A stretch of 64,000 nucleotides of DNA, taken from positions 1 to 64,000 of the forward strand of contig NZ_CP118955.1 of NCBI RefSeq assembly GCF_029023785.1. Direction: 5' to 3'. The number at the start of each line of letters is the position of its first letter. Position 1 is the stretch's first letter. Source of the stretch: Enterococcus faecium (GTDB lineage: Bacteria; Bacillota; Bacilli; Lactobacillales; Enterococcaceae). The notes under the pieces were generated by a model, which saw only the letters and a list, made by a program, of their open reading frames with translations, ran no database searches and had not been told where the DNA came from. Shown piece after piece: positions 1-64,000 of this stretch. The position numbers were made by a program, and so were the translations under genes.

Positions 1-1335
1 ATGGTATCCCTCGATGCTTTATGGAATGAATTAAAAGCAACATACCAAAAGGATTTATCGCCTGCTAGCTATAATACATGGATCGAAACAGCGAACCCTC
101 GAACCCTTGATCAAAACCAGCTCGTTGTTGAGGTTCCTAGCAAGATTCATAAAGAATATTGGGAAAAAAACCTGGCGACAAAAATCGTTGAAGTCGGTTA
201 TATGTTATCAGGAAATGAGATTATCCCTCGCTTTATTACTGGCGAAGAAGCAGAGCAAGAAGAAGTTATAGAAGAAAAAAATCCAAAAGTTGTGGCACCT
301 AGTCCGCTAAAAAAAGCCATGCTGAACCCTAAATATACCTTTGATACGTTTGTCATTGGTAAAGGAAACCAGATGGCTCATGCAGCAGCGCTCGTTGTAG
401 CAGAAGATCCAGGTTCTATTTATAACCCGCTCTTCTTTTATGGAGGCGTGGGACTTGGTAAGACTCACTTGATGCATGCAATTGGTCATCAAATGCTGCA
501 AAGTCAGCCTAATGCCAAAGTAAAATATGTAAGCAGTGAAACTTTTGCTAATGATTTCATCAATTCGATCCAAAACAAAACAGCAGAAGAGTTCCGTCAA
601 GAATATCGAAATGTTGATTTACTGCTAGTGGATGACATTCAATTTTTTGCAGAAAAAGAAGCTACGCAAGAAGAGTTTTTCCATACTTTCAATGCCTTGT
701 ACAATGAAGGGAAACAAATCGTACTAACCAGTGATCGGTTGCCAAACGAGATTCCGAAACTGCAAGAACGCCTTGTTTCTCGCTTTGCATGGGGGCTGTC
801 TGTTGATATTACACCGCCGGATCTTGAAACAAGAACAGCGATTTTACGTAAAAAAGCGGCGGCTGAACGTCTAGAGATCCCAGATGACACACTAAGCTAC
901 ATCGCAGGACAAATTGATTCTAACATTCGTGAATTAGAAGGTGCGCTTGTTCGAGTGCAAGCTTTTGCTGCGATGAATAGTGAAGATATTTCGACTAGTC
1001 TAGCTGCAGACGCACTGAAAACGTTAAAATCAGGAAAAGGACATCCTCAATTGTCAATCCTGCAGATCCAAGAAGAAGTGGCAAAGTATTATCACATCCA
1101 ATTGAAAGATCTCAAAGGAAAGAAACGCGTCAAATCTATTGTTGTTCCTAGACAAATCGCTATGTATTTGGCACGTGAGCTCACAGATAATTCTTTACCG
1201 AAAATCGGAGCTGAATTCGGTGGCAAGGATCATACAACGGTTATCCATGCTCATGAAAAAATCCAGCAGCTGATGGATTCTAGTGTCAGTATGCAAAATG
1301 AAGTATCAGAAATCAAAAACTTTTTACTAAATTAA
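1..1335 (+). CDS. dnaA: Chromosomal replication initiator DnaA
   Basis: DnaA binds DnaA boxes at oriC, oligomerises with ATP and opens the duplex to load the replicative helicase. The 444-aa protein has the usual four-domain layout: an N-terminal interaction domain (about 1-85), a short acidic linker, an AAA+ core with Walker [10 protein letters not shown] at residues 148-156 and Walker B LLLVDDIQ near 208-215, and a C-terminal DNA-binding domain with the signature [12 protein letters not shown] near 410-421. Length and motifs are normal. The window starts at its ATG, so its own promoter and any upstream DnaA boxes lie outside. dnaN follows after the box-rich spacer, the standard Firmicute order. 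Confidence 0.99.
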
Positions 1336-1532
1336 TTTGTCGATTCTATCAACTGAAAATAGCATGTGGATAAAAGAAAAAAACGTTCAAAAGTTATACA
1401 CACTTTTTCCACAGCTGTTTTTTCGTTTCTCTCTTACGTTTTTTGAGTTTTCCACAGAATCAACATGCCCTATTACTTTTATTATTCTTTTTAACTAATA
1501 ATAAATAAACAAACATTCAAAGGAGATACATC
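1336..1532. other. oriC: Chromosomal origin region (oriC), dnaA-dnaN spacer
   Basis: The spacer holds a cluster of DnaA boxes. A perfect TTATCCACA lies on the minus strand at 1365-1373, TTATACACA at 1394-1402, and two TTTTCCACA boxes at 1405-1413 and 1448-1456. A very AT-rich tract (about 1468-1515, ending ACTAATAATAAATAAAC) follows and could be the unwinding element. Firmicute origins commonly lie on both sides of dnaA. Only the downstream half is visible here. Confidence 0.88.
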
Positions 1533-2663
1533 ATGAAAGTTACTTTAAACCGAGCTAGCTTTATGCAGGAATTGCAAACTGTTCAACGAGCTATTTCAAG
1601 CAAAACCACGATCCCTATTTTGACAGGTGTAAAAATCACACTGACACAAGAAGGTTTGACTTTGACGGGGAGCAACGCTGATATATCAATTGAAACTTTT
1701 TTGTCTGTTGAAAACGAAAAAGCAAATATGCAAATCGAATCTACTGGTTCCATTGTTTTACAAGCACGTTTCTTTAGCGAAATCATTCGGAGACTTCCTG
1801 AAGAAACATTTACTTTAGAAGTTTTAGAAAATAAACAAGTAGCGATCACTTCTGGAAAAGCGAATTTTATCGTAAATGGATTAGATGCAGATAACTATCC
1901 TCATCTTCCTGTTGTCGAAAGCCATAACCAGATGAAATTACCTGTACACGTATTGACTAAACTAATCAACGAAACAGTTTTTGCTGTCTCACAACATGAG
2001 AGTCGTCCAATCTTGACAGGTGTGCATTTCATTTTATCTGATAATTCTTTATTAGCTGTAGCTACTGATTCTCACCGTCTAAGTCAACGCGTGATTCCAG
2101 TAGAACAAGCGGCTGATCATTTTGATATTGTTATTCCTGGAAAAAGTTTGATCGAATTATCTCGCTCATTAACAAATGAAGAAGAAATCGTCGAAATCAG
2201 CATTATGGAAAACCAAGTGTTGTTCAAAACAGAAACGATGTATTTCTATTCCCGTTTGCTAGAAGGAAACTATCCAGATACCAATCGTTTGATTCCTTCA
2301 AGTTTTAATACAGAGGTTGAATTTTCTGTTCCTAGCTTTTTAGCGGCGATCGAACGGGCTTCTTTACTTTCTCATGAAGGCCGTAACAACATCGTTCGTT
2401 TATCTATTCGTCCAGATGCGGTTGTTTTATACGGAAATTCGCCAGAAATCGGGAAAGTAGAAGAAAGCTTGAGTTATACAGCAAGCAGTGGCGATCCATT
2501 AGATATTTCTTTCAATCCGGATTATATGAAAGCAGCGTTGCGTGCATTTGGAGATATGAGCATCAAAGTGAAATTTATCTCTGCTATTCGTCCATTTACA
2601 TTGGAACCAACGGAAGATGGCGTTCAATTTATTCAGCTGATTACTCCTGTACGTACAAATTAA
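1533..2663 (+). CDS. dnaN: DNA polymerase III beta sliding clamp
   Basis: The beta clamp is a ring-shaped homodimer that tethers Pol III and other DNA enzymes to the template. At 376 aa it has the normal length for three clamp folds, starting MKVTLNRASFMQELQ and ending with the conserved PVRTN-type tail that typically closes the protein. The start ATG is preceded by AAGGAGATACATC. It follows dnaA across the origin spacer and ends at a terminator-like hairpin. Confidence 0.98.
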   Translation: MKVTLNRASFMQELQTVQRAISSKTTIPILTGVKITLTQEGLTLTGSNADISIETFLSVENEKANMQIESTGSIVLQARFFSEIIRRLPEETFTLEVLENKQVAITSGKANFIVNGLDADNYPHLPVVESHNQMKLPVHVLTKLINETVFAVSQHESRPILTGVHFILSDNSLLAVATDSHRLSQRVIPVEQAADHFDIVIPGKSLIELSRSLTNEEEIVEISIMENQVLFKTETMYFYSRLLEGNYPDTNRLIPSSFNTEVEFSVPSFLAAIERASLLSHEGRNNIVRLSIRPDAVVLYGNSPEIGKVEESLSYTASSGDPLDISFNPDYMKAALRAFGDMSIKVKFISAIRPFTLEPTEDGVQFIQLITPVRTN

Positions 2664-2722
2664 CAATGATTTTCAATGTTCTTGAAAATTTAATTGAAAA
2701 GAAATAGAAAAAATAAAATTTT

Positions 2723-2768
2723 AAACAGAAGGCCCTAAAATCTCTTTTAAGGCTTTCTGTTTATTTTT
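2723..2768 (+). terminator. Terminator-like hairpin after dnaN
   Basis: AAACAGAA with GGCC and CTAAAA pairs with TTTTAAGGC and TTCTGTTT around a short loop, followed by TTTTTG. It separates dnaN from the downstream S4-domain/recF/gyrBA transcription unit. Confidence 0.7.
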
Positions 2769-2825
2769 GTTTAAATCACCTTTTTTAGATTAAATCGTCT
2801 TATATGGAAAAATATATGGATAAAT

Positions 2826-2854
2826 TTGTTTTATTGCGAAAAAAAAGGTATAAT
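2826..2854 (+). promoter_or_regulatory. Sigma-A promoter for the S4 protein-recF-gyrBA unit
   Basis: The -35 TTGTTT is at 2826-2831 and the -10 TATAAT at 2849-2854, with a 17-bp spacer. A longer reading frame of the next gene could begin with the TTG at 2826, but that TTG is the -35 box itself, which supports the downstream start at 2892. Confidence 0.75.
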
Positions 2855-2891
2855 AGAGTATACTTTTAATAATGAAAATGAGGGATGGGCA

Positions 2892-3120
2892 TTGAAACAA
2901 CAAGTCATTCTAAATACGGAATTCATGACGTTGGGCCAAATGTTGAAAGAAGTCACAGTTATCGGTAGTGGCGGACAAGCAAAATGGTATTTGGCAGAAA
3001 ACACTGTGTTAGTCGATGGCGAACCAGAAAATCGTCGTGGACGCAAACTTTATCCCGGCATGATGGTTGAAGTTCCAGAAGTAGGAACTTTTTTTATGGT
3101 AAAAAAAGGAAACGACGATA

Positions 3121-3134
<14 letters not shown>
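2892..3134 (+). CDS. yaaA: S4-domain RNA-binding protein YaaA (RlbA type)
   Basis: This small S4-fold RNA-binding protein almost always lies between dnaN and recF in Firmicutes and is thought to act in ribosome or RNA metabolism. The S4 core reads FMTLGQMLKEVTVIGSGGQAK followed by LVDGEPENRRGRKLYPG. The start is called at TTG 2892 (MKQQVILNTEF), preceded by GAGGG; this gives 80 aa, close to the roughly 70 aa usual for the family. An earlier in-frame TTG at 2826 falls inside the promoter. The 3' end overlaps the recF start by 14 bp, suggesting translational coupling. Confidence 0.88.
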
Positions 3135-6188
<3,054 letters not shown>

Positions 6189-6207
6189 TCATGAAGGAGG
6201 AAAAAGA

Positions 6208-8679
6208 ATGAGTGAAGAAATCAGAGAAAACATCCATGATGTCAATCTAACCAGCGAAATGAAAGACTCCTTCATCGATTATGCGATGAGTGTTATTGTC
6301 GCACGTGCACTTCCTGATGTCAGAGATGGTCTGAAACCCGTTCATCGCCGTATTTTATACGGCATGAACGAATTAGGTGTAACACCGGATAAAGCCCATA
6401 AAAAATCTGCCAGAATCGTCGGAGATGTCATGGGTAAATACCATCCTCATGGAGACAGTGCGATCTATGAGTCAATGGTACGGATGGCACAGCCATTCAG
6501 CTACCGTTATATGCTAGTGGATGGTCATGGAAACTTTGGTTCTGTTGACGGTGACGGTGCCGCCGCTATGCGTTATACCGAAGCACGGATGAGCAAAATC
6601 GCTACAGAAATGCTGCGTGATATCAATAAGAACACTGTTGATTTCCAAAGCAACTATGATGATACAGAAAAAGAACCAGTTGTACTACCTGCTCGCTTCC
6701 CGAATCTTTTAGTGAACGGAACAACGGGGATCGCCGTAGGTATGGCCACGAATATCCCACCTCATAACTTGTCTGAGGTAGTAGCGGCTATCGATTTGCT
6801 GATGGATAATCCTGATGTGACGACCAATGAATTGATGGAAGTATTACCTGGACCAGATTTTCCAACAGGTGGTTTGGTTATGGGGAAATCAGGAATCCGA
6901 AGAGCGTATGAAACAGGTAAGGGTTCTATTACCGTACGTGCAAAAGTTGAGATTACTGAGATGCCAAATGGTAAAGAACGGATCATCGTGACAGAATTGC
7001 CTTATATGGTCAATAAAGCAAAATTGATCGAACGGATTTCTGAACTGCACAGAGACAAGCGTATCGAAGGGATCACAGATTTGCGGGACGAATCTTCCCG
7101 TGAAGGTATGCGGATCGTCATTGACATCCGTCGTGACGCCAGCGCATCCGTTATCTTGAATAACTTATATAAATTGACATCCTTGCAAAATTCATTTGGA
7201 TTCAATATGTTGGCGATCGAAAAAGGTGTGCCGAAAGTTTTGAGCTTGAAACAAATCCTTGAAAACTATATCGAACATCAACGCGAAGTCATCACACGAC
7301 GGACGGTCTTTGAAAAAGAAAAAGCAGAAGCAAGAGCACACATCTTAGAAGGTTTGCGTATTGCTTTGGATCATATCGATGAAATCATTGCGATTATCCG
7401 CGGGTCTAAATCAGATGACGAGGCAAAAGCAACAATGATCGAACGGTTCGATTTATCCGATCGCCAGTCTCAAGCTATTTTAGATATGCGTTTACGCCGA
7501 TTGACCGGTTTGGAACGGGAAAAAATCGAAAATGAATACCAAGAACTCTTAAAACTGATTGAAGATTTAACTGACATTCTGGCAAGACCAGAACGTGTTA
7601 CAGAAATCATCAAGAATGAATTAGCAGACTTGAATCAACGATTTGGTGATAAACGACGCACAGAATTACTAGTCGGTGAGGTCTTAAGTCTGGAAGATGA
7701 AGATTTAATCGAAGAAGAAGAAATCGTTATTACATTGACAAACAATGGTTACATCAAACGTTTGGCAAATAATGAATTCAGAGCTCAACGAAGGGGTGGA
7801 CGTGGTGTCCAAGGAATGGGTATCCACAATGACGACTTCGTCAAAAATCTGGTTTCTTGTTCTACCCATGATACATTGTTATTCTTTACGAATAACGGAA
7901 AAGTGTATCGGGCAAAAGGATACGAAATTCCAGAATACGGGCGTACAGCCAAAGGAATCCCAATCATCAATTTACTAGGTATCGATTCGAGTGAAAGCAT
8001 CCAGGCAATCATTGCGGTGACGGGAGAAGCAGAAGAAGGCCACTATCTCTTCTTTACGACGCGTCAAGGTACAGTAAAACGTACTTCTGTCACTGCTTTT
8101 GCTAACATCCGAAGTAATGGTCTGATCGCAATTGGTTTGAAAGAAGACGATGAGCTCGTCAATGTGCTACTGACAGATGGTCAATCTAATATCATTATTG
8201 GAACACATAACGGCTACTCTGTCACTTTCAAAGAAGAAGCAGTCCGCGATATGGGACGTACAGCTTCCGGGGTCAGAGGGATACGCCTGCGTGAGGAAGA
8301 TTATGTCGTTGGGGCAGCCTTAATGAAGGAATATCAAGAAGTATTAGTGATCACAGAAAAAGGTTACGGAAAACGGACAAAAGTATCGGAATATCCAGTG
8401 AAAGGCCGCGGAGGTAAAGGGATCAAAACGGCGAACATCACTGAAAAAAATGGTCCACTAGCTGGATTGACCACTGTTTCTGGAGATGAAGACATCATGC
8501 TGATTACAGATAAAGGTGTCATTATCCGTTTCAACGTATCGACTGTTTCTCAAACTGGACGTTCAACATTAGGCGTACGTTTGATGAAGATGGAAGCTGA
8601 TACGAAAGTTGTCACGATGGCAGCAGTCGAACCAGAAGCTGCAGAACAAACAGTTGAAGAACAAGGATCAGAAGAATAA
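6208..8679 (+). CDS. gyrA: DNA gyrase subunit A
   Basis: GyrA cuts and rejoins DNA and wraps it through its C-terminal beta-pinwheel. The 823-aa protein carries the catalytic tyrosine in [10 protein letters not shown] at residue 123. The quinolone-determining region reads [10 protein letters not shown], with Ser84 and Glu88 (E. coli positions 83 and 87), which is the unmutated form. C-terminal GyrA-box blades include [10 protein letters not shown] and the repeat region ending [13 protein letters not shown]. The start is preceded by AAGGAGGAAAAAG. A strong terminator follows. Confidence 0.99.
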
Positions 8680-8700
8680 CCATCAAGACTAAGTGTGTAA

Positions 8701-8752
8701 GCTAGCAAGAATAACCGATTAAAAAATCTGGTTATTCCTGCTGGCTTTTTTG
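8701..8752 (+). terminator. Rho-independent terminator after gyrA
   Basis: GCTAGCAAGAATAACC pairs with GGTTATTCCTGCTGGC, followed by six T residues. It closes the recF-gyrBA unit. Confidence 0.85.
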
Positions 8753-8797
8753 ATTAGTTGAATTTCTCTTAAAATATTCGAAACTGTTCATTCTGTA

Positions 8798-8826
8798 TTG
8801 CTTTTGACCAAAATAGAGTGTATAAT
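8798..8826 (+). promoter_or_regulatory. Promoter of the rpsF-ssb-rpsR operon
   Basis: The -35 TTGCTT is at 8798-8803 and the -10 TATAAT at 8821-8826, with a 17-bp spacer. It lies 89 bp upstream of rpsF and leaves room for a structured leader. Confidence 0.75.
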
Positions 8827-8859
8827 TAGAGCTTGTGAGTAGTCTAATTAATTAGATAA

Positions 8860-8907
8860 CTCTCCTTGCTCTTAGGAACCTAAGAGCCGAAAGTCCACAG
8901 GGAGGTG
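8860..8907 (+). promoter_or_regulatory. Putative S6:S18 ribosomal leader RNA
   Basis: A perfect 8-bp stem GCTCTTAG / CTAAGAGC (8868-8875 with 8880-8887, loop GAAC) is followed by CCGAAAGTCCACAGGGAGG. Outer CTCC can pair with GGGAG, which would sequester the rpsF ribosome-binding site. The layout, with CCG and CACA elements next to a stem just ahead of rpsF, matches what is known of the S6:S18 leader motif bound by the S6/S18 complex. The assignment rests on remembered motif features, not on a covariance model. Confidence 0.6.
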
Positions 8908-8914
8908 AATATCA

Positions 8915-9214
8915 ATGGAAAACACGAAATATGAAATCATGTACATTATTCGTCCAAACATTGATGAAGAAGCAAAAACTGCTTTAATCGAACGTTTCGA
9001 TGCAATCTTGAAAGATAACGGAGCAGAAGTTATCGAATCAAAAGATTGGGAAAAACGCCGTTTCGCTTATGAAATGAACGGTTACCGTGAAGGTATCTAT
9101 CACATCGTTAAAGTATCTTCTCCATCATCAGCAAATGCTGTCAATGAATTTGACCGTCTTGCTAAAATCAACGACGATATCATTCGTCACATGATTGTTA
9201 AAGAAGAAGCTTAA
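8915..9214 (+). CDS. rpsF: 30S ribosomal protein S6
   Basis: S6 binds the central domain of 16S rRNA as a heterodimer with S18. The 99-aa protein shows the family pattern [16 protein letters not shown] and [26 protein letters not shown] core ([20 protein letters not shown]). The start is preceded by GGGAGGTGAATATCA. It is first in a conserved rpsF-ssb-rpsR operon and probably autoregulated through the leader. Confidence 0.98.
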
Positions 9215-9218
9215 TTGT

Positions 9219-9234
9219 TGTTTCATGTGAAACA
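9219..9234. other. Degenerate parS-like palindrome between rpsF and ssb
   Basis: TGTTTCATGTGAAACA differs from the parS consensus TGTTTCACGTGAAACA at one central base. It keeps the dyad arms, so ParB might bind weakly. It lies in the 40-bp gap between rpsF and ssb. Confidence 0.35.
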
Positions 9235-9263
9235 ATAGAAAACGATGAGAGGAGATGACTATT

Positions 9264-9776
9264 TTGATTAATAATGTTGTATTAGTTGGACGTCTGACGA
9301 AAGATCCAGATTTGCGTTACACAGCAAGTGGTACGGCAGTCGCAACATTTACTTTGGCTGTGAATCGTAATTTTACAAACCAAAGCGGCAATCGCGAGGC
9401 TGATTTTATCAACTGTGTGATTTGGCGCAAATCAGCAGAAACTTTAGCAAACTATGCTCGTAAAGGAACACTTTTAGGTGTTACTGGACGTATCCAAACT
9501 CGTTCTTATGATAATCAGCAAGGACAACGTGTATACGTGACAGAAGTAGTAGCTGACAACTTCCAATTGCTGGAAAGTCGTTCTGCATCTGAAAATCGCC
9601 AACAAAGCGGCGGATTCCAAAGTTCTGGTCAATCAGCTGGCGGATTTGGCGGAAACAATAACTCTAATCAAACATCTCAATCATCCAACGGTATGCCTGA
9701 TTTCGACCGTGATACTTCTGACCCATTCGGCTCAAGTTCAACGATCGACATTTCAGACGATGATTTACCATTCTAA
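9264..9776 (+). CDS. ssb: Single-stranded DNA-binding protein SSB
   Basis: SSB coats single-stranded DNA as a homotetramer and recruits repair and replication proteins. An OB fold ([19 protein letters not shown] to about residue 105) is followed by a Gly/Gln/Ser/Asn-rich linker and the acidic tip DISDDDLPF used for partner binding. The start is placed at TTG 9264 ([10 protein letters not shown]), 9 nt after AGGAG. The upstream ATG at 9255 directly abuts that ribosome-binding site and is unlikely to be used. The resulting protein is 170 aa, normal for the family. Confidence 0.97.
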
Positions 9777-9801
9777 ACGAATTTGATAGGAGGGAAATAG
9801 A

Positions 9802-10038
9802 ATGGCACAACAAAGAAGAGGCGGACGTAAACGTCGTAAAGTAGACTACATTGCTGCTAACCATATTGAATATATCGATTATAAAGATATCGAATTACTA
9901 AAAAGATTTATTTCAGAACGCGGTAAAATCTTGCCACGTCGTGTAACTGGTACAGGCGCTAAAAACCAACGTAAAATTACTGTTGCAATCAAACGCGCTC
10001 GTATCATGGGCTTGCTACCTTTCGTTAGCGAAGACTAA
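9802..10038 (+). CDS. rpsR: 30S ribosomal protein S18
   Basis: S18 pairs with S6 on the 30S platform. The 78-aa basic protein has the family sequence [37 protein letters not shown] and [21 protein letters not shown]. The start follows AGGAGGGAAATAGA. It is the last gene of the rpsF operon and is followed by a terminator. Confidence 0.98.
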
Positions 10039-10046
10039 TAAATCCT

Positions 10047-10097
10047 AGGAATTGAATGACTGATCCTTTTGATCAGCTATTCAATTCCTTTTTTTCT
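10047..10097 (+). terminator. Terminator after rpsR
   Basis: GGAATTGAAT and TGATC pair with GATCA and ATTCAATTCC around CTTTT, with TTTTTTT after. The stem is long with one small internal mismatch. Confidence 0.85.
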
Positions 10098-10180
10098 GTA
10101 AAAATAACCTCTATTCGTTTAGTCGCTCGAATGACGAAAGTTATGGTAAAATCAAATTAGTCATATATGGGAGGAAAATT

Positions 10181-12154
10181 ATGGAAAATAAAAACAATCA
10201 TTTATCCCCGAAACCTCTCTTCCTTATCCTGTTTATATTAATCGAAGTATTGGTAGTCTTAATTTTACCATTTCGTTTTGTTAGCGCTTCGGTCATTCTA
10301 TTGATGAATTTATGGGGTGTTCGCTATTGGTTGAAAATGAAACGTTGGCTTATTTTAAATAAACGTGAAAAAATCCAGCAGGCTTCGACTGTAGCTGAAA
10401 CCAATCTAGCTTATGTCTCAGAAGTCATGCCTGTAGGAGTGATTGCTTATCAGCCATCAAGCCAAAAAATCGAATGGCTCAATCCATTAGCATTGAAAAT
10501 CAAAGATCAAAGTGGATTAACAGAGGAAGAATTGCTAGATACTTTTTTTACTGCAAAAGAAAAAAAGAAAAACCAAGTCTATCTAGCAGATAAAACATTT
10601 CAGTTTGATATGGATACAGTAAAGGGTGTTGTTTATTTTAATGATATTACCCAAAACCAGTTGTTAAAACTCCATCAGACGAACAGTCAGCCGGTGATTG
10701 GTATTTTATCTATTGATAACTATGCAGATGCCATTGATAAATTAGATGACAAAGAGATTTCTTATTTGAACTCTTTCGTCACTACACTAGTTTCTGACTG
10801 GATGAATGAATACCATGTCTTTTTCAAAAGAATCAACGCAGAACGGTTTTTCTTCGTAGCACAGATGATCGATCTGAAAAAGATGATGGATAAAAAATTT
10901 GATTTGCTGGATCGCTTTCGAGCAGAAGCTGAAAAACAGAGCTCGCCTATCACCCTTAGTATGGGGATTGCTTATGGCTCAAGAACCCTCGATGAAATCG
11001 GTGGAGAAGCTCAGAATAATTTAGATGTTGCTTTAGTCCGTGGAGGCGACCAAGTTGTCGTGAAAGAGGTAAAAGAAGGAGCAAAACCTGTTTATTATGG
11101 GGGGAAATCTGCTAAGAATGTCAAACGCACGCGTGTTCGTTCTCGAGCGATGAGTACCGCTTTGCGTCGGATTTTTGATGAAACAGGCGATGTGTTTATC
11201 ATGGGGCACAAGTTTCCGGATATGGATGCTTTAGGCTCTGCTTTTGGTGTCAGTTGTCTGGCACGCTTCAACCAGAAAAAAGCTTACATCGTTATCAATG
11301 AGAACGAGATCATTCCAGATGTAGAACGGTGTCTTGAAGAAATCCATAAGCATCCTGAATTAGAAATGCAACTAATCTCTCCAGAACGTGCCATAGAGCT
11401 GAAAAAAGAAGAGGACCTCCTCGTGATGGTGGATTACCATAAACCTTCTCTATCGATCTCTCAGGGCCTATATGAGCAATTTGATAAGATTGTGATCATT
11501 GATCACCATCGTCGTGGGGAAGAGTTTCCAAGTAAACCTCTGCTGACTTATATTGAATCTTCAGCTTCTTCAGCTTCAGAGCTAGTTTCTGAGCTGATCC
11601 AATACCAAAGCAGCAAAACAAATCGCTTAGATCGTTTTGAGGCCACATTATTGCTTGCAGGGATGGTTGTAGATACAAATAGTTTCAATGTCCGTACAAC
11701 TGCACGAACTTTTGACGTTGCCAGCTATTTAAGGTCTTGTGGAGCAGACGCATCCTTAGTACAATATTTATTGAGCTCGGATTTAGCGACATACTTGGAG
11801 ATCAGCAATTTGATTGCTGGAAGCGACTATGTGACTTCTGATATTGTTGTGGCGGCAGGGACAGACGAAAAAGAGTATAATAGTGTTATAGCAGCAAAAA
11901 CAGCAGATACATTGCTTTCGATGATCAATATCAATGCAGCTTTCGTCATTACAAAGCGGACAGACGGCTTGATTGGGATCAGTGCCAGAAGTACCGGCAC
12001 GATCAACGTCCAAATCATCATGGAATCCTTAGGTGGCGGAGGACACTTCACAAACGCAGCTACTCAACTGGAAAATACGACAGTTGAGGAAACAAAACAG
12101 AAGCTATTTGCTGCAATCAAAGAAAATATGAATCAAATATATGATAAGGAGTAA
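10181..12154 (+). CDS. gdpP: Cyclic-di-AMP phosphodiesterase GdpP
   Basis: GdpP is a membrane-bound enzyme that hydrolyses c-di-AMP to pApA and so tunes potassium, osmotic and cell-wall homeostasis. The 657-aa protein has two N-terminal membrane segments (about residues 13-55), a PAS-like domain, a degenerate GGDEF domain, then a DHH/DHHA1 phosphodiesterase. Catalytic motifs are visible: [14 protein letters not shown] near 340-355, VMVDYHKP, the DHH motif at 441-443, and [10 protein letters not shown] near 618. The gene ends 5 bp before rplI, whose ribosome-binding site overlaps its 3' end, a common arrangement in Firmicutes. No truncation or frameshift is seen. Confidence 0.97.
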
Positions 12155-12159
12155 TCCAA

Positions 12160-12612
12160 ATGAAAGTAATTTTTTTACAAGATGTAAAAGGAAAAGGTAA
12201 AAAAGGGGACATCAAAGAAGTTCCAGCAGGTTATGCACAAAATTATCTAATCAAAAATAACTTGGCAAAAGAAGCAACGAAAAGCAGTATCAGTCAGTTA
12301 GCAGGACAAAAGAAAGCACAAGAAAAACACGAAGCTGAAATCTTGGAAGAAGCTAAAAAGTTAAAAGAATTCTTGGAAAAAGAAGATACTGTAGTCGAAT
12401 TGAAGGCGAAAGCAGGGGAAGACAGCCGTTTGTTTGGTTCGATCCCTTCAAAACAAATTGCTGAAGGGTTAAACAAACAATACAAAATCAAATTAGATAA
12501 ACGAAAAATCGAATTAGAAAATCCGATCCGTTCACTAGGCTACACAAACGTACCTGTTAAGCTTCATCATGAGGTGACGGCTACGATCAAAGTTCATGTC
12601 GTACAAGAATAA
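12160..12612 (+). CDS. rplI: 50S ribosomal protein L9
   Basis: L9 sits at the base of the L1 stalk and helps maintain reading frame. The 150-aa protein starts [30 protein letters not shown], the typical N-terminal domain, followed by a long charged connecting helix and a C-terminal domain with [14 protein letters not shown]. The start follows AAGGAGTAATCCAA, right behind gdpP, implying co-transcription. Confidence 0.98.
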
Positions 12613-12662
12613 CAAATCTTGATAGCGATGTTCAGCTGGTAAGTATAACCAGAAGGAAAAAA

Positions 12663-12751
12663 GAGAAACCGAAATTTATCTGAGAAAACAGCTGCAGCAA
12701 TGAAAGCAAAAGCTGCAAATCGATTTCAGATTGATTTCGGTTTCTTTTTTG
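12663..12751 (+). terminator. Long terminator hairpin after rplI
   Basis: AGAAACCGAAAT pairs with ATTTCGGTTTCT, followed by TTTTTT. Between the arms lies a second possible hairpin, CAGCTGCAGCAATG with AGCTGC. The rest of the 273-bp rplI-dnaB gap has a TAAAAT -10-like box near 12851 but no convincing -35. Confidence 0.7.
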
Positions 12752-12885
12752 GGAACAGCAAAATAGCATAAAGAAAACGAGTATAATAAAAGAGAACTAT
12801 TTTTTTATTACACTTTCGGTACGAATGATGACTTTTCTCTCATTTTCTTGTAAAATGAAGCAATTGAAGACAAGGAGCGATACGT

Positions 12886-14253
12886 ATGAATGAAGTGTGG
12901 CAGGATCGAATCCCACCGCAAAATATTGAAGCTGAACAAGCGGTTTTAGGCTCTGTTTTTCTTGACGCAGAAACGATCATTGATGCCATGGAGTACATAG
13001 AGCCAAAAGACTTTTATCGTCGTGGCCATCAAATTATTTTTGAGACAATGATCGAGTTAAATGATCGTAATGAAGCGATTGACGTGGTTACTGTCAAAGA
13101 CCGGCTGGAACAAGCCAATTTGTTAGAAGATGCCGGTGGTTTAAGTTATCTCTCAGACTTGGCATTAGCAGTTCCGACAGCAGCAAATATCGTCTACTAT
13201 GCGAAAATCGTTGAAGAAAAATCATTGCTGCGTACATTGATCCAGACAGCAACAGGAATCGTTACGAAAGGATTCGAGCAAGGAGAAGAAGTTCAAACAA
13301 TTTTAGATGATGCCGAACGCAGTATCTTGGAGGTTTCGGAAAAAAGAAATCGAAGCGGCTTTTTATCTATTGCTGAAGTACTGAACTCCACGATTGAAAA
13401 TATCGATCGACTAGCTCAAAACAATGAAGAAATCACAGGTCTACCAACTGGCTATCAAGGTCTGGATAAAATGACAGCAGGTTTCCAGCCCGAAGAACTA
13501 ATCATTCTTGCTGCACGTCCAGCGGTAGGTAAAACAGCGTTTGCATTGAATATTGCTCAAAATGTAGGAACAAAAACAGATCGTTCTGTTGCGATATTTA
13601 GTTTGGAAATGGGGGCAGAATCTCTTGTAAATCGGATGCTTTGTGCAGAAGGTTCGATTGAGGCCAGCCATTTACGTACAGGTCAGCTTTCGGAAGAAGA
13701 ATGGTCGAATCTGATCGTTGCGATGGGGAGTCTTTCTCGAGCAAATATTTTTATCGATGATACACCAGGGATCAAAATCTCTGAAATCCGTGCGAAATGT
13801 CGGAAACTAGCGCAAGAAAAAGGCAATCTAGGCTTGATATTGATCGATTATTTGCAGTTGATTGAAGGTAACGGTAAAGAGAACCGTCAACAAGAAGTAT
13901 CAGATATCTCTCGCCAACTGAAAAAACTGGCGAAAGAGCTGAAAGTACCTGTCATTGCTCTTTCACAGTTATCTCGTGGAGTAGAACAGCGACAAGACAA
14001 ACGACCAGTGCTAAGTGATATTCGTGAATCCGGATCAATTGAACAAGATGCGGACATCGTAGCCTTCTTGTATCGAGATGATTATTATGAAAGAGAAGGC
14101 GGAGATGACGATGATGGAAACGAGCCAAAAAATGACAACGTCATCGAAGTCATCATCGAGAAGAACCGAAGCGGTGCACGAGGAACAGTTGAACTACTGT
14201 TTATCAAAGAATACAATAAGTTTTCGTCGCTTTCGCCAAGAGAAGAATTTTAA
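12886..14253 (+). CDS. dnaB: Replicative DNA helicase DnaB (DnaC in Bacillus)
   Basis: This hexameric 5'-3' helicase unwinds DNA ahead of the replication fork. The 455-aa protein has the N-terminal domain (IPPQNIEAEQAVLGSVFLD), a linker, and a RecA-like core with Walker A AARPAVGKTAFALN near 207-220, Walker B LILIDYLQL, and ALSQLSRGVEQR and RPVLSDIRESGSIEQDAD loops. The start is preceded by AAGGAGCGATACGT. An array of hairpin repeats begins 5 bp after its stop. Confidence 0.98.
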   Translation: MNEVWQDRIPPQNIEAEQAVLGSVFLDAETIIDAMEYIEPKDFYRRGHQIIFETMIELNDRNEAIDVVTVKDRLEQANLLEDAGGLSYLSDLALAVPTAANIVYYAKIVEEKSLLRTLIQTATGIVTKGFEQGEEVQTILDDAERSILEVSEKRNRSGFLSIAEVLNSTIENIDRLAQNNEEITGLPTGYQGLDKMTAGFQPEELIILAARPAVGKTAFALNIAQNVGTKTDRSVAIFSLEMGAESLVNRMLCAEGSIEASHLRTGQLSEEEWSNLIVAMGSLSRANIFIDDTPGIKISEIRAKCRKLAQEKGNLGLILIDYLQLIEGNGKENRQQEVSDISRQLKKLAKELKVPVIALSQLSRGVEQRQDKRPVLSDIRESGSIEQDADIVAFLYRDDYYEREGGDDDDGNEPKNDNVIEVIIEKNRSGARGTVELLFIKEYNKFSSLSPREEF

Positions 14254-14353
14254 AGAAGAGGTTGTGAGCCTTGAGCAATCCCGAGAGCTCTCGTAAGAAG
14301 ATGCAAGGAGTAACCGCAGGAACGACTAGAGTACTTAATTTAAACAGATCTCC

Positions 14354-14392
14354 AAAGGGATTGTGACAAAAGTCTTGTCACAGTCCCTTTTT
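14354..14392 (+). terminator. Capping hairpin H1 / terminator of dnaB
   Basis: AAAGGGATTGTGACAA pairs with TTGTCACAGTCCCTTT and is followed by TTTTT. Near-identical hairpins cap arrays 2 and 3, so it appears to be part of the repeat system as well as a likely terminator. Confidence 0.75.
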
Positions 14393-14398
14393 CCGAAT

Positions 14399-14516
14399 AA
14401 ACGGTGTTCAATCAGCTGACCCTTGGTATTAGCTCAGCAAACGTCAAAATATGAGGAACTATTTTGACGTTTGTTTCTCTAATACTCAGGTCAAAACGCT
14501 GATCTTACGACCTCTT
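14399..14516 (+). repeat. Hairpin module A (array 1)
   Basis: The module begins AAACGGTGTTC and ends ACGACCTCTT. The arms ATCAGCTGACC and TATTAG pair with CTAATA and GGTCAAAACGCTGAT; the inner arm CAAACGTCAAAAT pairs with ATTTTGACGTTTG around an ATGAGGAAC loop. A second copy is at 16764-16881. Confidence 0.8.
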
Positions 14517-14522
14517 TTCCTT

Positions 14523-14640
14523 AAACGGTGTTCTCCTGCCAACTCCTCGGTCACAAGTCACAATATCATCAAACATGAGAAGCAGTTTTTTGAAATTGCT
14601 CCTTGTGACTCAGAGTTAAACGGCAGGCTCACAACCTCTT
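14523..14640 (+). repeat. Hairpin module B (array 1)
   Basis: It begins AAACGGTGTTC and ends TCACAACCTCTT. The arms CTGCC and CTCGGTCACAAG pair with CTTGTGACTCAGAG and GGCAG; the inner part is AAACATGAGAAGCAGTTTT. Other copies are at 16642-16760 and, inverted, at 55348-55466. Confidence 0.8.
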
Positions 14641-14643
14641 TCT

Positions 14644-14763
14644 TAAACGGTGTTCAAAAGCTTGCATCTGCGGTAATACGCCCAATCAAACGAAAAATAT
14701 GAGAAGCTATTTTTGTTTGGCTGTTCTTATTACTTGATGCAGGACAGCTTTTTCACAACCTCT
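14644..14763 (+). repeat. Hairpin module C (array 1)
   Basis: It begins AAACGGTGTTC and ends TCACAACCTCT. The arms AAAAGCT, TGCATC and GTAATA pair with TATTAC, GATGCA and AGCTTTT; inner CAAACGAAAAATA pairs with TATTTTTGTTTG around TGAGAAGC. Other copies are at 16518-16636 and, inverted, at 55225-55344. Confidence 0.8.
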
Positions 14764-14765
14764 GA

Positions 14766-14888
14766 TTCACGGTGTTCCAAAAGTAGCTTCTTCGAAAAAT
14801 AAGTCGAAATTTCACAAAAATTTGAGAAGCAATTTTCGTACATTCCTTCTTATTTCTTGAAGCTGACCACTTCTGTTACAACCTCTTT
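14766..14888 (+). repeat. Hairpin module D (array 1)
   Basis: It begins TTCACGGTGTTCC and ends TTACAACCTCTTTT. The arms AGAAGCTACTT-like and AATAAG pair across the module; the inner core is ACAAAAATTTGAGAAGCAATTTTCGT (written here only as its type). A second copy is at 16884-17003 and a diverged one at 28652-28776. Confidence 0.75.
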
Positions 14889-14967
14889 TTTAATAACCAT
14901 TCTAAAAAGATAAAGTTCGTTTTTTAAGCGTTTTTATAAAATAAAAATAAAAATCATTCGATTTTAT

Positions 14968-14996
14968 TTGAAATATGTATCTATTATTGATACAAT
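14968..14996 (+). promoter_or_regulatory. purA promoter
   Basis: The -35 TTGAAA is at 14968-14973 and the -10 TACAAT at 14991-14996, with a 17-bp spacer. It lies 36 bp upstream of the purA start. Confidence 0.75.
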
Positions 14997-15032
14997 GGTT
15001 CAGGATTAAATAATATAGAACGAGGTGTTCAC

Positions 15033-16325
15033 ATGTCATCTGTAGTAGTAGTAGGTACGCAATGGGGCGATGAAGGGAAAGGAAAAATCACAGACTTTCT
15101 CAGTGAAAATGCTGAAGTGATTGCACGGTACCAAGGTGGCGACAATGCAGGGCACACAATTAAGTTTAACGGTGTGACTTATAAACTGCATTTGATTCCT
15201 TCTGGGATTTTTTATAAAGACAAGATCAGTGTGATCGGAAACGGCGTTGTAGTCAATCCTAAATCATTGGTTAAAGAATTAGCTTATTTACATGAAAAAG
15301 GTGTAGAAACAAGTAATTTGCGTATTTCTGACCGCGCGCACGTAATCTTGCCTTATCATATCAAATTGGACCAATTACAAGAAGATGCTAAGGGCGAAAA
15401 TAAGATTGGTACAACGATTAAAGGAATCGGACCTGCCTATATGGATAAAGCAGCTCGTGTAGGTATCCGTATTGCAGACTTATTAGATAAAGAAATTTTT
15501 GAAGAACGTCTTCGTTTGAATCTAGATGACAAAAACCGTCAATTTGTAAAAATGTTTGATTCAGAACCACTTGATTTTGACGATATTTTTGAAGAATATT
15601 ATGAATACGGACAACAAATCAAACAATACGTCACAGATACTTCCGTTATCTTGAATGATGCTTTGGATGCAGGCAAACGCGTGTTGTTTGAAGGCGCACA
15701 AGGTGTAATGCTGGATATCGACCAGGGAACTTATCCTTTTGTTACTTCTTCTAACCCAGTAGCCGGTGGGGTAACAATCGGAAGCGGTGTAGGGCCTTCA
15801 AAAATCAATAAAGTTGTCGGCGTCTGCAAAGCCTATACGTCACGTGTCGGTGATGGACCATTTCCAACTGAATTATTTGATGAAACAGGAGAACAAATCC
15901 GCGAAGTAGGACGAGAATACGGTACGACAACTGGTCGTCCGCGTCGTGTAGGCTGGTTTGATTCTGTAGTTATGCGCCATTCTAAACGAGTTTCAGGTAT
16001 TACCAACCTATCTTTAAACTCGATCGATGTATTAAGTGGATTGGAAACAGTAAAAATTTGTACGGCTTATGAATTAGATGGCGAACTAATCTACCACTAT
16101 CCAGCAAGCTTGAAAGAGTTGAACCGCTGCAAACCAATCTATGAAGAATTGCCAGGCTGGTCAGAAGACATTACAGGATGCAAAACACTTGCAGAACTGC
16201 CAGAAAACGCACGTAACTATGTACGTCGTATCTCAGAGCTTGTTGGTGTACGTATCTCAACATTTTCTGTCGGACCTGATAGAACACAAACAAACATCTT
16301 AGAAAGCGTCTGGGCGCAAATCTAA
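15033..16325 (+). CDS. purA: Adenylosuccinate synthase
   Basis: PurA joins IMP and aspartate with GTP to give adenylosuccinate, the first step from IMP to AMP. The 430-aa protein shows the GTP-binding motif [14 protein letters not shown] at its N-terminus, GDNAGHTI, the IMP-binding [11 protein letters not shown] and [23 protein letters not shown], and [11 protein letters not shown]. The start follows GAGGTGTTCAC. It is monocistronic and flanked on both sides by hairpin-repeat arrays. Confidence 0.98.
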
Positions 16326-16405
16326 GGATAAAAACGACGACTGAATCAGGACGTTCTTACCAGAGCGAGTCGAAGTGTTTATCTATACGATAATAATAAC
16401 TTGAA

Positions 16406-16465
16406 GAGGTAGTGAAAGAGACGTTTAGCCTTATTGCCGATAGGCTGTCTCTTGAACACTGTTTA
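16406..16465 (-). repeat. Short inverted repeat module in array 2
   Basis: Read on the minus strand it starts TAAACAGTGTTC and ends TCACTACCTC, matching the ends of the longer modules. The interior is only a short stem, AAGAGAC with GTCTCTT and GCC...GGC, so it resembles a module that has lost its long arms. Confidence 0.6.
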
Positions 16466-16472
16466 TTCAGAA

Positions 16473-16510
16473 TAAGGGACTGTGACAAAAACCGTGTCAC
16501 AGTCCCTTAT
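16473..16510 (+). terminator. Capping hairpin H2 downstream of purA
   Basis: ATAAGGGACTGTGACA pairs with TGTCACAGTCCCTTAT. It is nearly the same as H1 and the hairpin at 55472, including the flank TCCGAA.AAACGG leading into the first module. Confidence 0.7.
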
Positions 16511-16517
16511 TCCGAAC

Positions 16518-16636
16518 AAACGGTGTTCAAAAGCTTGCATCTACGGCACTAAGCCCAATCAGATGAAAAATATGGAGTGCTATTTTTATCTGATTGTTCT
16601 TACTGCTTGATGCAGAGCAGCTTTTTCACAACCTCT
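16518..16636 (+). repeat. Hairpin module C (array 2)
   Basis: It begins AAACGGTGTTCAAAAGCTTGC and ends TTTTTCACAACCTCT. Compared with the array 1 copy it has several substitutions in the arms and the loop reads ATGGAGTGC. Confidence 0.8.
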
Positions 16637-16641
16637 CCACT

Positions 16642-16760
16642 AAACGGTGTTCTCCTGCCAACTCCTCGGTCACAAGTCACAATATTCAACAAACATGAGA
16701 AGCTGTTTTTTGAAATTGTTCCTTGTGACTCGGAGCTAAACGGCAGGCTCACAACCTCTT
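16642..16760 (+). repeat. Hairpin module B (array 2)
   Basis: It begins AAACGGTGTTCTCCTGCC and ends GGCTCACAACCTCTT. It is nearly identical to the array 1 copy at 14523-14640, with changes such as CATCAAACATG to TCAACAAACATG near the apex. Confidence 0.8.
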
Positions 16761-16763
16761 GGT

Positions 16764-16881
16764 AAACGGTGTTCAATCAGCTGACCCTCGGTATTAGCTC
16801 AAAAAACGGCAAAATATGAGGAACTATTTTTTCCGTTTTTTTCTCTAATACTCAGGTCAAAACGCTGATTTCACAACCTCT
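16764..16881 (+). repeat. Hairpin module A (array 2)
   Basis: It begins AAACGGTGTTCAATCAGC and ends TTTCACAACCTCT. The inner arm differs from the array 1 copy (AAAAAACGGC versus CAAACGTC), and the opposing arm differs correspondingly (CCGTTTTTT versus GACGTTTG), so pairing is kept. Confidence 0.8.
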
Positions 16882-16883
16882 GA

Positions 16884-17003
16884 TTCACGGTGTTCCAGAA
16901 GTAGCTTCTACGGAAATAAGCCGAAATTTCACAAAAATTTGAGAAGCAATTTTCGTAAATTCCTTCTTATTTCTTGAAGCTGACCACTTCTGTCACAACC
17001 TCT
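16884..17003 (+). repeat. Hairpin module D (array 2)
   Basis: It begins TTCACGGTGTTCC and ends TGTCACAACCTCT. It is close to the array 1 copy at 14766-14888 and again occupies the last position in the array. Confidence 0.75.
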
Positions 17004-17111
17004 TATTTTGATTAGAACTTGCGAAAATAAACCGGTTAAAGTGTGTCTAGCGCAAGAGATTTGCTATAATAGACGATAAGGGTAAAATGTAACGAGAAGG
17101 GGTTGAAAAAT

Positions 17112-17975
17112 GTGTATCAAATTGTAACAGATTCTTGTTGTGATCTGCCATACCATGTATTAGCAAAAGAAAAAGTTGATTTTTTATCAATGAATCTCCA
17201 ATTGAATGATCAAGAGTTAGTAGATGACCTCGGAAAGACATTCAATTATGACCGCTACATGAATCAGCTGAAAAATGGTGCGATGCCTACGACATCACAA
17301 ATCAATGTTGGCCGATATTTAGAATTTTTCCGTTCTTATGCGGAAAAACAGATTCCTGTTTTATATGTGGCTTTTTCCAGTGGATTAAGCGGCTCTTACA
17401 GTAGTGCGCTTCAAGCGGTTGAATTGCTGAAGGAAGAATATGAAGACCCTGAGATCTATGTTTTTGATACAAAAGCTGCAAGTATTGGGGAAGGGCTTTT
17501 AGTATTGGAAGCTGTAAGATTGAAAAAAGAAGGTAAAAGCATCGAAGAAACCCTAGAGTGGCTGGAAAGTAATTATTTGAAAGTCCATTCATGGGTAACA
17601 GTAGACGATCTGAAATATCTAGAACGAGGCGGTAGGATTTCCAAAGCAAGTGCTACTCTTGGCAGTCTATTGAGTGTAAAGCCTATTATTACGGTGGATA
17701 AAGAAGGAAGGCTGACGAATGTTGACAAAGTTCGAGGAAGAAACAAGTCGATCCAGACAATCGTCAATGAGACGGTAAAAACAATCGTTGCACCACTTGA
17801 TCAAATCGTTTATGTGGCTTACGCTGGGGATCTAGAGAGCGCGGAGAAGGCAAAACGGCTTTTGGAAGAGCAGATAAAGATGAAAGATGTGAAGCTTTAT
17901 CCCTTAGGACCAACGATCGCCAGTCACACAGGCTATGGCTGTATCGCGATTTTTTCGATGGGAATCAGTCGATAA
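17112..17975 (+). CDS. DegV family fatty-acid-binding protein
   Basis: DegV/FakB proteins are soluble two-domain proteins that hold a fatty acid for the kinase FakA. The 287-aa protein shows TDSCCDLP, TTSQIN, SSGLSGSYSSA and YLERGGRISK, the usual family landmarks. GTG 17112 is chosen as the start because AGAAGGGG (17095-17102) lies 9 nt upstream; a TTG at 17103 abuts that site. Its partner fakA is not in this window, and which fatty acid it carries cannot be told from sequence. Confidence 0.88.
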   Translation: MYQIVTDSCCDLPYHVLAKEKVDFLSMNLQLNDQELVDDLGKTFNYDRYMNQLKNGAMPTTSQINVGRYLEFFRSYAEKQIPVLYVAFSSGLSGSYSSALQAVELLKEEYEDPEIYVFDTKAASIGEGLLVLEAVRLKKEGKSIEETLEWLESNYLKVHSWVTVDDLKYLERGGRISKASATLGSLLSVKPIITVDKEGRLTNVDKVRGRNKSIQTIVNETVKTIVAPLDQIVYVAYAGDLESAEKAKRLLEEQIKMKDVKLYPLGPTIASHTGYGCIAIFSMGISR

Positions 17976-18024
17976 AAGCAGTAACTCATTCTGTAAAAAA
18001 GCCCAGAAATTGATTGTAACAAAA

Positions 18025-18083
18025 ACAGCGACTCTTAAAAGATAGATGAGCATCCTATCTCTTAGAGGTCGCTGTTTTTTTAT
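18025..18083. terminator. Bidirectional terminator between the degV-like gene and the ABC-F gene
   Basis: AAACAGCGACTCTTAAAAGATAG pairs with CTATCTCTTAGAGGTCGCTGTTT, with T tracts on the plus strand and A-rich sequence at the other side. It lies between two convergent genes. (The arms pair over about 20 bp.). Confidence 0.85.
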
Positions 18084-18103
18084 TTTTTAAGCTAAATAGG
18101 CCA

Positions 18104-19726
18104 TTATGCCCATAACTCGTTCAATTGTTTTTGAATATCTGCATTTTCCAAAAATTCATCATATGTCGTATCAGCTCGATCGATCACACCTTTATCCGAA
18201 ACGGCAATGATGCGGTTTGCCAATGTTTGGATAAATTGATGGTCATGTGACGCAAATAAGATTGAGCCAGTAAATGCCATCAAGCCGTCATTCAATGCTG
18301 TGATTGATTCTAAGTCTAAATGGTTCGTTGGATCATCTAATACAAGTACGTTAGCTTTCGAAAGCATCATTTTTGAAAGCATGCAACGGACTTTCTCTCC
18401 ACCAGATAAAACATTCACTGGTTTCAATACTTCTTCACCAGAAAACAACATTCTTCCTAAGAAGCTTCTTAAGAAGGTGTTATCATCTTCTTCTTTACTT
18501 GCATATTGACGCAACCAGTCTAAAATCGTTAGATCAGTATCGAATTCTTTCGTTGTATCCTTTGGTAAATAAGAATTACTTGTTGTCACACCCCAACGTA
18601 CTGTTCCAGTATCTGGCGTAATTTCACCCATGATAACTTTGAATAGCGTTGTTGTTGTTATATCATTTTCTGCGACGAAAGCGACCTTGTCTTCTTTGCT
18701 CAAATTAAAAGATATATCATCTAAAATTTTCTTTCCATCAATCGTTACACTTACATTTTCTACCTGCAATAAGTCGTTTCCAATCTCACGTTCAGGTTTG
18801 AATCCAACGAATGGATAACGTCTAGAAGAAGGTTGGATATCGTCTAAAGTAATTTTTTCAAGCATTTTTTTACGTGAAGTTGCTTGTTTTGATTTTGATG
18901 CATTCGCACTAAAGCGGGCAATAAATTCTTGGAGTTCTTTGATTTGTTCTTCTTTTTTGGCATTTGCGTTTGCTTGAAGTTTAGCCGCTAGTTGACTAGA
19001 TTCCAACCAAAAATCATAATTTCCTACATAAAGTTTGATTTTACCAAAATCTAGATCCGCCATATGTGTACATACTTTGTTCAAAAAGTGACGGTCATGG
19101 GATACAACGATCACAGTATTTTCAAAATTGATCAAAAATTCTTCCAGCCAATTGATCGATTGGATATCCAGACCGTTTGTTGGTTCGTCTAGCAAAAGAA
19201 CATCAGGTTTACCAAATAGTGTTTGTGCTAATAACACTTTTACCTTTTGTCCACCAGTTAATTCACTCATTTGCTGATGGTGCAATTCTTCAGGGATGTT
19301 CAGACCTTGCAGTAAAACAGCTGCTTCTGGTTCAGCTTCCCATCCATTAAGCTCAGCAAATTCTCCTTCTAATTCAGCTGCTCGAATACCATCTTCGTCA
19401 GTGAAATCCTCTTTCATGTAAATCGCATCTTTTTCTTTCAGCACTTCATACAGACGCTTGTGTCCCATGATGACTGTTTCAAGTACAGTATAGTCTTCAT
19501 AGTCGTAATGGTTCTGTTTCAATACGGCCATCCGTTCATCTGGTCCCATAGTAACGGAACCTGTGGAAGGCTGCAGATCCCCTGATAACACTTTAAGGAA
19601 CGTTGATTTACCTGCACCATTTGCACCAATCAAGCCATAGCAGTTTCCGGGGGTAAATTTAATATTCACATCATCAAATAGTTTGCGGTCTGAAAAGTGC
19701 AAACTCACATCATTTACAGTAATCAA
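18104..19726 (-). CDS. ykpA: ABC-F family ATPase (YkpA/YbiT type)
   Basis: ABC-F proteins are soluble twin ATPases that act on the ribosome rather than in membrane transport. The 540-aa protein has a first ATPase with Walker A GANGAGKST, signature LTGGQKVK and Walker B VLLLDEPTNGLD, a charged linker (about 240-300), and a second ATPase with signature LSGGEKVR and VLVLDDPTNHLD. The Walker A of the second domain is degenerate (AENDITTTT), lacking the P-loop lysine. Length matches Bacillus YkpA. No antibiotic-resistance subtype is claimed; the long-linker ARE types look different. Confidence 0.9.
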   Translation of the reverse strand: MITVNDVSLHFSDRKLFDDVNIKFTPGNCYGLIGANGAGKSTFLKVLSGDLQPSTGSVTMGPDERMAVLKQNHYDYEDYTVLETVIMGHKRLYEVLKEKDAIYMKEDFTDEDGIRAAELEGEFAELNGWEAEPEAAVLLQGLNIPEELHHQQMSELTGGQKVKVLLAQTLFGKPDVLLLDEPTNGLDIQSINWLEEFLINFENTVIVVSHDRHFLNKVCTHMADLDFGKIKLYVGNYDFWLESSQLAAKLQANANAKKEEQIKELQEFIARFSANASKSKQATSRKKMLEKITLDDIQPSSRRYPFVGFKPEREIGNDLLQVENVSVTIDGKKILDDISFNLSKEDKVAFVAENDITTTTLFKVIMGEITPDTGTVRWGVTTSNSYLPKDTTKEFDTDLTILDWLRQYASKEEDDNTFLRSFLGRMLFSGEEVLKPVNVLSGGEKVRCMLSKMMLSKANVLVLDDPTNHLDLESITALNDGLMAFTGSILFASHDHQFIQTLANRIIAVSDKGVIDRADTTYDEFLENADIQKQLNELWA

Positions 19727-19773
19727 TTTTTTTCCTCACTTTTATCATTATTAGTTTTGACAAGTCTTATAGA

Positions 19774-19802
19774 ATTATATAGGGGAAAGGTAAAAGATTC
19801 AA
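19774..19802 (-). promoter_or_regulatory. Promoter of the ABC-F gene
   Basis: Read on the minus strand, -35 TTGAAT (19797-19802) and -10 TATAAT (19774-19779) are separated by 17 bp, 47 bp upstream of the start codon. Confidence 0.7.
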
Positions 19803-19821
19803 GGCAATCGAACATTCTTTG

Positions 19822-19837
19822 TGTTTCACGTGAAACA
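19822..19837. promoter_or_regulatory. parS: parS site (ParB/Spo0J binding)
   Basis: TGTTTCACGTGAAACA is a perfect 16-bp palindrome identical to the consensus parS of Firmicutes. ParB/Spo0J loads here and spreads, recruiting SMC to the origin region. It is intergenic and about 20 kb from oriC, where such sites are expected. Confidence 0.9.
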
Positions 19838-19974
19838 GAATGAAAAAAATAAAAATAAAAGCGGAGCGAAAATAGCTACTATAGGATTTATTAGTTTGCA
19901 ACAGCATAATTTTTGACGTTATTTATAAGAGGGAGTACTATAAAACTGTAAAAGAAATGAAAGAAGGATTGAAA

Positions 19975-20496
19975 ATGGATGAAAAAAGAACCATCGACTG
20001 GGGCTCATTGATTTTGGGAATTTTATTTGTACTTGTCTCATTGTTATCATTTCAAGACCCTGTCGGAAATTTAGTTGCAATTGTAGTAGTCTTTGCGATT
20101 TTTGCCTTTATTAAAGGGATATTTGAACTGTTTGTACGGAACAGATTAAAAGAGCTAACAGGATATAAAGGAAAGATGCCCTTAATAATCGGGATCATCG
20201 ATATTCTAGTTGGCGTCTTTTTCTTATTCAATATTGGTGCAGGAGTCGCAGCATTGCCTTTTGTTTTTGCAGTATGGTTTATTGCTGATTCAGTTTTAGC
20301 GTTATTTACTGCTGACTTGGCAAGAGGAGTAAGTGAAGGATATTATTGGTTTACGATCATCGTCAATATTTTAGGAATTTTATTAGGAATTTTCTTATTG
20401 TTTAATCCAATTTCTTCTGCGTTGACATTAAGCTTTTTAGTTGGATTCTATTTTATGTTATTTGGTATCACACATATCGTCTATGCATTTAGATAA
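19975..20496 (+). CDS. HdeD-like DUF308 membrane protein
   Basis: This is a 173-aa hydrophobic protein with about six predicted membrane segments arranged as three pairs, the layout of HdeD-type DUF308 proteins. Segments include SLILGILFVLVSLLSF, LVAIVVVFAIFAFIKGIF and LSFLVGFYFMLFGITHIVYAF. HdeD has been linked to acid resistance in E. coli, but the role in Firmicutes is not established. ATG 19975 is used as the start (AAGAAGGA 6 nt upstream); an ATG at 19957 lacks a good site. Convergent with pyruvate oxidase across a terminator. Confidence 0.8.
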   Translation: MDEKRTIDWGSLILGILFVLVSLLSFQDPVGNLVAIVVVFAIFAFIKGIFELFVRNRLKELTGYKGKMPLIIGIIDILVGVFFLFNIGAGVAALPFVFAVWFIADSVLALFTADLARGVSEGYYWFTIIVNILGILLGIFLLFNPISSALTLSFLVGFYFMLFGITHIVYAFR

Positions 20497-20512
20497 GTAA
20501 AATCAAACAAAT

Positions 20513-20568
20513 AAAAAAGCCGGCTTCCGATTACAGTTTTACTGTTGTAATTGGAAGCCGGCTTTTTT
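20513..20568. terminator. Bidirectional terminator between the DUF308 gene and pyruvate oxidase
   Basis: AAAGCCGGCTTCC and ATTACAG pair with TTGTAAT and GGAAGCCGGCTTT, flanked by A and T tracts on both sides. It is one of the strongest hairpins in the window. Confidence 0.9.
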
Positions 20569-20574
20569 ATCATG

Positions 20575-20694
20575 GACAAATATGCACGAGGTGATTTTTA
20601 GGTGTCGAGACAAATTTATGCAAAAATGTGAGAAGCTATATACACAAATTTTATCTTAATACTCGAAGCATAGCGCAGTTGTCACAACCTCTTT
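20575..20694 (+). repeat. Hairpin module E, overlapping the pyruvate oxidase stop codon
   Basis: It ends TTGTCACAACCTCTTTT like the other modules and has the loop core AAAAATGTGAGAAGCTATA. Its left end lacks a clear AAACGGTGTTC. The end motif overlaps the last codons of the minus-strand pox gene: reversed, it reads AAG AGG TTG TGA (Lys-Arg-Leu-stop). Confidence 0.65.
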
Positions 20695-22412
20695 TCATAT
20701 AATTCATTCAATACTGGCAAATCATGGACTTCATATTTTTCTTTGAATGCTTGGATTTCTTCTTCAGAATATTTTCTTGGATCTAAATGCAGATCTTCTA
20801 CTGGCAATGGGCGCTTGTTATTGATCTTCACATCGATTACTACAGGACGATCTGATTTTGCAGCTGCATCAAAGGCAAATCGAAGTTGCGAGTATTCTGT
20901 GACTGTAAAGCTATTTGCCCCGAGCGCTTCTCCAACTTTACCGAAATCTGCATCTTCTAAAAATACACCAAATTTCTTTTGTTCCGTATCTTCTTGTTCT
21001 GCTTCGATGAAACCAAAAGAATCATTCGAAAAGACAACATTAATAATTGGAAGCTGATATTTGACTTGTGTAATGATATCTTGCATGACCATAGCAAACC
21101 CGCCATCACCACTTAAGGTAAATACTTGTTTTTCTGGGTAGCTTAGTTGTGCGGCAATTCCTCCTGGCACACCATTACCCATAGTTGCGAACCATCCAGA
21201 TGTCGTATGTTTTTGTTTACCGTTCATATTCAATAAACGAATAGAATGGATAGTCGTGTTACCGACATCTGTGACGAAAATCGCATCGTCTTCAGCAATA
21301 CGATTGATTTCTTTATAGACAGCCTCTGGACGAATCGGTTCTTCCTCTCGATCTTCAAAAGATTTCAACCAATTTACCCATTTTTCTTTATTTTCTTGAT
21401 TTGCTAGGTACCAGCTATCAGCAGGGCGAGCATCCCCTAACTCGACAAGTCTTTGCAAAGCTGTGTTTGCATCACCGAGGATCGACAAAGATGTTTCATG
21501 GCGTCGTCCAAATTTTGACGCATCGATATCGATTTGGATAAATTCAGCAGTTGGATTAAAAAATGCACGTCCAAATGGGAAGTCGCTACCGACAAATAAG
21601 ATCAGATCGGCTTCTGCCAATGCTTCATTTCCGGGTTTAGTAGCGACACGTCCAGCAAAACCAAGAAAGTTTTCATAATCATCAGGAATAATTCCTTTTG
21701 CTAGAACGGAAGCGACAACAGGAACTGAAAAATGTTCTGAGAATTCTTTGATTTGCGGAAATCCGTTTCGCGTTCCTTGACCAACATAAAGAACTGGTTT
21801 TTTTGCTTTTTCAAGATAAGGCAAAGCAGCTAGCAAATCTTTTTCTTCTGGTAATATCACACTTGTTTTGTGAGTGTGAGCGGTGGAGAAAGGTTGTTCG
21901 TCAATTTCTTCAAAACCAAGATCAACAGGGATAGTCACGATAGCCACGCCTTTATGCTCATAGGCGGCTTTAATGGCTTCATCTACTACATGCGGAAGAC
22001 TTTGTGGTGTCATGACTGTACGATTGTATACGCTAACATCTGCGAAAATAGGATTTTCATTTAGTTCCTGGAAAGAGTTATAGTTCATGGATGTAGAAGC
22101 AACTTGTCCTAAGAACGCTACTAGAGGCACATGGTCCATCTGTGCATCATACAAACCATTGATCAAATGTGTCGCACCAGGTCCTGCAGAGCCGAAGACA
22201 GCGCCGACTTTCCCCGTTAATTTTGCATCTGCAGCGGCTGCGAGTGCGCCGACTTCTTCATGACGAACTTGAATGTAGTTGATTTCGGTTTTTTCTTGAT
22301 ATAGCGCATCCATAATTGAATTGAAAGATCCTCCGGGAATGCCGTAAATATGGTCGATACCCCAGCTTTCAAGAACTTTTACCATTGCGATTCCTGCATT
22401 GATTTTTGACAT
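20682..22412 (-). CDS. spxB: Pyruvate oxidase (acetyl-phosphate and H2O2 forming)
   Basis: This TPP- and FAD-dependent enzyme converts pyruvate, phosphate and O2 to acetyl-phosphate, CO2 and H2O2. The 576-aa length is typical. The N-terminal PYR domain reads WGIDHIYGIPGGSFNSIMDAL and QVRHEEVGALAAA with the catalytic Glu, followed by a central FAD-binding domain and a C-terminal PP domain with GDGGFAMVMQDIITQVKYQLP and the TPP motif ending in NND-like VVFSNDSFG. The start follows AAAGGAGTGAAACACC. The last codons (KRL-stop) come from the end of a hairpin repeat. Confidence 0.93.
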   Translation of the reverse strand: MSKINAGIAMVKVLESWGIDHIYGIPGGSFNSIMDALYQEKTEINYIQVRHEEVGALAAAADAKLTGKVGAVFGSAGPGATHLINGLYDAQMDHVPLVAFLGQVASTSMNYNSFQELNENPIFADVSVYNRTVMTPQSLPHVVDEAIKAAYEHKGVAIVTIPVDLGFEEIDEQPFSTAHTHKTSVILPEEKDLLAALPYLEKAKKPVLYVGQGTRNGFPQIKEFSEHFSVPVVASVLAKGIIPDDYENFLGFAGRVATKPGNEALAEADLILFVGSDFPFGRAFFNPTAEFIQIDIDASKFGRRHETSLSILGDANTALQRLVELGDARPADSWYLANQENKEKWVNWLKSFEDREEEPIRPEAVYKEINRIAEDDAIFVTDVGNTTIHSIRLLNMNGKQKHTTSGWFATMGNGVPGGIAAQLSYPEKQVFTLSGDGGFAMVMQDIITQVKYQLPIINVVFSNDSFGFIEAEQEDTEQKKFGVFLEDADFGKVGEALGANSFTVTEYSQLRFAFDAAAKSDRPVVIDVKINNKRPLPVEDLHLDPRKYSEEEIQAFKEKYEVHDLPVLNELYEKRL

Positions 22413-22576
22413 GGTGTTTCACTCCTTTAGCAATGATGATACATAAATTTTTTGTATCTAGAGTATAGAACTTTTTATCGAAAATCCCAACTAATTCGTC
22501 TTTTCACAAAAATGTAGTCATGTTTTTGGGAATATGCTAGAGTAGTACATAGATAGATTCAAGAGAGGGGAATGGC

Positions 22577-23395
22577 ATGGTTGAATGGCTATTGAGACTT
22601 GAACCTTGGCAGCAAGCACTTGCTGGGACAGCTTTTACTTATTTTATGACAGCTCTTGGTGCCGGGTTGGTTTTTTTCTTTAAAGAAATCAAAAAAGAAG
22701 TGCTAAACTTGATGTTAGGATTTGCTTCTGGTGTCATGATTGCTGCAAGTTTTTGGTCTTTGTTAGATCCGGCTATTACAAAAGCAGAAGAAAATGGAGA
22801 TATTGCTTGGCTAGTTGTAAGTATTGGGTTTGGTTTAGGCGGTGTGTTTTTATATATGGCAGATAAAACACTGCCCCATATGCATTTTGGACCACAACAT
22901 GAAGCAGAAGGATTGCCTACCCATTTAAAACGGACGATCTTGCTTGTTTTTTCTATTACATTGCATAACATTCCTGAAGGTTTAGCCGTGGGGGTAGCAT
23001 TCGGTGCAGCAGCAACTGCGGATAATCCGACAGCCGCTATATTAGCCGCTGTTTCGGTGGCGCTAGGTATTGGTATCCAAAACTTCCCAGAAGGAGCAGC
23101 TGTATCAATCCCGTTGCGACAAGAAGGTCTGAGTCGTAAAAAGGCCTTTGTTTACGGACAAGCTTCTGGAATCGTTGAACCAATTGCTGGAGTGATTGGA
23201 GCGCTACTAGTAACGAAAGTGGAGCTGCTGCTTCCTTATGCACTTGCTTTTGCCGCAGGAGCAATGATTTATGTCGTGGTGGAAGAATTGATCCCTGAAG
23301 CACAGCAGACATTGTCCAGCAAACGTCATTTTGCAGTTTTTGGCGTCATGAGTGGATTTATCATTATGATGATTTTGGATGTGGCATTAGGATAA
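22577..23395 (+). CDS. ZIP family metal (zinc) transporter
   Basis: ZIP transporters move divalent metals such as zinc into the cytoplasm. The 272-aa protein has about eight membrane segments. The metal-binding motifs are visible: TLHNIPEGLAVGVAFG in the fourth core helix and IGIQNFPEGAAVSIPL in the fifth. A His-containing loop (HMHFGPQHEAEG) lies between helices 3 and 4. The start follows AGAGGGGAATGGC. Substrate is inferred from the ZupT-like motifs. Confidence 0.9.
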   Translation: MVEWLLRLEPWQQALAGTAFTYFMTALGAGLVFFFKEIKKEVLNLMLGFASGVMIAASFWSLLDPAITKAEENGDIAWLVVSIGFGLGGVFLYMADKTLPHMHFGPQHEAEGLPTHLKRTILLVFSITLHNIPEGLAVGVAFGAAATADNPTAAILAAVSVALGIGIQNFPEGAAVSIPLRQEGLSRKKAFVYGQASGIVEPIAGVIGALLVTKVELLLPYALAFAAGAMIYVVVEELIPEAQQTLSSKRHFAVFGVMSGFIIMMILDVALG

Positions 23396-23421
23396 ATAAA
23401 AAAAATATATATGATATATCA

Positions 23422-23459
23422 AATAGGGCCGCGAACTTATATCGCGACCCTATTTTTTT
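23422..23459. terminator. Terminator after the ZIP gene
   Basis: AATAGGGCCGCGA pairs with TCGCGACCCTATT around a 7-nt loop, with a T tract on the plus strand and an A-rich left side. It separates convergent genes. Confidence 0.8.
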
Positions 23460-23497
23460 AGTAAGTTATATCATAATGAAGTGAATGGTATCATACA

Positions 23498-23695
23498 TTA
23501 ATAATAGTTTTTTCTATGTGTATTTCCTTTGATCCAGCGAACAAGCCAGATGATAAGTGCGATTGGGATTAGAACTTTGACCGCAAACCATAAAAGCCCG
23601 CTTAGGACACTGACAAAAAGACTGATGACGAAGCTAGCTGCAATTAGCACTAAAAGAACCATGAAGATATTTAAGAACATATTTTTTTGACGCAT
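23498..23695 (-). CDS. Small hydrophobic membrane protein (65 aa), unknown role
   Basis: Read on the minus strand this is a 65-aa protein with two membrane segments (about residues 7-33 and 37-52) and a basic tail ending RWIKGNTHRKNYY. A strong site, AGGAGGG, precedes the ATG at the right spacing, which supports translation. I do not recognise a named family. It is convergent with the ZIP gene and divergent from the TMEM175-like gene. Confidence 0.7.
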   Translation of the reverse strand: MRQKNMFLNIFMVLLVLIAASFVISLFVSVLSGLLWFAVKVLIPIALIIWLVRWIKGNTHRKNYY

Positions 23696-23863
23696 ACAAA
23701 ACCCTCCTCTTGTTCATTCTTTACTATAGAAAAAGTATAACAGGGATTGTTTAAAAACACCTCCAACTGAAGACTGATTTTTACTTCATCTACTTAAATG
23801 ATCAAACAATTGCTTTTTCTCTGGTTTATCATCTAAAATAGAGCGGAAAAGGAGGAGAATATC

Positions 23864-24442
23864 ATGCCTAAAAATCGTCTTGAAGCATTTACAGATGCTG
23901 TAATCGCGATTATCATGACTATTTTAGTTTTAGAACTTCATGAACCTAACGGAGACACGTGGGAGGCGCTCGCTGCATTAGGTTACCGATTTTTTATCTA
24001 TATTGTCAGTTTTATCATTTTAGCGATTTATTGGAACAATCATCATCATTTATTTCAAGTTGTACATAAGATAAATGGACGGGTCTTATGGGCGAACAGT
24101 TTCTTTGTTTTTGCGCTTTCGCTTTTTCCGTTTGCAACTTCATGGATCAGTGAGTACATCAATAGCCTGGCTCCAGAAATGACTTATGGTTTTGTTACCT
24201 TGACCGCTAATATTGCGTATTATATCTTGGCAAAAGAACTTGTCAAAGCAAATAAAGGCCACGAGAAAGCATTGAAGGCGATGTTGAATAATTACAAGAA
24301 ATCGTATCTATCGATTGGTTTGAATGTGTTAGGAATTGTCTTAGGGTATTTAGTAGCGCCAGTAGCCGTGCTGATCGCAAACATCGTGATTCTAGCTGCT
24401 TGGATCATCCCAAGTCGTACCATCGAATCACAATATCGGTAA
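23864..24442 (+). CDS. TMEM175 family (DUF1211) membrane protein
   Basis: Members of this family form potassium-permeable channels. The 192-aa protein starts MPKNRLEAFTDAVIAIIMTILVLEL, which carries the family's RxxxFxDAVxAI selectivity-filter motif in the first helix; about six helices follow, the single-repeat bacterial form. The start follows AAAGGAGGAGAATATC. The ion specificity is inferred from the family. Confidence 0.88.
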   Translation: MPKNRLEAFTDAVIAIIMTILVLELHEPNGDTWEALAALGYRFFIYIVSFIILAIYWNNHHHLFQVVHKINGRVLWANSFFVFALSLFPFATSWISEYINSLAPEMTYGFVTLTANIAYYILAKELVKANKGHEKALKAMLNNYKKSYLSIGLNVLGIVLGYLVAPVAVLIANIVILAAWIIPSRTIESQYR

Positions 24443-24536
24443 AATGATCCGTGTTTAAAATTTAAGAGAAAAATATAGAAAAAATAAATAAACGATCAAA
24501 TATCCGAGTGATACTAGTATTCAAAGAGGGATGCAG

Positions 24537-24674
24537 ATGGATCAAAAAAGAATTCATGTAGGACTGATTACTAGTTTTGTCACGATGCTTATTTATTTGG
24601 ATCAAGGTCATTTGACTTGGACAGTAGTTGGTGTCGTAGGATTTTTGACATTATTCACAGCAATAAAAAAATAA
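24537..24674 (+). CDS. Small membrane protein (45 aa), unknown role
   Basis: A short frame encodes MDQKRIHVGLITSFVTMLIY followed by LDQGHLTWTVVGVVGFLTLF and AIKK-stop. It contains two hydrophobic stretches and a charged start. AGAGGGA lies about 5 nt before the ATG. Nothing in it identifies a family. It is followed by a hairpin with a T tract at 24712-24756, as expected for a real gene end. Confidence 0.6.
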   Translation: MDQKRIHVGLITSFVTMLIYLDQGHLTWTVVGVVGFLTLFTAIKK

Positions 24675-24711
24675 ACATCTTTATGTAATCTGATGTTCTA
24701 TCTATTTAAGA

Positions 24712-24756
24712 AAAGCATGTTTACAGCAGTATGATTCTGTTGTAAACGTGTTTTTA
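24712..24756 (+). terminator. Terminator after the 45-aa gene
   Basis: GCATGTTTACAGCAG pairs imperfectly with CTGTTGTAAACGTGT and is followed by TTTTTATTT. Confidence 0.65.
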
Positions 24757-24758
24757 TT

Positions 24759-24825
24759 TGTGGAAAATTTAATTTTTAGAAAAGTGTATCGAAAAATAGA
24801 TAGTTAGTTTTTCCACAGTGGATAA
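24759..24825. other. Cluster of DnaA-box-like sequences
   Basis: TGTGGAAAA (24759-24767) and TTTTCCACA (24809-24817) are inverted copies of the same box seen twice in oriC; AGTGGATAA (24817-24825) is one base from a consensus TTATCCACA on the minus strand. Three 8/9 matches fall in 67 bp inside a gene-free gap. Confidence 0.4.
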
Positions 24826-25424
24826 CTTCGTAAGAGATAAAAATAAAAAACTAGTCAAAGAAGGGCGTATAGATTTCTTTTGATAGGAGATATACAACAG
24901 AAATGAATAAATATTAACGTGTTTTCAAACAGTATAAAACGGTGTGGTTTTTGGAATAAAAAAATAACATATCTCATTTTACACTTTTGTTATTTTATAC
25001 TTAAAAAATAACGACACAGAAAATACCGTGTCTCAGATTTCTCTACTACTTCTAAAAACTACTGTTTTTTTCCTTTGAAATGCCTTCAAAAAGTAGGATC
25101 AGGCAGAATATACTGGCAGAATCAAGGAGAAGGGAGCCTAAATAAGGAGAAAAACCATAGAAAATATAAAGTAATTACTTATAAAACAAGCTTTTTATAG
25201 AAAAATAATATACCTGAGTAGGGTATAAATTAAGACGGAATTCCTTTCTAGATTGAGATATTGACTAGGAAGAATGTTAAGATTTTAAGCCTTTAAGCTA
25301 AAAAAAAACCCTTTTTGTTAAATAAGGGGAATATAGCCTGTCAGTTTCAAACTGCAAGTCGTCCTGCTGCAATAATATAGTAGATTAGAGATGAAAAAAG
25401 ATTTTTTTAAACCAATGACTGAAT

Positions 25425-25476
25425 AAAAAGACCGTCATAGATACACATTGGAATGTGTCTATTACGGTCTTTTTTT
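25425..25476. terminator. Terminator downstream of the VanZ-like gene
   Basis: AAAAAGACCGTCATAGATACACATT pairs with ATGTGTCTATTACGGTCTTTTT (each arm about 20 nt) and carries A and T tracts, so it can work on both strands. Confidence 0.85.
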
Positions 25477-25486
25477 ACGAACGATT

Positions 25487-25990
25487 TTATTGAAGACGGA
25501 CAGTTCGGGTCAAAAATAAAAAAGCTACGATCAGAAATAAGAATAAAATGTATCCCAAAATAATGGCTAGACGGTCTAACTTATTTGTCGATAGATGTTT
25601 GTTTAGAAGTTGATAGGCCCATAAACCTATCAGTCCTCCTGTTGTATTAGTTATCAAATCAGTGATGTCCGCTACGCCAATACCGAATAGGAATTGAATC
25701 AATTCTGCCAAGAAGCTTACAAGGAAAATAATCCCTAATTTTTTAGAAAAAGAAAGTCTCTTGAAATTGACATTCAAAAGCACCCCAAAAGGAAAAAAGA
25801 CAATCAAGTTATAAGTGGTCTCACGTAATACCGTCGTATTTTCAAAAGAAAAAGTAGAAAAAGGGACGAGATTGACATTGCTGTAAGAATAAGTGAGAAA
25901 TTGTGGAAGATTAAATGATAGCTTGAATAAAATCAACCATAATAGAAAGAATAAATAAATCCCTAATAAAAATTTTGATACATACCGCAT
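25487..25990 (-). CDS. VanZ-like family membrane protein
   Basis: This is a 167-aa protein with about five membrane segments. The pattern LKLSFNLPQFLTYSYSNVNLVPFSTF, NLIVFFPFGVLLNV and FLAELIQFLFGIGVADITDL...NTTGGLIG is characteristic of VanZ-like proteins. In glycopeptide clusters VanZ raises teicoplanin tolerance, but chromosomal family members are common and no such role is claimed. ATG 25990 is used because GGAGGAG lies just upstream; the ATG at 26005 overlaps that site. Confidence 0.85.
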   Translation of the reverse strand: MRYVSKFLLGIYLFFLLWLILFKLSFNLPQFLTYSYSNVNLVPFSTFSFENTTVLRETTYNLIVFFPFGVLLNVNFKRLSFSKKLGIIFLVSFLAELIQFLFGIGVADITDLITNTTGGLIGLWAYQLLNKHLSTNKLDRLAIILGYILFLFLIVAFLFLTRTVRLQ

Positions 25991-26348
25991 AGACATCTCC
26001 TCCATTTAAAAAGTATACCATCGAAAACCGCTGAAAAATCATAAAAAAGTATGAAGTTTAAGGACCAACGTAGTTATCGTACGAAAATTAGAAGCTTTTT
26101 TTTGTTGGGAATCCGGTTTCTTTAACAAAGCTAAGATAGCGAGTTGCTTGGAAAAGTTGCTATCTTTTTTCTGTCAAAACGACTCGGAATGTTCGTTTTT
26201 TGTTCTAATTTCTCCAAGTTGTTTACTTTTTGATACTAAGTTTATGAAAAATCAAGAAATAGTTGTTATACTAGGTAATGCTGACAAACGGGATTGGCAT
26301 TTCATCTTGGTTCAGCTTTTTTTCCAATTACTAGGAAGGAGGGATAGA

Positions 26349-27374
26349 TTGTTCAAGACTTATTTTCGTTTCAATAAAATACAAGATAATCCTTTTCGTA
26401 TCATGAATCTGATGCTACTTATCTTTATTGTATTATGGTTAGGTTACATAAATCATGATTTTTTGATTTCAAGTTTTTCATCATTAGGGATCTTTACTTT
26501 TTTCTATTATCAAAACATACCGATGAAATATTTGCTGAAACGTATGTTTCTGATCGGTTGCGGACTGTTGGTTGCTTTCGTTTTGGGGATCTTATCGACT
26601 TATGTTTTATGGCTTGAACCATTTGCCGTAGCTTTGGTTGCTTTTTCCAGCAGATTCGTGTTGCGATTATTCCATATTTCTAAACCAGGTGGCTTGTTTT
26701 TTGCGATGCTTTCTGCCATGGGAACGAGCATGCAGCTGCCAATCGCTCAATTACCGATCGTCTCACTTTATTTTTTTATGGGTGTCGTTTTTGCCCTGAT
26801 TGCGGCAGTGATTACAAAATTACTGGATTCACGGCCTGAGCAGACAATTGAAAAAGCAACTTTAAAAGAAAGATTTCACGAAGAGCCTTTAGTGATCATT
26901 GATTCTGTTTTCTACAGCGCTGCCTTATTTCTTTCCGTTTATGTCAGTCACGGCTTGAATCTGCATAATCCTTATTGGTTGACCTTGTCATGTGCATCGA
27001 TTTTGCTAGCAGAAAACTTGGATGCGATGAAGCATCGACAAGTCCAATATCTGATTGGATCGATGGGTGGGTTATGTGTGTCGGCATTCTTGTCATTTGT
27101 GCCGTTTACGCAGTTGCAGACCATTTTTCTGATCACTTTTCTATATGGAATCGCACAATTTCTAGTTGCTAGAAATTATGCAGTTGCTAATATTTTTCTT
27201 AATCCGATGGCGTTGATGCTATCTACACTTATTCGTGGAGCATACTTGATTTCTTTGATCGAATATCGTTTTTTAGGGATCGTCATAGGAAGTTTCATCG
27301 GTTTAGGTGTTGCGTGGGTAATGACGGTTGGTTTGCAACATTATTTAACGGTTGTTCGTCAAAAATTAGAATAG
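26349..27374 (+). CDS. FUSC-like / aromatic-acid-exporter-like membrane protein
   Basis: A 341-aa protein with two clusters of hydrophobic helices separated by a short soluble stretch, resembling FUSC-type proteins. The second half, NPYWLTLSCASILLAENLDAMKHRQVQYLIGS, matches the FUSC core in which PYWLTLT-like motifs precede a short cytosolic loop. The start is placed at TTG 26349, 5 nt after AGGAAGGAGGG; an upstream frame from 26148 has no site and adds unrelated sequence. Substrate unknown. Confidence 0.75.
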   Translation: MFKTYFRFNKIQDNPFRIMNLMLLIFIVLWLGYINHDFLISSFSSLGIFTFFYYQNIPMKYLLKRMFLIGCGLLVAFVLGILSTYVLWLEPFAVALVAFSSRFVLRLFHISKPGGLFFAMLSAMGTSMQLPIAQLPIVSLYFFMGVVFALIAAVITKLLDSRPEQTIEKATLKERFHEEPLVIIDSVFYSAALFLSVYVSHGLNLHNPYWLTLSCASILLAENLDAMKHRQVQYLIGSMGGLCVSAFLSFVPFTQLQTIFLITFLYGIAQFLVARNYAVANIFLNPMALMLSTLIRGAYLISLIEYRFLGIVIGSFIGLGVAWVMTVGLQHYLTVVRQKLE

Positions 27375-27396
27375 AAGGACAAATATATGTGCCAAA

Positions 27397-27429
27397 AGAG
27401 GTTATGACAAGATTTTTGTCACAACCTCT
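27397..27429. terminator. Palindromic hairpin made of the repeat end motif
   Basis: AGAGGTTATGACAA pairs with TTGTCACAACCTCT. The right arm is exactly the terminal motif of the repeat modules, and a partial module follows directly, the same order as the capping hairpins of the arrays. Confidence 0.6.
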
Positions 27430-27432
27430 AAT

Positions 27433-27500
27433 TCAAGGTGTTCAAAAGCCAGATTCTCAGCATTAAGTCAAATTCACACAAAAATGTGGAAAGGAACTTT
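27433..27500 (+). repeat. Truncated hairpin module (C/D-like)
   Basis: It begins TTCAAGGTGTTCAAAAGCC and keeps ATTAAGTCAAATTCACACAAAAATGTGGAAAGG-type apex (loop GTGGAAAGG), then loses similarity. No ACAACCTCT end is found, so it looks like the left half of a module. Confidence 0.55.
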
Positions 27501-27729
27501 CAAAAAAATTTTATATTTATTCTATCAAAAAATTTTGTTTATGATGGTAACTGAATAAACTTTCCTGAGATGGTCAATGCTTTCCTTGAAAGTCTTACAG
27601 ATATTCTTTCTTCATAGAAAGTTTAAGTTTTATAGTTAGTGTACAATAAAAGTATGTTTATACCATATGGTGTCCGGATAATCAGTCATTTAAACAATGA
27701 GGTTCAAAGATATGAAAAGGGGAAATTTG

Positions 27730-28575
27730 ATGAAGAAAATAAGCAATGAAATCCAAATTCTGGCAGAAACTTTAACTCTTCCCAAAGTCGTTATAGAGCA
27801 AATGATTGTACAAGCAAAAAACATCCTTGATGAGGTGTTTGAGCAATATAGTCATGAACTAATGGATCCTAATAAAGCAAAGGCGACTGCAAAGAAAATA
27901 GACAAAGTCTATGAAGAGGAACCTTTTGCAGCATTAGCTATTTATCTATATGCAGCTTCTCAAAGTTGGAAAAAAATTTATCAACCATTGAAGATTCCAA
28001 GAACTATCTATTTGGCAACAATGAATGCTTTTACTAGATTTATTCATGAACATTTCCAAGTAACAGGAAGCTATCGCTTTGACCGTGGTTTTTGGATTTG
28101 GCATTACACTAGTGGCTTGATCTTTCGGATTGGTGAATTGGAGTACGAAATGACATATTTTCCGAAAGGGTACACGGATCTAAGATTAGAAGGAAAGCAG
28201 TGCCTTTCTCTTCATATTCCTTCCGATGCAGATTTATCTCAGAATAAGATAAGAGATAGTTACGAAAGTGCCATTCGTTTTTTTGAACTTTATTTTCCTG
28301 ATTACCATTACCAAGTGATGTACACAGATACTTGGTTACTATCACCCAATCTTACTAAATGGTTGAAAAAAGAGTCAAAAATCTGTCTTTTTGCAGCCGA
28401 TTATCGATTATTATCAGTTGATGAACAGGACGATAGTGGAGTCCCTTGGATCTTTGGACGAGTAGATGCCCAAATACATGATTATCCAGAAAGTACGAGT
28501 TTACAGCGACAAGCAAAAGAGCAATTGCTTGCAGGCGAGCACATTGGCTCTGGCTTAGGTATTCTTACTTCATAA
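27730..28575 (+). CDS. Acyltransferase-domain protein (GNAT-like, two-domain)
   Basis: A 281-aa soluble protein. The C-terminal half contains SLHIPSDADLSQNKIRDSYESA followed by RFFELYFPDYHYQVMYTDTWLLSP, which fits the family of two-domain GNAT-like N-acyltransferases found in Gram-positives. An N-terminal helical domain precedes. Substrate is unknown. ATG 27730 is preferred, with AAAGGGGA upstream; an ATG at 27697 lacks a site. It stands alone between two repeat-bearing spacers. Confidence 0.6.
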   Translation: MKKISNEIQILAETLTLPKVVIEQMIVQAKNILDEVFEQYSHELMDPNKAKATAKKIDKVYEEEPFAALAIYLYAASQSWKKIYQPLKIPRTIYLATMNAFTRFIHEHFQVTGSYRFDRGFWIWHYTSGLIFRIGELEYEMTYFPKGYTDLRLEGKQCLSLHIPSDADLSQNKIRDSYESAIRFFELYFPDYHYQVMYTDTWLLSPNLTKWLKKESKICLFAADYRLLSVDEQDDSGVPWIFGRVDAQIHDYPESTSLQRQAKEQLLAGEHIGSGLGILTS

Positions 28576-28600
28576 GTTTAGTACTTCGAAATAGTTTAAA

Positions 28601-28643
28601 AGAGCGTGAGACAAAAGTAAAGAACACTTTTGTCTCACGCTCT
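28601..28643. terminator. Terminator/capping hairpin after the acyltransferase-like gene
   Basis: AGAGCGTGAGACAAAAGT pairs perfectly with ACTTTTGTCTCACGCTCT. A diverged D module follows within 10 bp, again the hairpin-then-module order. Confidence 0.75.
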
Positions 28644-28651
28644 AAACACGT

Positions 28652-28776
28652 ATAAACGGCGGAAGCAGAAGCAACTCCTTCGGAAATAAGCTGAAATTCA
28701 CAAAAATTTGAAAAGCAATTTTCGTGAATTTCTTCTTATTTCTTGGAGTTAAACGCTTCTGTCCCAGCCTCTTTTT
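28652..28776 (+). repeat. Hairpin module D-like, diverged
   Basis: It begins TAAACGGCGGAAGCAGAAGC and ends CTGTCCCAGCCTCTTT, a variant of the usual ACAACCTCT end. The inside matches module D: GGAAATAAG.TGAAATTCAC and TTCTTATTTCTTGGAG, with loop TTGAAAAGC. Confidence 0.65.
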
Positions 28777-29050
28777 TAGTGTTCTATCGAACACACAGTA
28801 CGTTCAATAGGTAAACTAGCTATAACAATAGATATTAAAGTTAACGGACAAGAGGGCCTTTTTTAGGTAGCTAAAACGTAATAATGAAAATTTATTTCCA
28901 GAGATAGGAGTCAATCAGCTAGTCTGATCGACTGTTTTAACAAGTTGACTTTCATTTTAACTTTTGATACCATTTAAAACACAAATCGTAATTGTTTCGA
29001 TTTGTGTTTTTTAGCATGACTACAATCAAAGAAGAAAGTGGGTCGTCCAT
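28777..29050. other. 274-bp spacer upstream of the 38-aa gene
   Basis: It is AT-rich. The only structure I see is the hairpin AACACAAATCG / CGATTTGTGTT at 28975-29012, which ends in TTTTTT and may be a terminator or attenuator just ahead of the small gene at 29051. Confidence 0.5.
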
Positions 29051-29167
29051 ATGGAAAAAACAGATATCTCAAGTGCATACCGCCGCTTGAAAAGCCCAAA
29101 TATCAAAACACGAAAACGTGCGCTGAAGATCATCAAAGATGTGAAACGGAATAGTGGGAAAAGGTAA
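29051..29167 (+). CDS. Small basic protein (38 aa), putative metal homeostasis family
   Basis: The frame encodes MEKTDISSAYRRLKSPNIKT then RKRALKIIKDVKRNSGKR. It matches my memory of a short, strongly basic protein conserved in Lactobacillales and annotated as putative metal homeostasis protein; that function is not visible in the sequence. GAAAGTGGG upstream is a modest ribosome-binding site. A clean terminator follows 20 bp after the stop. Confidence 0.65.
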   Translation: MEKTDISSAYRRLKSPNIKTRKRALKIIKDVKRNSGKR

Positions 29168-30015
29168 GAAGAAGGAAACTTAATTAAAAAAATAGCCGAA
29201 AAACGTTTTTCGGCTATTTTCAATAATCGGTTTTTGTGTAAGGTTTCCGAAAGAACTGCTGTTGATTTTCCATTTTTAACATATGATAAATTGGTAGAAT
29301 CTTTCTTTTCAAATTGATACCATTCCCTAATTCCAGTTATATAGTTAACTACAGAACCACAAAGCACGTACGTTTATAAAAGTATTATCTGTAGTTATTT
29401 TTCAATTCCCTTTCAACCTCTTATTTTGACCAGTAGTATTGATCACTTTACCTTTTAACACCTTTGTTCGTTTTTGAAACATTTTTAGTCAAGAATGGAA
29501 ACGTAACTACATAATCAAAGGTTTTGCGAAATATTTCATGAAATATTTCATGTAGAAGCGAGCAATACGGTTGCAAATAACCATTATCGTTTAATAAGCA
29601 GTTACGAAAGCTCCCAATATCTCTAACGTTCAGCTCACTCCATTTCTTTTCTTCAAAAAAATCAGTGATTCGTATCTCTTTCTATTTGTCGAAAAAGTTA
29701 ACTTTAAAAAGTAACGCCGAAAAAATATGCAAAAAAATAAAAAAGCAGTTACTATTGCTAGAATAACATCAAGGAATAATAAGTTTTGGTTTTCAGATAA
29801 TAGTCGATAAGTTGTGTATTGGAATTTTAGATACAGTAATAAAGTATTTTTCATGAAATTTTGTGAGAATCACTATTACAAGTATCTTTAATAAAATTAA
29901 TGGTTAAGGAGGAACTTAAAGTAGAATGTAAATGAATAGTTGTAGTCAGTCGATTGTGATACTAGACTCAAAGTTGCAGGAATAAGTTTTTCAATTTGTG
30001 ATTGGAAGATAAAAA
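29168..30015. other. 848-bp AT-rich spacer, probably decayed sequence
   Basis: After a terminator (29189-29220) there is a minus-strand stretch (about 29237-29367) that reads VVNYITGIREWYQFEKKDS in one frame but has no proper gene around it. A tandem pair of palindromes GAAATATTTC lies at about 29526-29550. A strong site AAGGAGGA near 29908 has no start codon at the right distance. I see no intact gene. Confidence 0.6.
29189..29220 (+). terminator. Terminator after the 38-aa gene
   Basis: AAAATAGCCGAAAAACG pairs with CGTTTTTCGGCTATTTT. Confidence 0.8.
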
Positions 30016-30757
30016 ATGAAAAAGAAGGGCTTTTTTTTATACTTTGTTGATTGTAGTGTTTATTTTCCCTCTGTTTAGCCAAGTAACATTTTCTATGACT
30101 CAACCAGTTTCAAGTGAGGAACATGATAACCTTTTTCGTGCTACAGAAGAGTTTAAGAAATATCAGGAAAATATTGTTCCGGAGACTCCATTAGCTAGTG
30201 AGCCAATTACTGATATTGATGGAAACCAAATAGGATGGTATATACAGTACGAAGTTATGGTGGTAAATAATGACTCAATAGTAAAAAATACAGTAGGCTT
30301 AGAGCTAACACCGATTGAAAAGGTGAGTTCATTGTTAACGTATATTTATACTGATGAAAGTGACGAGACTGAGATCATTTTAACGGATTACTCAAAAATT
30401 GCTACTGATAAAAAGTATATATTGTGGATGTAGACACTAGTGAAATACTTTATGATATAGAAATTGATGAAAATTTACTAGATGTAGCACAAGAAATCGA
30501 TCATCAAAAGCAGGAAGCTATTCGATATGCTGGTAGAAAAGGGAAAAGAAAATATTTATTACGTGAATGTAGCAAAAGTTAGAGAAGATGAAAATGAGTG
30601 GAAAGAATTCAAGAGTCGCTACTCAATTAACTCGACTCCGACATTTACAGTTTACAGAGAAGGATCGATAGAAAAAACTGTTTTTTGGACTAAAGAAAGT
30701 GGAATGTCTTTAGCTGAAGTAGAAGAGTTTTTGGATTATGTTAGTATGCAACAGTAA
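30016..30757 (+). pseudogene. Broken secreted protein with thioredoxin-like C-terminal part
   Basis: The ATG at 30016 (GGAAG upstream) opens MKKKGFF, but a run of eight T (30031-30038) shifts the frame. With seven T the protein would continue YTLLIVVFIFPLFSQVTFS, a clear signal peptide, into a frame open to 30433. A second shift near 30419 (TATATA) leads to VDVDTSEILYDIEIDENLLD, and a third near 30527 to MLVEKGKENIYYVNVAKV and STPTFTVYREGSIEK, which resembles the C-terminal half of a thioredoxin fold. No CxxC is visible. The piecewise continuity suggests one decayed gene; two fused remnants are also possible. Confidence 0.6.
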
Positions 30758-30770
30758 GGGAGTTCTTATT

Positions 30771-30977
30771 ATGAAAAATTTTGACACATATTATGTTATT
30801 GTTTTTTCGATATCTTTGCTGTTAATATTACTAACTTTAATGCAGTATAAAGAGTATCCAGAGTATTTTATTTTAACTTTTGTATATTTAGTAAGTAGCT
30901 ACACACTTCTATATAAATTCAGAAGTTCTTCTAGAGTTTCTAAAGTTTGTTTCTTAATTAGCTTATTGATTCTATAA
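30771..30977 (+). CDS. Small membrane protein (68 aa), unknown role
   Basis: ATG 30771 is preceded by AAGGGAG about 9 nt upstream. The protein starts MKNFDTYYVIVFSISLLLIL and has three hydrophobic stretches (about 7-22, 31-45 and 54-68) with a basic loop KFRSSSRVSK. It ends at a long AT-rich hairpin. It follows the broken secreted-protein gene by 13 bp and may have been in its operon. No family recognised. Confidence 0.5.
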   Translation: MKNFDTYYVIVFSISLLLILLTLMQYKEYPEYFILTFVYLVSSYTLLYKFRSSSRVSKVCFLISLLIL

Positions 30978-31017
30978 TATTTTTGATTTATATAGGAAAT
31001 TAAAAATATTATAGAAT
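30967..31017 (+). terminator. Long AT-rich inverted repeat after the 68-aa gene
   Basis: GATTCTATAATATTTTT pairs with AAAAATATTATAGAATC around an 18-nt loop. It could be a terminator, but it also marks the left edge of the truncated frame that follows. Confidence 0.5.
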
Positions 31018-31603
31018 CAACACTCAGAGAACGGGTTGGTTTTTAATAGATTTAATAAGTACTGATAATGAAATTTCTCCTGGTTGGGAAAACGAAGTTG
31101 GTTACCCTGTAGAAGAATTTTTTCAAGATTACTTTGCGGAGTATGCCGATAGGATAATGAGAGATTACGTAACAGATAAAACTCAAGAAGTCATCAATCA
31201 ATCCCAGTCATTAAATGAATTATCTGATAAGGCGAAAGAAGAAGCAGTTGCCATTATTTCTTCAGGGATTAGTGACTATATTGATATGAGTGGTGAAATC
31301 AATTATGGCGATAAAGACAAAATTGTACGCATGATAAAAGCTTTTATCAAAACTTTTGATGTGAAGGCAGATCTTAAGTTTAATGATACTTACCTAGTAG
31401 GAAAATTAATTAATATCCTTGGGACAGAGAAAGATACGGAAACGTTTATTTCCTCTTTGTCTATGTTGTTTACAGATAAGCATTTTTCAACTCAGCTTGG
31501 TGGAGAGGAACTAGTGGAAATCTTTTAACCATTACGCCCAGCATTAATAAAAGTATATCAAAAAAGTACTCCTGATGATTTTTAAGATTGGTTTGAGAAA
31601 TAA
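31004..31603 (+). pseudogene. 5'-truncated pseudogene of unknown family
   Basis: The frame is open from 31004 but has no ATG, GTG or TTG until ATG 31157, although the residues before it (GWFLIDLISTDNEISPGWEN) look like real protein. It continues to TAA 31526, then reads on in the same frame as PLRPALIKVYQKSTPDDF, TAA, DWFEK, TAA. The coding character on both sides of two in-frame stops suggests a decayed 3' part of a larger gene. From 31157 a 123-aa product could still be made. I do not recognise the family. Confidence 0.5.
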
Positions 31604-31677
31604 TGTGAAAACACTATTTTTAATGTTAATTATAGATAGAGATGAACGCGTCATATGGTTAAAAGAATGAAAAAGTC

Positions 31678-31723
31678 AAAGATACACTGCTATATTTCAC
31701 TAAGGATATAGCAGTGTATCTTT
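31678..31723. terminator. Strong hairpin between the pseudogene and the HAD gene
   Basis: AAAGATACACTGCTATAT pairs perfectly over 18 bp with ATATAGCAGTGTATCTTT. It could end transcription from either side, including the minus-strand HAD gene. Confidence 0.75.
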
Positions 31724-31801
31724 CATGTCGTTTCACTGGCAGTTTTTTATAAAAGGAGGTGTGCATTTCAGTTGCTTTTCTTTGGTAGTTAGTTGAATCG
31801 T

Positions 31802-32494
31802 TTAAGAATTAACGGATGTGGCAGACAGGTGCTCTGTCCAAAAACCAGTAAAATCTTTGATGGTTCCATCTTTATTTAGCTGTGCCTGTTCAAATACTGT
31901 TTTGTTTTTACCGAATGGATCAATTGCAATAATTGTTCCGATCCCCGCACGTTTGGCAGCAAGTAATCCTGAGTAAGCATCTTCGATAACAAGACAATCA
32001 GCCGGAGCTAAGCTCAGTTTGTCTGCCGCTTTAAGAAAAATATCCGGTTGCGGTTTCCCAGGGAAAGAGCCGTCGTCATAGACAATCTTGTCCCAGTCAA
32101 ACCAGCGGGCTAAATCGAAAATATCAAAATAAAAAGCAACATTCTCTTTGACAGTAGCCGTGGCAATCGTTAATGGAATCTGTTGGTCAGTCAGCTGGTC
32201 AAGAGTCGCTTCAAGCCCTTTTGTCAACTGAAGCTCGTTTTCATTTTGCAAGCAAAGCATACGATAATAGCTTTCTTTTTCTTCTGACAATACGGCGATC
32301 TCAGAGGCGGTCAAATGCTCTGAAATGAAATGTTTCAAAATCTCCGTATTCGTCCGACCATGAATATTTTTTAAAATATCCTCGTCTGATAAACCATCTT
32401 TTGTATGATCATGTATCATATGCAGCCAAGCAGCTTCATGCAGATGAGAGTCCAAAAACATTGTTCCGTTGAAATCAAATATAATCCCTTTCAT
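31802..32494 (-). CDS. HAD-family phosphatase (beta-phosphoglucomutase-like)
   Basis: A 230-aa HAD hydrolase with cap domain. Motif I is IIFDFNGTMF, so the second acidic residue of the usual DxD is Asn; motif II lies in LTIATAT, the lysine in GKPQPDIF, and motif IV in LVIEDAYSGLLAAKRAG. This Asn variant occurs in some family members, but it removes the usual general acid, so a phosphatase or mutase activity is uncertain. The start lies 2 nt after the upstream DeoR gene's stop, with AGGAG inside that gene, so the two are coupled. Position suggests a sugar-phosphate substrate from the neighbouring galactan locus. Confidence 0.82.
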   Translation of the reverse strand: MKGIIFDFNGTMFLDSHLHEAAWLHMIHDHTKDGLSDEDILKNIHGRTNTEILKHFISEHLTASEIAVLSEEKESYYRMLCLQNENELQLTKGLEATLDQLTDQQIPLTIATATVKENVAFYFDIFDLARWFDWDKIVYDDGSFPGKPQPDIFLKAADKLSLAPADCLVIEDAYSGLLAAKRAGIGTIIAIDPFGKNKTVFEQAQLNKDGTIKDFTGFWTEHLSATSVNS

Positions 32495-32496
32495 AG

Positions 32497-33291
32497 TTAC
32501 GCTCCTATAGTGGTATTTTCGGTTGAATCAGCAATTTGCAGATCGACATATTGTGCATAGTGCTCTTGAACCTCCCGCGAGATCTGGCGATCCGTAATGA
32601 GCAGATCGAAATCATGCAAATTATAAAACACATAAAAATCATCTCGATTGAATTTTTTATTATCAACGAGTAGATATTTCTTACGGGAATTATTTAGAGC
32701 GATCTGCTGTGCTTCTCCTTCTTCGGTACTGTAAGTAGAGATCGCTTCGTTGTGAACGCCATTTGAACTGATAAATGCTTTTGTAAACTTTAGTCTTCTT
32801 AAATTGTCGTTGGTGATCGGTCCGACAAATGCGCCGGTATTTTTCCGGAAATCACCGCCAATCAGTAGAATTTCTGGTCCATCTGCTTGAGCAAGAATAT
32901 CAAAAACTGGATAATTATTTGTAATGATCCGAATTTTCTTGTTCAGTAAATGCGTCGCCAATAGTTCGATTGTTGTACCTGGTCCTAAGAAAATCGTTTC
33001 TCCCTCGTGAATCAAGGAGGCTGCTGTGGCAGCAATTTCTTTTTTTTCTTGAATCTGCAGAGTGGCTTTTTCAGTGTGAGAAAGTTCTTGATCTAAAGTG
33101 TAGGAAAGACTTTGAGCCCCTCCATGGACACGCAGCAGCTTGCCCGATTTTTCTAATTCATCTAAATCTCTGCGAACGGTCATATCAGAAACATCTAATT
33201 GATTGATGATTTCATTAACGGTAAGGATTCCTTTTTTATTGACCATTTCTACGATAGTAAGCAATCTTTCTTTTTTCAACATTGTCTTCAC
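32497..33291 (-). CDS. DeoR/GlpR family sugar-responsive regulator
   Basis: DeoR regulators are usually repressors released by a phosphorylated sugar. The 264-aa protein has an N-terminal winged HTH (VNEIINQLDVSDMTVRRDLDELEKSGKLLRVHGGA) and a C-terminal sensor domain with LGPGTTIELLATHL and the conserved ITNNYPVFDIL, GGDFRKNTGAFVG. It diverges from the phospho-beta-galactosidase operon, so it is the likely regulator of both directions. The effector may be a galactose phosphate or tagatose phosphate, by analogy with LacR; this is inference. Confidence 0.9.
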   Translation of the reverse strand: MKTMLKKERLLTIVEMVNKKGILTVNEIINQLDVSDMTVRRDLDELEKSGKLLRVHGGAQSLSYTLDQELSHTEKATLQIQEKKEIAATAASLIHEGETIFLGPGTTIELLATHLLNKKIRIITNNYPVFDILAQADGPEILLIGGDFRKNTGAFVGPITNDNLRRLKFTKAFISSNGVHNEAISTYSTEEGEAQQIALNNSRKKYLLVDNKKFNRDDFYVFYNLHDFDLLITDRQISREVQEHYAQYVDLQIADSTENTTIGA

Positions 33292-33437
33292 CTCTAATTT
33301 AAGGATAATCTATCATATAAACGGACAACAGTCAATCTAATTCGAACAAAAGTAAACATTTAGGGTGGTTTTTATGTTTGTTACAATAGATTTTATTGCT
33401 GTTTTCTGGTTTTTATGATTATTTGTGTTTGTTTTTG

Positions 33438-33466
33438 TTGACAAATATTTTGGATGCGTTTACAAT
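33438..33466 (+). promoter_or_regulatory. Promoter of the galactan/PTS operon
   Basis: Consensus -35 TTGACA (33438-33443) and -10 TACAAT (33461-33466) with a 17-bp spacer, 53 bp before the lacG-like start. A TGTTTGTTTT sequence at 33426-33435 resembles boxes bound by DeoR-type regulators in Gram-positives. Confidence 0.85.
33451..33464 (+). promoter_or_regulatory. cre-like catabolite repression site
   Basis: TGGATGCGTTTACA matches the CcpA consensus TGWAANCGNTNWCA at 12 of 14 positions counting the degenerate ones. It overlaps the -10 region, so bound CcpA would block transcription when glucose is present. Confidence 0.55.
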
Positions 33467-33468
33467 GC

Positions 33469-33496
33469 AATCAGTTAGAAAGAGCGAAAACTGATT
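33469..33496 (+). promoter_or_regulatory. Candidate operator (inverted repeat) downstream of the promoter
   Basis: AATCAGTT (33469-33476) and AACTGATT (33489-33496) form a perfect 8-bp inverted repeat just past the -10, in the transcribed leader. It could be the operator of the divergent DeoR protein or an mRNA hairpin. Confidence 0.5.
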
Positions 33497-33518
33497 ATAG
33501 ATTTGAGGAGAGATGTAC

Positions 33519-34919
33519 ATGCTTAAATTACCAGAAGATTTTATTTTTGGCGGAGCCACAGCAGCCTATCAGGTTGAAGGAGCCACTAAGGAAGGTGGCA
33601 AAGGCGCTGTTGCTTGGGATGACTTTTTAGAGGAACAAGGGCGATTCAGTCCCGATCCGGCAAGTGATTTTTATCATCAATATGCAAAGGACATTGAATT
33701 GTGTGAACGTTTTGGTGTAAATGGTCTAAGATTATCCATTGCTTGGAGCCGCATTTTTCCTGATGGAGCTGGGAAACCAAATCCAGAAGGAATCGCTTTT
33801 TATCATCGTGTGTTCGAAGAATGTAAGAAAAGAAACGTAACGCCGTTTGTGACGTTGCATCATTTTGATACCCCTAAACGTTTGTTTGACCATGGAGATT
33901 TTTTGAATCGAGAAACAATAGAAGCATTTGTTTCCTATGCCATTTTTTGTTTTCATGAATTCAAAGAAGTCAAGGTGTGGAGTACCTTTAATGAAATCTA
34001 TCCAGTTGCAACCAATCAATATTTGTTAGGTGTTTTCCCACCAGGAATCAAATATGATTTTACAAAGATCGTCGCCTGTCTTCATAATATGATGGTTGCT
34101 CATGCCCGTGTAGTGAACTATTTCAAAGAAAACGAACTTCCGGGTGAAATTGGTGTAGTTCACTCATTAGAGACGAAATATGCGGCAACAGACGCGCCGG
34201 AAGATAAGCATGCTGCCTTTTTAGACGATGCATTGTCGATCCGTTTCTTATTAGATGCTACCTATTTAGGCTATTATTCAACTGAAACCTTGACTGCTCT
34301 TGATGAGATATGTGAAGCAAATCAGGCCAGCTATCATTTTCCTGAAGAAGATTTCGTTGAATTGAAAAAAGCATCCACGCGTAATGACTACTTAGGGATC
34401 AATCACTACCAATGCCATTTTGTCAAAGCTTACGATGGAGAAAATGCAATCCATCATAACGGTACGGGTGAAAAAGGGACCTCTGTTTATAAAGTGAAGG
34501 GAATCGGAGAACGTATTTATAAAGAAGGAATTCCTCGAACTGATTGGGACTGGCTGATTTATCCAGAAGGTCTATATGACTTGTTGCTGCGAATTAAAAG
34601 CGATTACCCACATTACAACAAAATCTATATCACTGAGAACGGGATGGGGTATAAAGATCAGTTTGAAGATGGCATTATTATGGATCAGCCGAGAATCGAC
34701 TATTTGAGAGTCTATTTGGAATCCTTAAGCAAGGCGATAACAGCCGGGGTAAATGTGAAGGGGTATTTTTTGTGGTCGCTTATGGATCTTTTCTCATGGA
34801 CAAATGGGTATAACAAAAGGTATGGCTTGTTTTATGTTGATTTTGAAACCCAGAAGCGTTACCCAAAAGAATCAGCTTACTGGTACAAGTTGGTCAGTGA
34901 AACCAAAACGATTATTTAA
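33519..34919 (+). CDS. lacG: 6-phospho-beta-galactosidase (GH1)
   Basis: This cytoplasmic GH1 enzyme hydrolyses 6-phospho-beta-galactosides delivered by a lactose-type PTS. The 466-aa protein is very like LacG of lactococci and streptococci ([56 protein letters not shown]). The acid/base Glu159 is in TFNEI and the nucleophile Glu373 in ITENGMG. ATG 33519 is chosen with GAGGAG 8 nt upstream; an ATG at 33513 is too close. It leads an operon with PTS IIA, IIBC and a secreted galactanase, so the natural substrate may be phosphorylated galactobiose rather than lactose. Confidence 0.9.
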
Positions 34920-34943
34920 TAAGTGATAATGGAGGAAGAAAAG

Positions 34944-35261
34944 ATGAATAAAGAGGAATTACAAATGCTTGGTTTTGAGATCGTTGCATATTCAGGCGAC
35001 GCTCGCAGTACATTATTGAAATTATTGAAAGAAGTAAGACAAGGAAACTTTGAACATGTTGATTCGGCGTTGAAAGAAGCCGACGAAAATTTAACCCTTG
35101 CACATAATTCGCAAACAAAAATTTTAGCGGAAGAAGCATCTGGGAAAGAGATGGAGATGGGATTCATTTTTATCCATGGGCAGGATCATTTAATGACCAC
35201 TTTATTGCTGAGAGATCTGATTCAAGACTTTATTGTACTGTACAGACAGAATCAAGGATAG
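34944..35261 (+). CDS. lacF: PTS lactose-type EIIA component
   Basis: EIIA passes phosphate from HPr to EIIB. The 105-aa protein aligns with LacF: LGFEIVAYSGDARSTLL and FIFIHGQDHLMTT, with the phosphorylated His78 and the neighbouring His82 at the same numbers as in S. aureus LacF. ATG 34944 has GGAGG 8-10 nt upstream; the frame from 34923 lacks one. It lies between the phospho-beta-galactosidase and EIIBC genes. Confidence 0.9.
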   Translation: MNKEELQMLGFEIVAYSGDARSTLLKLLKEVRQGNFEHVDSALKEADENLTLAHNSQTKILAEEASGKEMEMGFIFIHGQDHLMTTLLLRDLIQDFIVLYRQNQG

Positions 35262-35273
35262 GAGAAGAACGCT

Positions 35274-36947
35274 ATGGATGGAATCATTAAACAAATCGAA
35301 AAAGGGAAACCATTTTTTGAAAAAATCTCACGTAATAGTTATTTAGGAGCCGTTCGTGACGGATTTTTAACAGCGATGCCAGCTATTTTATTTTCAAGCA
35401 TTTTCATTTTGATTGCTGCGGTTCCTGAGATTTTTGGTTACCAATGGCCTGAATCTGTCTCCACATGGCTATGGAAAGTCTATAATTATTCGATGGGTGT
35501 TGTAGGGTTACTCGTTTCAGCAACCACTGCTCGCTGCTTGGCTGATTCGATGAATCGTCGCTTACCGAAAAACAAAGTAATCAACACCACCTCTGTGATG
35601 CTGGCCTCTGTGGTAAGTTTCCTGTTGTTAAGCGTCTCTCCGATTGAAGGTGGATTTTCAACGGAATATATGGGGACAAAGGGACTACTGGCTTCCTTTG
35701 TCGCTGCATTTTTAACAGTTAATTTATATAAGTTTTGTGTGCTGAAAGATATTACCATTAAAATGCCTAAAGAAGTTCCTGGAACGATTTCGCAAACCTT
35801 CCGAGATATTTTTCCTTTCTCTTTTTCAGTATTTGCGGCCGTTTTAATTGATTTAGGCATTCGACAAATCTTCCAAATCTCATTTGCAGAAGCAATCATT
35901 ACGGTGCTGCAGCCGCTATTTACAGCAGCTGACGGGTACTTAGGAATCGCTATTATCTGGGGAGCGATGGCGCTGTTTTGGTTTGTCGGTGTTCATGGAC
36001 CGTCGATCGTGGAGCCGGCAATTGCGGCAATTATCTATGCCAATGTGGAAACCAATCTGCAATTGTTCAATTCCGGTGAACAAGCTTCTAAAGTACTGAC
36101 GGTGGGTTTAGGGAATTTTGTAGGAACTATGGGAGGAACTGGGGCAACATTGGTTGTTCCTTTTATCTTCCTACTCTTTGCTAAGTCTAAGCAGTTGAAG
36201 GCAGTTGGGAAAGCTTCCTTTATTCCAGTAAGTTTCGCTGTCAACGAACCATTGCTATTTGCGGCACCCATGATTTTGAACCCTTATTTTTTTATTCCAT
36301 TTTTGTTAACACCTGTTGTAAACGTTTGCCTGTTCAAGTTTTTTGTCGATGTATTGGGCATGAACAGCTTTATGTACGTTTTGCCTTGGGCAACTCCAGC
36401 ACCGATCGGTTTGGTTCTAGGAACGGGCATGGGTATCTTAGCTTTTGTTCTAGCAGCGGTTCTAATCGTCGTTGACTTCCTGATCTATCTACCATTTTGC
36501 AAAGCATACGATGCTGTCTTAGTAGAGAAAGAAGCACAAAAAGCAGAGGTGATCGCAACCGAGGAAGGTGCTTCTGCCGATGTACGTGAGGAAGTACCTG
36601 TGGCAGCGAGTCAAGTTATCAGCGATGCAAATAAAGAAATCAATGTGTTGGTACTTTGTGCTGGCGCAGGGACAAGTACGATGTTAGCTAATGCTTTAAA
36701 AAAAGGTGCATCTGAATCGAAAGCACCGATCAGTGCAATGGCGGGTGCTTATGGTTCTCATTACGAAATGCTGCAGGATTTTGATATGGTGGTCTTAGCA
36801 CCGCAAGTCAATTCTTACTATGATGATATCAAAGAAGACACCGATCGCTTAGGAATCAAGCTGGTTGCGACAAAAGGAGCAGAATATATCGGATTAACGA
36901 GAGATCCTGAAAAAGCTGTTCAGTTTATTCTGAACCAATTTCAATAA
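35274..36947 (+). CDS. lacE: PTS lactose/galactoside-type EIICB component
   Basis: The 557-aa protein imports and phosphorylates a beta-galactoside. The N-terminal EIIC domain (to about residue 410) has some ten membrane helices and the conserved HGPSIVEPA loop and SFAVNEPLLFAAPM. A flexible acidic/Ala-rich linker precedes the EIIB domain, whose phospho-cysteine is Cys462 in VLVLCAGAGTST. The start follows AGGAGAAGAACGC, 12 bp after lacF. The substrate is inferred from neighbours to be galacto-oligosaccharides or galactobiose. Confidence 0.92.
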   Translation: MDGIIKQIEKGKPFFEKISRNSYLGAVRDGFLTAMPAILFSSIFILIAAVPEIFGYQWPESVSTWLWKVYNYSMGVVGLLVSATTARCLADSMNRRLPKNKVINTTSVMLASVVSFLLLSVSPIEGGFSTEYMGTKGLLASFVAAFLTVNLYKFCVLKDITIKMPKEVPGTISQTFRDIFPFSFSVFAAVLIDLGIRQIFQISFAEAIITVLQPLFTAADGYLGIAIIWGAMALFWFVGVHGPSIVEPAIAAIIYANVETNLQLFNSGEQASKVLTVGLGNFVGTMGGTGATLVVPFIFLLFAKSKQLKAVGKASFIPVSFAVNEPLLFAAPMILNPYFFIPFLLTPVVNVCLFKFFVDVLGMNSFMYVLPWATPAPIGLVLGTGMGILAFVLAAVLIVVDFLIYLPFCKAYDAVLVEKEAQKAEVIATEEGASADVREEVPVAASQVISDANKEINVLVLCAGAGTSTMLANALKKGASESKAPISAMAGAYGSHYEMLQDFDMVVLAPQVNSYYDDIKEDTDRLGIKLVATKGAEYIGLTRDPEKAVQFILNQFQ

Positions 36948-36960
36948 AGGAGGAGCCATA

Positions 36961-38592
36961 ATGAAAATGGGAATTTGGTTGCGTAAAGCTGTTTTATTTG
37001 CAGCTGTGTTAGGGGCTTTGGGGGCTGTTTCAAAAACTGTTGAAGCATCTGCCAGCGAATTTATTCGCGGAGCAGATATTTCGATCCTGTCAGATATGGA
37101 AAAATCTGGTGCAAAATATTATGAAGACGATATTTCAAAAGATGCCTTAGAGATTTTAAAAAATAATGGTGTCAACTATGTTCGACTGCGTTTGTGGCAG
37201 GATCCTTATAATAGTAATGGAGAAAGTTATGGAGCAGGGACAAATGATCTGGAAACGACGATTGACCTTGCAAAACGAGCAAAAAATCTGGGACTTAAGG
37301 TGCTGCTGGATTTTCACTACAGTGATTTTTGGGTTGATCCTGGGAAACAGAATCTTCCTAAAGCATGGCAAGGTCTGACCTTTGAAGAAATGAATACGGC
37401 ATTGTACGACTATACAAAGAACGTTCTGTCGGAAATGAAGCAGCTGGACGTTTATCCTGATATGGTTCAGATCGGCAATGAACTGAATAGCGGAATGCTC
37501 TGGCCTTATGGCAAGTCTTGGGGAGAAGGCGGGGGAGAATTTGATCGATTGGCTGCTTTTTTGAAGTCTGGTATCCAAGCTGTTCGAGACACTCAACCTA
37601 AAACAACTCCAGTAATGCTCCACTTAGCTGATGGTGGCGATACAGGAGCATTTACTTGGTGGTTTGATGAAATCACGAGTCGAGGTGTGTCATTTGATTT
37701 AATTGGAGTGTCGTATTATCCGTATTGGCACGGTTCAATGAATGAACTTCAAACCAATATGAATGCGATCAGCCAACGGTATGGTAAAGAAGTGATCGTA
37801 GTTGAAACAGCTTATGGGCATACAACAGCGAATGCCGATACTATGCCAAATGCTTTTGGCGAAGCCGAAGCAGCTGCGGGGGGATATGAACCAACACCGA
37901 CAGGACAAGCAGAGTATTTGCTGGATCTTGCCGATCGGATTCAGGCAGTACCGAATAATCGCGGGGCGGGCTTCTTCTATTGGGAACCTCTTTGGTACAA
38001 CGGAAATGTGAGTTGGGCAACACAAGCAGGTATGAATTATCTCAGTGTTCAATCCACTATGGGAAACGAATGGGACAACCAAGCGATGTTTGATTTTGCT
38101 GGAAACGCCTTGCCAAGCTTGCGTGCGTTTAAACAAGCAGGGGCGCAAATAAATCTAGTTAAAAATGCAAGTTTCGAAAGCGATGGACCAACGACCAGTC
38201 CTTCCAATTGGCAAACCTGGTTTCAACAAGGAACCGCTAAGGGTACGATCAAAACGGAAGCGGGCACTTTTTTTGGGGACTACAAACTAACTTTTTGGCA
38301 GGATCAAGCATACGAGGCATCAGCTTATCAAAATGTTAGTGGCATAAGCAAAGGAACTTACACATTGAGTGCCTATGTAATGTCTGGGGGAGAGTTTGAT
38401 ACTAATCAGTTATATATCAAAAATTATGGTGGAGCGGAACTAAATACTGCGGTTGTTAAAACAAGTGAATGGACAAAAATTACAATCAAAGACATTCCAA
38501 TTACAACAGGTGTTTGTGAAATTGGGGTTTATAGCAAGGCTTCAGGAAATGCTTGGACGAACGTTGATTTTGTTTCATTGGTGAAACAATAG
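36961..38592 (+). CDS. ganB: Secreted arabinogalactan endo-beta-1,4-galactanase (GH53)
   Basis: This enzyme cuts beta-1,4-galactan, a pectin side chain, outside the cell. The 543-aa protein has a Sec signal peptide (about 1-31, cut near VEASAS), a GH53 catalytic domain (FIRGADISIL, YVRLRLWQDPYN, LLDFHYSDFWVDPGKQ) with acid/base Glu174 in QIGNELNSG and nucleophile Glu282 in VVETAYGHT, and a C-terminal beta-sandwich (about 400-543, NLVKNASFESDG...SVSLVKQ) that looks like a carbohydrate-binding module of the CBM61 type. No LPXTG or other anchor is seen, so it is probably released. It is the last gene of the PTS operon, 13 bp after lacE, with GGAGG ahead of its ATG. Confidence 0.93.
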   Translation: MKMGIWLRKAVLFAAVLGALGAVSKTVEASASEFIRGADISILSDMEKSGAKYYEDDISKDALEILKNNGVNYVRLRLWQDPYNSNGESYGAGTNDLETTIDLAKRAKNLGLKVLLDFHYSDFWVDPGKQNLPKAWQGLTFEEMNTALYDYTKNVLSEMKQLDVYPDMVQIGNELNSGMLWPYGKSWGEGGGEFDRLAAFLKSGIQAVRDTQPKTTPVMLHLADGGDTGAFTWWFDEITSRGVSFDLIGVSYYPYWHGSMNELQTNMNAISQRYGKEVIVVETAYGHTTANADTMPNAFGEAEAAAGGYEPTPTGQAEYLLDLADRIQAVPNNRGAGFFYWEPLWYNGNVSWATQAGMNYLSVQSTMGNEWDNQAMFDFAGNALPSLRAFKQAGAQINLVKNASFESDGPTTSPSNWQTWFQQGTAKGTIKTEAGTFFGDYKLTFWQDQAYEASAYQNVSGISKGTYTLSAYVMSGGEFDTNQLYIKNYGGAELNTAVVKTSEWTKITIKDIPITTGVCEIGVYSKASGNAWTNVDFVSLVKQ

Positions 38593-38644
38593 ACTGCGGA
38601 TCGTTTCGATTCAAGATCGGAGGTTCCCTTCAGCCACATCGTTA

Positions 38645-38752
38645 GCGTAGAAGGCAGGAATCGAACCTGCACCTCGCCTTTGCCAAAAATAACCAGAAAC
38701 GATTTCCAGTCATTTTTACCAAAACGAGTAAAGCACCAGACTTCATCTACAC
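38645..38752 (-). ncRNA. tRNA-like structured element with a long extra hairpin
   Basis: On the minus strand the ends pair as a 7-bp acceptor-like stem, GTGTAGA with TCTACGC. Near the 3' end lies a canonical T-arm, GCAGG-TTCGATT-CCTGC. A D-arm-like AGT...ACT with a GG-containing loop follows the 5' strand. In place of a normal anticodon arm there is a 15-bp hairpin, AAAAATGACTGGAAA / TTTCTGGTTATTTTT with triloop TCG; its three wobble pairs form only on the minus strand, arguing for transcription in that direction. No CCA is encoded (CTA instead). It is not a standard tRNA and could be a tRNA pseudogene or a tRNA-mimic. Confidence 0.45.
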
Positions 38753-38899
38753 TTTGTATTATGCTAAAGAGAGTTCAACGATTTCGTAAGAAGCAATGAA
38801 AAAATTGCAAAAAGTTGTGCAGATAACATAAAGTTTGTTTAAGAAAGGGTAACCTTAGAATTCCGTCGTGAATATGATTTGAGCACTTAGATGGATAGA

Positions 38900-38942
38900 A
38901 AAAAGTTCTCGGAAAACAGTTCGTTTTTCGAGAACTTCTTTT
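38900..38942 (-). terminator. Terminator downstream of the IS transposase
   Basis: GAAGTTCTCGAAAAACG pairs with GTTTTCCGAGAACTTTTTT on the minus strand, just outside the left end of the insertion sequence. Confidence 0.75.
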
Positions 38943-38949
38943 TATCTTA

Positions 38950-40001
38950 ATTGTCAAATTAAGTTAGACAGATCATCAATACTTACGTAACTCAAAAATA
39001 CTTCCAAAGGTGTTCGATAATCCAGTGATTTTCTAGGAATATTATTTCGTTTAGATGCGACAGATTGAATAAAAAATTCATCTACTGAATTGAAATCCAT
39101 AGATTTCAATAAACCATCTCTACGTAACAATCCGTTAGAATTCTCGTTTAGGCCTCTTTGAGACGGCGTTCCTGGATCAGCGAAATAAATGGCAATATCA
39201 TTGACATTACTGATCTGTTTCCAATTTGAAAATTCCTTTCCACAATCAAAAGTGATGGATTTGAATAGGTTTTTCGGTACAGATTCAAACCATTGATTTA
39301 ATTTTTTTTCAATATCAATCGCTTGTCTACCACACGGTTTCAATGTGATGATAACTTTTGATAATCGTTCAACTAAGGTAATTACAGCACTTTTATGTTT
39401 CAGACCTACGATAGTGTCACCTTCAAGGTGACCAAACTCATTTGAGAATTGGCTATAATCCTTTTCACGTTCATGAATAGAGCGGCGGAAAGTTTGTTTT
39501 CCACGTCTTTCTTGATGTCCATTCGGTTTACGCTTGCCTTTCATCGGTAAGTCAGAAGAATCAAATAGCCCCTTTTTGAACATACGATAAATGGTACGAG
39601 CAGAACAACTAATAGGAAACGCTGCACGACCAACAATCACATCGGGTGTCCATCCTTGAACAACCTTTCTTTGAATATATTCTGATTGTTCCTCGGGTAA
39701 AACAAGCGGACGTCTACCACAGTTTGATTTGTTTTTCTTATACTGTTGATAATATTCTAAGGCTGATTTTCCTTGCTTGAAGAACAGATATACTTTATGG
39801 ATCGTTTGTCTTGAACGATTCAAGCAATGGGCAGTTTTAGCAACAGATTGATTCATTTTGAAATAAGACTCTATTATTACAAGTTCATCCGTTGTAAGAT
39901 GGGTATAGGTCATTTGTACTCACTCCTTATAATTCTTTGGTCGGAACTATTTTGAGTGTAGCACAAATGACTTTTTTAGTTGTCTAGCTTAATTTTACAA
40001 T
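38950..40001 (-). mobile_element. IS30-family insertion sequence (1,052 bp)
   Basis: Terminal inverted repeats of 21 bp bound the element: ATTGTCAAATTAAGTTAGACA at 38950-38970 and, inverted, ATTGTAAAATTAAGCTAGACA at 39981-40001 (two mismatches). One intact transposase gene fills it, with its stop inside the left repeat. I see no clear target-site duplication (TTA left, CGG right). The size and transposase are typical for IS30 members of enterococci; I do not assign an IS name. Confidence 0.88.
38954..39913 (-). CDS. IS30-family transposase
   Basis: The 319-aa DDE transposase has N-terminal HTH regions (LTTDELVIIESYFKMNQSVAKTA and RSRQTIHKVYLFFKQG) and the IS30 catalytic domain, with acidic residues in FGHLEGDTIVG, ITFDCGKEFSNW and the Glu of PSQRGLNENSNGLLR. 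It appears full length and uninterrupted, so the element may be active. The start is preceded by AGGAG about 9 nt upstream. Confidence 0.93.
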   Translation of the reverse strand: MTYTHLTTDELVIIESYFKMNQSVAKTAHCLNRSRQTIHKVYLFFKQGKSALEYYQQYKKNKSNCGRRPLVLPEEQSEYIQRKVVQGWTPDVIVGRAAFPISCSARTIYRMFKKGLFDSSDLPMKGKRKPNGHQERRGKQTFRRSIHEREKDYSQFSNEFGHLEGDTIVGLKHKSAVITLVERLSKVIITLKPCGRQAIDIEKKLNQWFESVPKNLFKSITFDCGKEFSNWKQISNVNDIAIYFADPGTPSQRGLNENSNGLLRRDGLLKSMDFNSVDEFFIQSVASKRNNIPRKSLDYRTPLEVFLSYVSIDDLSNLI

Positions 40002-40147
40002 CGGCGTTATGATAAGAATGAAACAAATTAACTTATATTATAGTCTCTTTTGGTAGGGAACCATCTTATTTTTAATGAAAATCAAGCATTTTAGCTATTG
40101 AAGAATGTTGATTTATAGGGATTCCCCCTCCATATTATGTTGGCTCT

Positions 40148-41713
40148 TTATTCCCACTCCACTGTTGCTGGTGGTTTAGAAGTGATGTCATACACGATAC
40201 GGTTGACGTGGGCTACTTCGTTTACGATACGTACAGAGATTTTTTGCAAGACTTCCCATGGGATACGGGCAAAGTCAGCGGTCATTCCGTCGATTGAAGT
40301 TACAGCACGGATACCGACTGTGTAGTCGTAAGTACGTCCGTCACCCATAACACCGACAGAGCGGATCCCTGGAAGAACAGTGAAATATTGCCAGATATCA
40401 CGGTCAAGTCCAGCAGCTGCGATTTCTTCACGCAAGATAGCATCAGATTCGCGTACGATTTCTAGCTTGTCTTCAGTGATTTCGCCAAGAACACGAATAC
40501 CAAGACCAGGACCAGGGAATGGCTGACGCCAAACGATTGAATCAGGCATGCCTAACTGAGTCCCTAATTCACGGACTTCGTCTTTGAATAATGTGTTTAA
40601 TGGTTCGATCAATTCAAATTGCATATCTTCTGGCAGTCCACCTACATTATGGTGAGATTTGATCGTCTGTGCTGTTTCTGTACCAGATTCGATAACGTCA
40701 GTATACAACGTTCCTTGTGCTAGGAAAGAGACGCCTTCTTCACCAGCAAGTTTTGTTGCTTCGTCATCAAAAACATATACGAATTCATTCCCAATGATTT
40801 TACGTTTTTGTTCTGGGTCAGATACACCTTTCAACTTGTCTAAGAAGCGATCTCTTGCATCGACTTTGATGATGTTCAAGCCGAATTTTCCGCCTAGACT
40901 TTCCATTACTTGTTCCGCTTCGCCTTTGCGTAGCAGACCGTGGTCAACAAAGATAGATGTCAATTGGTCACCGATCGCTTTTTGTAAAAGAACCCCAACG
41001 ACACTAGAATCAACGCCACCTGAAAGACCAAGCAAGACTTTTTTGTCACCAACTTGTTCACGGATTTTTTCTACTTGCATATCGATAAAGTTATCCATTG
41101 TCCAGTTACCTTCACAGTGACAAACATCAAAGGCAAAGTGGCGCAGCAATTCGATTCCGTATTCGGAATGACGTACTTCTGCATGGAATTGGATACCATA
41201 AAAATTACGTGTTGTGTCTTGGATAGAAGCAATCGGACAATCTTTGCTTGTTCCGACTGTTTCAAAGCCTTCAGGAACTTTAGTTACCAAGTCACCATGG
41301 CTCATCCATACTGTTTGTTGTTTTGGTGTTTCTTTAAACAAGACAGCTTGATCGCTTGTTACTTCTAACAAGGCTTTCCCATATTCGCGGTTTTTAGCAG
41401 GCTCTACGGAACCGCCAAGTTTGTACGTGATCAATTGCATACCATAGCAAATCCCTAATACAGGAATACCTAAATTGAAGATCTCAGGATCGATCCCAAA
41501 TGCATTCTCATCATATACACTGTTTGGTCCGCCAGAAAGAATGATTCCCTTTGGATTCATCGCTTTTACTTCTTCTGCAGTAATGCGGTGGCTCAATAAT
41601 TCGGAAAAGACTCCAAGATCACGAATACGTCTTGTGATCAATTGGTTATACTGACTACCGTAGTCTAATACGATAATCTTTTCAACGTTCGTCATATCGG
41701 CAACGTTTGTCAA
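40148..41713 (-). CDS. guaA: GMP synthase (glutamine-hydrolysing)
   Basis: GuaA aminates XMP to GMP with glutamine and ATP. The 521-aa protein has an N-terminal class I amidotransferase with the Cys in GICYGMQLI (near 85) and the His/Glu in [11 protein letters not shown], then an ATP-pyrophosphatase with P-loop [11 protein letters not shown] (near 235) and the C-terminal dimerisation domain ending [13 protein letters not shown] 41713 is the likely start because AGGGGT lies 8 nt upstream; the internal ATG at 41695 has no site. Only 58 bp separate it from coaA, with no sign of a purine riboswitch there. Confidence 0.96.
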
Positions 41714-41771
41714 ATTTATTACCCCTATCCCTTTAAATTTTATCTCAAAATAGTCAAACTATTTTAAAATG

Positions 41772-42695
41772 CTAATATTTTCGCATGAAAATCGAATCGA
41801 TGATATGATTTTCAGTTTTATGGAGAATTATATCGGCTCTTCCTCGTGTAGGCAAGATATATTCCTGTAAATTTTTCAAATTCACATTTTTCCATACATC
41901 TTTTGCCATTTTAAAGGCTTCTTCACGATCTCCGATAGCAAAACGATAATAATAATTCTCTGGATTTTGGAAAGCCGTATCCAGTAACGCACCAAAACGA
42001 TCCAAATACCATTTTTCGATCAGCACGGGATCGGCATCGACATAGACAGAAAAATCAAAAAAGTCGCTGACGTAGATTTGCTGATTCGCAGGTAATTGAA
42101 GCGTATTGATCCCCTCAACGATCAAGATATCAGGCTGCTGGATCAATTCGTACTTGTCTGGAATGATATCATACACATCATGTGAGTAAACAGGTACTTT
42201 TATCTCTTCCTGACCAGATTTTACACGGTTCAAGAAATCGATCAGCATCTCCATATCATAACTTTCAGGAAATCCTTTACGGTCCATGATTCCACGCTCT
42301 TTTAATATACGATTTGGATAAAGAAATCCGTCAGTCGTGATCAGCTGAACGTTTCTTCGTTTGAAGGTACGAGACAAAATCGTCTGCAGCAGTCTGGCTG
42401 TTGTACTTTTTCCAACGGCTACACTTCCGGCGATCCCGATAATAAAAGGCGGTACTTCTACGTATTTATGAAGAAATAAACCTTTACTCAAGAACAAAGA
42501 TTCAAATTCTTTCATATAAAGATAAATCAGATGAGCAAGAGGTACATAGATATCTCGAACATCCTGCATGGAAATGCGGTCATTCAAACTTTTGATATTA
42601 TCTAGTTCATCTTGTGTCAAAGGTGCTTGCCCATTACGATAAAATTCTCGCCATTCTTCTCTTGCCACACGGTAGTAGTTCATTGGATCATTCAT
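41772..42695 (-). CDS. coaA: Pantothenate kinase, type I
   Basis: CoaA phosphorylates pantothenate in the first step of coenzyme A synthesis. The 307-aa protein shows the P-loop GIAGSVAVGKST at residues 87-98, the family motifs LITTDGFLYPN and GFPESYDME, and FFDFSVYVDAD. The start follows AGGAGGCTAATATG. It lies upstream of guaA on the same strand and may be co-transcribed with it. Confidence 0.96.
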   Translation of the reverse strand: MNDPMNYYRVAREEWREFYRNGQAPLTQDELDNIKSLNDRISMQDVRDIYVPLAHLIYLYMKEFESLFLSKGLFLHKYVEVPPFIIGIAGSVAVGKSTTARLLQTILSRTFKRRNVQLITTDGFLYPNRILKERGIMDRKGFPESYDMEMLIDFLNRVKSGQEEIKVPVYSHDVYDIIPDKYELIQQPDILIVEGINTLQLPANQQIYVSDFFDFSVYVDADPVLIEKWYLDRFGALLDTAFQNPENYYYRFAIGDREEAFKMAKDVWKNVNLKNLQEYILPTRGRADIILHKTENHIIDSIFMRKY

Positions 42696-42890
42696 ATTAG
42701 CCTCCTGCGTTCTCCCATCAATGGAACTATTTTAACACAAAATAAACGCAAACCCCACCACTTAAGAGAGATTGCCGATCTTTTTGTATAATCTTTATAA
42801 TAGAAAGAAACGGAGTCTTATTCTTGACTTGCGCACGGATACATAAAAGGATAGACTGTTGTCATGAAAGAAATGAGAAGGATGGAAGAC

Positions 42891-43496
42891 ATGACAAATC
42901 ATTACTATTCTGAACGCCCAGATACGGCGCACGATTTTGAACAATGGGCTTTTGAGTTAAAAGGCAGAACCTTTCAATTTGTAACAGATTCTGGTGTATT
43001 TTCACGTGAAACAGTGGATTATGGTTCACGTGTCCTGATTGATGCTTTCGATTGGGAAGAGTTACCTGATGAAGGAAAGATCTTAGATGTGGGATGCGGG
43101 TATGGACCGATTGGGTTAGCTTTGGCATTTGCGACACAGCGGTTTGTTGAAATGGTCGACATTAATGAACGAGCGGTAAGTCTAGCGCAAGGAAACGCAA
43201 AGCGTAACCAAATCGAACATGTTGATATCCATCAATCGAATATCTATGAAGCAGTTCATGAAGAAACCTATGCAGCTATCGTAAGCAATCCGCCGATCCG
43301 TGCTGGAAAAAAAGTTGTACATGAAATTTTGACAGGCGCATATCCTCGGTTGAAGAAGGGCGGTACACTGACAATTGTGATCCAGAAGAAACAAGGAGCG
43401 CCGAGTGCGCAAAAGAAAATGGAAGAAACATTTGGTAATGCAGAAATCGTCACAAAAGATAAAGGATATTATATCATCAAAAGTGTGAAAGAATAA
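42891..43496 (+). CDS. Class I SAM methyltransferase, RsmC-like
   Basis: This is the single-domain form related to RsmC, which methylates G1207 of 16S rRNA. The 201-aa protein has the SAM motif ILDVGCGYGPIGLALA and the catalytic IVSNPPIRAGKKV (NPPI), typical of N2-guanine methyltransferases. ATG 42891 (MTNHYYSERPD) is used with AAGGATGGAAG upstream; the frame from 42864 adds a poorly supported extension. A parS-like sequence lies inside the gene. The exact target is inferred from the family. Confidence 0.88.
   Translation: MTNHYYSERPDTAHDFEQWAFELKGRTFQFVTDSGVFSRETVDYGSRVLIDAFDWEELPDEGKILDVGCGYGPIGLALAFATQRFVEMVDINERAVSLAQGNAKRNQIEHVDIHQSNIYEAVHEETYAAIVSNPPIRAGKKVVHEILTGAYPRLKKGGTLTIVIQKKQGAPSAQKKMEETFGNAEIVTKDKGYYIIKSVKE
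42998..43013. other. parS-like sequence inside the methyltransferase gene
   Basis: ATTTTCACGTGAAACA matches the parS consensus at 14 of 16 positions, with both changes at the left edge; the core TTTCACGTGAAA is perfect. It could be a secondary ParB site. Confidence 0.4.
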
Positions 43497-43803
43497 CTAG
43501 CTGAAAAATAGTGGAGCGACGAAAGAGTGGAACTGGGCGTGCATGTACGGGTACGTATCAGTTCTTTTTTTGTTGAGAAGTTTTTAAAAACAAAGAACTA
43601 TTTTTTCTTCAAAAAGAAATAGTAGGAACAGAGTCGTTGTTTTTTACGATAAAATAAATAAGATACAGAACTTGTATAGAAGGCTGCCAAGTCGGTAGAT
43701 AAAGGAGGTTTTTATCAAAAAACATACTTTCCTTTTTTCTCTATTCTTTTCTTGGGGGTTTTGGTACACTGATAGGGAATTTAGATAGAAGGGAGCCAAT
43801 AGG
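43497..43803. other. 307-bp spacer before the LacI-type regulator
   Basis: The left part has a hairpin GAACTG / CAGTTC followed by TTTTTTT at about 43531-43572, a likely terminator of the methyltransferase gene. The rest is AT-rich; I see no gene and only weak promoter-like boxes (TACACT near 43766). Confidence 0.6.
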
Positions 43804-44820
43804 ATGAAGCTGACCATCAGAGATATCGCAGAAATGGCAGGCGTATCAGTAACAACTGTCTCACAGATTTTGAATAACAAAGGAAGCAGATTTAGTGATA
43901 AGACAAGAAAAAAAGTGTTGTCGATCGTGAATGAACATCATTATAAGCCCGATTATTTCGCTTCAAATGTGATCAATCGACATTCAAAGACCATCGGAAT
44001 GATCGTCCCTGATGTCACTGATTTCTTCTTCTCCAAACTGATCGAAGGTGTAGAGAGCTATTTGAATCCTTTGGGCTATGTGATCATGTTATGCAATTCT
44101 CGTCATAGCCAAGAAAATGAGATCAAGTATTTACAAGAGCTTTCCCACCGCTCAGTGGACGGAATCTTGCTGGCCACACCAAATATTTTACCTGAGAAAT
44201 ATGCATTAGACAGCGGTTTTTATCAAAAAATGCCAATCATTTTAATCGATCGCGGATTGAATCGTCGGGATAACGGACGGCTTATCGTAAAGGAATATGA
44301 GGGCGCCTATCAAGCTGTTTCGCTGTTTATTGAAAATGGCCATACGAAGATCGGCATGCTGAAGGAAACCACTGGATACTATCAATTAGAAGAACGTTTC
44401 AACGGATATCGTCATGCGCTGAAAGATCATGGCCTGCCTTTTAATGGGAAATTTGTTGAACATGGAGAGTTGACTGTCCAAGGTGGATATACTGCATCAA
44501 AAAAATTACTCAAACATAAAGATATCACGGTTATTTTTTGCGGGAATGATGCCATGGCGATCGGATGCTATCAGGCGATCGATGAATTGGGCAAAAAAAT
44601 CCCAGAAGATATCTCAGTCATAGGATTCGATGGATTAAAGCTGTCAGAATACATGATTCCGCAATTGACGACAGTGCAGCAGCCAAGTTTTGATATTGGA
44701 TTTTATGCTGCACGTTTCCTGATCGATACGATCGAATTTCCTCAAAGAAAAGTTCCGAACAAAGTGTTCGAAACAAAATTAATTATTCGTGAGAGCGTAA
44801 AAGTATTGACAAAGGGCTAA
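43804..44820 (+). CDS. LacI family transcriptional regulator
   Basis: A 338-aa LacI/GalR-type regulator: N-terminal HTH and hinge (TIRDIAEMAGVSVTTVSQILNNKG) followed by a periplasmic-binding-protein-like effector domain with GMIVPDVTDFFFSKLI, DGILLATPN, FCGNDAMAIGCYQAI and SVIGFDG. The start follows AAGGGAGCCAATAGG. It lies directly upstream of the nucleoside operon in the same direction and is its most likely regulator; the effector (a nucleoside or a pentose) is not evident from sequence. Confidence 0.9.
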   Translation: MKLTIRDIAEMAGVSVTTVSQILNNKGSRFSDKTRKKVLSIVNEHHYKPDYFASNVINRHSKTIGMIVPDVTDFFFSKLIEGVESYLNPLGYVIMLCNSRHSQENEIKYLQELSHRSVDGILLATPNILPEKYALDSGFYQKMPIILIDRGLNRRDNGRLIVKEYEGAYQAVSLFIENGHTKIGMLKETTGYYQLEERFNGYRHALKDHGLPFNGKFVEHGELTVQGGYTASKKLLKHKDITVIFCGNDAMAIGCYQAIDELGKKIPEDISVIGFDGLKLSEYMIPQLTTVQQPSFDIGFYAARFLIDTIEFPQRKVPNKVFETKLIIRESVKVLTKG

Positions 44821-44881
44821 CTCGGCGGTATATTGCTTATGTAAGCATTTACAAAGGCTAGTTAGTGCTTTTTTTATTTTT

Positions 44882-44910
44882 AGTAAACCAGTTTACTAAA
44901 GTGGTTTACC
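44882..44910 (+). promoter_or_regulatory. Candidate operator upstream of pdp
   Basis: AGTAAAC-CA-GTTTACT is a 16-bp palindrome at 44882-44897, and a further GGTTTACC half-site at 44903-44910 overlaps the -35. GTAAACC and GGTTTAC also form a wider inverted repeat. A repressor bound here would block the pdp promoter. Confidence 0.6.
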
Positions 44911-44932
44911 TTTCCTAAAAATAATGTATAAT
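44905..44932 (+). promoter_or_regulatory. Promoter of the nucleoside salvage operon
   Basis: The -35 TTTACC is at 44905-44910 and the -10 TATAAT at 44927-44932, with a 16-bp spacer, 29 bp before the start codon. Confidence 0.7.
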
Positions 44933-44960
44933 ACCGAATGAAGACAAGGAGGATCAGGCA

Positions 44961-46262
44961 ATGCGAATGGTGGATCTGATTGAAAAAAAGAGGGATGGAA
45001 ACGAGCTGTCGAAAGAGGAAATCGAGTACATCGTCACGAACTATACGAATGGAAAGATTCCAGATTATCAAGTCAGTGCATTATTGATGGCAATTTTTTA
45101 TCAAGACATGACAAATGAAGAAATCACGAACTTAACATTGGCGATTGCTAATTCTGGTGATGTCATCGATTTGAGTTCTCTTGAAGGAATAAAGGTAGAT
45201 AAGCATTCGACAGGTGGCGTTGGTGACACGACCACATTGATTTTAGCCCCCCTAGTAGCTAGTGTCGGAGTGACAGTGGCTAAAATGTCTGGACGCGGTC
45301 TAGGTTACACAGGTGGTACACTAGACAAGCTAGAAGCAATTCCCGGATTTCAGATCGAGCTTTCGGATGAAGAATTTGTACGCATTGTTAATGAAAGTAA
45401 AGTAGCGGTAATTGGTCAATCAGGAAACTTGGCACCGGCGGACAAAAAATTGTATGCCTTGCGTGACGTCACAGCGACCGTTGATTCTCTTCCGCTGATT
45501 GCCAGTTCGATTATGAGTAAAAAAATCGCGGCAGGAGCAGATGCAATCGTTTTGGATGTGACCACTGGAGACGGTGCTTTCATGAAGAACATCGAAGATG
45601 CAAGACGTCTGGCAAAGACCATGACGAGCATTGGGAAACTGGCTAACCGAGAAACAGTGGCGGTTATCTCAGATATGTCAGAACCTCTTGGCGAAGCTAT
45701 CGGAAATAGTCTAGAAGTTGTCGAGGCAATCGAAACATTACAAGGAAATGGTCCAGAAGATCTAGTAGAAATGTGCTACGCCTTAGGAAGCCAAATGGTT
45801 GTTCTTGCTGGCAAAGCTAAGACAACCGATGAAGCAAGAACGTTGCTTCAAGAAGCTCTGGAATCAGGTAAAGCGTTAGCAAAATTCAAAGAAATGATCC
45901 AAAATCAAGGGGGAGACCCAGCGATCGTGGAACATCCAGAACGAATTTTGACTGCACGCTACACAATGGAGCTTCCTGCTAAACAAAGCGGAGTTGTGTC
46001 AAAAATCGTGGCAAATGAATTAGGAATTGCTGCAATGATGCTAGGTGCTGGGCGTAAAACCAAAGAAGAAGATATTGATCACGCTGTTGGATTGAAACTG
46101 CATAAAAAAATTGGTGACACTGTGACAAAAGGTGAGTCACTATTGACGATCTATAGTAACGACGAAGAAATCACTTCTGTCATTGAATTATTATATAAAA
46201 ATATTGAAATTGGTGAATCGGCAATGAAGCCAACGTTGATTCATGACATCATCACAGAATAA
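44961..46262 (+). CDS. pdp: Pyrimidine-nucleoside phosphorylase
   Basis: Pdp splits uridine, deoxyuridine and thymidine with phosphate to the base and (deoxy)ribose-1-phosphate. The 433-aa protein shows the family signature [44 protein letters not shown] and [18 protein letters not shown]. Start follows AAGGAGGATCAGGCA. It opens the salvage operon with deoC and cdd. Confidence 0.96.
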
Positions 46263-46307
46263 AGGAAAAAAGCGGACTTTACCGTTTTAAAGAAAAGGGG
46301 AAAAGAA

Positions 46308-46970
46308 ATGGAACTAAACCGAATGATCGACCATACTATTTTGAAAGCAGACGCATCTAAAGAAGCTGTGATGCAAATTATCGAAGAAGCAAAAAAATAC
46401 CATTTTTATTCTGTCTGCATCAATCCAGCATGGGTTGCGCTAGCGAAAGAACAATTACAAGGTGAGCCAGTAGCCGTATGTACAGTAATCGGGTTTCCTC
46501 TAGGAGCAAACACACCCGAGACAAAAGCATTTGAAACAACAGATGCCATCAATAACGGTGCAGATGAAGTCGATATGGTCATCAATATCGGTGCTTTGAA
46601 ATCAAAGGATGATCAACAAGTCCAAAAAGATATCGAAGCAGTTGTTGAAGCAGCAAAAGATCGTGCGCTTGTCAAAGTTATTATTGAAACATCGTTATTA
46701 GATAGAGAAGAAATCATCCGAGCTTGCGAAATAGCAAAAGCTGCAGGCGCTGATTTTGTCAAAACATCAACTGGTTTCTCAACAGGCGGAGCAAAGGTAG
46801 AGGATGTCCGTTTGATGCGTGAAACTGTAGGACCAGAAATGGGTGTCAAAGCTTCCGGCGGTATCCATAACGAAGAAGAAGCAATGGCAATGATCGAAGC
46901 TGGTGCTACAAGAATCGGAACAAGCGCAGGAGTAGCAATCGTATCTGGTTCAACTGGTGAAGGCTATTAA
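46308..46970 (+). CDS. deoC: Deoxyribose-phosphate aldolase
   Basis: DeoC cleaves deoxyribose-5-phosphate to glyceraldehyde-3-phosphate and acetaldehyde. The 220-aa protein has [28 protein letters not shown], the Schiff-base lysine in [13 protein letters not shown] (near 152) and [13 protein letters not shown]. The start follows AAAAGGGGAAAAGAA, 45 bp after pdp. Confidence 0.97.
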
Positions 46971-46990
46971 TTTTTTCAAAGGAGAAGCTC

Positions 46991-47389
46991 ATGGCAGAAC
47001 TCAAACAAGAATGGATCAACACAGCTATTGAAGCGTTAGATAAAGCCTATGTTCCTTATTCCCATTTTCCGGTAGGCGCTTGTCTCGTAACGGAATCAGG
47101 CAAGATTTATCAAGGCATCAACATTGAGAATGCATCATTTGGATTAACGAATTGTGCCGAGCGCACAGCTTTTTTCAAAGCAGTATCTGAAGGAGAAAAA
47201 ACATTTACGCATCTAGTCGTAGCGGGGCACACCCCCGATCCTATCTCTCCTTGTGGTGCATGTCGACAAGTAATGGCAGAATTCTGTTCCCCTGATATGC
47301 CGGTTACGCTAGTAGGAGACAATGGTGTGACGAAGGCAACGACCGTTCGTGCACTGCTGCCTTATGCATTTACTGAAAAAGATCTATAA
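46991..47389 (+). CDS. cdd: Cytidine deaminase
   Basis: Cdd deaminates cytidine and deoxycytidine to the uridine forms used by Pdp. The 132-aa protein has the zinc-site motifs NCAERTAFFKAV and SPCGACRQVMAEF. The start follows AAAGGAGAAGCTC, 20 bp after deoC. Normal length for the homotetrameric type. Confidence 0.97.
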   Translation: MAELKQEWINTAIEALDKAYVPYSHFPVGACLVTESGKIYQGINIENASFGLTNCAERTAFFKAVSEGEKTFTHLVVAGHTPDPISPCGACRQVMAEFCSPDMPVTLVGDNGVTKATTVRALLPYAFTEKDL

Positions 47390-47454
47390 CTCATGTTCAT
47401 TCAGTCAGCTGACTGTTGAAAAATAAAACAATTATTTTAGGAGGCTTTACAGAA

Positions 47455-48537
47455 ATGAAAAAAGCAAAATTATTTGGTTTAGGTGCTGTCGCACTAGCAG
47501 CAGGGTTATTTTTAGGTGCATGCGGCAACAACGGCTCTACTGATTCATCCGGTGGCAAAAGCTCATCAGACACAACAACTGCAGCATTGATCACAGACAC
47601 AGGTGGTGTAGACGACCGTTCATTCAACCAGTCAGCTTGGGAAGGACTAGAAAAATGGGGGAAAGATCAAGGACTTTCACGAGGAAATGATGGCTTCCAA
47701 TATTTCCAATCTTCAAATGAATCAGATTACATCCCAAATATTGACCAAGCATTGAATGCTGGATTCAAAACGATTTTTGGTATTGGTTATAAACTAAAAC
47801 CAGCGATCCAAGAACAAGCAACAAACAATACAGGTACGAACTTTGTTATTATCGATGATGTCATCGATGGATTAGATAACGTTGTATCTGCAACTTTCAA
47901 AGACAACGAAGCTTCTTATCTTGCAGGTGTTGCAGCAGCTTATACGACTGAAACAAACGTAGTCGGCTTTATCGGCGGTGTAAAAGGTGAAGTAATCGAT
48001 CGTTTTGATGCTGGATTCAAAGCCGGTGTTGATGCAGGTGCGAAAGAATTAGGAAAAGAAATCAAAGTATTGAATCAATATGCTGGTGACTTCTCTGCTC
48101 CAGATAAAGGACGTTCAATTGCTCAAGGTATGTATGCACAAAACGCAGATATCATCTTCCATGCTTCAGGCGGTACAGGTAACGGTGTATTCCAAGAAGC
48201 AAAATCATTGAACGAATCAGGCGACAAAAAAGTTTGGGTTATCGGTGTTGACCGCGACCAATCAGACGAAGGCGAATACACATTAAACGGCGAAAAGAAA
48301 AACTTCACATTGACATCTACACTGAAAGCAGTTGGAACAGTAGTAGAAGATTTGGCACAAAAATCAGCGGACGGTAAATTCCCTGGCGGCGAACACACTG
48401 TTTATGGATTGAAAGAAGACGGTGTTGGTCTAACAGAAGGACAACTTTCTGACGAAGCGAAAAAAGCAGTTGATGAAGCAAAAGAAAAAATCATTTCAGG
48501 TGACGTAAAAGTTCCAGAAACTCCTGAAGAAAACTAA
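47455..48537 (+). CDS. bmpA: BMP-family nucleoside-binding lipoprotein
   Basis: This is the substrate-binding lipoprotein of a nucleoside ABC importer. The 360-aa protein has a lipoprotein signal with lipobox LGAC, Cys at residue 23, then a Gly/Ser/Asn-rich spacer and the BMP domain (ALITDTGGVDDRSFNQSAWEGL, VGFIGGVKGEVIDRFDAGFKAGV). ATG 47455 has AGGAGG upstream; the frame from 47416 has none. It precedes the ATPase and two permeases with the order known from lactococcal bmpA-nupABC. Two hairpins follow it. Confidence 0.93.
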   Translation: MKKAKLFGLGAVALAAGLFLGACGNNGSTDSSGGKSSSDTTTAALITDTGGVDDRSFNQSAWEGLEKWGKDQGLSRGNDGFQYFQSSNESDYIPNIDQALNAGFKTIFGIGYKLKPAIQEQATNNTGTNFVIIDDVIDGLDNVVSATFKDNEASYLAGVAAAYTTETNVVGFIGGVKGEVIDRFDAGFKAGVDAGAKELGKEIKVLNQYAGDFSAPDKGRSIAQGMYAQNADIIFHASGGTGNGVFQEAKSLNESGDKKVWVIGVDRDQSDEGEYTLNGEKKNFTLTSTLKAVGTVVEDLAQKSADGKFPGGEHTVYGLKEDGVGLTEGQLSDEAKKAVDEAKEKIISGDVKVPETPEEN

Positions 48538-48547
48538 AACCATTTCT

Positions 48548-48640
48548 ATAGCCTTGTTAGACACATGTTTGACAAGGCTATGGTTTGATTAGAACAAGAA
48601 TTGTTCATTTATCCAAGCTGCCTTGTGACAGTTTGGATAA
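48548..48640 (+). promoter_or_regulatory. Two hairpins between bmpA and the ATPase gene
   Basis: ATAGCCTTGT pairs with ACAAGGCTAT (48548-48581), and TTATCCAA with TTTGGATAA (48609-48640). Neither is followed by a strong T tract. They lie in the only wide gap of the transporter operon (211 bp) and could stabilise or partly terminate the bmpA message so that more binding protein than transporter is made. Confidence 0.5.
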
Positions 48641-48748
48641 GGGAACAACTCCCTGAAGTAATGTTTGTTTCAAAAGAAGAACGCTCACTAAGCGTGAATC
48701 TTAGTCAATCGTTGCCCTAGATAGAAATCGTTAGGATGTGAAAAAAAG

Positions 48749-50311
48749 GTGGTTCAAGAAAATATTGTCATAGAAATGCAGAATATTACCAAAGAATTTG
48801 GAACATTCAAGGCAAATGACAACATCAATTTACAAGTAAAGGCAGGAGAAATTCATGCGTTGCTTGGAGAAAACGGTGCTGGCAAATCTACATTGATGAA
48901 CGTGCTTTCCGGATTATTAGAGCCGACATCAGGGAAAATTTTGATGCGTGGGAAAGAAGTAAAGATCACAAGTCCGACCAAAGCCAACCAATTAGGGATT
49001 GGGATGGTCCATCAGCACTTTATGCTTGTTGATGCCTTTACTGTAACAGAAAACATCGTGTTGGGAAGCGAGCCTAGTCGCGCAGGGATGCTTGACCATA
49101 AAAAAGCACGAAAAGAGATCCAAAAAGTTTCTGAACAGTATGGATTGTCAGTCAACCCAGATGCTTACGTTCGTGATATTTCAGTTGGAATGGAACAACG
49201 GGTAGAAATTTTAAAAACACTTTACCGAGGAGCAGATGTACTGATTTTTGATGAGCCGACAGCTGTATTGACCCCTCAAGAAATTGATGAATTAATCGTG
49301 ATCATGAAGGAATTAGTCAAAGAAGGCAAGTCGATCATTTTGATTACGCATAAGTTAGATGAAATCAAAGCAGTAGCTGACCGCTGTACAGTTATCCGCC
49401 GTGGAAAAGGAATCGGTACAGTCAACGTTAAAGACGTAACCTCACAACAATTAGCCGATATGATGGTTGGAAGAACGGTTTCATTCAAAACGATGAAAAA
49501 AGAAGCGAAGCCTCAAGAAGTCGTTTTGTCTATTGAAAATCTAGTGGTGAAAGAAAATCGTGGATTAGAAGCCGTGAAAAACTTGAACTTAGAGGTTCGT
49601 GCTGGCGAAGTACTTGGTATCGCTGGAATCGATGGAAACGGGCAGTCGGAGTTGATCCAAGCTTTGACTGGTTTGCGAAAGGCAGAAAGCGGACATATCA
49701 AGCTAAAAGGGGAAGACATCACTAATAAAAAACCCCGAAAAATCACTGAACATGGTGTAGGACACGTGCCAGAAGACCGTCATAAATACGGGTTAGTCCT
49801 AGATATGACATTATCTGAAAATATCGCACTACAAACCTATCATCAAAAACCTTACAGTAAAAACGGCATGCTGAATTATTCAGTAATGAATGAACATGCC
49901 AGAGAATTGATCGAAGAATATGATGTTCGAACAACGAATGAACTTGTTCCCGCAAAAGCTTTATCAGGCGGAAATCAGCAAAAAGCAATTATCGCTCGTG
50001 AAGTCGACCGAGATCCTGATCTGTTGATTGTTGCAAATCCAACTCGTGGACTGGATGTAGGTGCGATCGAATTTATTCATAAACGTCTGATCGAACAAAG
50101 GGACAAATACAAAGCAGTGTTACTGATCAGTTTCGAATTAGAAGAAATTTTAAATGTTTCGGATCGTATTGCTGTTATCCATGAAGGAGAAATTGTCGGT
50201 ATCGTTGATCCGAAAGAAACATCTGAAAATGAATTAGGTCTATTGATGGCGGGCTATACCTTAGAAGAAGCACGAAAAGAGTTAGAAAAGGGGGCTGGCG
50301 CACATGAATGA
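48749..50311 (+). CDS. nupA: Nucleoside ABC transporter ATP-binding protein (two domains)
   Basis: The 520-aa protein carries two ABC domains in tandem, as in sugar and nucleoside importers of this type. The first has GENGAGKST (about 37-45), signature SVGMEQRVEIL and LIFDEPTAVLTP. The second has the relaxed P-loop GIDGNGQSE, signature LSGGNQQKAIIARE and LIVANPTRGLD, the usual divergence in this family. The start is GTG 48749 with AGGATGTG about 8 nt upstream; the next ATG (48776) has no site. Its end overlaps the first permease gene. Confidence 0.92.
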   Translation: MVQENIVIEMQNITKEFGTFKANDNINLQVKAGEIHALLGENGAGKSTLMNVLSGLLEPTSGKILMRGKEVKITSPTKANQLGIGMVHQHFMLVDAFTVTENIVLGSEPSRAGMLDHKKARKEIQKVSEQYGLSVNPDAYVRDISVGMEQRVEILKTLYRGADVLIFDEPTAVLTPQEIDELIVIMKELVKEGKSIILITHKLDEIKAVADRCTVIRRGKGIGTVNVKDVTSQQLADMMVGRTVSFKTMKKEAKPQEVVLSIENLVVKENRGLEAVKNLNLEVRAGEVLGIAGIDGNGQSELIQALTGLRKAESGHIKLKGEDITNKKPRKITEHGVGHVPEDRHKYGLVLDMTLSENIALQTYHQKPYSKNGMLNYSVMNEHARELIEEYDVRTTNELVPAKALSGGNQQKAIIAREVDRDPDLLIVANPTRGLDVGAIEFIHKRLIEQRDKYKAVLLISFELEEILNVSDRIAVIHEGEIVGIVDPKETSENELGLLMAGYTLEEARKELEKGAGAHE

Positions 50312-51437
50312 TCGCAGCGAAAAATTCCGTAATTTATTAGTGCCTGTACTTTCAGTTGTTTTAGGATTGATCTTAGGCGCGATATTGATGGCTGCTTTTG
50401 GTTTTCAGCCCATCCAAGGTTATTCTTCTATGCTAGATGCAGCCCTTGGTTCGCAAAGAGGGATAGGTGAAACGTTAAGGCAAGCAACGCCGTTGATTTT
50501 TACAGCATTAGGTTTTTCTGTAGCTAACTCAGCTGGGTTTTTCAATATTGGGCTTTCTGGACAAGCACTTTGCGGGTGGATCGTCAGTGTCTGGGTGGCA
50601 CTTGCGTTTCCAGATCTGCCAAAAGTTGTTTTGCTTCCGTTATGCGTGATCTTAGGTGCCTTAGCTGGTGCGATGGCAGCGGCTGTTCCAGGTTTACTTC
50701 GAGCATTTTTTGGAACAAGTGAAGTGATCGTAACAATCATGATGAACTATATCTTATTATACGTAAGCACATTTGCTTTACATGAAGTGATGCCTGAAAG
50801 CTATCGCTCAAGTTTGGACTCTTCCAATATGATCAGTCAAAATGCCTCACTGCGGTTACCATGGTTAACACAAGCTTTTGGCGGCTCTCGCGTAAACTCA
50901 GGATTATTTTTAGCAATCATCGCGCTTATTTTCGTTTGGCTGCTGATGAAGAAAACGACTTTAGGATTTGAAATCCGTTCTGTTGGATTGAATCCTTTTG
51001 CTTCTGAGTATGCAGGAATGAGTAGTAAACGTACGATCGTTTTGTCGATGGTCATTTCTGGCGCTTTGGCAGGGCTTGGTGGTGTGGTTGAAGGATTAGG
51101 AACGTATCAAAACTTCTTTGTTCAAACGACTTCGCTATCTATTGGATTTGACGGAATGGCTGTTTCCTTGCTTGGTTCTGGATCAGCAATCGGTATTCTT
51201 TTATCAGCGATCTTGTTCAGTATTTTGAAGATCGGTGGACTTGGCATGCAGACAGGAGCAGGTGTTCCGTTTGAGATCGTCAATGTATCGATTGCTTTGA
51301 TTATCTTCTTTGTCGGGATCAACTTCCTGATTCGTTTCGTCATGGCTAAAGTCTTCCAAGGGAAAAAACAAGAAGAGATCGTTGCGACAATAGAATCGAA
51401 ACCAACGAATCAAAACCATGAAGGGGGCGAACTATAA
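50304..51437 (+). CDS. nupB: Nucleoside ABC transporter permease 1
   Basis: A 377-aa inner-membrane permease with about ten hydrophobic helices. The conserved stretch VANSAGFFNIGLSGQALCGWI is the family marker. It overlaps the ATPase gene by 8 bp and the next permease by 1 bp (TAATG), so the three are translated together. By analogy with lactococcal nupABC and Bacillus nupNOPQ it imports purine and pyrimidine nucleosides. Confidence 0.92.
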   Translation: MNDRSEKFRNLLVPVLSVVLGLILGAILMAAFGFQPIQGYSSMLDAALGSQRGIGETLRQATPLIFTALGFSVANSAGFFNIGLSGQALCGWIVSVWVALAFPDLPKVVLLPLCVILGALAGAMAAAVPGLLRAFFGTSEVIVTIMMNYILLYVSTFALHEVMPESYRSSLDSSNMISQNASLRLPWLTQAFGGSRVNSGLFLAIIALIFVWLLMKKTTLGFEIRSVGLNPFASEYAGMSSKRTIVLSMVISGALAGLGGVVEGLGTYQNFFVQTTSLSIGFDGMAVSLLGSGSAIGILLSAILFSILKIGGLGMQTGAGVPFEIVNVSIALIIFFVGINFLIRFVMAKVFQGKKQEEIVATIESKPTNQNHEGGEL

Positions 51438-52393
51438 TGTCGACTATCGAATTAATTGCCTTGATCCTTACTTCTACACTGGTTTATTCAACACCGCTAA
51501 TTCTAACGTCACTAGGCGGAACTTTTTCTGAACGAAGCGGGATCGTAAACGTAGGGCTAGAGGGAATCATGGTCATGGGTGCTTTTAGTTCCATCGTTTT
51601 CAACTTGACGATGAGTCCATCACTTGGTTCTATGACACCATGGATCGCTATTTTAGTGGGTGGCGTCGTAGGTATCCTATTTTCTCTGATTCACGCAGTA
51701 GCAACAGTCAGTTTGCGTGCTGACCATATTATCAGCGGGACAGTAATTAATCTGATGGCACCTGCTTTAGGTGTTTTCTTGATCAAAGCATGGTATGGTA
51801 AAGGTCAAACTGATAACATCACGCAGAATCTGGGGTATTTTTCTTTCCCAGGATTAGCAGATATTCCGGTCATTGGACCAATTTTCTTTAAAAATACATT
51901 CTTACCTGCTTATTGTGCTATTTTGATTGCTGTCCTAGCTTGGGTGATCATCTTCAAGACGAAATTCGGCTTGCGCCTCCGTTCAGTTGGTGAAAATCCT
52001 CAAGCTGCCGACACATTAGGTATCAATGTATATGCTATGCGTTATTCAGGCGTACTGATTTCTGGCTTGTTAGGCGGTATGGGCGGTGCTGTTTTTGCTC
52101 AGTCGATTTCCGGTAACTTTTCAGCTGGTACGATCGTTGGACAAGGGTTCATCTCCATGGCTGCTATGATCTTTGGTAAGTGGAATCCTTTAGGGGCAAT
52201 GGGTGCCTCATTGTTCTTTGGTTTTGCTCAAAGCTTGAGTATCATTGGCGCACAATTACCAGTTATTTCTTCGATTCCGCCAGTATTGCTGCAAATTGCT
52301 CCATATTTGCTGACAATCATTGTGCTGGTTGTTTTCTTAGGGAAAGCTTCTGGTCCAAAAGCAAACGGGAAGAACTATATCAAATCAAAATAA
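51437..52393 (+). CDS. nupC: Nucleoside ABC transporter permease 2
   Basis: The second permease, 318 aa, shows SLGGTFSERSGIVNVGLEGIMVMGAF and LRLRSVGENPQAADTLGINV, typical of the partner subunit. About nine hydrophobic helices are present. It closes the transporter set and is followed by a hairpin and then deoB. Confidence 0.92.
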   Translation: MSTIELIALILTSTLVYSTPLILTSLGGTFSERSGIVNVGLEGIMVMGAFSSIVFNLTMSPSLGSMTPWIAILVGGVVGILFSLIHAVATVSLRADHIISGTVINLMAPALGVFLIKAWYGKGQTDNITQNLGYFSFPGLADIPVIGPIFFKNTFLPAYCAILIAVLAWVIIFKTKFGLRLRSVGENPQAADTLGINVYAMRYSGVLISGLLGGMGGAVFAQSISGNFSAGTIVGQGFISMAAMIFGKWNPLGAMGASLFFGFAQSLSIIGAQLPVISSIPPVLLQIAPYLLTIIVLVVFLGKASGPKANGKNYIKSK

Positions 52394-52406
52394 TCTTTTA
52401 GCGAAT

Positions 52407-52456
52407 AAAAAGGGTGGGTTACGGGAAGTGTTTTTCGTCTCGCCCTTTTTGTTTTA
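52407..52456 (+). terminator. Terminator-like hairpin between the permease and deoB
   Basis: AAAAAGGG with GGG pairs with CGCCCTTTTT and is followed by GTTTT. It may partly separate the transporter genes from the deoB-punA-deoD genes. Confidence 0.6.
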
Positions 52457-52491
52457 AAGGCAATAAAAATAAAAAGAAAGAAGGAATAATC

Positions 52492-53658
52492 ATGTTTAAA
52501 CGCGTACATCTGATCGTCATGGATTCAGTAGGAATTGGAGAAGCACCAGATGCCGATAAGTTCGGTGATGTTGGTTCTGATACATTAGGACACATTGCGA
52601 AAGAAGCAGGATTGAACGTTCCACATTTAGAGCAGCTTGGTTTAGGAACGATCCGTCCTCTTGAAGGTGTGGAATCAGTGAAAGATCATCAAGGCTATGC
52701 GACGAAATTAGAAGAAGTTTCTGTAGGGAAAGATACGATGACAGGCCACTGGGAAATCATGGGATTGAATATCAAAACTCCATTTCGTGTGTTTCCTAAT
52801 GGATTCCCTGATGATCTGATCAAACAAATCGAAGAATTTTCTGGCCGTAAAGTCGTATGTAACAAACCTTATAGCGGAACAGCTGTTATTGACGATTACG
52901 GTGAACACCAAATGAAAACAGGCGATTTAATTGTATATACTTCTGCCGATCCTGTCCTTCAGATCGCGGCACATGAAGAAATCATTCCTTTAGAAGAATT
53001 ATATCGGATTTGCCAATTCGTTCGTGATATAACAAAAGATGATCCGTATATGATTGGCCGAATCATTGCACGTCCGTACGTGGGTGAACCAGGAGACTTC
53101 ACACGAACAAGCAATCGCCATGATTATGCGTTGAATCCATTCGGACACACAGTCCTTGATTCTTTGAAAGAAGCAGGAAAGGACGTGATTGCTGTTGGAA
53201 AGATCAACGATATTTTCAACGGACAAGGAATCACTGAATCTGTCCGCACGAAAAGCAATATGGATGGCGTTGACCAGCTGCTGAAAGTTATGAAAAACGA
53301 TTTTTCAGGAATCAGCTTTACCAATTTAGTAGATTTTGATGCATTATACGGTCATCGTCGGGATGTAGTCGGCTATGCGCATGCGATTGAAGAATTTGAC
53401 TTACGAATTCCAGAATTGCTTGAAGCGATGGAAGAAGACGACTTGCTAATGATTACAGCCGATCACGGAAACGATCCGACGTTTACTGGTACCGATCATA
53501 CGCGAGAATATGTACCGTTATTGGTTTACAGTAAAAAAATGAAAGAACAAGGGGCATTGCCTCAAGGATATTATTCAGATATTTCAGCAACGATTGCTGA
53601 GAACTTTAGTGTTTCTTCGACTGAAAATGGCGAAAGCTTCTTGAAATTATTAAAATAA
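52492..53658 (+). CDS. deoB: Phosphopentomutase
   Basis: DeoB interconverts (deoxy)ribose-1- and 5-phosphate, linking nucleoside phosphorolysis to DeoC and the pentose phosphate pathway. The 388-aa protein starts [24 protein letters not shown] and has the alkaline-phosphatase-fold metal motifs [22 protein letters not shown] and [26 protein letters not shown] 52492 has GAAGGA upstream; the longer frame from 52414 runs through the preceding hairpin. Confidence 0.97.
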
Positions 53659-53681
53659 TCTTTTTAAATAGGAGAAAGCAA

Positions 53682-54500
53682 ATGACCAAGTTAAGCGAGA
53701 TGTTACAAGAAACGACCCAGTTTATCCTTGATAAAGGAGTAAAAGAAATTGATTTTGGTTTGATTCTAGGTTCAGGATTAGGTGAATTAGCAGATGAAAT
53801 CGAAGATGCTGTAATGATTTCTTATGATGAGATCCCGTTCTTTCCTGTTTCGACAGTAGTTGGGCATGCAGGAAAGCTAGTTTATGGGTCTCTGGCAGGC
53901 AAGAAAGTGTTAGCCATGCAAGGGAGATTCCACTACTATGAAGGTCATTCCATGCAAACAGTGACCTATCCAGTACGTGTGATGGCCGGACTAGGGGCCC
54001 ATTCAGTCATTGTGACTAATGCATGTGGTGGTGTCAACGAATCATTTGTACCAGGAGATTTGATGCTGATTACCGATCATATCAATTTTACTGGTGAAAA
54101 TCCTTTGATCGGTCCGAATGAAGATGCAATGGGCCCTAGATTTCCAGATATGAGTCAAGCTTATACGCCTGACTATCAAGCAACAGCAAAAGCAGCAGCA
54201 GAAAAACTAGGTTTGGATCTTAAAGAAGGCGTATATATGGGCTATTCTGGACCAACTTATGAAACGCCTGCGGAGATCCGAATGTCTCGGACAATAGGAG
54301 CCGATGCAGTAGGGATGTCGACTGTTCCAGAAGTCATCGTAGCAGCTCACAGCGGATTAAAAGTGTTAGGAATCTCTTGTATTACCAACTTAGCAGCAGG
54401 TATGCAAGCGAATCTGAGCCATGAAGAAGTTGTAGAAACAACTCAGAGAGTCAAACAATCTTTTAAAGCATTGGTTAAAGAAACATTGACATTATTGTAA
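53682..54500 (+). CDS. punA: Purine-nucleoside phosphorylase (trimeric type)
   Basis: It splits guanosine and inosine to base and ribose-1-phosphate. The 272-aa protein has [47 protein letters not shown] and [12 protein letters not shown], the pattern of the low-molecular-weight trimeric class. The start follows AGGAGAAAGCAA. The deoD-type hexameric enzyme is the next gene, so the pair covers a broad purine range. Confidence 0.96.
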
Positions 54501-54516
54501 TAGGAGGAACAATAAA

Positions 54517-55224
54517 ATGAGTGTGCATATTGAAGCGAAAGAAGGCGAGATCGCCGATAAGATTTTACTTCCGGGAGATCCTTTGCGAGCTAAATATATT
54601 GCGGAGACTTTTTTGGAAGATCCAGTTTGTTACAATCAGGTACGCGGTATGTTAGGCTTTACCGGCAAATATAAAGGAGAACGTATTTCTGTTCAAGGAA
54701 CAGGAATGGGAATGCCATCAGCCACCATCTATGCCCATGAATTGATCCAGTCGTATGGTGTAAAGAAATTGATTCGAGTAGGTACATGCGGTGCATTGTC
54801 AAAAGACGTCCATGTTCGTGATTTAGTACTAGCACAAGGTGCAGCGACCAGTTCTTCGATGATCGAAAAAAATTTCCAAGCCTTTCATTTTCCTCCAATC
54901 AGTGATTTCAATCTATTACTGAAAGCATATGAGATAGCTAAAGAAAAGGGCTATACGGTTCATGTAGGAAATGTTCTTTCGGAAGATTCTTTCTACAAAG
55001 ATGATTTGACAGAGACGTTCCAATTAGCTGAACTTGGCGTTTTAGGAGTGGAAATGGAAGCAGCGGCTCTTTATTACTTAGGCGCGAAATACCATGTGCA
55101 GACATTAAGTTTGATGACCGTTAGCGACCATTTGATCACCGGTGAAGAAACAACAGCTGCAGAACGTCAATCTACGTTCAATGAAATGATCGAAGTAGGA
55201 TTGGAAACAGCGATAGCAGAATAA
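54517..55224 (+). CDS. deoD: Purine-nucleoside phosphorylase DeoD type
   Basis: This is the hexameric PNP that also accepts adenosine. The 235-aa protein shows [41 protein letters not shown] and [12 protein letters not shown], with the catalytic Asp in [12 protein letters not shown]. The start follows AGGAGGAACAATAAA. It is the last gene of the nucleoside cluster; an inverted hairpin module starts right at its stop codon. Confidence 0.97.
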
Positions 55225-55344
55225 GAAGGAAATGAAAAAGCTGCCCTGCATTAAGTAATAAGAACATCCAAGCAAAAATAGCTCCTCATGTTTTTGACTT
55301 GGCTGGACTTATTATTGCAAATGTAAGCTTTTGAACACCGTTTA
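55225..55344 (-). repeat. Hairpin module C (array 3, inverted)
   Basis: On the minus strand it begins TAAACGGTGTTCAAAAGC and runs through GCAATAATAAG and loop ATGAGGAGC to GCAGGGCAGCTTTTTCATT. Its final end motif is degraded (TTCATTTCCTTCT instead of TTCACAACCTCT). Confidence 0.7.
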
Positions 55345-55347
55345 CCA

Positions 55348-55466
55348 AGAGGTTGTGAATCTGCCGTTTAACTCTGAGTCACAAGGAACAATTTCAAAAA
55401 ACAGCTTTTCATGTTTGATGAATATTGTGACTTGTGACCGAGAAGTTGGCAGGAGAAAACCGTTTA
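55348..55466 (-). repeat. Hairpin module B (array 3, inverted)
   Basis: On the minus strand it begins TAAACGGTTTTCTCCTGCC and ends GATTCACAACCTCTT, with loop ATGAAAAGC. It is highly similar to the B modules at 14523 and 16642. Confidence 0.75.
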
Positions 55467-55471
55467 TACGA

Positions 55472-55512
55472 AAAAAGGGACTGTGACAAATCGTGTCACA
55501 GTCCCTTTTTTA
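55472..55512. terminator. Capping hairpin H3 / bidirectional terminator deoD-gpmA
   Basis: AAAAAGGGACTGTGACA pairs with TGTCACAGTCCCTTTTT. It matches H1 and H2 and sits next to module B in the same relative orientation as in arrays 1 and 2. It also lies between two convergent genes. Confidence 0.85.
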
Positions 55513-55521
55513 TAGTGTTTT

Positions 55522-56208
55522 TTATAGGTAGTATTTTTTAGCAACTGTTAAGTCATCATTTAATTCATAAACAAGTGGTTGACCTGTTGGAATTTCAAGA
55601 TCCATGATGTCTTCGTCAGAGATACCTTCGATATGTTTAGCTAGGGCGCGTAATGAGTTACCATGTGCAGCTACTAAAACAGTTTTGTTGTCTAGTAATG
55701 CTGGAGCAATTTCATCTTGCCAGAATGGCAAAGCGCGTTCTAATGTCACTTTCAAGTTTTCTCCACCAGGAATATCGCGTTTGTCTAACATTGCGTAACG
55801 ACGGTCATTTGCTGCAGAACCTTCGTCAGTTTCTTCCATTAATGGAGGAAGAGTATCGTAAGAACGACGCCAGATGTGCACTTGTTCGTCGCCGTATTTT
55901 TCAGCTGTTTCTTTTTTGTTCAAACCTTGTAATTTACCATAGTGACGTTCGTTTAAGCGCCATGATTTGATTTGTGGTACCCAAAGTTGATCTGAATATT
56001 CTAAGATCAAGTTACATGTTTTGATTGCACGAGTTAAAACAGAAGTGTAAGCAACATCAAATTCGATTCCAGCTTCTTTGATTTTGCGTCCGCCTTCTTT
56101 TGCTTCTTCGATTCCTTCTGGTGCTAGATTTACATCAGCCCAACCAGTAAATTGGTTCAATGCATTCCATTCACTAAGACCGTGACGAGAAAAAACTAAT
56201 TTTGGCAT
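55522..56208 (-). CDS. gpmA: 2,3-bisphosphoglycerate-dependent phosphoglycerate mutase
   Basis: GpmA interconverts 3- and 2-phosphoglycerate in glycolysis. The 228-aa protein has the phospho-His motif [10 protein letters not shown] (His9), [16 protein letters not shown] and [17 protein letters not shown]. The start follows AAAGGAGAGCTAAAC. It is monocistronic on the minus strand. Confidence 0.97.
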
Positions 56209-56339
56209 GTTTAGCTCTCCTTTTAAGATAGGTTTATATTTCTGAAATTTTCAGTTCTGTTTTATTGTACAATTTTTTGGAAGAGATTTCCATCGAAAAA
56301 TTAGATAAGATTCTATGAGAAAACAAGTAGAGAATATAA

Positions 56340-56375
56340 AAAAACGAACAGTGCCCACGCAACTGTTCGTTTTTA
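56340..56375. terminator. Terminator after the serine recombinase gene
   Basis: AAAAACGAACAGT pairs perfectly with ACTGTTCGTTTTT around a 10-nt loop; A and T tracts on both sides make it usable in both directions. Confidence 0.85.
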
Positions 56376-56379
56376 GGTA

Positions 56380-56961
56380 TTAGATGCATAATTGCTCGAT
56401 TTCTTTTTCAGGTAAATTGATATATTTATAACATGTTCCAACTGAAACACCGCATTTTGAAGAAATAAATTGGATCGTTTCTTTTTTTTCATAATAGAGA
56501 CGTCGGATTTTTTTGATCGTTTTTGCATCGATTTTTGGTCTTCCGCCGATTTTTCCTTTTTTACGAGCTTCATCTAATCCAACTAATGTACGTTCTTTGA
56601 TCAATGCGCACTCCATGTTTGCTAGGTTTTCCATTAATTGGAAATAGATTTTTCCCATTTCGCGCGTATCGATTCCTTCATCAAGACTAATCAAGTGCAG
56701 CCCGCGATCTTTGAATAATTGCGTGAGTTCTGTTAATTGCCGCGTAGATTTGCCTAATCGATGAAGTTGGCAAATGACTAGTGCATCGCCTTGTTGCATG
56801 TCAGCGATCACTGACTCCAAATGAACAGCAGTAGAATCATTTTGTTCCACTTCATATGTCTCATGGAAAATTTCTTGACAACCAAAGTCAGATAATTGAT
56901 CAACCTGAGTTGTTAAATCAACGTCATTTATGGTTGTGCGTGCATAACCAATAATTTTCAT
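56380..56961 (-). CDS. Resolvase/invertase-family serine recombinase with Thr at the catalytic position
   Basis: A 193-aa protein with the fold of small serine recombinases: N-terminal catalytic domain (MKIIGYARTTINDVDLTTQ, VICQLHRLGKSTRQL, LISLDEGIDT, ALIKERTLVGLDEARKKGK) and a C-terminal Hin-type HTH (KIRRLYYEKKETIQFISSKCGVSVGTCYKYI). The nucleophile of resolvases, Ser10 in YARVS, is Thr10 here (YARTT), and the usual D of DRLGRS is His (LHRLGKS). The arginine positions near the active site are partly kept. It may be inactive as a recombinase and act as a DNA-binding protein. The start follows AAAGGAATCACC. It sits alone between gpmA and rpiA, not in an obvious mobile element. Confidence 0.8.
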   Translation of the reverse strand: MKIIGYARTTINDVDLTTQVDQLSDFGCQEIFHETYEVEQNDSTAVHLESVIADMQQGDALVICQLHRLGKSTRQLTELTQLFKDRGLHLISLDEGIDTREMGKIYFQLMENLANMECALIKERTLVGLDEARKKGKIGGRPKIDAKTIKKIRRLYYEKKETIQFISSKCGVSVGTCYKYINLPEKEIEQLCI

Positions 56962-57093
56962 GGTGATTCCTTTCTAGCAGTGATTTTCTAACTGGATATA
57001 ACAGTAAAAATGTAGCATAAAGTACGTCAAAAAGATAGTTTTTTCGCAAATTTTCCGCTGTCTTTTTTTATTGGATGATCAAGCAGTTTTTCT

Positions 57094-57777
57094 TTATTTA
57101 CGACGGATTGCGTCAAGAATCTCAACGCCTTTTTCTGAGCCGACAACTACTTTAGAAACCATGTTTAGGAAAAGCCCATGTTCTACTACCCCAACAAGTT
57201 CATCTAAATAGGTAGCTAAGCTTTCTGGCTGTTCGATGACTTCTAGATGCAGATCAATGATGTAATGACCACCATCTGTGGTTAAGACTTCTCCGTTTTC
57301 GTCTGTACGCAAGACGGGTTGGAATCCTTTTTCTTCAAAAATATGAAGTAGCTGTTGGGAGCCATAAGGGATCACTTCAACTGGGAGTGGGAACTTCCCA
57401 AGTTTATCGACTAATTTAGAAGAATCAACGATCCAAATCGTTTCTTTTGAGTACGTAGCGACTATTTTCTCGAAAAGCAAAGCAGCGCCGCCGCCTTTGA
57501 TCCCTTGAAAATCAGCACTGATTTCATCAGCACCGTCTATTGTCAAATCGACTACGGGGACTTCATCAATACTCTTTAACGGTATTCCTAATTTTTCCGC
57601 TTGTTCTTTTGTCGCATTTGAAGTAGTAACTCCTGTGATACGTAAACCTTCTTCACGCATACGGCGACCAATCTCTTCTACCATATAATAGGCGGTTGAA
57701 CCGGTCCCGAGACCTACGATCATCCCGTCCTTTACGAATTTCGCGGCTTCAATGCCAGCTAATTGTTTTAAATTCAT
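57094..57777 (-). CDS. rpiA: Ribose-5-phosphate isomerase A
   Basis: RpiA interconverts ribose-5- and ribulose-5-phosphate, here downstream of the nucleoside salvage products. The 227-aa protein has [42 protein letters not shown] and [17 protein letters not shown] 57777 has AAAGGTGG 7 nt upstream; a GTG at 57789 lies within that site. No clear terminator is seen after it. Confidence 0.96.
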
Positions 57778-57903
57778 CTTTGCGTCCACCTTTTTTTAGT
57801 TTGAGCATCGTGCTTTCCTCACTATTTTAGCGTGATTTACGGTAAAAAGATACCATTCTTTTTTATTCCAATAAAGCTTTTTCAAAAAAAATTGCATCTC
57901 TTG

Positions 57904-57932
57904 TTGACATGTTTTTTCATTCGTGATATTCT
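57904..57932 (+). promoter_or_regulatory. Promoter of the str operon (rpsL)
   Basis: Consensus -35 TTGACA (57904-57909) and -10 TATTCT (57927-57932), spacer 17 bp. It leaves a leader of about 155 nt before rpsL with short stems (for example ATCAAAGCATATTTGAT at 57985-58001) but no leader family I can name. Confidence 0.8.
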
Positions 57933-58095
57933 AACAAAGGTGCTTTATCTACAGGTTTCTGTGAAGAAACGTGCTGACTGTTTATCAAAGCATATTTGAT
58001 AAGGATGCAGACATTGCATTTATTTTTTATCACAAAAAAAGAACCACCTGGATGTGTGGAACTAGACGCAAATCGTGGGAAGGAGGAAACAAGGA

Positions 58096-58509
58096 ATGCC
58101 TACAATTAACCAATTAGTACGTAAACCTCGTAAATCAAAGGTGGAAAAATCTAATTCACCTGCTTTGAACAAAGGATATAACAGCTTTAAGAAAACTCAA
58201 ACTAACGTAAACTCACCTCAAAAACGTGGGGTAGCAACTCGTGTGGGTACAATGACACCTAAAAAACCGAACTCAGCTTTACGTAAATATGCACGTGTTC
58301 GTTTGTCAAACTTAATTGAAGTTACTGCTTATATCCCAGGGATTGGTCATAACTTACAAGAACACAGTGTTGTATTATTACGCGGTGGTCGTGTAAAAGA
58401 CTTACCAGGGGTACGTTACCATATCGTTCGCGGTGCTTTAGATACTGCTGGTGTTAACGACCGTAAACAAAGCCGTTCTAAATACGGAACTAAAAAACCT
58501 AAAGCTTAA
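58096..58509 (+). CDS. rpsL: 30S ribosomal protein S12
   Basis: S12 lies in the decoding centre. The 137-aa protein reads [15 protein letters not shown] and carries [19 protein letters not shown] and the conserved [13 protein letters not shown]; the lysines at the usual streptomycin-resistance positions are unmutated. ATG 58096 has GGAAGGAGGAAACAAGG upstream; the frame from 58075 starts inside that site. Confidence 0.98.
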
Positions 58510-58592
58510 TTTTAATTATTAAACAAATGAAACTTGCTTCTACTATATAGAAGTAATTACTATGAACAATATTTCGGAAGGAGGAGTTACGG

Positions 58593-59063
58593 ATGCCACG
58601 TAAAGGTCCTGTTGCAAAACGTGATGTTTTACCAGATCCTATTTATAACTCAAAATTAGTAACTCGCTTGATCAACCGTGTAATGGTTGACGGAAAACGC
58701 GGGATTGCAGCTAACATTATCTATAATGCCTTTGACTTGATCAAAGAATCTACAGGTAACGATCCATTAGAAGTGTTTGAACAAGCAATGAAAAACGTTC
58801 AACCTGTTCTTGAAGTTAAAGCACGTCGTGTTGGGGGTTCAAACTACCAAGTACCAGTTGAAGTTCGCCCTGAACGCCGCGTTACTCTAGGTCTTCGTTG
58901 GGTAGTAAACTACGCTCGCTTGCGCGGTGAACACACAATGGAAGAACGCTTAGCAAAAGAAATCATGGATGCTGCAAACAACACAGGTGCTTCTGTTAAA
59001 AAACGTGAAGACACTCATAAAATGGCTGATGCCAACCGTGCGTTTGCTCACTATCGCTGGTAA
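58593..59063 (+). CDS. rpsG: 30S ribosomal protein S7
   Basis: S7 nucleates assembly of the 30S head. The 156-aa protein reads [28 protein letters not shown] and has [22 protein letters not shown]. Start preceded by GGAAGGAGGAGTTACGG. A hairpin GGTCGGCTT / AAGTCGACC (59078-59099) lies between it and fusA. Confidence 0.98.
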
Positions 59064-59156
59064 GATTCTCTCTGTTTGGTCGGCTTTTATAAGTCGACCT
59101 CAGATAGTGTCCTTATTTTTAGCAACTAGATAGTAAAGAGAGGAGAAACAAGGAGA

Positions 59157-61244
59157 ATGACCAGAGAATTTTCTTTACAAAACACTCGTAATATCGGTAT
59201 CATGGCCCACATCGATGCTGGTAAAACGACTGCTACTGAACGTATCTTGTACTATACTGGTAAAATCCATAAAATTGGTGAAACTCATGAAGGAGCTTCA
59301 CAAATGGACTGGATGGAACAAGAACAAGAACGTGGTATTACGATCACTTCTGCTGCTACTACAGCACAATGGAAGGGTCACCGAATCAACATCATCGACA
59401 CACCAGGACACGTAGACTTCACAGTTGAAGTTGAACGTTCATTGCGTGTACTTGATGGTGCTGTAACTGTTCTTGATGCACAATCAGGTGTTGAACCTCA
59501 AACTGAAACAGTTTGGCGTCAAGCAACAACTTATGGTGTACCTCGTATCGTATTTGCAAACAAAATGGACAAGATCGGTGCTGACTTCTTATATTCAGTA
59601 TCAACTTTACATGACCGTTTGCAAGCAAACGCTCACCCAATCCAATTACCAATTGGTGCGGAAGACGACTTCACAGGAATTATCGACCTTGTAACAATGA
59701 AGGCTGAAATGTATACAAACGATCTTGGAACAGAGATCGAAGAAACAGAAATTCCTGAAGAATACCGCGAATTAGCTGAAGAATGGCGCGAAAAATTGGT
59801 TGAAGCTGTAGCTGAAACTGATGAAGAACTTACTTTGAAATACTTAGAAGGTGAAGAAATCACTGAAGCTGAGTTAAAAGAAGGTATCCGCCGCGCAACA
59901 GTTAACGTAGAATTCTACCCAGTACTATGTGGTTCAGCATTTAAGAACAAAGGGGTTCAATTACTATTGGACGCTGTTCTTGATTACTTGCCATCACCGT
60001 TAGATATCCCAGCTATCAAAGGGATTGACCCTAAAACTGATGAAGAAGTAGAACGTCCTGCAGACGACAGCGCTCCTTTCTCAGCTTTAGCATTTAAAGT
60101 TATGACTGACCCATTCGTAGGTCGTTTAACTTTCTTCCGTGTGTACTCTGGTGTTTTACAATCAGGTTCATACGTACAAAACGCAACAAAAGGCAAACGT
60201 GAACGTGTTGGTCGTATCCTACAGATGCATGCCAACTCTCGTTCAGAAATCTCTGAAGTTTACGCTGGAGATATCGCTGCTGCTGTTGGTTTGAAAGACA
60301 CAACTACTGGGGACACACTATGTGATGAAAAGAGTCTAGTTATTCTTGAATCCATGGAATTCCCAGAACCAGTTATCCAAGTCGCTATTGAACCTAAATC
60401 AAAAGCTGACCAAGATAAAATGGGTGTGGCTTTACAAAAACTATCTGAAGAAGATCCTACTTTCCGTGCTGAAACAAACGTGGAAACAGGCGAAACAATC
60501 ATCGCTGGTATGGGTGAACTTCACTTAGATATCATCGTTGACCGTATGCGTCGTGAATTCAAAGTTGAAGCTAACGTAGGTGCGCCTCAAGTATCTTACC
60601 GTGAAACTTTCCGTGCTGGCACTCAAGCCGAAGGTAAGTTTGTACGTCAGTCTGGTGGTAAAGGTCAATACGGTCACGTATGGATTGAATTTACACCAAA
60701 TGAAGAAGGTGCTGGTTTCGAATTTGAAAATGCGATCGTCGGTGGGGTTGTTCCTCGTGAATACATTCCAGCTGTTGAAACTGGTTTGAAAGATGCTATG
60801 GAAAATGGTGTCTTAGCTGGCTATCCATTAGTAGATATCAAAGCTAAACTTTACGATGGTTCATACCATGATGTCGATTCAAATGAAACTGCCTTCCGTG
60901 TTGCTGCTTCTATGGCATTACGTGCAGCAGCTAAGAAAGCTAATCCAGTAATCCTTGAACCAATCATGGCTGTAGAAGTTGTTATCCCTGAAGATTATTT
61001 AGGTGATGTTATGGGTCACGTAACTGCTCGTCGTGGACGTGTTGAAGGTATGGAAGCTCGCGCTGGCGGCCAACAAGTTGTTCGTGCGATGGTTCCACTT
61101 GCTGAAATGTTTGGTTATGCTACAACTCTTCGTTCTGCTACTCAAGGTCGTGGTACATTTACAATGACATTTGACCACTACGAAGATGTACCAAAATCAG
61201 TACAAGAAGAAATCATTAAGAAAAACGGCGGAAAAGCTGAATAA
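59157..61244 (+). CDS. fusA: Elongation factor G
   Basis: EF-G is the GTPase that drives translocation. The 695-aa protein has G1 AHIDAGKTT (near 17-25), [32 protein letters not shown] and the domain II-V sequences through [18 protein letters not shown]. The start follows AGAGGAGAAACAAGGAGA. Length is normal and no resistance-type change is evident. Confidence 0.98.
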
Positions 61245-61415
61245 TTTCTTAAAACCGGATAGTCCTGCAAAGAGATTATCCAAAGAGACTATATTTTTAA
61301 TATAGTTTCGTGTAAAATAATTATCGATGATATGGGCATGTGGTGTACCTTGTGTACATCATATACCTATCAGACAAATAAAAAATATATTGTATTTTTA
61401 GGAGGACATTTTAAA
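61245..61415 (+). promoter_or_regulatory. fusA-tuf spacer with small stems
   Basis: The 171-bp gap holds ACTATATT / AATATAGT at 61288-61306 and the paired region TGGTGTACC / GTGTACATCA near 61340-61360. No T-run terminator is seen, and no promoter with both boxes. It may serve as the tuf leader within the str operon. Confidence 0.4.
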
Positions 61416-62603
61416 ATGGCAAAAGAAAAATTTGACCGTTCTAAACCACACGTTAACATTGGTACTATCGGACACGTTGACCATGGTAAAACTACATTAA
61501 CAGCTGCAATCACAACTGTACTATCTAAGAAAAACGGCGGCCAAGCTATGGCTTACGATCAAATCGATGGTGCTCCAGAAGAACGCGAACGCGGAATCAC
61601 AATCTCAACAGCTCACGTTGAGTATGAAACAGATACACGCCACTACGCTCACGTTGACTGCCCAGGACACGCGGATTACGTTAAAAACATGATCACTGGT
61701 GCTGCTCAAATGGACGGAGCTATCTTGGTAGTTTCTGCTGCTGACGGCCCAATGCCTCAAACTCGTGAACACATCCTATTGTCTCGTCAAGTTGGTGTTC
61801 CTTACATCGTTGTATTCTTGAACAAAGTAGACATGGTTGATGACGAAGAATTACTAGAATTAGTTGAAATGGAAGTTCGTGACCTATTAACAGAATACGA
61901 ATTCCCTGGTGACGATGTTCCTGTAGTTGCTGGATCAGCTTTGAAAGCTCTAGAAGGCGACGCTTCATACGAAGAAAAAATTCTTGAATTAATGGCTGCA
62001 GTTGACGAATACATCCCAACTCCAGAACGTGACAACGACAAACCATTCATGATGCCAGTTGAAGACGTGTTCTCAATTACTGGACGTGGTACTGTTGCTA
62101 CAGGTCGTGTTGAACGTGGACAAGTTCGCGTTGGTGACGAAGTTGAAGTTGTTGGTATTGCTGAAGAAACTTCAAAAACAACAGTTACTGGTGTTGAAAT
62201 GTTCCGTAAATTGTTAGACTACGCTGAAGCTGGAGACAACATTGGTGCTTTACTACGTGGTGTTGCACGTGAAGACATCCAACGTGGACAAGTTTTAGCT
62301 AAACCAGGTACAATCACACCTCATACAAAATTCTCTGCAGAAGTATACGTGTTGACAAAAGAAGAAGGTGGACGTCATACTCCATTCTTCACTAACTACC
62401 GTCCACAATTCTACTTCCGTACAACTGACGTAACAGGTGTTGTTGAATTACCAGAAGGAACTGAAATGGTTATGCCTGGCGACAACGTAACAATGGAAGT
62501 TGAATTAATCCACCCAATCGCTATCGAAAACGGTACTAAATTCTCAATCCGTGAAGGCGGACGTACAGTTGGTGCCGGTGTCGTTACAGAAATCAAAGCT
62601 TAA
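61416..62603 (+). CDS. tuf: Elongation factor Tu
   Basis: EF-Tu delivers aminoacyl-tRNA to the ribosome. The 395-aa protein reads [28 protein letters not shown], with [23 protein letters not shown] and NKVDMVDD; domains II and III follow normally. ATG 61416 has TAGGAGGACATTTTAAA upstream; the longer frame from 61332 is not supported. A strong terminator follows. Confidence 0.99.
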
Positions 62604-62648
62604 TTCACTTAAGTTTTAAAGTAAAGCAACATTTATTCGGACGTAATC

Positions 62649-62690
62649 GCTCGGAACGAAGGTCTTAGGATCTTTGTTCCGAGCTTTTTT
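62649..62690 (+). terminator. Terminator of the str operon after tuf
   Basis: GCTCGGAACGAAGG pairs with ATCTTTGTTCCGAGC and is followed by TTTTTTG. Confidence 0.9.
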
Positions 62691-62812
62691 GTTTATTGCA
62701 GGATCAGGAAAAAAGACAGGAGTATTATAAATAGAAGAAACACGAAATAAAAGAGTCAGTATTTTCTAAATGAAACTTTATGAAAACAAAATGTTTTTTA
62801 CAAGAAAAAGCC

Positions 62813-63318
<506 letters not shown>

Positions 63319-63348
63319 AACTAAAACAAAAATAATGGAGGTGTACTC

Positions 63349-63978
63349 ATGACCAAAGGAATCTTAGGGAAAAAAGTGGGAATGACACAAATCTTCACTG
63401 AATCTGGTGAATTAATTCCAGTAACTGTTGTAGAAGCTACTCCAAACGTAGTACTACAAGTGAAAACAATGGAAACGGATGGCTACGAAGCTATTCAAGT
63501 TGGTTACCAAGATATGCGTGAAGTTTTATCAAACAAACCTGCGAAAGGTCATGTTGCAAAAGCAAACACGGCTCCTAAGCGCTTCATTCGTGAATTCAAA
63601 AATGTTGAGCTAGGAGAATATGAAGTAGGAAAAGAAATTACAGTAGATGTTTTCCAAGCAGGAGACATTATTGATGTAACAGGTACTACGAAAGGTAAAG
63701 GATTCCAAGGGGTTATCAAACGCCACGGACAAAGCCGCGGACCAATGGCTCACGGTTCTCGTTACCATCGTCGTCCTGGGTCAATGGGTCCAGTTGCACC
63801 TAACCGTGTATTTAAAAACAAACGTCTTGCTGGCCGTATGGGTGGCAACCGCGTAACTATCCAAAACTTGGAAGTTGTACGTGTCGATGCAGAAAGAAAT
63901 GTTATCTTGATCAAAGGTAATGTTCCTGGAGCTAAAAAATCTTTAATTACTATCAAATCAGCTGTGAAAGCTAAATAA
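63349..63978 (+). CDS. rplC: 50S ribosomal protein L3
   Basis: L3 is one of the first proteins to bind 23S rRNA and reaches toward the peptidyl-transferase centre. The 209-aa protein reads [16 protein letters not shown] and has [28 protein letters not shown]. Start preceded by ATGGAGGTGTACTC. A ribosome-binding site for the next gene (AAAGGAGG, 63989-63996) follows, where the window ends; rplD is expected next. Confidence 0.98.
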
Positions 63979-64000
63979 TTGTAGGAAGAAAGGAGGAACT

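Follow-up and report, generated by a model that had tools for sequence, protein, structure and literature searches.

The window analysed here, a stretch of 64,000 nucleotides from Enterococcus faecium, contains hairpin modules in tandem, and the question arises what these modules are. According to an initial annotation, a folded RNA or a DNA cruciform could be under selection, or the modules could form a family of mobile elements. The two arrays it had described were borne out, with the module order ABCD at 14399-14886 and CBAD at 16518-17003, a difference in order that had gone unremarked. In the first array, module A occupies 14399..14515 (104.4 bits in cmsearch), B 14523..14639 (117.0 bits), C 14645..14763 (118.2 bits), and D 14767..14886 (109.2 bits), all on the minus strand, which is the better-folding one. 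In the second array, again on the minus strand, C is located at 16518..16636 (114.3 bits), B at 16642..16759 (127.3 bits), A at 16764..16881 (116.3 bits), and D at 16885..17003 (124.3 bits). All eight are far above chance, with cmsearch E-values of 5.4e-30 to 3.6e-24 for a model partly built from these same eight modules; loci in other species reach 4.2e-29 in the covariance-model search. The modules are 117-120 bp long and separated by spacers of 3-7 bp. Their ends are conserved as annotated, AAACGGTGTTC at one end (TCACGGTGTTC in D) and TCACAACCTCT at the other, the latter varying to TTACGACCTCT and to TTACAACCTCT in one copy each. The arms of module A do change jointly between the two copies, as had been noted, but pairing in the second copy is imperfect.

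Both arrays are atypical in that they are antisense to dnaB and purA and lie past the terminators of both genes. Between dnaB and the first array, an intrinsic-terminator-like hairpin, AAAGGGATTGTGACA-AAAGTCT-TGTCACAGTCCCTTTTT, is found on the plus strand at 14354..14392, and its arms resemble an IS1182-type terminal repeat. The outer end of module D at 14767..14886, AGAGGTTGTAACAGAAGTGG on the minus strand, is also close to such a repeat. Four nucleotides behind the dnaB stop codon, the module-type end AGAGGTTGTGA occurs on the plus strand at 14258..14268, and an inverted repeat pairs 14249-14271 with 14625-14647 (91%). No cmsearch match was obtained at 14258..14268 up to an E-value of 5; judged from its sequence, the motif is possibly a remnant, and at most a remnant, of a sense-strand module. 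Behind purA, a 60-bp short form of a module (16405..16464, plus strand; 48.6 bits and an E-value of 5.7e-10 in cmsearch) is sense to purA and placed between this gene and its terminator hairpin. An intrinsic-terminator-like inverted repeat, AAGGGACTGTGACA..TGTCACAGTCCCTT, is present at 16474..16508 on the plus strand.

Including this short form, the window holds more copies than had been described. An E-like module (20577..20692, minus strand) directly follows the gene at 20682-22412 on the same strand, whose stop codon TGA falls within AGAGGTTGTGA of the module; the E. lactis counterpart of this site contains two more modules, C and F. A D-like module with its own hairpin was detected by cmsearch at 28654..28772 (minus strand), and a C-B array at 55225..55465 (plus strand; modules at 55225-55343 and 55348-55465) is located behind a plus-strand gene and followed by a terminator hairpin. 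At 8710..8739 on the plus strand, the window has a site free of modules, which corresponds to the top of a normal terminator hairpin.

The E. faecium genome harbors at least 185 modules of six main types, with 134 model matches at 133 places in 33 stretches and 52 matches elsewhere in the genome. For typing, 122 candidates were kept and 118 of them assigned, the four untyped ones including a real divergent module at 1935571. Module D takes the stop-codon-facing end in 11 of its 13 copies. Modules are present in 54 of 78 genomes and in 14 of 17 genera of the Enterococcaceae, and outside this family, within the same order, in five of 51 genomes with one to three matches each. Carriage on plasmids was considered and rejected: two E. 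faecium records labelled as plasmids look like pieces of chromosome, one being 4.1 kb in size and carrying lactoylglutathione lyase and a cystine transporter, the other asnS, and both served solely as alleles of other strains. Rfam gave no gathering-level match in 14354-17003, and a permissive search of 14200-17100 yielded ten sub-threshold matches, nine to microRNAs and one to rliD. A literature search, which did not extend to the EFAR and original MLVA papers, revealed no description of the modules for E. faecium; a description of a relative, EFAR/Efa-1 of E. faecalis, may already be in print.

The covariation of the arms, for which a check had been proposed, is strong, 0.690 compared with 0.239 +- 0.013 after shuffling, in an alignment of 34 modules (37 were picked, with C_1656989, D_844525, and E_507828 left out). 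When this alignment was slid, covariation reached at most 0.135. In it, 91.1% of the cells are paired, and 29 of the 34 pairs have changed on both sides. For other enterococcal species, 150 modules in a model-fitted alignment, the best 150 of 296 matches, gave 0.722 compared with 0.215 after shuffling. With these data, copy number and a common, covarying fold are established. The direction assigned initially was wrong: the opposite, reverse strand folds more stably in 110 of 118 E. faecium modules and is usually sense to a gene. Excesses of G-U over A-C of 233:65 and 222:22 come from alignments fitted to the reverse-strand structure. A strand-neutral test of derived changes within types gave 46 G-U versus 33 A-C sites, which is not significant (p = 0.18); the case for RNA selection from the structure-fitted excess is weakened, since this test did not confirm it. 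Among the readings offered at the outset, the structural and the mobile-element one are both supported, given the strong covariation from one type to another and the scattered, polymorphic occurrence of the family. Strand position and fold energy would favour RNA of the reverse strand over DNA, but the strand-neutral test does not bear this out.

The position of the arrays was compared with that of genes called by a simple ORF rule. In 39 of 46 E. faecium arrays, the gene next to the TCACAACCTCT end is directed towards the modules, compared with 51 of 174 module-free gene pairs; the count of arrays covers arrays on one strand that contain a near-full module and have a gene on both sides. The 39 arrays begin at a median of 7 nt from the stop codon, 34 of them within 30 nt and 26, counted by hand, within 15 nt. 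Most arrays of E. faecium lie directly behind stop codons, the typical layout being stop codon, modules, and intrinsic terminator, and the better-folding strand is the one in sense orientation to the adjoining gene. In other species, the orientation bias in tandem gene pairs is weaker ('--' 37, '++' 28). The best reading of the arrays is that of predicted structured 3' UTRs. In the main text of an RNA map of E. faecium (PMC7724050) the words 'repeat', 'palindrom', and 'hairpin' are absent; prediction of 3' UTRs is described there as limited to 300 nt, and arrays of at least three modules would therefore not fit these 3' UTRs.

Arm covariation could also have another source, hairpin-templated repair. 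It forms part of an account that we consider rather doubtful, in which the repeats are purely selfish and functionless, their position at stop codons results from the loss of insertions elsewhere, and covariation arises when quasi-palindromes are repaired with the hairpin as template, not through selection on RNA. The bulges and loops at fixed positions inside the modules, the strand asymmetry (110/118) on the strand usually sense to a gene, and the tight spacing to stop codons (median 7 nt) argue against it, while the gain, loss, and truncation of whole modules, mini-modules lacking the top of the hairpin in E. lactis (L102 and L068), and the non-significant strand-neutral G-U test are in its favour.

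Comparisons among species and strains revealed a rapid turnover. Between E. faecium and E. lactis, module strings differ in whole modules and in module order at 20 of 21 common sites. These are 17 comparisons plus four more, and the 17 are not a random sample because the stretches were chosen for holding a tandem junction; sites with two unmapped flanks were left out, as was the counterpart of 55229-55465, which lies in a rearranged region. Within E. faecium, three of five sites differ by exactly one module, the aligned pieces being 94.5-99.8% identical (seven records of other strains were annotated; L239 and L240 had no counterpart among the compared stretches). The one-module differences are located within shared repeats.

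At single loci, TCCTT on either side of a module looked like a target-site duplication. Overall, linkers flanking modules are alike in 20 of 39 pairs compared with 11.2 expected; in arrays without repeated types they are alike in 6 of 24 compared with 6.2 expected. Leaving out arrays with repeated types thus removes the excess, and linkers were rejected as target-site duplications, as was a classical MITE-type duplication for single modules. That turnover stems solely from dispersed arrays undergoing ordinary homologous recombination and gene conversion with one another, a transposase never having acted on single modules, is on the unlikely side. Such an explanation would account for chimeric A/C modules, which occur at 328357 and 2445035, for one-module differences within shared repeats, and for an equal-linker excess seen only where an array contains some type more than once. 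It does not explain the filling of new sites, perhaps including 8710-8739 of the window in comparison with E. lactis L165, or the likeness between the outer ends and a terminal repeat of IS1182.

This likeness is most apparent for an element of E. lactis (L190), the transposase of which carries the IS1182-family name in NCBI records. Its ends, AAAGGGACTGTGACATAAGTCC and AAAGGAGGCGTGACATAAGTTA, were placed by means of the inverted repeat, with no empty site for comparison. The terminator arm AAAAAGGGACTGTGACAAAAGTCT and the D-module end AGAGGTTGTGACAGAAGTGG match these ends by eye, and type D is the only one of the six E. faecium types with the longer match. L190 is the single close match in a set of 30 IS1182-type loci from the genus, ten of which have CAGACTGTAGACAAA or CAGATTGTAGACAAA. 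The E. faecium genome containing the window did not yield this IS: of the two PF13751 matches there, one is an element whose terminal repeat differs and the other a remnant. The IS1182-family copy of E. faecium itself, at C1:1125669, was rejected for its different terminal repeat, CAGACTGTAGACAAA. No IS1182 element forming one unit with modules was found, and no transposition was seen. Where the window has its module-free site at 8710-8739, a similar outer stem in E. lactis L165 encloses a terminator hairpin together with three modules. It looks as if the top of a terminator stem-loop had been replaced at this one site pair, in which either state may be the older one. IS1272 of the IS1182 family is reported to replace target stem-loops (PMC5678879), and the modules have possibly been mobilised by IS1182.

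REP elements have been proposed to move as single strands through a Y1 enzyme of the IS200/IS605 type; for the hairpins described here, such movement appears very improbable. Y1 transposase genes are present in the genome, with two strong matches as well as two weak pieces that neighbour each other, and each module is a hairpin specific to one strand and fixed at its ends. Against this reading are the module size of about 120 bp, the inverted-repeat-like outer ends, and the location at terminators, and the two Y1 pieces (C1:480689-480896) are about 4 kb away from the array at 476188-476673.

From these analyses we lean towards the interpretation, which we hold to be somewhat probable, that the modules belong to family-wide, modular, non-autonomous palindromic elements of Enterococcaceae at the 3' ends of transcription units, replacement by IS1182 and a role in 3' UTRs included. 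One element would consist of an intrinsic terminator hairpin (arm AAAGGGACTGTGACA) and one to six tandem modules of about 120 nt. On the better-folding strand, the usual order would be stop codon, a few nucleotides, n units of AGAGGTTGTGA, long hairpin, GAACACCGTTT, and a 3-7 nt linker, and then the terminator. In a first step, the outer ends would serve, or once have served, as terminal repeats, with an IS1182-family transposase replacing terminator stem-loops, so that elements would land behind stop codons and termination would be kept. Single modules would then be gained or lost through recombination or slippage between the common 11-bp ends and similar 3' ends. In a third step, transcribed arrays would form a row of stable hairpins from stop codon to terminator, protecting or processing the mRNA 3' end; where the first hairpin is at most about 15 nt away from the stop codon, it may slow ribosomes at termination, an effect reported for REP elements. 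This last step need not apply to the arrays near dnaB and purA because of their antisense position beyond both terminators.

Overall, the modules seem to constitute a gene-end element that keeps its fold but changes at an unusual pace, its strings being reshuffled even from strain to strain, and that is probably akin to the ends of transposons. A further proposal, speculative and in our opinion unlikely, is that of combinatorial 3'-UTR cassettes, a family-wide kit of interchangeable modules set between the stop codons and terminators of many genes, with strings rewritten within species that would quickly and heritably tune 3'-end stability, processing, or stop-proximal translation. Should the arrays influence the 3' ends of mRNAs, a large hypervariable layer of structured RNA would exist at gene ends of an important genus; it would offer a mechanism for strain-to-strain differences in expression despite near-identical genes and might account for the repeats used in typing of E. 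faecium. Natural pairs differing by one module allow a direct test of the effect of 3'-UTR hairpins, and the family may be an instance in which transposition that replaces stem-loops has shaped 3' UTRs.

Several known repeat systems resemble the modules in part. EFAR is a high-copy structured intergenic repeat of E. faecalis. That the modules are identical to the EFAR/Efa-1 repeats of this species, or to the VNTR repeats of E. faecium MLVA, is an alternative that we judge somewhat improbable. Efa-1 is likewise a high-copy, structured intergenic repeat of Enterococcus, but a 163-bp, 65-copy family of double hairpins by its description (PMC2267715), which sets it apart from one long hairpin of about 118 nt in many types. 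The MLVA loci are named VNTR-7 to -10. Their repeats are tandem units of 120-279 bp, variable in number and partly incomplete (PMC1865547); compared by this description, they are typing markers for which no structure or family is given there.

REPs are palindromes of 20-40 bp with a GTAG or CGTC tag (PMC3733652), and in E. coli those within 15 nt of a stop codon are reported to stall ribosomes (PMC12306157). The enterococcal modules resemble them as 3' UTR palindromes, 26 of 39 gene-abutting arrays starting within 15 nt, but are covarying, about 120 bp in size, and associated with a terminator and IS1182-like ends. At 117-120 bp, and with no GTAG or CGTC tag detected by eye at their ends, they do not classify as REPs or REPINs. 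They resemble IS1182/IS1272 elements in their ends, which are similar to GGGACTGTGACATAAGT, the terminal repeat of a single E. lactis member, and possibly, from one site pair, in replacing a target stem-loop (PMC5678879), but a modular internal array is present instead of a transposase gene. BOX, RUP, and SPRITE of the pneumococcus are similar in being modular, with many intergenic copies and variable module number, in forming transcribed hairpins (predicted ones in the case of the modules), in having a terminator-like partner (SPRITE) near 3' ends, and in their MITE-like ends (PMC3049150). BOX is composed of boxA-boxB-boxC, the outer modules enclosing a variable number of inner boxB (PMC3049150). 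In architecture, to which the comparison refers, each enterococcal module is in contrast a complete hairpin of about 118 nt, the types follow each other in many orders, and most arrays come immediately after a stop codon.

The window is assigned to Enterococcus faecium, records of which are 99.7-99.9% identical to its genome over kilobases. Two arrays of modules of about 118 bp are located between dnaB (window 12886-14253), purA (15033-16325) and a DegV-like gene (17103-17975), all three named from a reading of their translations. The tandem modules A, B, C and D proposed in the initial annotation are present in both, in the order A-B-C-D behind dnaB (14399-14886) and C-B-A-D behind purA (16518-17003). 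A terminator-like hairpin, AAGGGACTGTGACA..TGTCACAGTCCCTT, directly precedes the start of each array, and between this hairpin and the preceding stop codon there is a trace of a module in opposite orientation. Behind dnaB it consists of a module end only, at 14258; behind purA it is a 60-bp short form (16405-16464), which was significant in searches with R1, a covariance model of the module (E 5.7e-10). At the dnaB-purA site of two other genomes, G006 and G011, the modules end in GAGGTCGGGACAGAAGTG.

In the genome containing the window, 72 matches to the module were obtained by DNA search. Typing of 118 modules in the stretches around these matches yielded 31 A, 22 B, 35 C, 13 D, 15 E and 2 F, two A/C chimeras being counted under C. 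R1 detected 134 matches at 133 places in the stretches examined from this genome and at least 52 outside them, that is, at least 185 modules in total. Arrays range from single modules up to AAAACE and AEEEEC. Of 13 D copies, 11 occupy the TCACAACCTCT end of the array to which they belong, the exceptions being EDC and DCA.

All types share one fold, formed on the reverse strand, opposite to that read initially. From the outside, it starts with a clamp (GGU.GU/AC.ACC) followed by a 7-bp stem, a one-sided bulge of 4 nt and a 6-bp stem; then come an asymmetric loop, one side of which is CCGA-like, another stem and a small loop. The upper part consists of a variable stem of about 10 bp and a top stem rich in A and U, capped by an 8-nt loop resembling GCUYCUCA. 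When 34 modules were aligned, 91.1% of the cells were paired and both sides had changed in 29 of 34 pairs. Covariation of the arms, as originally claimed, was detected in these modules (score 0.690 versus 0.239 +- 0.013 when shuffled and at most 0.135 when slid) and in 150 modules of other enterococci, in an alignment fitted to the model (0.722 versus 0.215). Further pair types were weakly above shuffles in the 34 modules (73 versus 69.3, 70 of 500 shuffles being equally high) and not above them in the 150 (93 versus 94.3). For 110 of 118 modules, RNA and DNA parameters alike give the reverse strand as the more stable one. In alignments leaning to the reverse strand, standing G-U cells outnumber A-C cells (233:65 and 222:22); with a strand-neutral choice of pairs, derived changes were found at 46 G-U versus 33 A-C sites, a difference that is not significant (p = 0.18). 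A conserved structure of the modules is thus well supported, and of the two carriers suggested at the outset, folded RNA and cruciform DNA, RNA is probably the one.

In 39 of 46 arrays of this genome, the gene adjoining the TCACAACCTCT end is directed towards the modules, compared to 51 of 174 module-free neighbouring gene pairs in the same stretches. In these 39 arrays, the stop codon is at a median distance of 7 nt (within 30 nt in 34, within 15 nt in 26), with TAAGAGGTT at the junction in five. Based on this orientation and spacing, a stop codon, the modules and a terminator usually follow one another in this order on the reverse strand. Among six '++' cases are the arrays behind dnaB and purA, which lie antisense to both neighbouring genes. 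Loci of other species show the same kind of pattern, in weaker form (the right-hand gene points to the array in 89 of 125, '++' in 28, '-+' in 8). For the gene at 20682-22412, which we take to be pyruvate-oxidase-like from its translation, the element supplies the last residues and the TGA stop (20682-20692; TGA inside AGAGGTTGTGA).

Comparison with E. lactis, in which modules were labelled by profile searches with the E. faecium types, revealed turnover of the module strings. Flanks could be aligned at 21 sites, mostly with 91-98% identity; the strings differ at 20 of these and agree at one, a single A. The differing pairs include ABCD/ACD, CBAD/BCD, EDC/CAD, ACB/CBA, BC/BAC, aBC/aEC, e/eCF and none/BCD. 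Five comparisons within E. faecium were drawn from records filed as plasmids. Two showed identical strings, while three differed by exactly one module and one linker: BCD versus CD in our genome at a gene for a cystine transporter (99.7 and 99.8% identity of the pieces), BAEC versus BAE at asnS (98.6, 94.5 and 99.4%) and bC versus bAC at a third site (99.7%). Two such records, NZ_CP066613 and NZ_CP025686, carry genes that are chromosomal in our genome, namely the cystine-transporter gene and asnS (the latter annotated twice, once in each direction); both records resemble pieces of a chromosome. The linker vocabulary is small (29 GAT-like, 24 TCCTT-like, 10 TGGT-like, 7 CCACT, 3 others). Target-site duplications were ruled out as their origin, since equal linkers flanking a module are in excess only where an array has a repeated type.

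The ends of an IS1182-family element of E. lactis, AAAGGGACTGTGACATAAGTCC and AAAGGAGGCGTGACATAAGTTA, with limits judged from the inverted repeat, are similar to both the terminator arm and the end of module D. Near-identical DNA of its transposase occurs in 57 plasmid records, and NCBI records name it as a member of the IS1182 family. Among 30 IS1182-type loci examined, GAGAGTGGGACAATAGT is present at four in G004 and GAGCTTGGGACATAAGTCC at two overlapping loci in G012, with a common GGGACA core; at ten, CAGACTGTAGACAAA or CAGATTGTAGACAAA is present, a poorer fit. No IS1182-type element with matching ends was found in our own genome. The terminator of E. faecium at window 8710-8739 is plain, with no modules; its E. 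lactis counterpart resembles it in outer stem and U-run, with a terminator hairpin plus B-C-D instead of the apical part. A published study reports that IS1272, a member of this family, replaces target stem-loops without target-site duplication (PMC5678879). The site pair, a single case, fits mobilisation by stem-loop replacement. Two further IS1182-family sequences were observed in our genome. An element in G000:C1:1125669 (L182, 1389-2909), with terminal repeat CAGACTGTAGACAAA and flanked by two copies of GGGTAGGTCTTTTATAAGATCT, lies within a terminator stem-loop that is partly duplicated; hairpin-like flanks also occur in several relatives within the genus. In G000:C1:81451 (L183), a transposase remnant lies near a D-C-A-B array (80798-81276) behind a gene.

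Within the family, R1 scans, run with stricter filters by which weak matches are lost, were positive for 54 of 78 genomes, representing 14 of the 17 sampled genera. Of 51 genomes from elsewhere in the same order, 5 gave one to three matches each. A pattern scan of named genomes gave at least 120 stretches; among the matches listed, 115 were from Enterococcus (E. lactis, E. villorum, E. thailandicus, E. durans, E. mundtii, E. italicus and others) and five were stray. Enterococcal modules also occur in CP069367, CP069368 and CP069369, which are named as Klebsiella pneumoniae plasmids; these records are probably mixed or mis-assembled.

The Rfam search suggested initially revealed no family matching the modules in the array region. 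The sole match at the gathering threshold in the window is the Listeria sRNA family rli38 (RF01470) at 40021-40162 (-), with 89.5 bits versus a gathering score of 49. In the literature searched, these modules were not described in E. faecium. EFAR repeats have reportedly been described in E. faecalis. Efa-1, a 163-bp double-hairpin family, also belongs to E. faecalis (PMC2267715), and repeats of 120-279 bp serve for typing of E. faecium (PMC1865547). The modules are of a known kind, represented by BOX, SPRITE, REP and MITE; as far as checked, what is new is the combination of interchangeable full-hairpin modules, placement at stop codons, a terminator nucleus and reshuffling at the strain level.
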